The notes beneath the pieces were generated by a model. That model did no database searches, was not told the DNA's origin, and saw only the letters and a list, made by a program, of their open reading frames with translations. From Opitutus sp. (lineage in GTDB: Bacteria > Verrucomicrobiota > Verrucomicrobiia > Opitutales > Opitutaceae): 41,477 nucleotides of DNA. The DNA is taken from positions 1 to 41,477 of the forward strand of contig JANYAM010000288.1 of the NCBI GenBank assembly GCA_025361365.1, written 5' to 3'. Each line of letters opens with the position of its first letter. Position 1 is the first letter of the stretch. The position numbers were made by a program, and so were the translations under genes. Positions 1 through 41,477 of the stretch are shown here, piece after piece.

Positions 1-633
1 TTCGCGCTGGTCGGAGCCTCGCCCGAGGTGCATGTGCGCCTCACCGGCCGGAAGGTCGAGATCCGCCCCATCGCCGGCACCCGGCCGCGCGGCAAGACGA
101 CGGCCGAGGATCTCGCGTTTGAAAAGGACCTGCTCGCCGACGAGAAGGAACTTGCGGAACACCTCATGTTGGTTGACTTGGCCCGCAACGATATCGGCCG
201 CGTTTGCAGCTACGGCACGATCAAGGTGCCGGAGTTCAAGACCATTGAGCGCTACTCCCATGTGATGCACATTGTGTCACAGGTGGAGGGACAACTTGCG
301 CCAGAACGCTCCGCTTTCGACCTCATGCGTGCCACTTTTCCCGCCGGCACGGTCAGCGGTGCCCCGAAAATCCGCGCCATGCAGCTGATTGCGCAAAATG
401 AGGGCACCCAGCGCGGTAGTTACGCCGGTGCGCTCGGTTATTTCAGCTACGATGGCAATCTCGACTCCTGTATAACCCTGCGCACTGCATTGGTTAAGGA
501 CGGCCAGGTGCATATCCAAGCCGGGGCCGGTATCGTCGCCGATTCGGTGCCGGCCGCCGAATACCAAGAGACGATCAACAAGGCCTCCGCCTTGTTTAAG
601 GCCATAATCCTGGCCGATAAGCTCTCCCGTTGA
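1..633 (+). CDS. trpE: Anthranilate synthase component I, C-terminal part (cut by window edge)
   Basis: This is the last 210 residues of a chorismate-binding enzyme; the frame is open to base 1, so the true start lies outside the window. Family signatures run in order: GASPE at the left edge, IRPIAGTRPRG (about residues 21-31), LVDLARNDIGRVC, then FPAGTVSGAPKIRAMQLI, GALGYFSYDGNLDS and QAGAGIVADSVP near the end. These are the conserved blocks of TrpE and PabB that bind chorismate and Mg2+. TrpE makes anthranilate from chorismate with ammonia supplied by the TrpG glutaminase, the first committed step of tryptophan synthesis. The TVSGAPK block and its surroundings fit TrpE better than PabB, but the missing N-terminal feedback-binding region would decide. 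A weak GC hairpin (641-657) follows the stop without a T-run. Confidence 0.9.
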   Translation, partial: FALVGASPEVHVRLTGRKVEIRPIAGTRPRGKTTAEDLAFEKDLLADEKELAEHLMLVDLARNDIGRVCSYGTIKVPEFKTIERYSHVMHIVSQVEGQLAPERSAFDLMRATFPAGTVSGAPKIRAMQLIAQNEGTQRGSYAGALGYFSYDGNLDSCITLRTALVKDGQVHIQAGAGIVADSVPAAEYQETINKASALFKAIILADKLSR

Positions 634-769
634 GCGTCCGCGCGGCACAGAGCCGCGTAATTAGGGTCGGAACAGATCAACCGGGAATTTCCTTCCGCTC
701 TTCGGCATCCAATATGCGGGGAGTCGCGGGGTAATAACCCAGTTGGCTCAAACTTCAGAATTTCTAATC

Positions 770-1855
770 ATGCCTAACCGCAAAAAGACTCTCCGCTCCA
801 CGGCCGCAGTCACGCTGCCGGCGGATCGTGCCTCAGCCCCCGTTTTAATTCCTTCCGTCGAGGAAGGCCTCACCGTCCGTCCCGAGCTCAAGCCCGCCGC
901 CGCGCCCTCGCAGTTTGACCAGGCTTCCCCGGTCGACCGCCGCGACGAACGCTCGAACCTACAGCTCTATCTTAACGAGATCCGCCAGACTCCCCTCCTG
1001 ACCATCGCGGAGGAGATCACGCTCGCCGCCCGCATCAAGAAGGGCGACAAGGCCGCCCGCGACCACATGATCAAGGCCAACCTGCGCCTCGTCGTGAAGA
1101 TCGCCTACGACTACAACCAGATGGGCCTCCCGCTCATGGACCTGATCAGCGAGGGCAACCTCGGCTTGATCAAGGCTGTCGAGCGCTTCGACCCGGCCAA
1201 GGGCGGCAAGCTCTCCACTTATGCCGCCTGGTGGATCAAGCAGTCGATGAAGCGCGCCCTGGCGAACCAATCTAAGACCATCCGTCTCCCCGTCCACCTC
1301 GTTGACAAGATCTCCCGCATGCGGAAGATGATCGCCAAGCTCACCGATGAGCTCGGCCGCGAGCCCGAGAACGAGGAGATCGCTGCCGAGCTGCAGATCC
1401 CGACCGCCAAGGTCGCCCTGCTCAAGACCGTCAGCGTCCGTCCGGCCTCGCTCGACGCCCCCGTCGGCGAGGACGACAGCTCCGCGACGCTCGGCGATCT
1501 CGTCGGCGACGAGGCCGCGGTCAGCCCCTACGAGGGCTTGGGCGACAAGAACCTCAAGGAGGACCTCAGCGCCATGGTCAATTCCCTCGACCCTCGCGAG
1601 GCCAGCATCATCAAGCTCCGCTTCGGCCTCGAGGGCCAGAAGGAGCTGACGCTCGAGGAGGTCGGCAAGAAATTCAAGGTCACCCGCGAACGCATCCGCC
1701 AACTCGAGTATCTCGCCCTGGCGAAAATCCGCCGGCAGATGCAGAGCCATAACAAGATCCGCACCGCCGACGAGGTCGAGGAGGAGCGTCATGCCGAAGA
1801 GCGTGCCGAGGTCATCCGCGACTTCGTTTCGAAGGCCGCGGTCGCAGCGCAGTAA
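770..1855 (+). CDS. RNA polymerase sigma-70 family factor (primary or group 2)
   Basis: This 361-residue sigma factor directs core RNA polymerase to promoters. Region 1.2 starts near NLQLYLNEIRQTPLLT, followed by region 2 (GLPLMDLISEGNLGLIKAVERFD, then KLSTYAAWWIKQSMKRAL for the -10 contact), region 3, and region 4 (RFGLEGQKELTLEEVG, VTRERIRQLEYLALAKIRR) with the -35 helix-turn-helix. The acidic region 1.1 of large RpoD proteins is missing; the N-terminal 70 residues are Pro/Ala rich. ATG at 770 is preferred; a TTG nine codons upstream is possible but neither has a good Shine-Dalgarno. The gene is monocistronic, with its own terminator directly downstream. Region 2.4 (AAWWIKQSMKRAL) departs slightly from the RpoD consensus, so whether this is the housekeeping or an alternative factor is open. 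Confidence 0.93.
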   Translation: MPNRKKTLRSTAAVTLPADRASAPVLIPSVEEGLTVRPELKPAAAPSQFDQASPVDRRDERSNLQLYLNEIRQTPLLTIAEEITLAARIKKGDKAARDHMIKANLRLVVKIAYDYNQMGLPLMDLISEGNLGLIKAVERFDPAKGGKLSTYAAWWIKQSMKRALANQSKTIRLPVHLVDKISRMRKMIAKLTDELGREPENEEIAAELQIPTAKVALLKTVSVRPASLDAPVGEDDSSATLGDLVGDEAAVSPYEGLGDKNLKEDLSAMVNSLDPREASIIKLRFGLEGQKELTLEEVGKKFKVTRERIRQLEYLALAKIRRQMQSHNKIRTADEVEEERHAEERAEVIRDFVSKAAVAAQ

Positions 1856-1872
1856 TCCCAACCACCTAAATC

Positions 1873-1908
1873 AAGGCGCTCATTTCACGTGAGCGCCTTT
1901 TTATTTTT
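1873..1908 (+). terminator. Rho-independent terminator of the sigma factor gene
   Basis: A perfect stem (arms 1873-1882 and 1890-1899, sequence AAGGCGCTCA and its complement) with a 7-nt loop is followed by TTTATTTTT. It lies 18 bases after the sigma factor stop codon and is the clearest intrinsic terminator in the window. Confidence 0.92.
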
Positions 1909-1946
1909 CGGTTGAACCCTATCGGGCCGGCGATTTCCTTCTGCAC

Positions 1947-2123
1947 ATGGCCGCTGCGCTCCCAGCCAAGACAACCACCCGCTCGCCGCTTAAAGTCACC
2001 ACGGCGAACAAGGTTTTCTGGGCGCGGCCGGCCAACGCGGAACTCGACCGAGCCGGCGAATGGCTTCTGAAGAAGCTCACCAACACACGGGCCAGCATTG
2101 CGTCCCGTGCCGGCCCTATTTGA
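1947..2123 (+). CDS. Small 58-residue protein, putative antitoxin of the PIN toxin
   Basis: An ATG-started reading frame of 58 codons begins with a Thr/Lys-rich stretch (MAAALPAKTTTRSPLKVTT), continues through NKVFWARPANAELDRAGEWL, and ends in a basic tail. Its last 26 bases overlap the start of the PIN-domain gene that follows. A small gene overlapping a downstream PIN gene is the usual layout of VapB-VapC modules, in which the upstream protein binds and inhibits the toxin and represses the promoter. I do not recognise a known antitoxin fold (AbrB, RHH, Phd) in the sequence. The assignment rests on position, overlap and size. It is too short to be certain it is translated. Confidence 0.45.
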   Translation: MAAALPAKTTTRSPLKVTTANKVFWARPANAELDRAGEWLLKKLTNTRASIASRAGPI

Positions 2124-2550
2124 CACCGGAGCCCTGGAGCTGCTGCGTCGACGGTATCGGCGCGTCGAGTCCCTCGCGCTGAAGAACTATCCCCCCGTGG
2201 TGTGCTCGCATGTGGTGGGGGAATACATCTACGCCCAGTTTCAAACCCGGGCGACCGACGCCACCGTGATCGCCGCCCGGCTCTTTCTCGCGCCTTTCGA
2301 GATGCTGGCCCAGACCAGCCTGACGCCGGATCTTTGCGCGCAAGTCCGGGCCCGCCTGCTGGCGGAGGGCGTCCCCGCCCCCGATCCCATCTGCTGGATC
2401 GCGGCCCATGCGCTGGAGCAGCAGCTGCCCGTGGTGACCACCGACCGCCAATTCCGGCGGGTGGCCGGGCTGCGGGTCCTTTTGATCAAGGTGCCGGCGG
2501 ATTTGACCGGACAAGAAAAAAGGCGTCCCGCTCTCGCGGGACACCTTTGA
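2098..2550 (+). CDS. PIN-domain protein, VapC-like toxin ribonuclease
   Basis: This 150-residue protein has the acidic PIN-domain positions: D9 in LFDTGALELL, a Glu in VVGEYIYAQF (about residue 42), an Asp in PDPICWIAAHAL and an Asp in VVTTDRQFRR. Together these would coordinate Mg2+/Mn2+ for RNA cleavage. VapC toxins cut tRNA or rRNA and are neutralised by a VapB partner; the small overlapping upstream gene is the candidate here. The start is TTG at 2098 (GTG at 2107 also possible, just before the first PIN strand). The C-terminal 14 or so residues, after VPADL, are encoded by the stem of the terminator that serves the convergent rpsA gene, so this tail is probably not conserved. Chromosomal type II toxin-antitoxin or a domesticated PIN protein are both possible. 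Confidence 0.8.
   Translation: MRPVPALFDTGALELLRRRYRRVESLALKNYPPVVCSHVVGEYIYAQFQTRATDATVIAARLFLAPFEMLAQTSLTPDLCAQVRARLLAEGVPAPDPICWIAAHALEQQLPVVTTDRQFRRVAGLRVLLIKVPADLTGQEKRRPALAGHL
2515..2547 (-). terminator. Terminator of rpsA, overlapping the 3' end of the PIN gene
   Basis: Read on the minus strand, an 11-bp stem (arms 2537-2547 and 2520-2530, one mismatch) with a 6-nt loop is followed by TTTTT (2519-2515). It lies about 40 bases after the rpsA stop. The plus-strand PIN gene reads through the whole stem and stops one base outside it. Confidence 0.85.
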
Positions 2551-2588
2551 AAGGATTTGCGGGGTGAGGGCACCCCGCCTCCATGACC

Positions 2589-4262
2589 TTATTCCTTCTT
2601 GGAAGCCTCGTCGAAGATGTCGCCGAGGTTCGTCAGGTCGGAAGCGCCCGTGCTCTTCGCGAACTGGTCGTAGGTCGCCGTCTCCTGCGCCAATTGCTCG
2701 GCGGAGTAGTTGGCGGCCTTGATCGAGAGGCCGATGCGGCGCTGCTCGCGGTCGATCTTGATGACACGGGCGGTGACTTCCTGGCCCTGCTTGAGCACGT
2801 CCTTGATCTTGTCCACGCGATCTTCCTGGATCTGCGAGATGTGCACGAGGCCGTCGATGCCGTCCTTCAGCTCGACGAAGGCGCCGAAGGTCGTGACCTT
2901 GGAGATCACGCCCGGGACGACGTCGCCAATGCGGAAGAAGGAGTCGATGTCGGTCCACGGATCCGTCGCGAGCTGCTTCATGCCGAGGCTGATGCGCTGC
3001 TGGTTCGGATCGACGTCGAGGACGATGGCGTCCACTTCGTCGCCCTTCTTGAGCATTTCGGACGGGTGGTTGATCTTGCGGGTCCAGGACATGTCGGAGA
3101 CATGCACCATGCCGTCGATGCCTTCCTCGAGTTCGACGAAGGCGCCGTAGGTGGTCATGTTGCGCACCTTGCCGCGGACGCGGGCGCAGACCGGGTAGTT
3201 GTGGCGGACCATGTCCCACGGGTTCGGCTCCAGCTGGCGGAGGCCGAGGGAGATCTTCTGCTCTTCCTTCTGGATGCCGAGGACGACCGCATCAAGTTCC
3301 TGACCGACCTTGAGCAGTTCGGAGGGTTTGCTGATGCGTTTGGTCCAGGACATCTCGGTGATGTGGACGAGACCCTCGACGCCCGGCTCGAGTTCGATGA
3401 ACGCGCCGTAGGGAACGAGGTTGACGACCTTGCCGTGGATCTTGGAACCGACCGGGAACTTGTGGTCGATGTTGTCCCAAGGATTGTTCTTGGTCTGCTT
3501 GAGACCGAGCGACACGCGCTCTTTCTCGCGGTTGATGTCGATGATCATCACCTCGATCTCCTCGCCCTGCTTCAGCAGCTCGGACGGGTGGCCGATACGG
3601 CCCCAGCTCATGTCGGTGATGTGCAGCAGGCCGTCCATGCCGTCGAGGTCGATGAACGCACCGAAGTCGGTGATGTTCTTGACGACGCCCTTGCGGATCT
3701 GGCCGGGCTGGAGTTTCTCAAGGAGGTCGCGGCGCTTGTTGACGCGCTGTTCCTCGATGAGTTCGCGGCGCGACAGGACGATGTTCTGGCGCTCGTGATT
3801 GATCTTGAGGACCTTGAAGTCGTAAGTCTGGCCGACGTATTGATCCAGGTTCTTGGGGGGCTGGATGTCGATGTGCGAGGCAGGCAGGAAGGAGTCGACG
3901 CCGATCGAGACGATCAGGCCGCCCTTGACCTTGGCCTTGACGCGACCGGGGACGATGGAGCCCTCCTGACACTTGACCAGGATGTTCTCCCAATTCTTCT
4001 TCTGTTGGGCCTGCTCGTAGGAGAGGATGGGATTGCCCTCCTTGTCCTCGAGCTTCTCGAGGATGACCTCGATGGTGGAGCCGATCTGGAGCTCGCCGAG
4101 ATCGGAGAACTCATTGGCGGAAATGACGCCTTCCGCTTTGCCGCCGATGTCGACGACGACTTCATTGGCGCGGATTTCGGTGATAACGCCCGAGACGATG
4201 GAGCCTTCCTTCAGCTTGTCGAAGGAGCTCTGGGCGAGCAGGTCTTGCATTAACGAACTCAT
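2589..4262 (-). CDS. rpsA: 30S ribosomal protein S1
   Basis: This 557-residue protein has six S1 RNA-binding domains, at about residues 19-86, 100-167, 186-256, 271-343, 357-428 and 443-515. The first two are the divergent ribosome-binding pair. The last four carry the repeated pattern GxVxNxxxYGAFVELEEGIxGMVH...MSW...HPSE and end in ISLG(M/L)KQ. S1 binds the 5' regions of mRNAs and recruits them to the small subunit. Six domains match the Gram-negative type. ATG at 4262 (MSSLMQDLL) is preferred over a TTG seven codons upstream. No Shine-Dalgarno is visible before it (only ACAGTTAAT); E. coli rpsA also lacks a strong one and is autoregulated. The 193 bases upstream hold no recognisable promoter. 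Terminator at 2515-2547. Confidence 0.97.
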   Translation of the reverse strand: MSSLMQDLLAQSSFDKLKEGSIVSGVITEIRANEVVVDIGGKAEGVISANEFSDLGELQIGSTIEVILEKLEDKEGNPILSYEQAQQKKNWENILVKCQEGSIVPGRVKAKVKGGLIVSIGVDSFLPASHIDIQPPKNLDQYVGQTYDFKVLKINHERQNIVLSRRELIEEQRVNKRRDLLEKLQPGQIRKGVVKNITDFGAFIDLDGMDGLLHITDMSWGRIGHPSELLKQGEEIEVMIIDINREKERVSLGLKQTKNNPWDNIDHKFPVGSKIHGKVVNLVPYGAFIELEPGVEGLVHITEMSWTKRISKPSELLKVGQELDAVVLGIQKEEQKISLGLRQLEPNPWDMVRHNYPVCARVRGKVRNMTTYGAFVELEEGIDGMVHVSDMSWTRKINHPSEMLKKGDEVDAIVLDVDPNQQRISLGMKQLATDPWTDIDSFFRIGDVVPGVISKVTTFGAFVELKDGIDGLVHISQIQEDRVDKIKDVLKQGQEVTARVIKIDREQRRIGLSIKAANYSAEQLAQETATYDQFAKSTGASDLTNLGDIFDEASKKE

Positions 4263-4455
4263 ATTAACTGTGTGTCGGAACAACGGCCGCTTACTTCAGG
4301 GCGGACGGCTTCCGGCGTGGACCCTTGCGGATCCGTTGGTTGAGGGTTGGACTGTCGGACAAACCGGTGGAAGTGTCGCGGCAACACCGGCTTGACTTAA
4401 GAACGCCGCGGAAAGTTCAAAGTCCCTTATCCCCCCGTCCCCGGCAAGAGCAAAA

Positions 4456-4905
4456 TCAGTTTTTCTTGGCCGGACCACCCGCCCCATTCTCATCCAGAAC
4501 CTGCTGCAGCGTAGCGAAATAAAGCTGGAAGAAACCGTTCTCCCGCAGGGTTTGCTGGCTGGTGCCGCCGACGTGCTCGCTTTGGACCTGCTCGGTCAGG
4601 CTCAACTCGACCTCGGTTTTCCCCGGGCCGACGCTGCTCAGATGGAGCTTCGCTGTGAGCTGGCGCGAGTCGGCGAAGGCCGCGCTCGTGTGGATGCGAC
4701 TGACGGCCTCGAGGTCGACGCTCTTGGAATGCGTCATCTGGAAATCCAGCCGCTTGAACGCCTGCACCGCCGCCACACTGATCGCGGACGGCTCGCCATT
4801 GAACACCTGTTGCTTGGGCGGCACTTCGCTGAAGCGGTCGCCCATGGATTCGCAACCGGCGAGCAGCAGGGCGGCAAGGGTCAGGATTATGAGGAAAGCG
4901 CGCAT
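4456..4905 (-). CDS. Small secreted lipoprotein of unknown function
   Basis: This 149-residue protein has a signal peptide with lipobox (MRAFLIILTLAALLLAGC), so Cys17 should be lipidated and the mature protein membrane-anchored. The body holds a two-layer alternating pattern (VQAFKRLDFQMTHSKSVDLEAV, then LHLSSVGPGKTEVELSL), like small lipoproteins with a DUF3568-type fold, but I do not recognise it firmly. It starts 4 bases after the aguA stop, so it is probably co-transcribed with aguB-aguA. There is no evidence for a role in polyamine metabolism beyond that. The C-terminus is Gly/Ala/Lys rich. Confidence 0.85.
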   Translation of the reverse strand: MRAFLIILTLAALLLAGCESMGDRFSEVPPKQQVFNGEPSAISVAAVQAFKRLDFQMTHSKSVDLEAVSRIHTSAAFADSRQLTAKLHLSSVGPGKTEVELSLTEQVQSEHVGGTSQQTLRENGFFQLYFATLQQVLDENGAGGPAKKN

Positions 4906-4909
4906 GGAA

Positions 4910-5962
4910 TCAGGCCGGCTGTTGTTGGGAGATGCAGTGCAGGGTGCCGAGACCCCAGATCAGGTGGTAGCAGTCGACCGGAATGACCTCCCGTCCCGGA
5001 AAGCAGTTCCCGATAATCTCGCAGACCTCGGCGTCGCGCTTCTTCTGCCGGAACTGCGGCACGAGCACGGCGCCGTTGATGATGAGAAAATTCGCGTAGC
5101 TCGCCGGCACCTGCTGACCGCGAAAACCAAACGGCTTCGGCATCGGCAGTTTCACGATGTCGAATTTCCTGCCTTTCGGCGTCCGGAATCCCTTCAGGCG
5201 TTCCAGGTTTTCCTCGAGCAGCTCGTGATTCGGATCGCGCTTGTTCGGCTCCACCACGGTGATGAATCCGTCGGGCTTGAAGAAGCGCGTGATGTCGTCG
5301 ATGTGGCCGTCGGTATCGTCGCCCACGATCCCCTCGCCCACCCACAGCACCTGTTTTACCCCGAGGTAATCCATCAGGTTCCGCTCGATCTCCTCCCGGA
5401 ACAGGTGCGGGTTGCGATTTTTGTTCAGGAGACACTGCTCGCTCGTTAGCAGCAAGCCCTGCCCGTTCACGTCAATCGAACCGCCCTCGAGCACCATGTC
5501 GTTCTCGAAGCGGCGCATCCCAAGTTTCTCGGCGATGCGCGGCGGGATCTTGTTGTCCAAGTCGAACGGCGGATACTTGTTGCCCCACGCGTTGTGCACC
5601 CAGTCGGTCACCGCGACCTCGCGGGAACGGTCGTTCTTCACAAAGATCGGGCCATGGTCGCGGCACCAGGCGTCGTTCGTCGGGTGGTTGTAGAAAGTGA
5701 CGCGCGTCATGTCAGCGCCCGCCTTGGCGCAGAGTTGCTTCGCCCGGGCCTGCAATTTCTCGGCGCAATTGATCCGCACCGGTTCGAAGCGGCTGATCTG
5801 CGCGACGATGTCGGCGAACACGCCGGGGATCGGCCGGAACTGGCCGGGCCACGTCTCGAGGTTATGCGGCCACGACAGCCACAAGGCAGCTTGCGGCTCC
5901 CACTCGGCCGGCATGCGGAAACCGAGGGCGGCGGGCGTGTTGGTGAATTTCGATGCGGACAT
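4910..5962 (-). CDS. aguA: Agmatine deiminase
   Basis: This 350-residue enzyme of the guanidino-modifying (peptidyl-arginine deiminase-like) family hydrolyses agmatine to N-carbamoylputrescine and ammonia. Diagnostic features are RMPAEWEPQAALWLSWPHN near the N-terminus, the DAWCRDHGPIFV substrate-binding block, MVLEGGSIDVNGQG, DDTDGHIDDI, and the nucleophile Cys343 in GLGTLHCISQQQP at the C-terminus. All catalytic positions appear intact and the length matches the family. ATG 5962 gives MSASKF, and the sequence upstream is a palindromic repeat rather than coding. It lies downstream of aguB on the same strand, so the two genes encode consecutive steps from agmatine to putrescine. An arginine decarboxylase is not in this window. 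Confidence 0.95.
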   Translation of the reverse strand: MSASKFTNTPAALGFRMPAEWEPQAALWLSWPHNLETWPGQFRPIPGVFADIVAQISRFEPVRINCAEKLQARAKQLCAKAGADMTRVTFYNHPTNDAWCRDHGPIFVKNDRSREVAVTDWVHNAWGNKYPPFDLDNKIPPRIAEKLGMRRFENDMVLEGGSIDVNGQGLLLTSEQCLLNKNRNPHLFREEIERNLMDYLGVKQVLWVGEGIVGDDTDGHIDDITRFFKPDGFITVVEPNKRDPNHELLEENLERLKGFRTPKGRKFDIVKLPMPKPFGFRGQQVPASYANFLIINGAVLVPQFRQKKRDAEVCEIIGNCFPGREVIPVDCYHLIWGLGTLHCISQQQPA

Positions 5963-5974
5963 CTTGGTGCTGAT

Positions 5975-6022
5975 GGAGGGCCCGCGTCTCTGCGGGCCGG
6001 CTCGCAGGGACGCGAGCCCTCC
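5975..6022. repeat. 48-bp palindromic dispersed repeat between aguB and aguA
   Basis: Two abutting 24-base arms (5975-5998 and 5999-6022) form an inverted repeat with three mismatches. The left half (core GGAGGGCCCGCGT) recurs almost exactly at 20581-20604 after pdhC, so this is a dispersed family. It could form a strong hairpin in the aguB-aguA transcript. Confidence 0.85.
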
Positions 6023-6033
6023 ACCGGGGATAA

Positions 6034-6909
6034 TCAGTCGATGTAGCGTTTGGTCAGGTCGCCGTAGGCATCGATGCGCCGGTCGCGCAGGAACGGCCAG
6101 TGCGTGCGCGTGATGTCCACCTTGCCGAGGTCGATCGGGACGAGGAGAATCTCCTCCCTGTTGACGCTGGCCTTGGCCAGGATCTGCCCGCTGGTGCCGG
6201 CCACGAAGCTCTGGCCCCAGAACTCGATGCCGTCGCCGCCGATCGGCGTCTCCGTGCCGATGCGATTGGTGACCGCGACATAACAGCCGTTGGCGACGCC
6301 GTGCGAGCGCTGGATGGTTTCCCACGCGCCGTGCTGGTTGGTCCCGAATTCCTTCTTCTCGCTGGGATGCCAGCCAATCGCCGTCGGATAAAAAAGGATC
6401 TCTGCTCCCTGGAGAGCCGTGAGGCGCGCGCCTTCGGGATACCACTGGTCCCAACAGATGAGCACGCCGATCTTGCCATACTTGGTCTGCCAGGCCTTGA
6501 AGCCCGTGTCGCCGGGGGTGAAATAGAATTTCTCGTAGTAGAGCGGGTCGTCCGGGATGTGCATCTTCCGGTAGATGCCGAGCAGCTTGCCGTCCGCGTC
6601 GATGATGACGGCGGTGTTGTGATAGAGGCCGCCGGCGCGCTTCTCGAAGAGCGAGGCGATGATCACGACCTTGTGCTTCTTTGCGATTTTCTGGAAGGCC
6701 ACCGTGCTGGGCCCCGGGATCGGCTCGGCCAGCTTGAAATAGTCGTGGTTCTCGCTTTGGCAGAAATACTGCGAGCGGAAGAGCTCCTGCGTGCAAATGA
6801 TCTTGGCGCCCTTCTTCGCGGCCTGTTCGGCCAGGGCGAGGGTTTTTTTCAGATTTTCGGCCGGCGACGCGGCGCAGGCGTGTTGGAGCAGCCCCAAAGT
6901 GACTTTCAT
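6034..6909 (-). CDS. aguB: N-carbamoylputrescine amidohydrolase (nitrilase superfamily)
   Basis: This 291-residue carbon-nitrogen hydrolase has the nitrilase catalytic triad: Glu42 in CTQELF, Lys115 in YRKMHIPDDP and Cys152 in LICWDQWYPEGAR. The sequence around Cys (CWDQW) and the HIPDDPLYYEKFYFTPGD block match the N-carbamoylputrescine branch. The enzyme converts N-carbamoylputrescine to putrescine, CO2 and ammonia, completing the route begun by AguA. ATG 6909 (MKVTLGLLQ) is chosen; the frame extends 18 codons upstream but that part lacks family similarity. Transcribed before aguA, with a 71-base gap filled by a palindromic repeat. The divergent response-regulator gene begins 139 bases upstream. 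Confidence 0.95.
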   Translation of the reverse strand: MKVTLGLLQHACAASPAENLKKTLALAEQAAKKGAKIICTQELFRSQYFCQSENHDYFKLAEPIPGPSTVAFQKIAKKHKVVIIASLFEKRAGGLYHNTAVIIDADGKLLGIYRKMHIPDDPLYYEKFYFTPGDTGFKAWQTKYGKIGVLICWDQWYPEGARLTALQGAEILFYPTAIGWHPSEKKEFGTNQHGAWETIQRSHGVANGCYVAVTNRIGTETPIGGDGIEFWGQSFVAGTSGQILAKASVNREEILLVPIDLGKVDITRTHWPFLRDRRIDAYGDLTKRYID

Positions 6910-6990
6910 CAGCCACGAGCGAACGCCTCCGGGCCGGAATGACAAGAAATCTCTCGGCCCCAAGCGCCTGCAGCACCCTGCAACAAGGCT

Positions 6991-7018
6991 TTGACAACCC
7001 GCCGGTTAATTGTAAAAG
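6991..7018 (+). promoter_or_regulatory. Possible sigma-70 promoter of the response-regulator gene
   Basis: A perfect -35 hexamer TTGACA (6991-6996) is followed after 16 bases by TAAAAG (7013-7018), which matches 4 of 6 positions of the -10 consensus. Transcription would begin near 7025, giving a leader of about 23 bases before the ATG at 7048. It is the best promoter-like match I found, but is based on consensus only. Confidence 0.4.
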
Positions 7019-7047
7019 CAACCCCGACACTCCTCCCTCACCCTACC

Positions 7048-7782
7048 ATGTGCGCCGAACCCCGCCCTCTGATTGTCGTCGTCGAAGACGAGGAAGAGCT
7101 GTCGAAAATTATCTCCCAGCACCTTGAGGATGCCGGCATGAATGTGCAGGCCTACAGCCGCATCTCGCCAGCGCTGCGTTTCCTGCAGCACAATTTCGCG
7201 AACTTGGTCCTGCTCGATGTCAACATGCCCGAAGGCTCCGGCTTCGATCTCCTCAAGCAGATGCGGGAACAGGACATCAGCACCCCCGCCATTTTCCTCA
7301 CCGCCAACTCGCAGGACGAGGACAAGGTCAAGGGTCTCAATCTCGGCGGCGATGACTACATCACCAAGCCCTTCAGCTACACGGAACTGATCGCGCGCAT
7401 CAACGCCGTCCTCCGCCGCGCCGAGGGCCAGGGAGATTTCAACGTCACCAAGAATGTCCGCACTACCGACGGCCCCTTTGAGCTTCTCGGCGTCAAGGTG
7501 CACCCGGATCGCCTCGAACTCGATTTCCCCAACGGCGTCACGCTCAAGACCGGCCGCAAGGAACTCGGCATCCTCGCCTACCTGCACACCCACGTCGGCG
7601 TCGTCATCACCCGCAAGGAGCTGATCCATTCCGTCTGGGGCATCCACGCCGACATTCGCAGCCGCTCACTCGACCAATACATCGTCAAGGTGCGCGCCGC
7701 CTTCGAAAAGAACGGGCTTTCCCTCGACTGCTTCCGGACCGTCCACGGTATCGGCTATATCTTCGAGCCGCCGGCCAAGTAG
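7048..7782 (+). CDS. OmpR/PhoB-type response regulator (orphan)
   Basis: This 244-residue two-domain regulator has a receiver domain at residues 8-120 with the acidic pair E13/D14, phospho-acceptor Asp57 (LVLLDVNMPEGSG), Thr85 in FLTA and Lys107 in ITKPFS. A winged-helix DNA-binding domain occupies about residues 145-244 (GRKELGILAYLHTHVGVVITRKELIHSVWG, then RSLDQYIVKVRAAF and FRTVHGIGYIF). It would be phosphorylated by a sensor kinase and bind tandem DNA sites as a dimer. No histidine kinase lies nearby, so the partner is unknown. ATG 7048 sits directly before the receiver; a promoter-like site lies at 6991-7018. Two short hairpins (7782-7823) directly follow the stop. Confidence 0.93.
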   Translation: MCAEPRPLIVVVEDEEELSKIISQHLEDAGMNVQAYSRISPALRFLQHNFANLVLLDVNMPEGSGFDLLKQMREQDISTPAIFLTANSQDEDKVKGLNLGGDDYITKPFSYTELIARINAVLRRAEGQGDFNVTKNVRTTDGPFELLGVKVHPDRLELDFPNGVTLKTGRKELGILAYLHTHVGVVITRKELIHSVWGIHADIRSRSLDQYIVKVRAAFEKNGLSLDCFRTVHGIGYIFEPPAK

Positions 7783-7823
7783 GACCAGTCTTCGACTGGT
7801 CCGGGCCGGTCACAGACCGGCCC
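7782..7823. repeat. Tandem hairpin repeat downstream of the response regulator
   Basis: Two perfect 8-bp stems with 5-nt loops abut each other: arms 7782-7789/7795-7802 and 7803-7810/7816-7823. There is no T-run after them. The paired layout looks like a dispersed REP-type element rather than a simple terminator, although it may stop transcription between the convergent genes. Confidence 0.65.
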
Positions 7824-7840
7824 TACAATCTCGTCCGCAA

Positions 7841-8059
7841 TCAGGGACTGGCCAGTTCGCAGACTTCCAGCACGCGCAGGAGCGCCGCCTCGAGGTGGTC
7901 ACGCCGCTTGTAGGCGCCGATCATCTTGGATTTACCTTCCTCCAAACGGTTCAGGAGCGTGGTCATCAGCTCCGTGTCGTAGGCTTTCATCACCATGTCG
8001 ATAGCCCGTTCCCGGCCCACCTTGGCGATGATGTCTTGCATGGCGGTTTTCTTATCCAT
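7841..8059 (-). CDS. Small 72-residue helical protein, unknown function
   Basis: ATG 8059 is preceded by AGGAGA at a good spacing, which supports translation. The product (MDKKTAMQDIIAKVGRE at the start) is predicted largely alpha-helical and highly charged, with segments such as ELMTTLLNRLEEGKSKMIGAY and DHLEAALLRVLEV. It has no signal peptide or membrane segment. I do not recognise a family. It lies between the convergent response regulator and the exonuclease gene, 62 bases downstream of the latter, and may share its transcript. Confidence 0.75.
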   Translation of the reverse strand: MDKKTAMQDIIAKVGRERAIDMVMKAYDTELMTTLLNRLEEGKSKMIGAYKRRDHLEAALLRVLEVCELASP

Positions 8060-8121
8060 GATTGTCTCCTGAACTCATACTCGTTCCCCGCCCCGCGTTG
8101 GCAAGTCCGGTTTGCTCGGCG

Positions 8122-9006
8122 TCAGAACAGCTCTTTCTGTCCCGAATAACGTTCCTTCGCCTCGGTCAGGCTGGACTTCATCTCGAGTTTTTCCAGCAGC
8201 GCGAACAGTTCGCCCGCTTGCGGCTCGCCGGCCGCCACGGACGGCAGCGGCGACTCCGCCGGCAGCGTCGTCAGCTTCAGGTTCATCCGCAGCTTGTCGG
8301 CCTCCTTGGCGACCACCTCGCGGAAACGCTCGGGCTTCAGCTCCGCCGCGTGCGCGATGATGCCTTCGAGGCTCGCGAACTCCTGGAACCATTTCACCGC
8401 GGTCTTCGGGCCGACACCGCTGATGCCGGGAATATTATCCGAGGTATCGCCGATCAGCGCCAGATACTCCGCGATCTGCGCGGGCGGCACGCCAAATTTC
8501 TCCACCACCCCGGCCGGGTCGAGCACGCGCCAGCCGAGCTTCGGGTTGGCGGTCGACGGCGGGAGCAGGATCTTGATCCGCCCGTCCACGCACTGCGCAA
8601 AGTCCTTGTCGGCACTGACGATAAACACGTCGTGCCCCGCCTTCGCCAGCCGGCGCGCCTCCGCCGCCAGCAAGTCGTCCGACTCCACGCCGTCCAGCTC
8701 CACGCCCACGAGGCCCATCGCCCGCGTGAGTTCCTTGATCACCGGGATCTGTTTCTCCAGCGGCTCGGGGGTCTCCTTGCGGTGCGCCTTGTATTCCGGG
8801 TGCAACGCCAGCCGGTCCTGGGAGCCGCCAAGGTCGAAGAACACCACCATGGCGTCCGGCTTCTCCTGGTCCTGCAGCCGCCACATGGTCTTCACCCAGC
8901 CGTGCAGCGCCCCGGTGGGAAAACCGTCGGCCCGTGTCAGCTCGGGCATCCCATAGAACGCCCGGAACGCCATGTTGTAGCCGTCCACCAAAAGCCATTT
9001 CGCCAT
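8122..9006 (-). CDS. Stand-alone 5'-3' exonuclease (PolA N-terminal/FEN-type)
   Basis: This 294-residue protein matches the 5' nuclease domain of DNA polymerase I without a polymerase domain. Metal-binding acids are visible in LLVDGYNMAFRAFYGM (Asp near residue 8), FFDLGG, ELDGVESDDLLAAEA and FIVSADKDFAQCV, followed by the helix-3-turn-helix GDTSDNIPGISGVGPKTA that grips the DNA. Such proteins remove RNA primers or 5' flaps during replication and repair. ATG 9006 (MAKWLL) is preferred over an upstream in-frame start. Whether the genome also has a full PolA cannot be seen here. It lies downstream of the type IV pilus operon, separated by a hairpin, so it may have its own transcript. Confidence 0.9.
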   Translation of the reverse strand: MAKWLLVDGYNMAFRAFYGMPELTRADGFPTGALHGWVKTMWRLQDQEKPDAMVVFFDLGGSQDRLALHPEYKAHRKETPEPLEKQIPVIKELTRAMGLVGVELDGVESDDLLAAEARRLAKAGHDVFIVSADKDFAQCVDGRIKILLPPSTANPKLGWRVLDPAGVVEKFGVPPAQIAEYLALIGDTSDNIPGISGVGPKTAVKWFQEFASLEGIIAHAAELKPERFREVVAKEADKLRMNLKLTTLPAESPLPSVAAGEPQAGELFALLEKLEMKSSLTEAKERYSGQKELF

Positions 9007-9052
9007 CGCCCGACGCAAACCGCAAACCCGCGGCGCGTAAACGCAATTCCCC

Positions 9053-9082
9053 GTGGGCCAGCGAGCTTGCTCGCTGCCCCAC
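9053..9082 (-). repeat. 13-bp inverted repeat after the secretin gene, possible terminator
   Basis: Arms 9053-9065 and 9070-9082 pair with one mismatch around a CTTG loop, starting 2 bases after the secretin stop codon. There is no T-run on the minus strand. The core GTGGGCCAGC recurs after pdhB at 19162, so this is probably a dispersed repeat placed where transcription of the pilus operon ends. Confidence 0.6.
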
Positions 9083-9084
9083 GC

Positions 9085-11631
9085 TCACTTCTTCCGCGGG
9101 CTCGGGCCGGCGGGCGTTACGATCGTGGGATTCTGGTAGAGCGTGCCGGGCGTCACACCCGACACGGTCTGCTTTTTCAGCGAGCCGCCGGGGCTGACGA
9201 GGTTCGCCGTGACAAAGATCAGCAGGTTGCGCTTCTGCGTGCTCTCGCCCTGGCTGCGGAAGAGCCGGCCGATGCCGGGCAGGCTGCCGAGCACCGGGAC
9301 CTTGTCGCTGACCTTCTTCACGTCCTCGCGCGTCAGGCCGCCCATGACAATCGTGGCGCCGTCCCAGATCGTCACCTTGGTGGTCACCTCGCGCACGGCA
9401 AAGATCGGCTGATAAAACCCGGGCGGGACTGTTACCGTCGTGCCGCCGGAGATGGCGACGCTCGGCCCGCCGTATTCCACGAAGCCCTCGAACTCGGTGA
9501 CCTTCGGATTCAGGTCGAGGCTCACGGAATAATCGTCTTCCTCCACGGTCGGCGTGACCTTCAGCTCCACGCCGACGTTGCGGGTCGTGAACTCCTGCGG
9601 CGTGCCCGAGGTGATCGACACGCCGGCGGAGCCGCCGCCGGAATTACTGCCCGTGCCCACCTGGCTCTGGATCTGGCCGTAGGATTGCGGGTAGCGCAAC
9701 TCCTGCGCGACGGTGATCGTCGCCGGGTTGCCGGAGAGCACGGTGAGTTTAGGCGCGCTGAGCAGTTCGGTGCCGCTCTTCTGCGAAAGCGCCCGGATCA
9801 CGGCCTGGACGTCGAATTCGCCGACGATGCCCGCAATGTTCGCCAGGGCGCCGGCGCCCGAGCCCAGCAACACTCCGCCGGGGATGGTCGGGGCCGCGGC
9901 GGATAGGTTGACCCCGCCCTCAGGCTGACCGGTGCCGGAAATGGAGATCTGCTGGGAGGTCGTCGCGTTGCGGAAAGCGTCGGCCAGCGTGCGGTTGATG
10001 CCGTCACCTGTCGTGTAGGTCGCTTGGGCCGCGTTGTGCTGGGTGGCCTTCGTCGCGATGTTCCATTGCACGCCGAGTTCGTCGAGCGCGCCCTGTTGCA
10101 CTTCCATGAACTTCGCCTCGATCTCGACCTGCCGCACGTCGTTGTAGCGGTTCAGGATGTTCCGCATGCGCTCGAGGTTACGCGGGGTCTGCGTCGCGAT
10201 GAGCTGCGAGCCGTCAAAGGCCAGCGTGCTGCCCTTCACGCCCTCGAAGCTCACACCTGCCAGCTGCAGGAAATTCTGGATGGCCCGGCCCTCGCTTTCC
10301 GTGGCGATCGTCGCCGCCGCGGCGCCGCCGGCCAGCGGGTCCGCGCCAACCGCGGCGTGAAGCGTCGCTCCCTTCCCTGTCAGGCGGAGCACCGTCGAGC
10401 GCGAGACCGGGAAGAACTGGGTCTCCATTGTCGACTGCTCGCCGCCGGGGCGCACAATAACGGCGTCCACCTGCACCTCATATTGGTAGCCGACGGAGTC
10501 GGTGATGAAATCGAGCACGCGTTTCAGCGGAAGGTTGCGCAGCGTGATGCTGACGACCGGGTTGGCGTTGCTCTGGTCGAGCAGGACGATGTTCACGCCC
10601 CCGGGGCTGGTGCCGGTCCGGTCGAATTCCTCCGAGATGACGCTGAGCGTATTGACCACGCGGCTGAGCTCCATGCCGCTGAAGTTCACGCTGGGGAGCA
10701 CGATCCTGTTCAGCTTCTCCAGCAGCGGCGAGGTTCCCGTACGCGGGACCTCGCTGGCGGGTTTCTCCTCGAACACGGCCGGCCGCTGCCACGCCTTGTC
10801 CACCTCCTTGATCATCTGGCCGCTGGTGCGCGCCCGCGCGGAACTGGTGGTCGCCTCGCGGGCGATGCGGGCCAGGAAATACTTGGCGGCCGCGTTGCCG
10901 GGAACGATCGCCTCAACCTGCCGGAAGGTATGGGCGGCGGCGGCCGATTCCCCCGCGAGATACTGGCTGCGGGCCCGCGCGATCAAGCGGGAAACTTCGC
11001 TCGCAGGCGCCGGAGAGGGGGCCACGGCCACCGGCTCCTCCACCTGGTCCGGTGCCGCCGGCTCGGGAGCCGCGGCCGTGCCGGGAACGGTCAGGAGATA
11101 TTTATCGCGGGCCGCAGTGATCTCCGCCTTGGCGATGCAAAGCTCGGCGATGACGTCTTTGGTCAGGTTGTTCTCGGGCAGGCTCGCCCGCGCGCGGTCC
11201 AGCGTGTCGAGGGCCGCGGAAAACTGGTTCTGCCGGGCCAGGGCCCGGGCCTCCTTGGTCGCGGTGCCGGCGGCGATGAGCAGGCGGCCCATCCGGTCCT
11301 CCTCCGCCCGGGCGAGCTGGTCGGCCTCGGCGAGCAGGGCGGAACTGGCGGCGGGAACCGGCGTGCCGCCCACCACGATGTTTTTTTTCGCCGGCAGCCA
11401 GTTCAGGCTGGCGAGCAGGCGCTTCACCGTCTCGTCGTTCGGGCTGAGCGCGAGCAGTTTTTCCAAGCTCCTGCGGGCCTTGGCCGTGTCCCCGGTGTCG
11501 CGGGCCTGCAGGGCGGCGGAGAGCAAAAGGATCTTCATCTCCGCGGCATCTGGGACGGCGGGCAGCGCCGCGAAGACGCGGCCCGCAACGAGGATGAGCA
11601 GCGCGACGAAAAGACGGACGGGACGGTTCAT
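9085..11631 (-). CDS. Type IV pilus / type II secretion outer-membrane secretin (PilQ/GspD-like)
   Basis: This 848-residue protein begins with a signal peptide (MNRPVRLFVALLILVAGRVFA). A tetratricopeptide-like N-terminal part (ARRSLEKLLALSPNDETVKRL) follows, then an STN/N0-like domain (FSGMELSRVVNTLSVIS), an N1-type domain (LERMRNILNRYNDVRQVEIEAKFMEV) and the C-terminal secretin barrel ending in VMGGLTRED...VPVLGSLPGIGRLF. Secretins form the multimeric outer-membrane pore through which a pilus or secreted protein exits. It is the last gene of the pilus operon, 11 bases after its neighbour. The TPR N-terminus and gene order match the Amuc_1098-type secretin of Akkermansia; I infer a pilus role from the context rather than a T2SS role. 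No pilot lipoprotein is seen nearby. Confidence 0.92.
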   Translation of the reverse strand: MNRPVRLFVALLILVAGRVFAALPAVPDAAEMKILLLSAALQARDTGDTAKARRSLEKLLALSPNDETVKRLLASLNWLPAKKNIVVGGTPVPAASSALLAEADQLARAEEDRMGRLLIAAGTATKEARALARQNQFSAALDTLDRARASLPENNLTKDVIAELCIAKAEITAARDKYLLTVPGTAAAPEPAAPDQVEEPVAVAPSPAPASEVSRLIARARSQYLAGESAAAAHTFRQVEAIVPGNAAAKYFLARIAREATTSSARARTSGQMIKEVDKAWQRPAVFEEKPASEVPRTGTSPLLEKLNRIVLPSVNFSGMELSRVVNTLSVISEEFDRTGTSPGGVNIVLLDQSNANPVVSITLRNLPLKRVLDFITDSVGYQYEVQVDAVIVRPGGEQSTMETQFFPVSRSTVLRLTGKGATLHAAVGADPLAGGAAAATIATESEGRAIQNFLQLAGVSFEGVKGSTLAFDGSQLIATQTPRNLERMRNILNRYNDVRQVEIEAKFMEVQQGALDELGVQWNIATKATQHNAAQATYTTGDGINRTLADAFRNATTSQQISISGTGQPEGGVNLSAAAPTIPGGVLLGSGAGALANIAGIVGEFDVQAVIRALSQKSGTELLSAPKLTVLSGNPATITVAQELRYPQSYGQIQSQVGTGSNSGGGSAGVSITSGTPQEFTTRNVGVELKVTPTVEEDDYSVSLDLNPKVTEFEGFVEYGGPSVAISGGTTVTVPPGFYQPIFAVREVTTKVTIWDGATIVMGGLTREDVKKVSDKVPVLGSLPGIGRLFRSQGESTQKRNLLIFVTANLVSPGGSLKKQTVSGVTPGTLYQNPTIVTPAGPSPRKK

Positions 11632-11642
11632 GCGGAGGGAGA

Positions 11643-12554
11643 TCAGTTGCCGTCGGTGGCGAGGGCGGTCTGGGACGAGACGGGAAATTTCCGGGGCTTG
11701 GCCGCGAGGCCCCCTTCCTTGCCCGCCGGCCGGAGGATCCGCGTCTCGGGCAGCGGCACCCCCGGGGTCTGCTTCGCCACGATCACCTCGGGTGGCTCGA
11801 GCTGGATACGCTCAATGCGATATGTGGCGTTGTCGTCGGCAAAGGCGTCTCCCTCATGCAGGGTCCGGGGCGCAGCGCCCGCGGTGGACAGGCGTAGCAC
11901 GGCGAGCGGCGTGTCGGTCAGCTTGCGCTTGCGGCTGTCGAGCCCGACCTCCTCGCCCGTCCTCTCGTCGAGCAGCACGGCGAGGGCAGCCACGTCGTAT
12001 ACCGGCAGCGCATCGGGGTTCGTCACCTCGACCTTCCGCACGTCGAAACTTTTCAAGGTGAGGCCGAGCGACTCAAAGCGCCGGCCGCTGCGCGCGAGCA
12101 GGGTTTCCGGCTGGCCCGGGCTGACCAACGCCGCGAGGTAGTCGTCCGGCGCGCCAAAATAGCCGGCCAGCTGCAGCCGGTAGGGCTCGAGCTTCACGGC
12201 GAGCAACTCGAGGCCAAACGGCGTGCCGCCGTCGGCAAGGTTCAACTGCGGCGTGACGGTGAAGGACCGGGCAAGCGGGTTGTAATAGATGACAGGCGGG
12301 GTGAAGACCTCGTAGAGCCAGCCGCTGCCGCTCGATTGCGTGGACGGCTGGGTCCAGACCGCCCGCTTGGCCTCTGGGGAGGTCAGACCGGAAGGGACGT
12401 AAGCCGCGCCGGACACGTCGACCGCCACGGGCTGGTGCCGCAGCCGCACGAGTTCCGCCCGGTGCGACCACACCCACCCGCCGCTCACGGCCAGCACGGC
12501 AGCCGCGAGCGCGACCAGTAGTTTGTCGTAATTGGCCTTGATGAACTGGCTCAT
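11643..12554 (-). CDS. Type IV pilus operon protein, PilP-like position (Amuc_1099-like)
   Basis: This 303-residue inner-membrane protein has one N-terminal membrane segment (about residues 11-29, LLVALAAAVLAVSGGWVW) and a periplasmic body. No firm domain is recognised; the body has several short beta-rich stretches (SFTVTPQLNLAD, LEVAVKLEPYRLQLAGYF-like) that would suit a PilP/GspC-type linker between inner-membrane proteins and secretin. ATG 12554 overlaps the stop of the preceding gene as ATGA, so the two are probably translationally coupled. The secretin gene starts 11 bases downstream. By order in the operon it takes the PilP place, which connects PilN/PilO to PilQ in characterised systems; that role is inferred. 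Confidence 0.8.
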   Translation of the reverse strand: MSQFIKANYDKLLVALAAAVLAVSGGWVWSHRAELVRLRHQPVAVDVSGAAYVPSGLTSPEAKRAVWTQPSTQSSGSGWLYEVFTPPVIYYNPLARSFTVTPQLNLADGGTPFGLELLAVKLEPYRLQLAGYFGAPDDYLAALVSPGQPETLLARSGRRFESLGLTLKSFDVRKVEVTNPDALPVYDVAALAVLLDERTGEEVGLDSRKRKLTDTPLAVLRLSTAGAAPRTLHEGDAFADDNATYRIERIQLEPPEVIVAKQTPGVPLPETRILRPAGKEGGLAAKPRKFPVSSQTALATDGN

Positions 12555-13486
12555 GGGTTGGACGGTTCGGGCGGGGCCAGCGGCTCAACCCATTCCACGA
12601 CGACCGCAAACTTTGAAAAATTCTGCGCCACCAAGGGCACCGGGGCGCCGGGGGCGAGACCCGCGGGCGGCGTGGCCTCGCCCGCCAGAGGCTCCACTTC
12701 CACGCGGCGCGCGATGATGGGCAACGGCAGGACCGCGAGGTTGTTCAAAAACGTCCGCAAGGCCGGGGTCTGCCCGGTGAACTCGACCCGGAAGGCCATG
12801 CTTTCCACCCGGCCGGGCACTCGCAGTGAACCCGGTGCGTCGAACTCGAAAAAATCCGCCGCTACTCCCCCGGCAGCCGGTGCGCCCGGAACGGAAGCCG
12901 GGGGCTGACCGGGCTGGTTGCGCCAGGCCCTTTGCGCGGCAGTCAGGGGCCGCTCGCGCTGCACGCTCACGAGCGCGCGGGGCCGGGCCTCCAGGAGCGC
13001 TTCCACCAGACATTGGCCGACCAGCCGCTGGCGAAACACCGCTGGCACCAAGTCCGCCTCCGGCCCCTCGTTCGAGTGGGTGGCAAACCCGAAGCGCTCG
13101 TCGGGCTTGAGGGCCACTCCGGCACGCGCCGCCGTGGCGCGTAGCTTCTCAATGAAGGCCGCAAGGTCGAAATAGGCGTCGATCGGTTTCACGGGCAGTG
13201 GCGTCGCGAGGATTTTCGGCGCGCGGCCCTGCAGCGCCGTGCGCAGGTCCGCGAGCACTTCGTCCGCTTGAGCGAGATCCCGGTTGATGGCCTGCTCGTT
13301 CGCCACGCTCAGTGTCGGCGATTGCCGCCCCAGCCAGTCGCGCTCCTGCTTTTTCTGCTCCAACCCCGCCAGCGCTCGCGTCCCCAGCTGCCGGGCCTGC
13401 GCCAGGAACCAGCCCTCTGCCGCGATCGACAACGTGCAGGCCAGCAGCACGGCCCCCAACAGCGGATTGCGTTTCAGCCAGTTCAT
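12551..13486 (-). CDS. PilO-like inner-membrane assembly protein (Amuc_1100-like)
   Basis: This 311-residue protein has an N-terminal membrane segment (about residues 7-30, LLGAVLLACTLSIAAEGWF), a coiled-coil stretch (LEQKKQERDWLGRQ) and a periplasmic body ending in a ferredoxin-like pattern (FRVEFTGQTPALRTFLNNLAVLPLPIIARRVEVEPL), as in PilO. PilO partners PilN in the inner-membrane ring that aligns the pilus machine. Length and position match the PilO-related Amuc_1100 of Akkermansia. The start codon overlaps the stop of the upstream GxxExxY gene as ATGA, an unexpected coupling to a non-pilus gene. ATG 13486 (MNWLKRNPLL) starts directly before the membrane segment; the longer frame is not supported. 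Confidence 0.85.
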   Translation of the reverse strand: MNWLKRNPLLGAVLLACTLSIAAEGWFLAQARQLGTRALAGLEQKKQERDWLGRQSPTLSVANEQAINRDLAQADEVLADLRTALQGRAPKILATPLPVKPIDAYFDLAAFIEKLRATAARAGVALKPDERFGFATHSNEGPEADLVPAVFRQRLVGQCLVEALLEARPRALVSVQRERPLTAAQRAWRNQPGQPPASVPGAPAAGGVAADFFEFDAPGSLRVPGRVESMAFRVEFTGQTPALRTFLNNLAVLPLPIIARRVEVEPLAGEATPPAGLAPGAPVPLVAQNFSKFAVVVEWVEPLAPPEPSNP

Positions 13487-13929
13487 CGCACGGCCTCCGG
13501 CGTTTGGGTTTTTAACACAGAGGACGCGGAGAATGAAGCCTGAGGTCTGTCGTTCACTATCCGGGTAATTCCATCCACAAGCCGAGGAGCATGAAAATTG
13601 ATCAGCAGGCCCAAAGGATGCCCAGTCTCCCAAATATACGAGAGCACCTGGGCCTTGTGCACGGGAAGCACTGCTTCGATGGCCTTTAACTCCACCAGCA
13701 CCCGATTCTCGATTATCAGATCCACTCGAAATCCACTTTCGATGGTAATACCTTTGTAGATCACTGGAACGGAAACTTGGCGGGATATCCTGAGATTCTG
13801 CAGCTCCAGCTCATGGGCGAAGCAAGCTTCGTAGGCCGACTCCAGCAATCCCGGTCCCTTCTCGCGGTGAACTTCAATTGCCGCACCGATGATCTGCTGC
13901 GTGAGTTGGTTGATTGTCTCTAGGTTCAC
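13483..13929 (-). CDS. GxxExxY-family protein inserted in the pilus operon
   Basis: This 148-residue protein carries the signature GPGLLESAYEACF (about residues 25-37) after TQQIIGAAIEVHREKG, and a PD-(D/E)XK-like core (ESGFRVDLIIENRVLVELKAIE, then VHKAQVLSYIW). The GxxExxY family is common in Verrucomicrobiota, Bacteroidota and others; its function is unknown, and the core resembles nuclease folds. The start is GTG at 13929, inside one of two inverted repeat copies that flank the gene. The last residues (VLKTQTPEAVR) are encoded by the second copy and by the start of the pilO-like gene, whose ATG overlaps this stop. The gene splits an otherwise compact pilMN-pilO-pilP-pilQ order, so it looks like an insertion of a cassette. 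Confidence 0.88.
   Translation of the reverse strand: MNLETINQLTQQIIGAAIEVHREKGPGLLESAYEACFAHELELQNLRISRQVSVPVIYKGITIESGFRVDLIIENRVLVELKAIEAVLPVHKAQVLSYIWETGHPLGLLINFHAPRLVDGITRIVNDRPQASFSASSVLKTQTPEAVR
13508..13531 (+). repeat. Inverted repeat copy at 3' end of the GxxExxY gene
   Basis: The 18-base core GTTTTTAACACAGAGGAC (13508-13525) is repeated in inverse orientation at 13935-13952. A half-copy (GTTTTTAACACAG) recurs at 20643-20655. It encodes the GxxExxY C-terminus on the minus strand. Confidence 0.9.
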
Positions 13930-13952
13930 TCTGAGTCCTCTGTGTTAAAAAC
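13925..13952 (-). repeat. Inverted repeat copy at 5' end of the GxxExxY gene
   Basis: The exact inverse of the 13508-13525 core lies at 13935-13952, with a less exact extension to 13925 that includes the GTG start codon of the gene. Together the two copies bracket the gene like the ends of a mobile cassette. Confidence 0.9.
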
Positions 13953-13957
13953 AAAAC

Positions 13958-15466
13958 TTAGAGCGGCCGGACTGGGTCGGCGACGAGCACGCAGTCGAAT
14001 TTCAGGATGCCGGGCTGCTCGTGGTCGAAGCGCTCGGCTTCGACGCGGGCGACGAAGGGCAAGCCCACGAAATTCGCCAGCAGCGCCTTCACGCGGTTGA
14101 AGGTCTCGGGGCTGACCTGCGAGAGTGGGTTGGTCTGGTCGAGCATGCGGCCCGACACCGCCAGCTTGAGCGGAGCGCCGGGCGCGGACAGCACGGACAT
14201 TCGCTCCAGCCAGACGTCCTCGACCTTCACCAGGCGGTCCTGGAGGTCGGCCAGGAGCATCAGCCAACCGATGCGGCGGTCATGGATGCCCTGCAGCTGG
14301 GCAACCTGTTGCTTGAGCTCGGCGAGCTTCTGCAGGTTGGCGCGATTGCGGGCATCGCGCTCGCGCAGGGGCGCGAGTGCGCGCTCTATGGCATCGGTCT
14401 TGTGCCGCGCCGCTGCCGCTACGGCGCGGAAATGAAACAACGGAGGCAGCAACACCAGCGTGGCGAGAAAGGCCGCGGTCGCCAACCAGGGCTGCCGTCG
14501 GCGCAGGCTTTCTTGGCTCCGGAGCCGTGACGGCAAGAGATTGAGCGAGGGCAATCCCGGCCTCAGCTGGATCACGGCCGCGCCAGCGAGGTCAGTCAGC
14601 ATGAGCGCCTGCTCGGTCGCGTTTGAGCGGACGGCATCGGGTCCGACCTCGATGGCCCCGAGCACATCAAGGCGATCAACCGGCACCTTGAGCTTCGCGG
14701 CCAGGGCCTCACTGAGCCCAGCGAGCCGTGCTCTGCCGCCAGTGAGGTAAATTCGCACCGGATTTTCCATGCCGCTCTGTCGCTTGAAAAACAACCCCGA
14801 CCGAATGATTTCCTGCGCCAGCCGCGTGGCGAACGTTTCCCTGGTGTCGGCAGTCTGACTGGCCAGCGCGAAGGTGCGCGCGACAAATCGGGCCCCTTCC
14901 ACCTGGAGCAGCGTGGTGGACCGGGCGCCGAGGTTCAGCACGAGGGCCGGCTCCTTGGGCGTGGCGTACACCAAGCGGAACGCTGCGAGGGTCGCCAACG
15001 GCAAGGGTAGAATCAATCGCGGCACGAAGCCCGCCGCCTGCACAGCAGCGCATAAGGGTTCGACTGCCTCGAGCTTGGCCGCAGCTAATAGCAACTCCTG
15101 CTCGTGATCGTATTCAGCTGTGGTGACGCTGTCCCAAACCACGTCCGCCAGAGCGAATGGAATGTTTTGCTCCGCCTCGAAGGCAATGACCTTGGCGAGC
15201 TTGGCGGATTCAATCCGCGGGACGCGGATGAATTTCATGAGCACAAGGTGCGGCGGCAGGACGATGGTCACCGGCCCTTTGCGCATAACCCGCCCTCCCA
15301 AGGTCATCAGTGCATTACTAACCGCGTGCAGCCAGCTGGTCTCGGCCATGCCGGCTAGGTCAATCGAATCATGGTTCTCCAGCCTGATCCGGTCTCGGCG
15401 GCGGCTGAATGCGGCGAACGCCAGTCGACTGGCGCCGCACTCGATCACTATTTCTCGAAAACTCAT
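13958..15466 (-). CDS. PilM-PilN fusion protein of the type IV pilus
   Basis: This 502-residue protein joins two pilus assembly proteins. Residues 1-300 are an actin-like ATPase domain of PilM type (FEAEQNIPFALADVVWD, LVLNLGARSTTLLQVEGARFV, IYLTGGRARLAGLSEAL). The PilN hallmark LNLLPSRLR follows at residues 309-317, then a membrane helix (about 327-345), a coiled coil (about 350-400) and a PilN-like periplasmic domain. In separate-gene systems PilM sits in the cytoplasm and binds the N-terminal tail of PilN; the fusion makes this contact covalent. Akkermansia Amuc_1101 has a comparable position. ATG 15466 is chosen because AGGAGG lies 10 bases upstream. It is the first gene of the minus-strand operon and is divergent from the Nudix gene. 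Confidence 0.9.
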   Translation of the reverse strand: MSFREIVIECGASRLAFAAFSRRRDRIRLENHDSIDLAGMAETSWLHAVSNALMTLGGRVMRKGPVTIVLPPHLVLMKFIRVPRIESAKLAKVIAFEAEQNIPFALADVVWDSVTTAEYDHEQELLLAAAKLEAVEPLCAAVQAAGFVPRLILPLPLATLAAFRLVYATPKEPALVLNLGARSTTLLQVEGARFVARTFALASQTADTRETFATRLAQEIIRSGLFFKRQSGMENPVRIYLTGGRARLAGLSEALAAKLKVPVDRLDVLGAIEVGPDAVRSNATEQALMLTDLAGAAVIQLRPGLPSLNLLPSRLRSQESLRRRQPWLATAAFLATLVLLPPLFHFRAVAAAARHKTDAIERALAPLRERDARNRANLQKLAELKQQVAQLQGIHDRRIGWLMLLADLQDRLVKVEDVWLERMSVLSAPGAPLKLAVSGRMLDQTNPLSQVSPETFNRVKALLANFVGLPFVARVEAERFDHEQPGILKFDCVLVADPVRPL

Positions 15467-15476
15467 GGGCTCAAAT

Positions 15477-15482
15477 CCTCCT
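15477..15482 (-). promoter_or_regulatory. Shine-Dalgarno of the pilMN gene
   Basis: A perfect AGGAGG on the minus strand, 10 bases before ATG 15466, decides the start against an in-frame GTG 34 codons upstream. Confidence 0.8.
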
Positions 15483-15625
15483 GGCCCGTAAGTCACGTTA
15501 CCAAGTGCCGGCCCGAGCTTCGGCGACCGAATCCACCTTATGGCAGGCGGTGTTTTGCGCTGGGCCACCCAGGTCAGCGGGTTTTGTTTGCACGCCAGAG
15601 GCGGCTGCTCTCACGCTATCGTCAC

Positions 15626-16129
15626 ATGGCTTTTGTCCTGCCCTACAAGATCAGCGTGCTGGTCTTTATTGAAAACGCCGCCGGTGAGCAGTTGCTCATG
15701 CTGCGGGCCAAGCAGCCCAATCTCGGCGTTTGGACGCCGATCGGCGGCAAACTGGAAATGACCACTGGCGAATCCCCCTTTGAGTGCGCCGTGCGGGAGA
15801 CGGAGGAGGAGACCGGCCTGCAGGTCACGGCCGCCGACCTGCACCTCTTTGCCATGATCGCCGAGAAGGCTTACCAGGGCGACACCCACTGGCTGATGTT
15901 TCTTTTCCGCTGCCGCAAACCAATTGACGCGCTGCCGCCGGACATCGCCGAGGGGAAATTCGCCTTCTTCTCGCGCGAGAAAATCAAGGACCTGCCCATC
16001 CCCGAGACCGACAAGGCCGCGCTCTGGCCGATTTTCGACCAATACCGCGACAGTTTCGTGGCGCTGAAGGCCGACTGCACCGCCTCGCCCATCAAGATAA
16101 CGGTCGAACAGATCACTGCACCGCGGTAA
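15626..16129 (+). CDS. Nudix hydrolase
   Basis: This 167-residue protein has a Nudix box, GGKLEMTTGE followed by SPFECAVRETEEETGLQV (about residues 40-67), which binds Mg2+ and cleaves nucleoside diphosphates linked to another group. The spacing between the first Gly and Glu of the box is two residues longer than the GX5E consensus, and the hydrophobic residue after RE is Thr, so this is a slightly divergent box. The surrounding sequence (MAFVLPYKISVLVFIENAAGEQLLML, THWLMFLFRC) fits the MutT-like fold. The substrate cannot be told; MutT, dihydroneopterin triphosphatase and ADP-ribose hydrolases are all possible. ATG 15626 is chosen because upstream in-frame sequence lies in the pilMN promoter region. 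Confidence 0.88.
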   Translation: MAFVLPYKISVLVFIENAAGEQLLMLRAKQPNLGVWTPIGGKLEMTTGESPFECAVRETEEETGLQVTAADLHLFAMIAEKAYQGDTHWLMFLFRCRKPIDALPPDIAEGKFAFFSREKIKDLPIPETDKAALWPIFDQYRDSFVALKADCTASPIKITVEQITAPR

Positions 16130-16187
16130 GCCAGGGTCCTGCGCAGGGTGCGGGCCGCCTTGGCCCGGTTTGACTCCCCAGCCTCTC

Positions 16188-16748
16188 TTACCCTTTGACG
16201 ACCCGAGTCTGCGGGTCACCGCTTCCCGACTCCCGCGTCCGGCGTCGCCGCAAATACTCCTCGGACAGGGCACGAATTTCGGGAGGTAAACCGCGAATGG
16301 CCTTCGGCGTCACGCGCGCCGCGTCCTTCTCTGTGTCATCACCCTCGGCGCCCGTCTTTTCGCTCGCGGTCGCCGCGGCCGGTTCCGTGAGCTGCACGTG
16401 GGCTTGCTTCAACCAAAGGGTGATTTCCCGGGCGCCCTGCATGATGGTCACACTCTGCGTCATCGGATCATATGATTTTACCTCCAGGCCGGGCCCGCGC
16501 CCTGGCACGGAAATCCACTGGGAGGTTCGCGACTGGGGATCGAACAGGCTGATCATCAGCTCACCATTGTCATGCACGAGGCCCCGGAATTCCGGTTGCG
16601 CCGATGTTGCGCCGGACGTTGCCGCCCGCGGCGACCCGAAAGGAGAGGCCGTCAGCAGGTTGTTCCATTCCTCGGCCACCAAGGGTGCGGCGGCCAATAG
16701 GGAAAGACCCAAGCCTGTTACCAGCCGATGTTTTAATGCCCGGTTCAC
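16188..16748 (-). CDS. Secreted GspC/PilP-like protein (general secretion-type)
   Basis: Starting from GTG 16748, this is a 186-residue protein with a signal peptide (NRALKHRLVTGLGLSLLAAAPLVA, cleaved before EEWNN). The middle (FRGLVHDNGELMISLFDPQ, then WISVPGRGPGLEVKSYDP and VTIMQGAREITLWL) is an all-beta pattern reminiscent of the periplasmic HR-type domain of GspC/PilP proteins. The C-terminus is charged (EIRALSEEYLRRRR). Its closeness to the pilus operon suggests a pilus or secretion role; a fifth cluster member such as Amuc_1102 is a possible counterpart, but I cannot establish this. The longer frame to 16916 lacks a signal peptide and overlaps a dispersed repeat, so I reject it. It faces the Nudix gene convergently. 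Confidence 0.7.
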   Translation of the reverse strand: MNRALKHRLVTGLGLSLLAAAPLVAEEWNNLLTASPFGSPRAATSGATSAQPEFRGLVHDNGELMISLFDPQSRTSQWISVPGRGPGLEVKSYDPMTQSVTIMQGAREITLWLKQAHVQLTEPAAATASEKTGAEGDDTEKDAARVTPKAIRGLPPEIRALSEEYLRRRRTRESGSGDPQTRVVKG

Positions 16749-16882
16749 TTCGAGGTCTTCAGTCAATCCTTCGGACCGGTTCAGGCAAGCGTTCAACCAT
16801 CGCCGCTTCGCCCGCCTCACCCGCCTTGCCGGCGACGCAAACCAGAGGCCTGAAGGTAATAAATGGGTGCCTGACCAAGACG

Positions 16883-16946
16883 TAACGCAAAGGCGCCAAG
16901 GCGCAGAGAAAGCCAATGCCCTTCGCGCCTTTGTGTCTTTGCGTTA
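16883..16946. repeat. Palindromic dispersed repeat upstream of pdhA
   Basis: An imperfect inverted repeat with ends TAACGCAAAGGCGC and GCGCCTTTGTGTCTTTGCGTTA spans 64 bases. A similar element lies at 21041-21104 and a fragment at 20919-20943. It occupies much of the 288 bases between the GspC/PilP-like gene (start 16748) and pdhA (start 17037); I see no gene or clear promoter in the rest. Confidence 0.85.
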
Positions 16947-17036
16947 AAGATAAACTTTCGCTTGTCATCCTGCCTCTTTGGCTGGAAGACAGAATCCTGC
17001 GCTCCAGATATTGCTTCAAACTCAAACTATTTCCCT

Positions 17037-18128
17037 GTGACCAAGAAACCCGCTCCTACGAAAAAGGCCGAAGTCGCTGGCTATAATGCCCGGCAGGCCC
17101 CCATCAACGCCAAGCTCGGGAACGACGAGCTGATCGCCCTCTACCGCGACATGGTGCGGATCCGCCGCTTCGAGGAGCGCTGCCTGCGGAGCTACCAGCA
17201 GGGCAAGATCGGCGGCTTCCTCCACCTCTACATCGGCCAGGAGTCCATCGCCGTCGGCGTCGTCTCGGTCATGGGCAAGAACGATCATGTCATCACAGCC
17301 TACCGCGACCACGGCCACGCGCTCGCCGTCGGCATGGGCATGAACGAGATGATGGCCGAGAACTACGGCAAATATACCGGCTGCTCCAAGGGCAAGGGCG
17401 GCTCGATGCACTATTTCGACCCGTCGCGCAATTTCTGGGGCGGCCACGGCATCGTCGGCGGCCAGATCCCGCTCGGCACCGGCCTCGCCTACGCCCTCAA
17501 ATACAAGGGCCTCAAGGGCTGCGCCCTCGCCTTCATGGGCGACGGCGCCGTCAATCAGGGCGCGGTCCACGAATCCTACAACCTCGCGGCCCTCTGGTCG
17601 CTGCCTGTCATCTTCGTCATCGAGAACAACGGCTACTCCATGGGCACCTCGCAGGAGCGCTCCTCCGCCGGCCCGAGCCTCGCCCAGCGCGCCGAAGGCT
17701 ATGGCATGAACTGGGACATCATCGAGAACGGCCACGACGTCCTCGAGGTCCGCGACAAAGTCGCCGCCGCCATCAAGCTCGCCCACGAGAAGTCCCTCCC
17801 GAGCGTCCTCGAAATTCGCACCTACCGCTACCGCGGCCACTCCGTCGCCGACCCCGACACCACCTACCGCGACAAGAAGGAGATCGAGGAATACAAGGCC
17901 ACCAAGGACCCGCTCATGTTCTGCCAGAACCAGCTGCTGGGCGAAAAGGTGCTGACCGACGAGCTCATCGCCAAGATCGACGAGGCCGCCCGCGCCGAGG
18001 CCGAGACCTCCGCGCAGTTCGCCGAGGCGAGCCCCTTCCCCACCGTCGAGGACATCCAGAAGGATGTCTATTGGGAGGCCGACAATCCCGCCGACCGCAA
18101 GTCGCAGGGCACGCTCTTCTTCAACTGA
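17037..18128 (+). CDS. pdhA: Pyruvate dehydrogenase E1 component, alpha subunit
   Basis: This 363-residue thiamine-diphosphate enzyme subunit pairs with PdhB to decarboxylate pyruvate and pass the acetyl group to the lipoyl arm of E2. The substrate-facing RDMVRIRRFEERCLRSYQQ is near the N-terminus, and the thiamine-diphosphate fold is marked by GDGAVNQGAVHESYNLAALW followed by IENNGYSMGT (GDG...NN motif). The activation loop carries YRYRGHSVADPDTTYR. GTG 17037 (VTKKPAPTKK) is the likely start; the Lys/Ala/Pro-rich first 20 residues suit a flexible arm. It is the first gene of the pdhA-pdhB-pdhC operon; gaps are 55 and 74 bases, each filled with a short tandem array. Confidence 0.96.
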   Translation: MTKKPAPTKKAEVAGYNARQAPINAKLGNDELIALYRDMVRIRRFEERCLRSYQQGKIGGFLHLYIGQESIAVGVVSVMGKNDHVITAYRDHGHALAVGMGMNEMMAENYGKYTGCSKGKGGSMHYFDPSRNFWGGHGIVGGQIPLGTGLAYALKYKGLKGCALAFMGDGAVNQGAVHESYNLAALWSLPVIFVIENNGYSMGTSQERSSAGPSLAQRAEGYGMNWDIIENGHDVLEVRDKVAAAIKLAHEKSLPSVLEIRTYRYRGHSVADPDTTYRDKKEIEEYKATKDPLMFCQNQLLGEKVLTDELIAKIDEAARAEAETSAQFAEASPFPTVEDIQKDVYWEADNPADRKSQGTLFFN

Positions 18129-18144
18129 GCCGCCGACTCTCCGT

Positions 18145-18172
18145 CTCTCATCTCTCAACTCTCAGCTCTCAA
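18145..18172 (+). repeat. Heptanucleotide array (CTCTCAN x4) just upstream of pdhB
   Basis: Four tandem 7-base units of CTCTCAN fill the space before pdhB, ending 11 bases before the ATG. It belongs to a family of short 7-nt arrays scattered over the window (see findings). It lies where a ribosome-binding site should be, and no AGGAGG-like site is seen. Confidence 0.9.
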
Positions 18173-18183
18173 CTTTCCGTCCC

Positions 18184-19161
18184 ATGCCTGTCATCTCCTA
18201 CCGCGAAGCCCTCCGGGCCGCCATGTCCGAGGAAATCGAACGCGATCCGAACGTCGTCCTCATGGGCGAGGAAGTCGCCCAGTTCAACGGGGCCTACAAA
18301 ATCTCCGAGGGCATGCTCGAGAAATACGGCCCCAAGCGCATCGTCGACACGCCGATCTCCGAGGCCGGCTTCATCGGCATGGGCGTCGGCGCCGCCATGC
18401 TCGGCCTGCGTCCCGTCATGGAGCTGATGTTCTTCAGCTTCTACTCGGTCGCCTTCGACCAGATCTTCAACAACGCGGCCAACATCCGCTACATGTCCGG
18501 CGGCCTGATCAACTGCCCGATCGTCCTCCGCGGCCCCGCCAACGGCGGCACCAACGTCGGCGCCACCCATTCCCACACGCCCGAGTCCATCGCCGCCTAC
18601 CACCCGGGCATCAAGGTCGTCGTCCCGTCCAACGCCTACGACGCCAAGGGCCTGATGAAGTCCGCCATCCGCGACAACGACCCCGTGATGTTCATGGAGA
18701 ACACCATCCTCTACGGCGAGACGATGGAGGTGCCGGACGGCGAGTATCTCGTGCCGCTCGGCAAGGCCAGCGTCCTCCGCGAGGGCAAGGACCTCTCCAT
18801 CATCGGCCACGGCCGCGCCATCCAGATGGCCCTCAAGTCCGCCGACCTCCTCAAGGAGAAGCACAACATCAGCGCCGAGGTCATCGACCTGCGCTCGATC
18901 CGCCCGCTCGACGAGGAGACCATCCTCAACTCCGTCAAGAAGACCAACCGCGCGCTCTACGTCGAGGAATCCAAGCCCTTCTGCTCCGTCGGCGCCATGG
19001 TCGCCGCCATCATCTCGGACAAGGCCTTCGACTACCTCGACGCCCCGGTCAAGCGCCTCAACTCGATTGACGCACCCGCCATCTACAGCATGCCGCTCGA
19101 GAAGCTGCAGCTACCCTCCGTCGACCGCATCTACCAGGCCGCGCTCGAAACCCTCAAATAA
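18184..19161 (+). CDS. pdhB: Pyruvate dehydrogenase E1 component, beta subunit
   Basis: This 325-residue subunit completes the E1 heterotetramer. Features are MGEEVAQFNGAYKISEGM, a transketolase pyrimidine-binding part (PISEAGFIGMGVGAAMLG), ATHSHTPESIAAYHPGIKVVVPS, and a C-terminal transketolase domain (IIGHGRAIQMALKSADLL, IDLRSIRPLDEETILNSV). ATG 18184 gives the usual MPVISYREAL start. The preceding 39 bases are a heptanucleotide array and not coding. Co-transcribed with pdhA and pdhC. Confidence 0.97.
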   Translation: MPVISYREALRAAMSEEIERDPNVVLMGEEVAQFNGAYKISEGMLEKYGPKRIVDTPISEAGFIGMGVGAAMLGLRPVMELMFFSFYSVAFDQIFNNAANIRYMSGGLINCPIVLRGPANGGTNVGATHSHTPESIAAYHPGIKVVVPSNAYDAKGLMKSAIRDNDPVMFMENTILYGETMEVPDGEYLVPLGKASVLREGKDLSIIGHGRAIQMALKSADLLKEKHNISAEVIDLRSIRPLDEETILNSVKKTNRALYVEESKPFCSVGAMVAAIISDKAFDYLDAPVKRLNSIDAPAIYSMPLEKLQLPSVDRIYQAALETLK

Positions 19162-19194
19162 GTGGGCCAGCCAGCTCGCTCGCGCCTTCCGTTT

Positions 19195-19224
19195 CTCACC
19201 CTCACTCTCACTTTCACTCTCACT
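19195..19224 (+). repeat. Hexanucleotide array (YTCACY x5) just upstream of pdhC
   Basis: Five 6-base units, mainly CTCACT, end 11 bases before ATG 19236, in the same position relative to pdhC as the 7-base array is to pdhB. It is the only clear array here with a 6-nt unit. Confidence 0.85.
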
Positions 19225-19235
19225 CCCCCAATCCC

Positions 19236-20579
19236 ATGGCCGACATCATCGATATGCCCAAGCTCAGCGACACCATGACGGTGGGCACGCTGGTCAAATG
19301 GCTCAAAAAGGAAGGCGACGCCGTCAAGGCCGGCGACATGCTCGCCGAGGTCGAGACCGACAAGGCGACGATGGAGCTCGAGACGTTCTTCACCGGCACG
19401 CTGATCAAGATCTACGCCCAGCCCGGTTCCCAGGTCGCGATCGGCGCCCCGCTCTGCGCCATCGGCAAGCCCGGTGAAGCCGCGCCCGACCTCGGCAGCG
19501 CTCCCGCGCCGGCACCTGCCCAGAAGACGGAAGCTCCTGGTTCGAATGTAGGGTCGCCGCTTGCCGGCGGACCGTCTCCCACAGCTGCTCCGGCACAAGC
19601 CACAGCCCCTGCGCCCGTGGTTGCTGCTCCGAGCTCCCCGCTCCCTGCTCCCAGCTCAATGGCCGAAGGCCGCCTGAAAATCTCTCCCCTCGCGAAGAAG
19701 ATCGCCGCCGACCAGAAAGTCGACGCCTCGCGCCTCACCGGCACCGGCCCGCACGGCCGCATCGTCAAGGCCGACGTCCTCGCCGCCGCGGCGAATCCCG
19801 CCCTGCTCAAGTCCGCTGGTGGTCCCGCTGGTTCGACTTCAGGTTTCAGGTCTCAGGTTTCAGGTTTCCCTGGATCGGGCAGCCCGATCCAGCCGGACCG
19901 GACCGTCCCCGTCTCCACGATGCGCGGCGTCATCGCCAAGCGCATGGTCGAGTCCACGACGACCATCCCCTACATCTACGTCGACATCGAGATCGACATG
20001 GAGTCGCTGCTGGCCATCCGCACCCAGCTCAACACCGGCCTCGAGGCCCAGGGCGTGAAACTCTCGGTCAACGACTTCGTGCTCAAGGCCTGCGCCGAGG
20101 CGCTGCGCCGCGTGCCGGCCGTCAACAGCTCCTGGCAGGGCTCCGGCGTCCAGTATTTCGGCGCCGTGCACATGGCCTTTGCGGTGGCCCTGGAGGACGG
20201 CCTCATCACCCCGGTCGTCCGCGACGCGCATGCCAAGTCCGTCTTTCAGATCAGCACCGAGGCCAAGGCCCTCGGCAAAAAGGCCAAGGAGAAGAAGCTC
20301 GCGCCGAACGATTACACCGGCGGCACCTTCTGCGTCTCCAACCTCGGCATGATGGGCATCCCGAAGTTCACCGCCATTATCAACCCGCCTAACTCCGCCA
20401 TACTCGCCGTTGGCACCACGGTCACCAAGCCCGTCGTGAAGCACGGCCAGATCGTCGTGGGCCAGACGATGACCGTGACGCTCAGTGCCGACCACCGCGT
20501 CTTCGACGGCGCCGTGGCCGCGCAGTATCTTGGCGCCTTCAAGGATCTGATGGAAAAGCCGGCGCTCCTCCTAGTTTAA
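19236..20579 (+). CDS. pdhC: Dihydrolipoyl acetyltransferase E2 of pyruvate dehydrogenase
   Basis: This 447-residue protein has one lipoyl domain (residues 1-80, lipoylated Lys43 in EVETDKATMELE), an Ala/Pro-rich linker (81-145), a peripheral-subunit-binding domain (148-182, KISPLAKKIAADQ and GTGPHGRIVKADV), a second linker (184-222) and the catalytic CAT domain ending with the HxxxDG motif SADHRVFDG. It transfers acetyl groups to CoA and is the structural core of the complex. Both linkers contain translated copies of dispersed repeats: NVGSPLA (104-110), APSSPLPAPSS from a heptanucleotide array, and GFRSQVSGF (203-211). An E3 dihydrolipoamide dehydrogenase is not in the window. A terminator follows at 20616-20648. 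Confidence 0.97.
   Translation: MADIIDMPKLSDTMTVGTLVKWLKKEGDAVKAGDMLAEVETDKATMELETFFTGTLIKIYAQPGSQVAIGAPLCAIGKPGEAAPDLGSAPAPAPAQKTEAPGSNVGSPLAGGPSPTAAPAQATAPAPVVAAPSSPLPAPSSMAEGRLKISPLAKKIAADQKVDASRLTGTGPHGRIVKADVLAAAANPALLKSAGGPAGSTSGFRSQVSGFPGSGSPIQPDRTVPVSTMRGVIAKRMVESTTTIPYIYVDIEIDMESLLAIRTQLNTGLEAQGVKLSVNDFVLKACAEALRRVPAVNSSWQGSGVQYFGAVHMAFAVALEDGLITPVVRDAHAKSVFQISTEAKALGKKAKEKKLAPNDYTGGTFCVSNLGMMGIPKFTAIINPPNSAILAVGTTVTKPVVKHGQIVVGQTMTVTLSADHRVFDGAVAAQYLGAFKDLMEKPALLLV
19626..19660 (+). repeat. Heptanucleotide array (GCTCCNN x5) inside the first pdhC linker
   Basis: Five 7-base units (GCTCCGA, GCTCCCC, GCTCCCT, GCTCCCA, GCTCAAT) in frame encode APSSPLPAPSS. The unit sequence differs from all other arrays in the window except in length. 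Confidence 0.8.
19839..19891 (+). repeat. Heptanucleotide array (TCAGGTY x4) and small palindrome in the second pdhC linker
   Basis: Four 7-base units (19839-19866) encode GFRSQVSGF. A perfect 10-bp inverted repeat around one base follows directly at 19871-19891. The same heptamer unit recurs upstream of and within other genes. Confidence 0.9.
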
Positions 20580-20584
20580 TGGAG

Positions 20585-20604
20585 GGCCCGCGTCCCTGCG
20601 GGCC
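20585..20604 (+). repeat. Hairpin repeat after pdhC
   Basis: A 7-bp stem (GGCCCGC...GCGGGCC) lies 6 bases after the pdhC stop. With its flank it is a copy of the left half of the 5975-6022 palindrome. Confidence 0.8.
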
Positions 20605-20615
20605 ATTTCCTCTCA

Positions 20616-20648
20616 AGGCGCGCCACCCGGCGCGCCTCGTTTGTTTTT
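20616..20648 (+). terminator. Terminator of the pdh operon
   Basis: A perfect 9-bp stem (20616-20624 and 20629-20637, AGGCGCGCC and its inverse) with a 4-nt loop is followed by CGTTTGTTTTT. The T-run passes into a GTTTTTAACACAG repeat copy (20643-20655). Confidence 0.8.
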
Positions 20649-20700
20649 AACACAGCGGTCCCAGAGATCACAGTGGTCGATCTGGGCTCCTGTTAGGTAT

Positions 20701-20898
20701 ATGAGATCTAGGATCAGTTCTGTCACATTCGGGGATGAAATTCCGCTTCTGGAGAAAGAAGGATCCGAACCCATCCGGGAGGAGGATCCAAGCGAGCGCA
20801 GTTCCACGCTCGTTATCGCGGTCCTCTCCCTCTTCGCCGTGATCGCCAGTAGCTGGGTCCTGGTTTACGCCCTGCCCGCTGACCGTTGGAGCATTTAA
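20701..20898 (+). CDS. Small 65-residue single-span membrane protein, unknown
   Basis: This short reading frame begins at ATG 20701 and encodes an acidic N-terminus (GDEIPLLEKEGSEPIREEDP) and one hydrophobic helix (STLVIAVLSLFAVIASSWVLV) before a short polar tail. A clear membrane helix in frame argues for a real gene; the ribosome-binding site is weak (AGG 6 bases upstream). No family is recognised. It sits alone in the 527 bases between pdhC and the phosphoglucomutase gene, whose remaining parts hold dispersed repeats (20585-20655, 20919-20943, 21041-21104) and no other gene I can support. Confidence 0.5.
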   Translation: MRSRISSVTFGDEIPLLEKEGSEPIREEDPSERSSTLVIAVLSLFAVIASSWVLVYALPADRWSI

Positions 20899-21040
20899 AC
20901 AAGATCGTAGCCGGACGAATGCAAAGAGCGCAAAGGTAACCTTTCAGGGCATTCCCCTCCGTGATCTATGCGTTCTTTCGTGGCAAAATTTCTGGTTTAA
21001 CAGCGCTACCGCGCTTGGCCCCGCCCGGTTTAAAGCACCC

Positions 21041-21104
21041 GTTAAACGCAAAGACGCGAAGCCGCAAAGAAAGCCCTTCGCGTCTCTGCGTCTTTGCGCT
21101 AAAT
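21041..21104. repeat. Palindromic dispersed repeat downstream of phosphoglucomutase
   Basis: A 64-base imperfect inverted repeat, ends AAACGCAAAGACGCGAAG and CTTCGCGTCTCTGCGTCTTTGCG, ends 3 bases after the phosphoglucomutase stop. It matches the 16883-16946 element. It could act as a transcription end for the minus-strand gene. Confidence 0.85.
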
Positions 21105-21106
21105 CC

Positions 21107-23059
21107 TCAGGTTTCCGATGCGCGCTTGCGCGCATCGGCTTCGATCAGTGCCTTGAGCGCATCGAGCGTCGCCTTGGCCTTCGCTTTCGCGGCGGGCAGG
21201 TCCGCGGCGCCCTTCACCGGCTCCTGCGCGAAGAGGTAGAATTTCATCTTCGGCTCCGTGCCGCTGCCGCGCGCGGCGAATGAATACCCGTTGGCGAGCG
21301 TGACAAGGTAGAGATCCTGCGCCGGGATGAGTTCACCATCCGTGTCGTAGAACTTCTCGCGGCCGAAGTCCTGGAACTTCGTCACCTTCGTGTCGCCAAA
21401 CGCCTTGGGCGGGGCCGAACGGTAGGTGTCGAGGATGCGCTTGATCTTCGCCGCACCGCTGGCGCCTTCGTAGTAGATGTTGATGACACCCTCGAGGAAG
21501 AAGCCGTATTTCAGATAAATCTCGTCGAGGTATTCCGGCACCGTCAGGCCGCGCGATTTCACCCACGCGCAGACCTCGGCGAACATCAGGCACGCCGCGT
21601 TGCCATCCTTGTCGCGCAGCAGGTCGTTCGGCAGGTAGCCGTAGCTCTCCTCGGTGCCGAAGAGGTAGAACGTGCTGTGCTTCTGCAAGAGCGCGGCGCG
21701 CTCCTTGAACGGCGTGCCATCATAATCGAAACCCGGGCCCATCGCCTTGGTGAGCTTCTCCTCGTAGCCGCGCATCTTGCCCGCGATCCACTTGAAACCG
21801 GTCAGCGTATTGATGACCTTCACCTTGTGGCCGGCGCCAATCGCATCCTGCAGCGGCGTGGTGACAAAAGTCTTGATGATCGCGGCCGACTGCGTGCCGG
21901 CCGCCGGGATCCAGCCGAGCTCCTTGTATTTCGCGATGCGATAGTCGGCCATCAGCGCGCCGACCTGGTTGCCGGTGAGCAGCTCGAGCTGGCCGGCTTT
22001 GTTGCGCACCGCCGCACCCATGCGGTCGTCATCGGGGTCCGTCGCCATCACGAGGTCGTGGCCGCCCTTGTTGGCGAGCGCGAGCGCCAGCGTCATCGCC
22101 TCGGCGTTCTCCGGGTTCGGCGACTTCACCGTCGGGAAACGCGGGTCAAAGGCCAGTTGCTCCGGCACCGGCGTCACGTCTACGCCGGCCTGCTTGAGCA
22201 AGGGGATGGCCGAGACCGCACCGACGCCGTGGATGTTCGTGTAGACCACCTTCAACGGGGCCTTCTTGAAAATCGTCGGGTCCAACAAGGCCTGGGCCGC
22301 CGTCGCGAGATAAGCGGCATCGGCCTGCGACCCGAGCGTGGTGACCTTGGTGATGTCTTTCTTCAGGAATTCGTGCACGGCCGACAGCGGCACGGCATCC
22401 ACCTCGGCGATGATGCCCTTGTCGTGCGGCGGCGTGACCTGCGCGCCATCATCGAAGTAGGCCTTGAAGCCGTTGTCGTGCGGCGGATTGTGGCTCGCTG
22501 TGATGACCACGCCCGTGTGCGCCTTCAGGTAGCGCACCGAGAAACTCAGCTGCGGCGTCGAGCGCGGGCCGTCGAAGATCACCGCCTCGCCGCCCAGCTT
22601 CGTCCAGGTGGACGCGGCCAGTTCGCAAAAATGCCGCGAGAAATGCCGGATGTCGTGCGCGATGACGATCTTCGGCTTGGCCTTGCTCTTCTGCGCCGCG
22701 AGGTATTTCGCGATGTAGCGGTGCAGGCCGATGATGGCGCGGGTCAGGGTGAATTCATTGAGCAGGTTGCTACCGACGTTGGCGTGCTCGGGCGAGCCGG
22801 TGGCGCTGAGCGTGCCGGTCTCGGCCTTGGCCGCCACGCGGCCAATGGTGCGGCCCCGCATGCCGCCGGTGCCGAACTCGAGGTAGCGGTAGAAGCGGTC
22901 GTTGAGTTCGCTCCATTCGCCGCGCTCGATCAGCTCGGCCAGGCTCGCCTGCGCCCAGGCGGGCAGGCCGCCCTGCAGCCAGGCATTCAGGTTGTCGGCG
23001 GCGCTTGCCATCAGTTTGCCGTCCTTGACGGCCGCGGAAATTTTATCGATGGAGCTCAT
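21107..23059 (-). CDS. Phosphoglucomutase / phosphomannomutase family enzyme
   Basis: This 650-residue alpha-D-phosphohexomutase interconverts hexose 1- and 6-phosphates via a bisphosphate. The FGTGGMRGR block (residues 62-70) is followed by the phosphoserine loop TASHNPPHDNGFK (Ser189), the metal loop ATDPDDDRMG, the sugar-specificity loop FGTEESYGYLP and the phosphate-binding RGSGTEPKMKFYL. All catalytic parts are intact. It is longer than the common 460-residue bacterial enzymes, which fits the PgcA/PGM2 type; substrate (glucose or mannose) is not certain. The next gene upstream, a UDP-sugar pyrophosphorylase, uses hexose 1-phosphates, which supports a joint role in nucleotide-sugar supply. 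Confidence 0.93.
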   Translation of the reverse strand: MSSIDKISAAVKDGKLMASAADNLNAWLQGGLPAWAQASLAELIERGEWSELNDRFYRYLEFGTGGMRGRTIGRVAAKAETGTLSATGSPEHANVGSNLLNEFTLTRAIIGLHRYIAKYLAAQKSKAKPKIVIAHDIRHFSRHFCELAASTWTKLGGEAVIFDGPRSTPQLSFSVRYLKAHTGVVITASHNPPHDNGFKAYFDDGAQVTPPHDKGIIAEVDAVPLSAVHEFLKKDITKVTTLGSQADAAYLATAAQALLDPTIFKKAPLKVVYTNIHGVGAVSAIPLLKQAGVDVTPVPEQLAFDPRFPTVKSPNPENAEAMTLALALANKGGHDLVMATDPDDDRMGAAVRNKAGQLELLTGNQVGALMADYRIAKYKELGWIPAAGTQSAAIIKTFVTTPLQDAIGAGHKVKVINTLTGFKWIAGKMRGYEEKLTKAMGPGFDYDGTPFKERAALLQKHSTFYLFGTEESYGYLPNDLLRDKDGNAACLMFAEVCAWVKSRGLTVPEYLDEIYLKYGFFLEGVINIYYEGASGAAKIKRILDTYRSAPPKAFGDTKVTKFQDFGREKFYDTDGELIPAQDLYLVTLANGYSFAARGSGTEPKMKFYLFAQEPVKGAADLPAAKAKAKATLDALKALIEADARKRASET

Positions 23060-23069
23060 AAATTCAGAG

Positions 23070-23097
23070 ACCTGAAACCTGAGACCTGAGACCTGAA
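23070..23097 (-). repeat. Heptanucleotide array (ACCTGAR x4) upstream of phosphoglucomutase
   Basis: Four 7-base units lie 11-38 bases before the ATG at 23059. On the minus strand the unit is YTCAGGT, the same as at 19839 and 23173. Confidence 0.9.
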
Positions 23098-23172
23098 AAG
23101 GAAATGCCGAAAACAGGGGCTGCCCAAATTCCGGTTTCAGCGGAAGGCTTTCCGGCTCTTAGCTCCGAAATT

Positions 23173-23200
23173 TCAGGTCTCAGGTTTCAGGTCTCAGGTC
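23173..23200 (+). repeat. Heptanucleotide array (TCAGGTY x4) between sugar genes
   Basis: Four units lie just after the stop of the pyrophosphorylase gene, in opposite orientation to the 23070-23097 array, so the two form a large inverted pair about 75 bases apart. Confidence 0.9.
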
Positions 23201-23213
23201 TCCATCTCGAGTC

Positions 23214-24791
23214 CTACTCGAGATACAGCCCGTCGGCGACGACCGGCTTGATCGGCAGGGACTGCCAGCGCGCAGTGAACGAGTCGGTGTCATACCCGAA
23301 GAGCGGGGAGATTTCCAACCCGCATTTGGGCAAACCGGTGGCGTCGTTCTCGACCGTGGCACCCACGGCCCTCAGCCAGCGTGCAAACTGCCGGAGTTGG
23401 TCGTCGCGGCAGGTCTGCGGCGAGTCGACGCCCTCGGCGTTCTTGACCGGGCTGAAGTCGTCCGCCCGGGCCGTCTCGATCACGATGGAGTTGTCGGCAA
23501 AGGGCAGCGCATCGAAGACGAACATCTCGAACTTCACGCCGTTGGCCGACGACGGCCGGACGACGGCGCCCTTTTCATCGATAGTCTGGATCTTCTTGTC
23601 TGCGCGGTGAAAGGGCAAGGTCGGCACGGAAGCAGCCGTCGGGAAACCTGAAACCTGAGACCTGAGACCTGACGCCGAAACCTGAGTAGAAGACAAAGAA
23701 GCCTTGGGATCGGACCCTTCAGGTTTCAGGTTTCCGGTTTCAGGTTTCTGTTCGCCCGTCGCCATGCGGCGGGCGAACTCGCGGTCGATGATGTGGATTG
23801 CGATGCTGCCGGCGCTGTAGCGGAGCGACCCGTCGGCGTTCGTCTCCCGCTGCATCGCCATCGGCATGTCGCTGTATTCTACCACGACGACCTTGCCGTT
23901 CTGTCGGCAGAAATGCCCCACCTTCTCCTCGGGATAGGCCTTGGGGACCATCTTGCTCGACATGCCGGACTTCGCCAGCAGGTGAAAACCAATGAAGGCC
24001 GGATCGATGCAACGCACCAGCGGGTTGTCCACCTGGAAGTAACTGATGGTGTCGATGCCTTCTTTCGCCATCAAATCGAGCGCTCCGCTGCGATGCAACG
24101 CGCGCAGCGAGCCGCCATGACCATCGGGACTCAAGGCGAGCGACGAACGCGTCTCGAGCAGGATCTTGCCGTCGAAACCCACCGCCGGCATGCGACCCTG
24201 GCGGAAGAAATGCACGCGGGCTTTGTCCAAGCCGAAGAACTTGTTCGCCGCGAAGAACTGCTCCGTCTGCTCGTGGTTGGCGTGGCTGGTCATGATGAAC
24301 CAGTGTAGTGGCTTCCCGTAGCGCAGGCCGGCCGCCTTGATCTTTTCGGCGAAGACTTGGAAGAGGGGTTTATTTTTGAGCGGCGTGACGGCAAACGTTC
24401 CTTTCGGGCCGTCGTAGCCGAGGCGCGTCCCCTGCCCGCCCGCCACTGTGAATGCGGCCACGCGGCCCCCGCGCAACGCCGCTTCGCCCGCGGCCTTGGC
24501 CGCCGCCCACTTCGCCGGGTCGCCGTGCCCTTCGGAGCCCTTGGGCGAAGTAGGGCCGCCGTTCTCCGGCAGGCGCTCGCATGGCGCTGGCGCGAGGCCA
24601 GCAAGGTTCACGCCCGCCCCGCCTTGGTTCAGGACCAGCGTGCGGTTCAGGCGCTCGACCTCCACGAGATCGATCTCGGCCGCCTGGTTGGCCAGCGCGG
24701 CGCGTTCGCTCGGTGGCAGGAAATCCCAGAAGGCAAAAACCTGGCCCTGGCCGGCGGCTTGGTAGGAGGCGATCAATTGTTCAATTTCCAT
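23214..24791 (-). CDS. UDP-sugar pyrophosphorylase (UDPGP/UAP1-type)
   Basis: This 525-residue uridylyltransferase has the nucleotide-binding loop VAGGQGTRLGYDGPKG (residues 116-131), the uridine-binding region around MTSHANHEQTEQFF and the LPFHRADKK and FEMFVFDALPF blocks typical of UDP-N-acetylhexosamine pyrophosphorylases (UAP1/AGX). It would join UTP and a sugar 1-phosphate to give UDP-sugar. Residues 346-391 (starting GEQKPETGNLKPEGS and including GLRSQVSGF) are not family sequence; they are translated dispersed arrays lying between REFARRMA and LPFHRADKK. A further repeat-derived stretch is at about residues 76-94 (ENGGPTSPKGSEGHGDPAK). Despite these the frame is open throughout. Substrate (GlcNAc, GalNAc or glucose) is not certain. 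Confidence 0.9.
   Translation of the reverse strand: MEIEQLIASYQAAGQGQVFAFWDFLPPSERAALANQAAEIDLVEVERLNRTLVLNQGGAGVNLAGLAPAPCERLPENGGPTSPKGSEGHGDPAKWAAAKAAGEAALRGGRVAAFTVAGGQGTRLGYDGPKGTFAVTPLKNKPLFQVFAEKIKAAGLRYGKPLHWFIMTSHANHEQTEQFFAANKFFGLDKARVHFFRQGRMPAVGFDGKILLETRSSLALSPDGHGGSLRALHRSGALDLMAKEGIDTISYFQVDNPLVRCIDPAFIGFHLLAKSGMSSKMVPKAYPEEKVGHFCRQNGKVVVVEYSDMPMAMQRETNADGSLRYSAGSIAIHIIDREFARRMATGEQKPETGNLKPEGSDPKASLSSTQVSASGLRSQVSGFPTAASVPTLPFHRADKKIQTIDEKGAVVRPSSANGVKFEMFVFDALPFADNSIVIETARADDFSPVKNAEGVDSPQTCRDDQLRQFARWLRAVGATVENDATGLPKCGLEISPLFGYDTDSFTARWQSLPIKPVVADGLYLE
23646..23686 (-). repeat. Heptanucleotide array (ACCTGAR x4 plus 1) inside the pyrophosphorylase gene
   Basis: Four units (23646-23673) plus a separate unit (23680-23686) encode GLRSQVSGF on the minus strand. 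Together with the array at 23719-23746 they make up the extra residues. Confidence 0.9.
23719..23746 (+). repeat. Heptanucleotide array (TCMGGTT x4) inside the pyrophosphorylase gene
   Basis: Four units in opposite orientation to the 23646 array. On the minus strand they encode KPETGNLKPE, the same peptide as in the GspB-like protein. Confidence 0.9.
24510..24566. repeat. REP-like repeat inside the pyrophosphorylase gene
   Basis: The segment beginning TCGCCGTGCCCTTCGGAGCC resembles 26657-26705 in the GspB-like gene (first 12 bases identical, similar spacing after). It is translated in frame on the minus strand into a Gly/Pro/Ser-rich stretch before the nucleotide-binding loop. Confidence 0.65.
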
Positions 24792-24810
24792 GGCGGGATT
24801 CAGGAATTTT

Positions 24811-24893
24811 CGCCGCGGATAGCGCGGATGATACGGATAAATGAGGAGTCGGGTTACATGTTCCCATCCGTGCCATCTGCGTTATCCGCGGGA
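24811..24893. repeat. Palindromic dispersed repeat downstream of the FtsB-like gene
   Basis: An imperfect inverted repeat of 83 bases with ends CGCCGCGGATAGCGCGGATG and ATCTGCGTTATCCGCGG lies between the FtsB-like gene and the pyrophosphorylase gene. It is the same family as 25218-25306. Nothing else is seen in this gap. Confidence 0.85.
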
Positions 24894-24911
24894 ATGCATT
24901 GGTCGTCATCT

Positions 24912-25202
24912 TCATTTCTTCTCCTCTTCGAACCTAAAAACAAACTCCGCGCCCTTGGCGTAGCCGAGCTTCTGGCGGATCAGTTGTTCGACCAGGACCG
25001 GATCGTGGCGCAACTGCTCCAGGTATTTTTCCTGGGTGGACAGCCGCGCTTCCGCGTCGGCCAGCCGGCGCTGGTTGAGGCTCTCCTGGCCGCGCAGCGC
25101 GGTGATGTCGCGGTGCATCTGCACGAAGAAGCTCACGGCCCACAGGGTTACCCCCACAAATAGCGCGCCATAAAATCCAAGGATCAGCTTGCTGAAATTC
25201 AT
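24912..25202 (-). CDS. FtsB/DivIC-type septum formation initiator
   Basis: This 96-residue protein has a short cytoplasmic start, one membrane helix (about residues 6-26, LILGFYGALFVGVTLWAV) and a coiled coil (EARLSTQEKYLEQLRHDP) that ends in VEQLIRQKLGYAKGAEFVFRF. The KLGYAKxxE ending is the DivIC/FtsB hallmark. In characterised bacteria this protein forms the FtsQLB complex and helps activate septal cell-wall synthesis. ATG 25202 (MNFSKLI) is chosen; in-frame sequence upstream is a dispersed palindrome. It is bracketed by two copies of one palindromic repeat (24811-24893 and 25218-25306). Confidence 0.88.
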   Translation of the reverse strand: MNFSKLILGFYGALFVGVTLWAVSFFVQMHRDITALRGQESLNQRRLADAEARLSTQEKYLEQLRHDPVLVEQLIRQKLGYAKGAEFVFRFEEEKK

Positions 25203-25217
25203 GCCAAGCCCTCGGAA

Positions 25218-25306
25218 TTTCCCGCGAATAGCGCGGATGCAGCGGATAAAGGCATATCCAGGATGGTTTGTTTCCATCCGTGTTCATCCGCGTGATCCGC
25301 GGGAAA
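25218..25306. repeat. Palindromic dispersed repeat upstream of the FtsB-like gene
   Basis: Arms TTCCCGCGAATAGCGCGGAT and ATCCGCGTGATCCGCGGGAA form an inverted repeat about 89 bases long. The same core recurs at 24811-24893 and as a fragment inside a kinase gene (39658-39690). Confidence 0.85.
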
Positions 25307-25441
25307 ATGCTTTGGTGCGGTTCGATTCATTCTGTCTGCCCAATCCGTGGTCAAAAGCCCGGCACGGGCAACGTTTTTCAAAACCTATTCACGCGGTTTT
25401 GGCGTGCTTTTTCCCGTGCGGCCCAGATAGTTGCCCACGCG

Positions 25442-26257
25442 ATGTATCAAAGCTACTACGGTTTTACGGAGATGCCGTTTCACATCACTCCGGACCCGAA
25501 GTTCCTCTACCTCAGCGCCACCCACCAGGAAGCCCTGCAGCACCTGAAATACGGCGTTTCCGAGAAAAAGGGCTTCATCGTGCTCATCGGCGAGGTCGGC
25601 TGCGGCAAGACCACCCTCTGCCGCAAATTCCTGAGTGAACTCGACCCCAACCACTACGACACCGCCTTGGTCCTCAATCCGCGCGTCACCGAGACGCAGA
25701 TGCTCAAGGCCATCCTGACCGAGCTCGGCGAACCCAACCTCGCCCGCAGCAAGAACGACCTCGTCGCCCAGATGAACCAGGTGCTGCTCGACCGCATCGC
25801 CAACGGTCGCGAGATCGTCCTCATCATCGACGAGGCCCAAAACCTTTCCTTCGAGGTCTTCGAGCAGGTGCGCCTCCTATCCAATCTCGAGACCGACAAG
25901 CAAAAGCTCCTGCAGATCGTCCTGATGGGCCAGACCGAGTTGAAGGACCGCCTCGCCGCCGAGGAACTCCGCCAGCTCCGCCAGCGCATCCTCGTCCACT
26001 ACGAGCTGCGGCCCTTCACCCGCGACGAGATGGACCGCTACATCCACCACCGCCTGACGGTGTCCGGCAGCATGGGCCGGCCCCATTTCACGCCCTGGGC
26101 GCTGCGCCACCTCTTCAAGGCCAGCCGCGGAATTCCGCGCATCATCAACAATCTTTGCGACAAGTCGATTCTCTCGGCCTTCATCCGCGAATCCGACGAA
26201 GTCAACTACTGGGACGCCCGCCGCGCCGCGAAGGATCTGGAAAAGCTCACGGATTAA
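25442..26257 (+). CDS. ExeA-like AAA ATPase of a type II secretion / pilus system
   Basis: This 271-residue AAA ATPase begins MYQSYYGFTEMPFHITPDPKF, the family start. It has Walker A GEVGCGKTT (about residues 50-58), Walker B IVLIIDEAQNLS, sensor-type GQTELKDRL and a C-terminal lid (ASRGIPRIINNLCDKSILSAF). ExeA in Aeromonas pairs with ExeB to help the secretin cross the peptidoglycan. Here the ATPase part is complete but the C-terminal peptidoglycan-binding domain of full ExeA is missing, so it is a short version. The downstream gene encodes a GspB/ExeB-like protein, 117 bases away, so the two probably act together. ATG 25442 is chosen; the upstream extension is not family sequence. Confidence 0.93.
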   Translation: MYQSYYGFTEMPFHITPDPKFLYLSATHQEALQHLKYGVSEKKGFIVLIGEVGCGKTTLCRKFLSELDPNHYDTALVLNPRVTETQMLKAILTELGEPNLARSKNDLVAQMNQVLLDRIANGREIVLIIDEAQNLSFEVFEQVRLLSNLETDKQKLLQIVLMGQTELKDRLAAEELRQLRQRILVHYELRPFTRDEMDRYIHHRLTVSGSMGRPHFTPWALRHLFKASRGIPRIINNLCDKSILSAFIRESDEVNYWDARRAAKDLEKLTD

Positions 26258-26272
26258 GCGCGCTCGCCGAGA

Positions 26273-26360
26273 AAGCTGAAACTTGAAAGCTGAAATCAAT
26301 GCCTCAATCTCAAAAATTCCCTCTGTTTGCTTTTCAGCCTTCAGCCTTCAGCCTTCAGTT
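26273..26360 (+). repeat. Two heptanucleotide arrays upstream of the GspB-like gene
   Basis: The first array (26273-26293: AAGCTGA, AACTTGA, AAGCTGA) and the second (26333-26360: TTCAGCC x3, TTCAGTT) differ in unit; the second is partly the inverse of the first. The ATG at 26375 follows 14 bases after the second array. They fill the gap after the ExeA-like gene. Confidence 0.88.
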
Positions 26361-26374
26361 TTCCAGTAAACTCC

Positions 26375-27124
26375 ATGAGTTTAATTAACGACGCCCTTAA
26401 GAAGGCCCAGAAGCAGCGGACCGGCGACGCCCCGTCGCTGGGTTCGATGCCGAGCGTTGGCGGACAGTCGGCCGCGTCCATCTCCCGCAGCGGCAAATCG
26501 AGCGGCAACCCGCTGCTGCTTCCGGCCGGCATCGGCGCCGGCGTGCTGGTCCTGGCGATCGGCGGCTATTTGGCGCTGAGACAGAAACCTGAAACCGGAA
26601 ACCTGAAACCGGAAGGTTCCAAGGCCACGGCCGCTTCCAATGTAGGGTCACCGCTCGCCGTGCCCTCCGGAGCCTCAAGCGAAGGACGGGCCGGCGGACC
26701 GGCGGTCGTGGCAAGTCCGTCGTCTGTCGTCCGGCCTCCGTCGTCTGAGCCGGCCGCCGCTCCGGCTTTCACCCTTCAGGTCGCACCAAAAGCGGAGACA
26801 CCGCCGGCATCTCAGGGCTCCTCGTCAGCCGTAGGCCCGGCGAAGGCTGAAGGTTTCAGGTCTCAGGTTTCCGCGCCGGTTCAAGCTTCAGAGCCGGCGA
26901 AACCGGCTCTGAAACTTGAACCGCGCGCGATGACCTTCATCGAGAACATCAAGGTGGCGGGCATCCGCGCCTCGGCCACGGACAGCAAGGTGCTGATGAA
27001 CGACCGCGTCTACCGTGTCGGCGACATGGTCGAGCACGAGATGGCGCTCAAGCTCGTGGGCATCACCAGCAACTCCCTCACCTTCGAGGACGAGCACGGC
27101 GGCCGCTTCACCCGGACCTTCTGA
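26375..27124 (+). CDS. GspB/ExeB-like protein with repeat-built linker
   Basis: This 249-residue protein begins MSLINDALKKAQKQR, typical of GspB/ExeB-type proteins. It has a membrane helix at about residues 48-68 (LLLPAGIGAGVLVLAIGGYLAL), a long low-complexity linker (69-183) and a C-terminal domain (184-249, MTFIENIKVAGIRASATDSKVLMND and so on to FTRTF) like the GspB C-terminal SH3-like domain that binds the secretin N-domain. The linker is mostly built from dispersed DNA repeats in frame: KPETGNLKPE (71-80), NVGSPLAVPSGASS (89-102), SSVVRPPSSEP (116-126), EGFRSQVS (159-166) and VQASEPAKPALKLEP (169-183). It lies downstream of the ExeA-like ATPase. Confidence 0.87.
   Translation: MSLINDALKKAQKQRTGDAPSLGSMPSVGGQSAASISRSGKSSGNPLLLPAGIGAGVLVLAIGGYLALRQKPETGNLKPEGSKATAASNVGSPLAVPSGASSEGRAGGPAVVASPSSVVRPPSSEPAAAPAFTLQVAPKAETPPASQGSSSAVGPAKAEGFRSQVSAPVQASEPAKPALKLEPRAMTFIENIKVAGIRASATDSKVLMNDRVYRVGDMVEHEMALKLVGITSNSLTFEDEHGGRFTRTF
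26587..26614 (-). repeat. Heptanucleotide array (ACCKGAA x4) in the GspB-like linker
   Basis: Four alternating units ACCTGAA/ACCGGAA are read on the plus strand as KPETGNLKPE. On the minus strand it is TTCMGGT-like, the same as 23719-23746 in the pyrophosphorylase gene. Confidence 0.9.
26641..26751 (+). repeat. REP-like repeat and heptanucleotide array in the GspB-like linker
   Basis: Bases 26641-26661 (TGTAGGGTCACCGCTCGCCG) match pdhC 19549 with two differences and encode NVGSPLA in both. The following 26657-26705 resembles the pyrophosphorylase repeat. Bases 26717-26751 are five 7-base units (CCGTCGT, CTGTCGT, CCGGCCT, CCGTCGT, CTGAGCC) encoding a SSVVRPPSSEP peptide. Confidence 0.75.
26849..26923 (+). 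repeat. Heptanucleotide array and 21-bp palindrome in the GspB-like linker
   Basis: A short TCAGGTY array (26849-26869, three units, the first imperfect) encodes GFRSQVS. A near-perfect inverted repeat follows: arms 26877-26897 and 26903-26923, one mismatch, 5-nt loop. Both lie in frame. Confidence 0.85.
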
Positions 27125-27287
27125 CGCGGCTCATTTTTCAGCAGGCAGCGCGGGCCAGAGTTCCTGCCGGTCCATCCTCTTTGGGCAAATCCTGGCGGGC
27201 GGCTGAAGCACGATCATCGCCATTCCGCCCCTTACCTCCCCCTTGGCCGCAGTGGCGCTGGGCCCGGCGGCCCGGCGCGCGTCCCGT

Positions 27288-27632
27288 TCATTTTCCCCCA
27301 TAGAGCGGACCAAGAAACATCATTAGCACAAAGCTGACATAGAGAAATAGGATGGGGTAACCGGGCAGGATCATCAGGCAGAGGGCGACTACTCCCCGCC
27401 AGTCCCAACGACTGTTCCGGGCTACGCTCAGTCGCCACACGCCGAGCAGGGCCAGAGTGAAACCCACCACGCTCAACGTGCCAAACAATACCAATTTCGG
27501 CCAGCCCAGCTTGGGACTGTCCAGATACTTGGTGAGCCATCCGGTGAGAATGAGCATGGTCACCGCCCCAAAAATTCCCGCGGTGCCCTGCATCAGGGCT
27601 CGGTGCCGCACGTTGAGTTCCAGTTTTTCCAT
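27288..27632 (-). CDS. Small 114-residue integral membrane protein, unknown
   Basis: Three or four hydrophobic helices are visible: TAGIFGAVTMLILTGWL, KLVLFGTLSVVGFTLALLGV, and a C-terminal pair in WRGVVALCLMILPGYPILF and SFVLMMFLGPLY. ATG 27632 (MEKLELNVRHRAL) gives a charged cytoplasmic start. No family is recognised. It is convergent with the GspB-like gene and divergent from the FHA/cyclase gene. The 260 bases before 27893 contain no other gene I can support, nor a clear promoter. Confidence 0.75.
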   Translation of the reverse strand: MEKLELNVRHRALMQGTAGIFGAVTMLILTGWLTKYLDSPKLGWPKLVLFGTLSVVGFTLALLGVWRLSVARNSRWDWRGVVALCLMILPGYPILFLYVSFVLMMFLGPLYGGK

Positions 27633-27892
27633 GAGCGGGAATGGAGCGCTTGCGGGGATTATCCGTCGCTCCCATGGCATATCCAATCAGGTGCCAAGGC
27701 CGGGGCAACACTAAGAAAACAGCCGCACCTGAAAACGCGCACGTGGTGATGGAACGGAGCGCAGCGCTTATTGCCAAACAATACCGCGCCCACGGAATCG
27801 CTGGGAAAAGCGCCCTCGGGCGTGGGGGGATCCGGCGCGCCGCGGCATTTTCGAGCTAGCGGTCCGCCCCGCACTTGCTATCTCCCTTGTCT

Positions 27893-28759
27893 GTGGAGAT
27901 CGCTTTCCTGCAACACGCCGACGGCAACCGCACCCGCCTGGATCGCCCGGTCTCGCTCGGGCGCAGTTCCGCGAGCGATATCCCGCTAAGCGACACCGAA
28001 TGCTCCCGCCGCCACGCCCTGCTCAATCCCCAGGCCGGAGGCGAAGTCTGGGTGGTCGACCTGGGCAGCACCAACGGCACCTATCTCAACGGCCGCCGGC
28101 TCTCCCGTCCCACCCGGCTGGCCGATGGCGACCGCCTCGCGCTCGGTAAATGCGAGTTCACTTTCCGCGGCCCGGCGACCAAGCCCGCGCGCACCGCCGC
28201 CGAGCCGGGTGTGACGCAGATGGTTACCCTGCCGGTGATCAAGAGCGAGCGAGCGTGGCTGCTCCTCGCGGACATCGAGGGCTTCACCCCGTTCTCGCAG
28301 CAACACCCGCCGGAGGAGGTTTCGCGGCGGGTCGGCGGCTGGCTGGCGGCCTGCAGCGGAGTTTTTGCCGACCACAAAAATGACATCCAGACTTTCCTGG
28401 GCGATGGCTTTCTCGCGTATTTCCCGATCAAGGCGGTCCCTCCCGCCAAGTTCTTCGCCCTGCTGGCCAGCCTGCGCACCCTGCAGGGCGACACGTCCCA
28501 CCTGCCCTTCCGGTTGGTCGTGCACTACTCCGATATCACACTCGGCGGCGGCGCTGGCGGCGGCATCGAGTCGGTGCTTGGTCCCGGCGTGAACTATCTT
28601 TTCCGCATGGAAAAAGTTGCCGGCGCCGCGAAAGCCCGCGTCGCGGCGACCAAGGACGCGCTCGAGGGCTGGCCCGCGCCCAAGCCCGCCGCCCGCGCGT
28701 TGCCGGCCACTGCGCTCAAGGGATTTGAGGGCGAGCATGTGCTCTACGCCTTGGCCTGA
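27893..28759 (+). CDS. FHA domain fused to a class III nucleotide cyclase-like domain
   Basis: From GTG 27893 this is a 288-residue protein. An FHA domain (about residues 5-95) has the phosphothreonine-binding positions GRSSASDI, DTECSRRHALL and DLGSTNGTYLNG. A class III cyclase-like domain follows (about 118-285): metal Asp127 in LLADIEGFTPFS, Asp171 in FLGDGFLAYF, and the Asn234/Arg238 pair in GPGVNYLFRME all fit an active site. The adenine-selecting Lys position seems to be Thr (QTFLGD). The protein would bind phosphothreonine and might make a cyclic nucleotide, linking the kinases and phosphatase of this locus to a second messenger; that is inferred. Cyclase activity cannot be assumed. 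It is convergent with the operon of PP2C and SPFH genes. Confidence 0.85.
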   Translation: MEIAFLQHADGNRTRLDRPVSLGRSSASDIPLSDTECSRRHALLNPQAGGEVWVVDLGSTNGTYLNGRRLSRPTRLADGDRLALGKCEFTFRGPATKPARTAAEPGVTQMVTLPVIKSERAWLLLADIEGFTPFSQQHPPEEVSRRVGGWLAACSGVFADHKNDIQTFLGDGFLAYFPIKAVPPAKFFALLASLRTLQGDTSHLPFRLVVHYSDITLGGGAGGGIESVLGPGVNYLFRMEKVAGAAKARVAATKDALEGWPAPKPAARALPATALKGFEGEHVLYALA

Positions 28760-28794
28760 ATCGGCCGGCGCGTCGCCGGCGGGGCCCCGACAAA

Positions 28795-29178
28795 TCAGCC
28801 CTTGGCCGGCTTGCTCCGCCGCAGCAACAGGAGCGAACGGATGGCCGTGGTAGTGTGCCGGACTTTCCCGCCGTCGGAAAGGTATTCAAGGTTGCCGCCA
28901 CAGAACAGGATGCCCGGCTTGATGCTGCTGGACTGGCCGAAGGTGCAACCCTGGATGCGCACGGCGCCGTGCGGCCGGTCGTTCCGGTTGGTGGTGAGCA
29001 CGACCTGGCCCTTGTCGTTCCATTCAAAACCGTAGCGGGTGTGCAACGTCTCGACCACAAGTCGCTCGCCAGGGTGCAGACCCGAAAGATCAACCTCGGG
29101 CAGACCGAGCGCACTGTGGGCCCGCAGAAACGATTCCCAGTCGGAGCCGAAGCCCAGGTTGCTGTTGGCCGTATCCAT
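28795..29178 (-). CDS. Hypothetical 127-residue protein in the PP2C operon
   Basis: ATG 29178 has AGGAGA 9 bases upstream. The product starts MDTANSNLGFGSDWESFLRA, with a middle segment of beta-rich character (FEWNDKGQVVLTTNRND, GAVRIQGCTFGQSSSIKPG) and a basic end. No signal peptide or membrane segment. I do not recognise the family. It is the last gene of the operon lipoprotein, lipoprotein, SPFH, PP2C, this gene, with a 16-base gap to PP2C, so a role with the phosphatase is plausible but unproven. Confidence 0.8.
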   Translation of the reverse strand: MDTANSNLGFGSDWESFLRAHSALGLPEVDLSGLHPGERLVVETLHTRYGFEWNDKGQVVLTTNRNDRPHGAVRIQGCTFGQSSSIKPGILFCGGNLEYLSDGGKVRHTTTAIRSLLLLRRSKPAKG

Positions 29179-29194
29179 GCGGTTTCTCCTGCCC

Positions 29195-29998
29195 CTACGC
29201 GGGCAAGGCGCGGGCCAGCAACACGGTGATGTTGTCCGGTCCACCCGCCTCATTGGCGGCGGCCACGAGGGTGGCTGCGGCCGAGCCGATTTTCCCCTCG
29301 GCCAGAACCTGGTCGCTGACGCGGGCGAGATTGGCGCCGAGCGGACCATAGAGGCCGTCGCTGCACAGCAGCCACACATCGCCGGTCTCCCAGGCGGTTT
29401 CGATGATCTGCGGCTCGATCGGCGCGCCGTCGCCACCCATGGCCTGTTCCAGCAGAGAGCGGAATTTTAAGCGGCTGGCCACGGCCTCCGTCAGCTCGCC
29501 GCGCCGCACCATGCCGGCGCCGACACTTTGGTCCTCGGTGAGTTGGCTCCACGCCCCGCCCCGTCGCTGGTAGATCCGACTATCACCCACGTGGCCAAGG
29601 ACGAGTTTGCCGCCAGGCTTCAGCCAGAGCACCGAAAGGGTGGCACCCATGCCATGCAGCTCGGGGGTTTTTTCCCCCGTGGCGGACAAGGCTTGGTGCA
29701 CCTCCAAGATCGCCTCACGCATCGCTGCGTCAGGCTTCCCCGCGGCCGACCGGCGCCCGAGACCGTCCGCCAGATGGTCCACACAGAACCGGCTGGCAAC
29801 CTCACCGCCACGGGCGCCGCCGATGCCGTCACTGACAATGTAGAGCGCACCATCCCTGGGCCAGGCCGGGCTCCCTTCCCCGAGCGGAGTGGATTTGCCG
29901 TCCAGCGCGAATGCGCCCCACGAATCCTCATTGTTAGAACGCCGCCGGCCGAGATCGGACGAGGCCGCCCAGTCCAGTTGCGATGCGATAGCAGTCAT
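29195..29998 (-). CDS. PP2C-family Ser/Thr protein phosphatase
   Basis: This 267-residue phosphatase has the PP2C metal motifs in order: SNNEDSW (Asp25), YIVSDGIGGARGG (Asp57/Gly58), GATLSVLWLKPGG, GHVGDSRIYQRR, LLCSDGLYG and the terminal GGPDNITVLLAR. It would remove phosphate from Ser/Thr residues using two Mn2+/Mg2+ ions and no regulatory domain is attached. Length fits single-domain PP2C proteins such as those paired with Hanks kinases. ATG 29998 (MTAIASQLDW) is chosen. It lies in the operon with SPFH and lipoprotein genes; the kinases encoded 5-11 kb away are likely opponents. The 147 bases between the SPFH gene and this one hold nothing recognisable. Confidence 0.95.
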   Translation of the reverse strand: MTAIASQLDWAASSDLGRRRSNNEDSWGAFALDGKSTPLGEGSPAWPRDGALYIVSDGIGGARGGEVASRFCVDHLADGLGRRSAAGKPDAAMREAILEVHQALSATGEKTPELHGMGATLSVLWLKPGGKLVLGHVGDSRIYQRRGGAWSQLTEDQSVGAGMVRRGELTEAVASRLKFRSLLEQAMGGDGAPIEPQIIETAWETGDVWLLCSDGLYGPLGANLARVSDQVLAEGKIGSAAATLVAAANEAGGPDNITVLLARALPA

Positions 29999-30145
29999 GG
30001 CTGGCCTTAACTTAGATACCGCCTGGTCCGGCCACTGCGGCTGAGGATTGTTTCCGGCGAGTGGGGTTGAAAATCTGGCCGCGGGCAAAACCGCGGATGA
30101 TCGCACCCGAGTCGAGATCGTCCATGGAGAGACGCGAGCGGACGG

Positions 30146-31702
30146 TTATTCCTTGGCGGCTGGACCGGTGTCGCGGCCCCGCGTGTATTTGGCACGCATG
30201 GCCTCGGCGATGGCCGGGGCGATCTCGGGGGACTTCTCCGCGATCATCGCCATGGCCTGCTCCACCGACAGTCCCTTGCGCATCTCCAGCTCGGCCAGCT
30301 TGAGGATCCGATCGGCTTTCTCGCCGTCGAGGGTCGCGAGGAGGGCCTTGATGTCGGCGGAGCCGCGCATCTTGAGGCGCTCGGCTTCCATCGCGATCTC
30401 GTGGACGTCCTCCTGTTTTTTGGACTCAAGCTTGGTTTGCTTGACGAGTTTGAGCGCCTCGATGCCCTGCTTGGCGATCTCGAGATCGGTCTTGGCCTGC
30501 TCGACCTGCTGGCCCTGGGATTCGCGGAACCGCTCGCGCTGCTCCTGCATGTCCTGGGTGAATTGGACCTTTCGCAATTCCACGCCATGCATGGCATCGG
30601 CAATCTCGGACGAGTGGCGGAGTTTCTGCTCGTCCAGCCGGTTCACGATCTCGGTGCGGCGGGCCTCATAGTCGAGCCGGAGGCCGGCGACCTGGGTTTG
30701 CTGCTCGGCCGATTGGATGAAACGCTTGCGTTCCTCCTCGCGGCCGGCGGCGGCGAGGCCGACCTCCAGGTTGATGCGGTCAAAGGTGTCCTTGAGCTGC
30801 TGCTCGTCGCGGTAGGCGTCGATCTTGCCGGCGCGGACGGCATCCTGCAGGCGACGGTTGGCCTCCAGCTCGCGGTTCAGGCGGTCGATCTCGCCCAGCT
30901 TGGAGCGCATCTCGCTGACCGCCGGGCCGCCGAAATCGGCCAGGCGCACGCCCTCGAGGGAGAGCCCGAGCGGGGCCAGCGCGGGCTGGAGCTGCATGGT
31001 GAGATCGCGCTCAATCAGGTCGCGCGCATTGGCCGCGATCAAGATGTCGTCGAGCGACTGTCCGGCGAGGGCGGTCTGCACGGCGGCGCGAACCTCACCC
31101 ATCAGGCGACTGGTGAGATCCCGCGTGGAAAAGTCGGCGGCGCCGTCAATGACGCGCTCCGCGAACTGCTTGGGATCCTTCACCTGGAACAGGAGACGGA
31201 AGCGGGCGTCCACCGGCACCTGGTTCTTCAAGCGCAGGTCCTCGAGCATGAAGTCGACTTCGGCGGCCTGGGTATCGATGAGAATGGCGTGGGCTTCCTT
31301 GCCTTTGTCGAAGCCCAGCAGGCGCGAAATGAAGCTGTCGAACGAGTGGTAGCCGGCCTCCAGCAGGCCCTGGAACTTGCCGTTCTGGAAAACGAGCGCG
31401 ACGGTGCCGTCGTCGACCTGCAGACCGCGATGGAGCGTGGTGCCGGGGGTTTTCAGCTCGACGCGGGCAGCGAAGTCCTCGGCCGAGCGTTGCCACCGGT
31501 CGCCATAGAACTGCTTGCGCTTGGCCGGGTCCTGCTCGGTGCCGCATTTCCAGCAGAACTTGGATTCGGAGCCGACGGCGGAGCCGCACTTGTGGCAGGA
31601 ACTCCAGGAGGTCGCCGTGGGGCAGCCGCAGGCATTGCAATAGGCGGCGTCCTTCGAGACGGATTTGCTGCAGTTGGGGCAGCGGGAATTGATGAAGCCC
31701 AT
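30146..31702 (-). CDS. SPFH/band-7 protein with double zinc ribbon
   Basis: This 518-residue protein begins with two CxxC zinc ribbons (residues 8-25: CPNC and CNAC; about 36-54: CHKC and CWKC). An SPFH/band-7 region with the YdjI-like pattern follows (about 90-270: LVFQNGKFQGLLEAGYHSFD, VPVDARFRLLFQVKDPKQFAER). A long charged coiled coil (about 280-470: EIDRLNRELEANRRLQDAV, QMQEQRERFRESQGQ-like) and an Ala/Met-rich end follow. SPFH proteins form scaffolds on membranes; zinc ribbons often bind proteins. No membrane helix is seen, so it is probably peripheral. GGAGG lies 8 bases before ATG 31702. Gene neighbours are lipoproteins and PP2C. Confidence 0.85.
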   Translation of the reverse strand: MGFINSRCPNCSKSVSKDAAYCNACGCPTATSWSSCHKCGSAVGSESKFCWKCGTEQDPAKRKQFYGDRWQRSAEDFAARVELKTPGTTLHRGLQVDDGTVALVFQNGKFQGLLEAGYHSFDSFISRLLGFDKGKEAHAILIDTQAAEVDFMLEDLRLKNQVPVDARFRLLFQVKDPKQFAERVIDGAADFSTRDLTSRLMGEVRAAVQTALAGQSLDDILIAANARDLIERDLTMQLQPALAPLGLSLEGVRLADFGGPAVSEMRSKLGEIDRLNRELEANRRLQDAVRAGKIDAYRDEQQLKDTFDRINLEVGLAAAGREEERKRFIQSAEQQTQVAGLRLDYEARRTEIVNRLDEQKLRHSSEIADAMHGVELRKVQFTQDMQEQRERFRESQGQQVEQAKTDLEIAKQGIEALKLVKQTKLESKKQEDVHEIAMEAERLKMRGSADIKALLATLDGEKADRILKLAELEMRKGLSVEQAMAMIAEKSPEIAPAIAEAMRAKYTRGRDTGPAAKE

Positions 31703-31718
31703 GGGGTGGTCCTCCGGC

Positions 31719-31955
31719 TTAGTTGCCAGGTTTGTCGATGCGCTGATCGGGATTCTTGTGGGTGAGGGGTGATTCGCCGGGCGGCACATCCTTCTGCGGG
31801 ATGGGGGCGTGCTCCGGCTCCTTGCCGATGATCTGCTGTTGCTGGTTGGGGGCAGGGGGATTGGCCGGACCCTCGGAGACGGAGGTGCAACCGGCCAGAA
31901 CGGCAAGCCCGGACAGGGCAACGAGGGCGAACAGGGGATGGCGGCGGGGATTCAT
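31719..31955 (-). CDS. Small 78-residue lipoprotein
   Basis: Signal peptide with lipobox (MNPRRHPLFALVALSGLAVL then AGC). The mature part is only about 56 residues, Pro/Gln rich (NPPAPNQQQQIIGKEPE) with no recognised domain. It sits 8 bases after the larger lipoprotein and 16 bases before the SPFH gene, so it is surely in the same operon. It could be a small accessory or anchor protein. Confidence 0.82.
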   Translation of the reverse strand: MNPRRHPLFALVALSGLAVLAGCTSVSEGPANPPAPNQQQQIIGKEPEHAPIPQKDVPPGESPLTHKNPDQRIDKPGN

Positions 31956-31963
31956 GGGGAAGA

Positions 31964-32500
31964 TCAGTTGGTGACCGCAATCAGGTAGGGCGCGGTGCGG
32001 ACGGCGTTCTGGATGCGCGCCTCGTCGGCCACGCTTTTCGGATCGTTGCCGGAACCATCGAGCCAGCGGCGTTCCACCACGCCACCGACCGTCTGGCCCA
32101 GCCCGATGGCCCGCAGAAAATAGGTGCGCTTGAATCCGCTGGTCTCGACGACGAGTTGCACCACGCTGCGCGCCTCCTCCGGCAAATAAAAGGCGAGTTC
32201 ACGCTGCCCATCAGCGGGGGTGAGGCTGCCGTGAAAGACCTCAACGATTTGGCCGAGGCGCAGGTTCAGCTGCCGGGCCCCGGCGGGCATGGCGCCGGTG
32301 CCGGGGTCGTATTCGGCACCCTGAAAGACATCTTTCTTATCCGGGAAGGACTTTGATTCCGGCGCGGGCTCGATTGGTTTGCCCATCGAATTGGCGGGCT
32401 GGGTGCTTGCGAGTTGAGCCGGACCTTGGTCGGAGTCGCAACCGGCGAGTAAAACGAGAGCCAGGCTGGAAACGAAGGTGATGGAAGCGCGGAGGTTCAT
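31964..32500 (-). CDS. Lipoprotein of unknown function, first gene of the SPFH-PP2C operon
   Basis: This 178-residue protein begins MNLRASITFVSSLALVLLAGC, a signal peptide with lipobox Cys21. The mature part has a central segment with beta-rich character (RQLNLRLGQIVEVFHGSL, GQRELAFYLPEEARSVVQLVVET) and WLDGSGNDPKSVADEARIQNAV near the end. No family is recognised. It lies 226 bases from the divergent FHA-sigma-54 activator gene, which leaves room for a shared control region. Confidence 0.85.
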   Translation of the reverse strand: MNLRASITFVSSLALVLLAGCDSDQGPAQLASTQPANSMGKPIEPAPESKSFPDKKDVFQGAEYDPGTGAMPAGARQLNLRLGQIVEVFHGSLTPADGQRELAFYLPEEARSVVQLVVETSGFKRTYFLRAIGLGQTVGGVVERRWLDGSGNDPKSVADEARIQNAVRTAPYLIAVTN

Positions 32501-32725
32501 TTGGCAGGATAAGTTGGGAGTAAGGATTCTGCAGGTTGGCGGATAACGGCAAAGTCCGTGCCAGAGGGCCGACGAAATTGATCAGGGGAGAGAAAAGAGG
32601 GTAGGCTTACCGAGCCCAATTCAGTGCGGTGCACCATTTTCGGCAAACCTTAAAATCGACCTTGGCGACGGATTTATCTTCCGCCGCCATCGGGGCTGCG
32701 TTTTCATCGCTTCTCGTAACCGCCC
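32501..32725. other. Divergent intergenic control region
   Basis: These 225 bases separate the minus-strand lipoprotein-SPFH-PP2C operon and the plus-strand FHA activator. No gene, hairpin with T-run or clear sigma-54 (-24/-12) site was found. Promoters for both sides must lie here, but none matches a consensus well. Confidence 0.5.
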
Positions 32726-34378
32726 ATGCTGCGTCCGACCCAGAACCCCACCCTTGTGCTCCTGCGACTGGGCCGGCCCGTGAGCCAGTTCGCCCTCGTG
32801 ACCGGCGCCAACACCATCGGCCGGGGCAAGACCAATGAGATCCACCTCGACGACGCCTCTGTCTCCCGCGCCCACGCGGAAATCGTCGTCACAGCCGGCG
32901 AGGTCGTCCTCCGTGACCTCAAGAGCCGCAACGGCGTCCAGGTGAACGGCGTGCCGCGCCAGGAGGCGTCGCTTCAGGCCGGCGACCGCCTGCGCATCGG
33001 CGCCGTCGAACTGGAATATGCCAGCGGCTTCGTGCGCCCCCTGCCCGCCTCCGCCGCGCCGGTCGATTCCGCCGATCCGCTCACCGAGACGCGCCACGCC
33101 CGTTCGCCCCTGCCCGACCAACCGCAGGACCGTCACCTCGCCGCGCTCTACCATTTGTGCTTCCGCGCCACCGAGGGCGCGCCGCGCGACGACGCCGAGT
33201 CCATGCTGCTCGACCTCGTGCTCGAGGGCGTGCGCGGAGCCGTCGCCCAGTTCTACACGCCGGACGACCGACTGGCCTTCAGCGCCGCCGCCGAGAAGGT
33301 GAAGGGCGTGCCCAAGTTCGCGCCCTACCTGCTCGACAAGTTCCGCCGCCTGCCCGAGGCCGCCACCTATACCTCGCACGAACTCGCCCGCTACCAGCAG
33401 AAGCTCGGCGCGTGGCACTTTCTTGTCTGCCCGCTGCCCATCGATCCCGGCGACGCCCGCGCCGTCATCGTGATCCTGCGCGGCGCCAGCTGGCAGGAAT
33501 TCAATGCCGGCGACCGCCTGCTCCTCAACGCCGCCATGCGTCTCTGGCCGCGCGGCCAGCAGCGCGCCCGCGAGCTGAGCGGCCTCCGGCAGGAGAACGC
33601 CAGCCTGCGCGACCGGGCCGCCGCCGCCCCGGGCTTCCTCGGCGCGAGCCTCGCGCTGGCCGCGCTCCGCACCCGGCTCGACCGCATCGCCGCCACCAAG
33701 GCCACCGTGCTCATCCACGGCGAGACCGGCAGTGGCAAGGAAGTCGTCGCCCAGTATCTCCACGATCGCAGCCCGCGCGCCGCCCAGCGCTTTGTGAAGG
33801 TCAACTGCGCCGCCATCCCGCCCACGCTCATGGAGAGCGAGCTGTTCGGCCACGTGAAGGGCGCCTTCACTGACGCCAAGAGCGATCACGCCGGCAAATT
33901 CCAGCTCGCCCACGGCGGCACGCTCTTTCTCGACGAGGTCGGTGAGCTGCCCCTGCCCGTGCAGTCCAAGCTGCTGCGCGCCCTCGAGAGCGGCGAGGTG
34001 GAGAAGCTTGGCAGCGAACGCGCCACCAAGGTCGACGTGCGCATCCTCGCCGCCACCAACCGCGACCTCCGCACCGAGGTGAAGGCCGGCCGTTTTCGCG
34101 AGGACCTGCTTTACCGGCTCGAGGTCGCCCACGTCGCCGTGCCCCCGCTGCGCGAGCATGCCGACGACGTGCCCCTGCTCGCGCGGCACTTCCTCGAAAA
34201 ATTCTGCACCGAGAACGGCCTGCCGGCGCTGACCTTCGCCCCCGAAGCCCTGACCGCACTGCAGAAGCACGCCTGGCCCGGCAACGTCCGCGAGCTGCGC
34301 AACATCATCCAGCGCCTCGCCATGGAAGCCGCGGGCCCGGCGCTCACCGCCGCCGAGGTGAAACGCGCGCTGAAATAA
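32726..34378 (+). CDS. FHA-GAF-AAA+ sigma-54 activator without DNA-binding domain
   Basis: This 550-residue protein has an FHA domain (about residues 8-100: [33 protein letters not shown]), a GAF-like region (about 135-285) and a sigma-54 AAA+ domain (about 305-530) with Walker A GETGSGKE (332-339), loop GAFTDA (379-384, normally GAFTGA), Walker [11 protein letters not shown] (398-407), [10 protein letters not shown] and WPGNVREL. The protein ends at residue 550, shortly after the AAA+ lid, so there is no Fis-type helix-turn-helix. It would recognise phosphothreonine through FHA and drive sigma-54 polymerase, possibly without binding an upstream site. Gene context with kinases and PP2C suggests control by phosphorylation; this is inferred. 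Confidence 0.93.
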
Positions 34379-34474
34379 TCCGCCAGCCTGGCCGGAACCG
34401 ATCCGGGACGAACATAGGCATGGCGTGCTCCTTCCCGTTATACTGCCAAGTGACGATAATGCTGCCTCGGTATC

Positions 34475-34576
34475 CCATGCCCCCGCGACCGAGGATGCGC
34501 TTCAGCTCATAACGCTTGAAGCGCTTCTGCCCGGCGGAGAAGCCGCGCACGTGGAGCCGAAGTCGGGGCCACTCAT
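34475..34576 (-). pseudogene. Frameshifted remnant of a Hanks-type kinase gene
   Basis: Read on the minus strand from ATG 34576, the start is M-S-G-P-DFGST, which matches MDDLDFGST of the intact kinases. One base is then missing, after which another frame continues VRGFSAGQKRFKRYELKRIL and GRGGMG, matching KGFATGQKVFGRYTLSRILGRGGMG. After GGMG the similarity ends (YRGSIIVTW...). The remnant lies 15 bases beyond the end of the neighbouring intact kinase gene and abuts the convergent activator gene. It lacks most of the kinase domain. It is a decayed fourth copy or a recombination leftover. Confidence 0.75.
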
Positions 34577-34591
34577 GAGGTCAGGCACTGG

Positions 34592-37486
<2,895 letters not shown>

Positions 37487-37496
37487 GGAGTGATGG

Positions 37497-40400
37497 TCAG
37501 CGGCTGCGGGCCGGCGGGCGGGCTGCGGGCAAGTCGAGGTTTGCGGGTGAGGTCGGGTCGGGCTCCAGCACCGCAATCTTGCCCAACGCCTCGCTTTCCG
37601 CCGTCGTCCGCCACTCGCCGCCGGTGCCGTATTGGATCATTTCAAGATAAGTGGTCGCCCCCTCCTCCAACTGCACCTGCCGTTTCAGCAGCTCGATGCC
37701 CAGCACCCGGGCGGCCACGGTGTGAGCGCCCGGGGCCAGCTCCTTCACCCAATAAGTGCCATTGGACAGTTTGCCGACCACGGCATCGTCAAGTTTCAGC
37801 GTGACCGATCCGCCGCCTACATAGCCGACCTTTTCGCGAAAGAACACTAACCGGGTCGGCTGTGGCGCGGCGGGCGCCTCCTGGCTGATATTCACCGGCC
37901 CGTCATAGGGTGCCGCGGAGACTTCCAGTTTGGAATCAGTATCCACCACCAGCTCGGTGGCAGCCGGCGCGCTGGCCGGAGTCGCCTGCCGCGAGCGGGG
38001 GGCCGCCACGGACCCAAACAATGAAACCGCGCCCCCGGTGCTTCCGCTCCCGGCGAGGGGCGTGTCGCGGATCTGGGTTCGACCGCTGAGATCAAGAACC
38101 GCATGGCTCACATAGCCCGCCGCGACCTCGATTCGCAGCCGCAGCGTGCCGCGCACGGAACCCGAGCCGGTCTCACTCATGCCCGCGGGAATCTGCCGGT
38201 TCGGCAGATCGACGTCCCCGTTGAGTTCAAAACTGCATTCCACGTCCGCCCACGGCTGCGCCGCGTCGCGGTCAAAGCTGATGAGACGGGCCCGGATGGC
38301 ACCCTGCGGATTGCGCAGCTTTAAGCCCGGTATTAGCGCCGGCGCCGCCCGCACCGGCACATCCCACGTCGCCCCGGCGCTCGCCTCGCCCTGCGGCCAG
38401 ACATCGGGACTCAACCACAGGCCCGCGTAGGAAGGTGTCAGCGCGGGCGGCTGTTGGGCACTCACCGCACTGCCTTCCATCATCTTGCCAGACCACTCAT
38501 TGCTGAAATTGCGCTGGAAACGAATGATGCTCCCCGGCTTGATCCTGTTTGCGTCCGGGATGGTGCCGGTCAGCGACTCAAAGTGTGCCAGGACTGCGTT
38601 CCACTGACCGTCGCGCCCCGGGTCGGACAGCTCATAGACACTCGAGGAGCTGCCCTGATAGTGCTCCGGTTTCATTGGCGTGACTGTGGTTCCTGTCTGT
38701 GTCTGGCCCTTGATCTGGTAATCGTGCTGCTTGGTGACACGCAACCGGACCGGGCCCTTGGTGAAATCGGGCTTCAGGGCCAGCAACGGTTTCAATTGCA
38801 GGGTGGCTTCCCATATCTGCGGGTGATCCGCGTCCGGGATGGTCAGGGTGTGCTTCTCGGGGCGATAACGATCCAGCCGCAGCTCGAGGTCGACGGGCTG
38901 GTTGAAGCCGATGTCGTCCACCGTCAGCGGCGTCGGGCCGAGGGACACGCCGCCGCGATAGACCGCCGCCCCGGCCGGGGTGGATTTCACGGTGATCCTG
39001 CCGCCGCGCAGATCAGCCGTCAGCGGCAGGCTTTCGCCGCGCTTCACCTCCACCAAGCGGCTGAAAGCCGGGCTCCAGCCGGGGCGCTCGGCGCGGAATT
39101 CGTAGCGGCCGGTCGGTAATGTCACCTCCGCCGGCAGGTTGCCCTCGGCCACGGCTTCGGCACCTCCCTTGCCGGCCGCATGGATTTGATACTTCGCCGG
39201 GCCGGCCGGGAGGGCGGAAAGGGCCAGCGCACCGGTCGAGCGCACGAGCTTGTAGCCCCACTCGTTTGCGCCTTTCTCCACGACCGTGATTTTCTCGACC
39301 AGATCCTCGTAGCCATCCAGGCGGACATGCACGGTGTGCGCTCCGAGCTTGAAATCGGCCCGCGCCAGCGGGCTGAGCCCAGTGATGTCGTCGTCCACCC
39401 GCACCTCAGCCCCGGCCGGGTCGGTGGTGATTTTGCCGGACAAGCGCAGATTGGCGAGCCGCTGTTCCTCGGCCTGTCGCGCGCGCTCGGTCAGGCTCTT
39501 TTGCTCAGCCTGTCGGGTGATCTCCTGCTGGCGGGCCTGCTCCGCCGCGAGGCGCTGTTGCTCCGGTGCGTGCAAACCAAAATACCAGCCGAGCCCGCCG
39601 AGCAGGACGAGGGCGGCGGCTAGGCCGGCATAGAGGGGAGTCTTGGATTTTGGCGGATTCTCCGCGGATCGCGCGGATGAGATGGATGCTGAGCGCGCCC
39701 GGAGGTCGCGCTCCACCTTTTCCGCAATGGGGCGTTGGGCGTTCAACGTTGAGCGTTGAGCGTTGGCCCCCAGGCCAAGGCGTTCCGCGACCTCTCCCGC
39801 GCTCTGCGGGCGGTCGGCTGGTTCCTTGGCGAGGCAGGCGGCGATGGTCTGCTCCCAGGCGGGCGGGAGCGGAGCGGCCTTGAGCCCAAACTCCTGGCGC
39901 CGTTCGCTCATCGGTGGCGCCACCTTGTCCTGCACCTGCAGCACAATGTTGCCGGAGTGAAACGGGGGCTTGCCCGTGAGAAGGTCGTAGAGCGCGGCGC
40001 CGAGGGCGTAGATGTCGTCGGTGACGGCGGGTTTTTCGCCCATCATCTGTTGCGGCGCCATGTAGACCGGCGTGCCGGAGGAGCCGGCCTGGCGGGAAAC
40101 CCGGGACACACTGTCGGCGATGCTGGTGGCGATGCCGAAATCGGTCACCTTCACGTCGCCGGCGGCATCGATCATCAGGTTGGCGGGCTTGAGGTCGCGG
40201 TGGACAACCTTGGCTTTGACGTGCGCATAGTCCAGGGCGTCGCAGATCTGCCCGACCCATTTGGCAATATCCGCCGGCTCGTAGCAGTGGCCGGGCCGCT
40301 CCGCCCGCGCGTTGGTCAGCGTTTCGCCCGTGATGTATTCCATCGCGATGGCCGCGGTGCGCCCATCCTCGACAAAATCATAGATGCGCACGATGTGGCT

Positions 40401-40640
40401 GTGCGTGAGATCGAGACTGCGCCGCGTTTCGCGCTTCAGGTCGGCGAGGGCCACCTTGTCCCCCATCAACACCTCGGGCAGGAACTTCAGGGCGACTTCG
40501 CGCTCGAGCTTGTCGTCCCGGGCCAGCCAGACGACACCCATGCCGCCGCGGCCAAGGATTCGGCTCAGCGTGTAGCGGCCGAATACTTTTTGCCCGGTGG
40601 CGAAACCCTTGATGGTAGAACCGAAATCGAGGTCGTCCAT
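37497..40640 (-). CDS. Transmembrane Ser/Thr kinase with PEGA domains and DUF2846-like C-terminus
   Basis: This 1047-residue protein has a kinase domain (about residues 22-290) with LGRGGMGVVW, Lys52, HRDLKPANLM (Asp149) and DFG at 167-169. The APE position reads APQ (MAPQQMMG). A linker (291-333) with translated repeat peptide (ANAQRSTLNAQRP) and a membrane helix (334-355) follow. Outside, two PEGA domains (about 400-455 and 548-605) and a large middle region lie before a C-terminal domain (about 931-1047: RLVFFREKVGYVGGG, VVGKLSNGTYWVKELAPG). That domain looks like DUF2846-type sequences and is shared with the next gene. It lies between the two other kinase genes; gaps are 10 and 9 bases, so one operon. 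Confidence 0.93.
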   Translation of the reverse strand: MDDLDFGSTIKGFATGQKVFGRYTLSRILGRGGMGVVWLARDDKLEREVALKFLPEVLMGDKVALADLKRETRRSLDLTHSHIVRIYDFVEDGRTAAIAMEYITGETLTNARAERPGHCYEPADIAKWVGQICDALDYAHVKAKVVHRDLKPANLMIDAAGDVKVTDFGIATSIADSVSRVSRQAGSSGTPVYMAPQQMMGEKPAVTDDIYALGAALYDLLTGKPPFHSGNIVLQVQDKVAPPMSERRQEFGLKAAPLPPAWEQTIAACLAKEPADRPQSAGEVAERLGLGANAQRSTLNAQRPIAEKVERDLRARSASISSARSAENPPKSKTPLYAGLAAALVLLGGLGWYFGLHAPEQQRLAAEQARQQEITRQAEQKSLTERARQAEEQRLANLRLSGKITTDPAGAEVRVDDDITGLSPLARADFKLGAHTVHVRLDGYEDLVEKITVVEKGANEWGYKLVRSTGALALSALPAGPAKYQIHAAGKGGAEAVAEGNLPAEVTLPTGRYEFRAERPGWSPAFSRLVEVKRGESLPLTADLRGGRITVKSTPAGAAVYRGGVSLGPTPLTVDDIGFNQPVDLELRLDRYRPEKHTLTIPDADHPQIWEATLQLKPLLALKPDFTKGPVRLRVTKQHDYQIKGQTQTGTTVTPMKPEHYQGSSSSVYELSDPGRDGQWNAVLAHFESLTGTIPDANRIKPGSIIRFQRNFSNEWSGKMMEGSAVSAQQPPALTPSYAGLWLSPDVWPQGEASAGATWDVPVRAAPALIPGLKLRNPQGAIRARLISFDRDAAQPWADVECSFELNGDVDLPNRQIPAGMSETGSGSVRGTLRLRIEVAAGYVSHAVLDLSGRTQIRDTPLAGSGSTGGAVSLFGSVAAPRSRQATPASAPAATELVVDTDSKLEVSAAPYDGPVNISQEAPAAPQPTRLVFFREKVGYVGGGSVTLKLDDAVVGKLSNGTYWVKELAPGAHTVAARVLGIELLKRQVQLEEGATTYLEMIQYGTGGEWRTTAESEALGKIAVLEPDPTSPANLDLPAARPPARSR
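39658..39690. repeat. Fragment of palindromic dispersed repeat inside the kinase linker
   Basis: Bases with the core TCCGCGGATCGCGCGGATGA match the arms of the repeats around the FtsB-like gene (24811 and 25218). It is translated into SISSARSAENPP in frame. Confidence 0.75.
39732..39766 (+). repeat. Heptanucleotide array (RCGTTSR x5) inside the kinase linker
   Basis: Five 7-base units (GCGTTGG, GCGTTCA, ACGTTGA, GCGTTGA, GCGTTGG) are translated on the minus strand as NAQRSTLNAQRP. The equivalent array in the neighbouring kinase is at 36565-36606. Confidence 0.9.
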
Positions 40641-40649
40641 GTGCGGTGT

Positions 40650-41477
40650 TCAGCGGCTGCGGGCAGGCTGTGGAGCTGCGGGCAAGTCGAGGTTTGCTGG
40701 CGAGGTCGGGTCGAGCTTCAGGATTCCGATCGTTCCCAAGGCTTCACTTTCCGGGGTCGTTCTCCATTCGGCGGACCATGCAGTTGGGCTCCATTCCAGA
40801 TAGGTGGTTGCTCCTTCCTGAAGCTGCACCGGCCTTGTCCCAATTTCTATGCCCAATTGACTCGCGGTAACGGTGAGGACTCCAGGGGGAAGCTCCTTTA
40901 CCCAATAGGTGCCGTTGGACAGTTTGCCGACGACCTTGCCATTAATTTTCAAACTAAAAGAAGCCGACCCGACATAAATGACTTTTTTGCGAAAGAACAC
41001 CAATCGGGTAATTTTCGGCACGGTGCGCGACAGCGCCAGGCTGACCCCGGTCTGGCGCTCCGCCGTGACCTGCTTGGTCGCCGGATCAAAGCCGGCCAGA
41101 CTCATCACCACCTGGTAGTCGCCCGGCGCCTGATCGGTGAGCTGCAACGGCGTGGTTCCCACCACACTTCCATTCAATGACACCTGGGCTCCGGGCGGAT
41201 CGGATCGAAGATCCAGCCCAACTCCCTGAAGGTCGGCGGCGAGGTTCGCCGACTCGTTGCGTTTCACCACCAATGATTTTTCCACTGGCCGCCATTTTGC
41301 GCGTTGCAAGCTCACCCGGTAGGTGCCCGGCGGCATCTGGTCCTGGGTGAAGGGTGTGACCCCCTCGAAATGCCGGCTGTTGCCGTCGAGCGAAACCTTC
41401 GCCCCGGCCGGATCGCTCGTGATGACGGCCGACCCGGTCAGCGAAATCAGCCGCACCAAGCCCGACCTGGTTTCCTC
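40650..41477 (-). CDS. C-terminal part of a third PEGA-domain protein, probably a kinase (cut by window edge)
   Basis: The frame is open to the last base of the window, giving 275 residues. Two PEGA domains are visible (ITSDPAGAKVSLDGNSRHFEG and LRSDPPGAQVSLNGSVVG). The final 118 residues are a close copy of the C-terminus of the next gene (RLVFFRKKV, VVGKLSNGTYWVKELPPG, EGATTYLE, EWRTTPESEALG, DPTSPANLDLPAA). The N-terminal kinase domain would be outside the window; I assume it by comparison with its neighbours. A TTG codon at 41459 is not the real start. Confidence 0.85.
   Translation of the reverse strand, partial: EETRSGLVRLISLTGSAVITSDPAGAKVSLDGNSRHFEGVTPFTQDQMPPGTYRVSLQRAKWRPVEKSLVVKRNESANLAADLQGVGLDLRSDPPGAQVSLNGSVVGTTPLQLTDQAPGDYQVVMSLAGFDPATKQVTAERQTGVSLALSRTVPKITRLVFFRKKVIYVGSASFSLKINGKVVGKLSNGTYWVKELPPGVLTVTASQLGIEIGTRPVQLQEGATTYLEWSPTAWSAEWRTTPESEALGTIGILKLDPTSPANLDLPAAPQPARSR

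Follow-up and report, generated by a model that had tools for sequence, protein, structure and literature searches.

The window analysed here, a stretch of 41,477 nt from Opitutus sp. (contig JANYAM010000288.1), encodes three unrelated proteins that share short peptides, as a sequence-only reading had pointed out. We confirm that observation: GFRSQVSGF occupies residues 203-211 of the E2 subunit PdhC, exactly where it had been placed, GLRSQVSGF residues 375-383 of a UDP-sugar pyrophosphorylase, and GFRSQVS residues 160-166 of a GspB-like protein; KPETGNLKPE is found in the pyrophosphorylase (349-358) and the GspB-like protein (71-80), and NVGSPLA in E2 (104-110) and the GspB-like protein (89-95). 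Nucleotide repeats, and not protein homology, had been proposed as the source of all three peptides, which is borne out by dispersed copies of the DNA, with none in the control. The window has 37 copies of the heptamer TCAGGTY where 7.46 (sd 3.13) are expected, and 0 of 100 shuffles reached that count. The features are collected in Table 1.

Table 1. Protein genes and repeats mapped in the window, with the basis of each assignment
Feature	Position	Strand	Basis
CTCAACT/CTCAGCT heptamer array just upstream of called PdhB start (18184)	18144..18174	+	TRF
E2 subunit (PdhC); lipoyl, E3-binding and acyltransferase (catalytic) domains	19236..20579	+	Pfam PF00364 5-76, PF02817 148-182, PF00198 220-446
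GTAG-tagged REP, encodes NVGSPLAGGP, E2 linker 1	19548..19573	+	one of 8 family copies
GCTCCCN heptamer array (another heptamer word), E2 linker 1	19626..19657	+	TRF period 7, 84% matches
Single four-unit TCAGGTY module, encodes SGFRSQVSGF, E2 linker 2	19838..19868	+	31/31 module matches
Intergenic arm adjoining start of gene 21107-23059	23067..23096	-	module matching
Convergent partner of the preceding arm, near 3' end of pyrophosphorylase gene	23173..23202	+	module matching
UDP-sugar pyrophosphorylase (UDPGP family; UDP-GlcNAc pyrophosphorylase-like fold)	23214..24791	-	PF01704; Foldseek best match 8yp3_C, TM 0.78/0.87
Coding arm, open direction, SGLRSQVSGF	23643..23672	-	30/31 module matches
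Inter-arm loop, 45 nt	23673..23717	.	
Second arm; reverse strand codes KPETGNLKPE, in-frame TGA = GGA	23718..23748	+	30/31 module matches
Left arm, GAAAGCT units, intergenic heptamer pair	26271..26295	+	TRF
Right arm of same intergenic pair, TTCAGCC x3.7	26333..26358	+	TRF
GspB-like protein (name from the sequence-only reading)	26375..27124	+	no Pfam family at 1e-5
Arm read KPETGNLKPEG, TGA>GGA, GspB-like linker	26584..26614	+	TRF
Degenerate GTAG REP, encodes NVGSPLA, GspB-like linker	26642..26668	+	GTAG family match
Partial TCAGGTY arm, GFRSQVS	26851..26871	+	TRF 3.0 units; 26/31 module matches

The TCAGGTY element is built from a module about 31 nt long, in most cases four heptamers in tandem (YTCAGGTYTCAGGTYTCAGGTYTCAGGTYTC), that occurs singly or as a convergent inverted pair. 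Two adjacent copies of the heptamer were found 74 times in the 3.56-Mb genome that holds the window and 0 times in its reversed-letter control. Among 105 sampled arms, 69 have four units; other lengths are common (36 arms), with two units in 15, three in 8, five in 10 and more in 3. Over half of the substitutions in four-unit arms (30/56) fall in the third unit, which together with the four-unit preference indicates copied subfamilies and not free slippage. A partner lies on the convergent side of 39/103 arms and on the opposite side of 0/101 testable arms (each pair is seen from both arms; two of the 105 lay too near a contig end and were left out). Loops measure 13-172 nt, about half of them 32-55 nt, and the paired arms form a long hairpin around the loop: the pair within the pyrophosphorylase gene folds at -60.1 kcal/mol (z -8.4) and the intergenic TCAGGTY pair at -77 kcal/mol (z -9.3). 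The intergenic pair with other units folds at z -2.0, and 7/200 shuffles are as good. Inverted period-7 pairs outnumber direct ones by 25 to 2 in four samples of the genus; the figures are 7 versus 6, i.e. no clear excess, in a sample of other Opitutaceae.

Most sampled arms (68/105) are intergenic and 37/105 lie inside genes, as called with a codon-usage script written for this analysis. Intergenic arms lie at median distances of 28 nt from the nearer gene and 201 nt from the other, with a preferred orientation: the nearest gene flanks one and the same module side in 54/63 (singles, 38/46), five of the 68 having been left out for want of a gene on both sides. Across the phylum, three TCAGGTY units in a row were found in 22/288 genomes and 16/151 genera, two of those genomes also having reversed-pattern matches.

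Read in reverse, the module has TGA in every frame, and one T>G change opens one frame. This TGA>GGA variant was seen at 12 loci in 5/21 genomes, and 10 of the 12 copies are part of a long open frame, each time in the one frame that is open. Single modules inside genes are read in the open direction in 21/22 cases (orthologues included), which is partly forced, because an ORF cannot cross the stop-bearing strand. According to this reading rule and a six-frame check, modules within genes are read either in the stop-free direction or, as the reverse arm, in the TGA>GGA form; those near first codons (L206, L211, L214) may precede the true start. The suggestion that RSQVSGF and KPETGNLKPE are TCAGGTY read in opposite directions stands and can be refined, in that both peptides of the pyrophosphorylase come from a single inverted repeat that forms a hairpin, one from each arm.

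NVGSPLA is a DNA repeat, as had been suggested, but it does not belong with TCAGGTY and comes from an unrelated GTAG-tagged palindrome. This repeat has the tag, the palindrome and the several copies that define a GTAG REP: GTAGGGTCRCC occurs 8 times in 302 kb of the genome that holds the window, both NVGSPLA copies among them, and 0 times in the reversed-letter control. The E2 copy forms a stem, yet is no more stable than shuffles (z -0.23), and in the GspB-like copy no stem was found and the folding was no better than that of shuffles (z 1.08). A looser REP pattern, GTAGGGCG[CG], was discarded, with 22 matches versus 14 in the control.

The insert is missing from most pyrophosphorylase orthologues. 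The alignment that the sequence-only reading had proposed as a check gave an 8-residue linker in 57 of 98 readable loci (110 minus 12 off the linker pattern; some genomes are counted twice, under a G handle and a named contig), and a TCAGGTY insert only in G012 and G017, of the same genus. The set of related loci was the best 80 of 382, and period-7 scoring left unscored the 18 of 27 pyrophosphorylase linkers shorter than 28 nt. Structure prediction, also proposed then, models the insert as disordered, with pLDDT below 50 over residues 349-387 and a model mean of 85. This is the one well-modelled insert, the E2 model (mean pLDDT 39) being too poor for use. Both E2 repeats lie between the Pfam domains (Table 1); the linker 2 module, in a linker that we read in 6 of the 8 genomes having an E2 match, has a period-7 score of 18, with 0/500 shuffles as high. 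Orthologues of the GspB-like protein are present in the stretches of 8/9 relatives.

Comparable inserts occur in PurL, GcvP, UvrA, PolX and other proteins, and orthologues are shown often to be without the insert or to have another word or REP there. In GcvP (19/21 loci used, 18 of which gave a linker), UvrA (18/21 used; L280 and L282 aligned elsewhere and were dropped, leaving 16 counted), E2 and the pyrophosphorylase, the heptamer word or REP that a given linker carries varies with the genome, and PurL also has different words at its site. Some sites are empty in one of two close relatives. In GcvP the array replaced host sequence and was not merely added. Judged by tag and palindrome, the G014, G009 and PolX inserts resemble GTAG-tagged REPs. 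As for the marks of a MITE, the arms are inverted, and the PurL, SDR, PolX, GcvP and UvrA sites have no clear target-site duplication, in alignments that are ambiguous at the edges. The presence of different words at one site would be explained equally well by independent insertion in a tolerant linker and by rewriting. The idea that repeats spread into genes and are tolerated there as linkers is supported, by both proposed checks on the pyrophosphorylase, with two corrections: a repeat can also replace host sequence, and one site can hold different repeats.

We favour, with a probability of roughly 0.6, the reading that the peptides in common are translated from an interspersed repeat, spread by patch copying of modules and surviving as neutral linkers. 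New copies would arise when an existing module is copied as a short DNA patch during repair or replication, by template switching or gene conversion; patch copying is suggested because the GcvP array replaces host sequence and does not just add to it. Copies landing in an open frame where the protein is flexible would survive as neutral linkers, and GTAG REPs may enter these linkers by a route of their own. For annotators, QVSGFRSQVS and KPETGNLKPE are to be taken as repeat translations and not as a sign of homology. Copying from a donor to a recipient site was not caught in the act, nor were the modules tied to any enzyme or pathway.

Perhaps, though with much lower probability, the heptamer hairpins are non-autonomous elements moved, like REPs, by Y1 tyrosine transposases of the RAYT/IS200 kind, singles being decayed halves. 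Y1_Tnp profile matches were present in 9/9 genomes searched, with 7 in the genome of the window, REP-like inserts occur in the same linkers and in the same genomes, and the polarity of the pairs is strict. Against this, no constant tag, GTAG or other, was seen by eye in the flanks of the 105 arms, 63 of the 71 modules without a strict partner are also unpaired by a looser test, and the GcvP array replaced host sequence. The strand of single modules speaks on both sides: it follows chromosome halves in G016 (permutation p 1e-5; 2 strand changes among 26 thinned arrays), whereas this pattern was not seen in G003 (p 0.58 with 10 arrays) or in G012 (p 0.84 with 18 arrays among the matches listed, 100 of 125). 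Agreement with the halves, set by GC skew over twenty samples of 12 kb from each genome, was 22/26, 7/10 and, among the matches listed, 11/18, respectively; dnaA did not mark the skew boundaries. We do not claim replication-linked orientation as general.

It is unlikely that the arrays are ordinary microsatellites, each born in place by polymerase slippage favouring 7-nt units. Slippage is a published idea for heptamers (cited in the accessible part of PMC4692102), two G012 arrays of 11 and 14 units look slipped, and by a stricter score period 7 leads among short tandem arrays of any unit, both in the window (9 versus at most 1 for other periods from 4 to 13) and in a second count (38 versus 19 for period 9 and at most 11 for others, some genomes being counted twice). 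By a looser score, however, periods 6, 9 and 12 are as frequent as period 7 (G003, other Opitutaceae), and dozens of unlinked sites with the same unit, the four-unit preference, the third-unit changes and the convergent pairs do not follow from local slippage.

Slightly more doubtful still is an unrecognised bacterial process that would write modules of four heptamers, in a word specific to the genome, at DNA ends; from one species to the next the word could change, with length, period and position kept. The same word would be added to the host-strand 3' end on each side of a break, and this addition on both sides would yield convergent pairs with gene-facing arms. If so, this one process would also have written the heptamers of Xanthomonas, Geobacter, Nostoc and Beggiatoa, in other words. 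Templating by a reverse transcriptase was considered and rejected: RVT_1 matches were found in 2/9 genomes and in neither the genome of the window nor G012, so that a telomerase-like enzyme of that family is unavailable in those two.

Convergent protein-level selection for linkers rich in G, S, Q, V and P is very improbable: it would suit the position of the E2 inserts between domains and of the pyrophosphorylase insert in a modelled disordered loop, but 68/105 sampled arms are intergenic, which excludes it as the main cause, the same DNA is read in two directions, and orthologues use other peptides. Misassembly or a chimera, conceivable because the genome of the window is a draft of 297 contigs, is excluded by near-complete relatives, G012 (a single 4.15-Mb contig) having the same elements at the same pyrophosphorylase, E2, SDR and PolX sites and G016 (two contigs) at the same E2 site.

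Four known systems resemble these elements. (i) The accessible text of Di Nocera et al. 2013 (PMC3733652) describes GTAG-tagged REPs, whose palindromes measure 20-40 bp, especially in Opitutus terrae, where, as here, palindromic repeats lie within coding genes, including both uvrA genes; these are tagged palindromes, unlike the tandem heptamers of our module. (ii) For the GGGAATC repeats of Xanthomonas, the available sections of Rehm et al. 2015 (PMC4692102) report four units as commonest, inverted pairs that converge (in two species, 70 and 75 cases), a nearer gene 28 nt away on average and a farther one at 160 nt, G-quadruplex formation by the unit, 89-93% of repeats intergenic and no leading/lagging strand preference. 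TCAGGTY shares the heptamer period, the commonest length, the convergent pairs and the placement near one gene and far from the other (medians 28 and 201 nt) in a preferred orientation, whereas 37/105 of its sampled arms lie in called genes, a coding-adapted variant is present and the unit has no run of three G; since it has at most GG, we do not file it in the Xanthomonas G-quadruplex family despite the shared architecture. (iii) The GGACCGG elements of Geobacter metallireducens (2009; PMC2700814, as far as the accessible text goes) number 49 copies and are predicted regulatory RNA elements; they too are four tandem heptamers, within and between genes, with another unit. (iv) The TAACTGA repeats of Beggiatoaceae, in the accessible part of MacGregor 2015 (PMC4679880), have two to six copies, most of them just upstream of start codons, and only one indirect repeat. 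Like TCAGGTY, they have stops in all frames of one strand and none on the other, and in-gene copies mostly run in the open direction or sit at gene ends; the unit differs, being TCAGTTA on the open strand.

In what is accessible of these papers, the four-heptamer repeats of Xanthomonas and Geobacter were described separately and discussed in terms of G-quadruplexes or regulation. New here, relative to the open-access literature searched, are a unit unable to form a G-quadruplex, a variant adapted to coding, and conserved sites in proteins at which the heptamer word changes; the sites in GcvP, UvrA, PurL, E2 and the pyrophosphorylase offer a natural series for following module gain and replacement. 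The non-quadruplex unit, the several unrelated words in the genus and the differing words in the same linkers argue that period and length are conserved, and not the word.

The TCAGGTY heptamer is about 5-fold over-represented in the window, and adjacent doublets number 74 in its source genome G000 (a 3.56-Mb draft of which the window is one contig, C20) against 0 for a reversed-letter control. Aligning the arms gives a module roughly 31 nt long, YTCAGGTYTCAGGTYTCAGGTYTCAGGTYTC; 69 of the 105 arms in a sample drawn from five genomes have four units. The third unit is a hot spot: it accounts for 30 of the 56 substitutions in four-unit arms, and TCAAGT, TCAGCT and TCCGGT recur. A convergent partner accompanies 39/103 arms, while the other side has none in 101, each pair being counted from both arms; RACCTGA units always precede TCAGGTY units, no other polarity being found. 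The gap between paired arms is 13-172 nt (32-55 nt in 21/39), and the window's two TCAGGTY pairs have folding energies of -60 and -77 kcal/mol (z -8.4 and -9.3). Of the 71 modules lacking a strict partner, 63 also have none under a looser test.

The shared peptides of the window proteins lie where the sequence-only reading had placed them, and its core idea, a spread of repeats into coding genes that tolerate them, holds. The best account is that an existing fixed module would be copied as a short DNA patch, a step that we infer, with copies persisting in genes where the frame is open and the protein region flexible. The main rival is a REP-like route via Y1 transposases, because matches to these enzymes occur in all nine genomes searched; no RVT_1-family reverse transcriptase was found in the source genome.

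Among the 105 arms, a sample biased in that most source-genome stretches and many others were picked for holding arrays, 68 are intergenic and 37 lie within called genes. Intergenic modules point the TCAGGTY 3' end toward the nearer gene in 54/63 cases (median distance 28 nt, versus 201 nt on the other side), as do 38 of 46 single ones (medians 39 and 324; p 9e-6). Single modules in genes are read in the open direction in 21/22 cases, orthologues counted, the lone exception being at its gene's end. This direction is partly forced, since the TCAGGTY strand is stop-free in every frame and the opposite strand has TGA in all three. In genome G016, single modules occupy one strand over a long stretch of the chromosome and the opposite strand elsewhere, roughly tracking GC skew, a pattern not reproduced in G003 or G012. 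Module-bearing genes encode E2, the UDPGP-family pyrophosphorylase, PurL, GcvP, UvrA, PolX, DNA topoisomerase A subunit, an SDR, DegT aminotransferase, a Polysacc_synt_2 protein, RsmB/F methyltransferase and others; apart from the abbreviations, these names are Pfam-based.

A reverse-read four-unit arm has TGAs in phases 0, 1, 2 and 0, and if the second becomes GGA a single frame is opened, KPETGNLKPE. This change is present in every one of the seven paired reverse arms that the sample has within called genes; they represent five different genes, as two pairs are orthologous. Across 21 genomes searched there are 12 variant copies, confined to five genomes. Long open frames contain ten of them, every one read in the KPETGNLKPE frame, and these belong to as many as eight genes (pyrophosphorylase, GspB-like, PolX, topoisomerase subunit and others); two (L238, L240) lie outside called genes. 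The coding copies thus look like a subfamily capable of entering genes in a single frame.

The pyrophosphorylase was searched for in 38 genomes including the source; 36 matched, G019 by a stray stretch only. Most relatives gave two matches on either side of an absent insert, and 57 of 98 readable loci (some genomes counted twice) have an 8-residue linker there. The site holds TCAGGTY modules in G000, G012 and G017, a GTAG-tagged REP-like dimer in G014 and G009, a different hairpin-like sequence in G018 and a GGAGAAG heptamer array in G008; four of nine linkers of 28 nt or more contain a period-7 array. The modelled fold is that of UDP-GlcNAc pyrophosphorylase, in which the insert, residues 349-387, is the longest segment with pLDDT <50. 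Short segment 79-85, also below 50, overlaps a small insertion (Table).

Different words also occupy single sites in other proteins. PurL near residue 1073 has TCAGGTY in G000, where G012 has an inverted pair of heptamers resembling CAAGTAA/TTACTTG; around residue 410, G012 has the module and G000 does not. The GcvP linker has a period-7 array in 5/18 loci (shuffle p ≤ 0.01), and four words are represented: TCAGGTY (twice), CTCAACT, CCTCTCG and CTCCGTY. Variants of PLHHDNGGHHM, taken for the older linker state, are present in six of these 18 loci; the TCAGGTY array occupies its place in G000. UvrA linkers bear arrays in 5/16 loci (TCAGGTY, CTCCCGC, CTCAACT, AATCGAG and one more), REP-like dimers tagged GTAG or GCAG in three others and a short linker in two. 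E2 linker 2 has arrays in 4/6, made of TCAGGTY in three cases and of CTCAACT in G018. The rest of the linkers scored at the GcvP, UvrA, E2 and pyrophosphorylase sites showed no significant period 7.

By a strict score the window has nine period-7 arrays and at most one for every other period from 4 to 13. A looser score gave 25 inverted versus 2 direct period-7 pairs in four genus samples, with 5 inverted period-9 pairs and none for periods 5, 6, 8, 10, 11 and 12; other Opitutaceae gave 7 inverted and 6 direct period-7 pairs, and among arrays of these and G003 periods 6, 9 and 12 are as common as 7. Units other than TCAGGTY make up 12/32 inverted period-7 pairs, the left arm being purine-rich in 10 of those 12.

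Table. Positions of repeats and insertions in the window and in compared sequences
Sequence	Position	Feature
Window	24522-24557	PTSPKGSEGHG insertion, pyrophosphorylase residues about 79-90; absent from the other seven rows in alignment A1
Window	24813-24841, 25222-25250	CCGCGGATAGCGCGGATGATACGGATAAA-like interspersed repeat, two copies 86% alike; third copy (79%) at 39662
Window	36617-37876, 39771-41029	Segments 71-80% alike, spacing ~3154 bases; likely tandem duplication of large genes
Window	39732-39765	GCGTTGA heptamer array, 4.9 copies, in called 1047-codon gene 37500-40640
G012 contig C1	near 1633291, 2187344	Two long TCAGGTC arrays, with 11 and 14 units where four is typical; resemble slippage products
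Loci L064, L216	3961-7983, 5349-9443	Additional PurL site; ACAGAGGTC-like inverted repeat in G000, a different one in G012
Locus L077	1781-3046	PolX; in-frame GTAG-tagged REP dimer, roughly 80 bp, in G000; absent in G012

Searches of an open-access library found no paper linking the Xanthomonas, Geobacter, TAACTGA and O. terrae repeats, or reporting TCAGGTY modules in Opitutaceae. Xanthomonas GGGAATC repeats resemble the TCAGGTY modules in having four units, in forming convergent pairs and in their spacing from genes (PMC4692102), and Geobacter GGACCGG elements in having four units and in occurring within genes (PMC2700814). TAACTGA repeats likewise have one strand open (PMC4679880), and the REPs of O. 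terrae are inserted in genes, uvrA among them, as here (PMC3733652).
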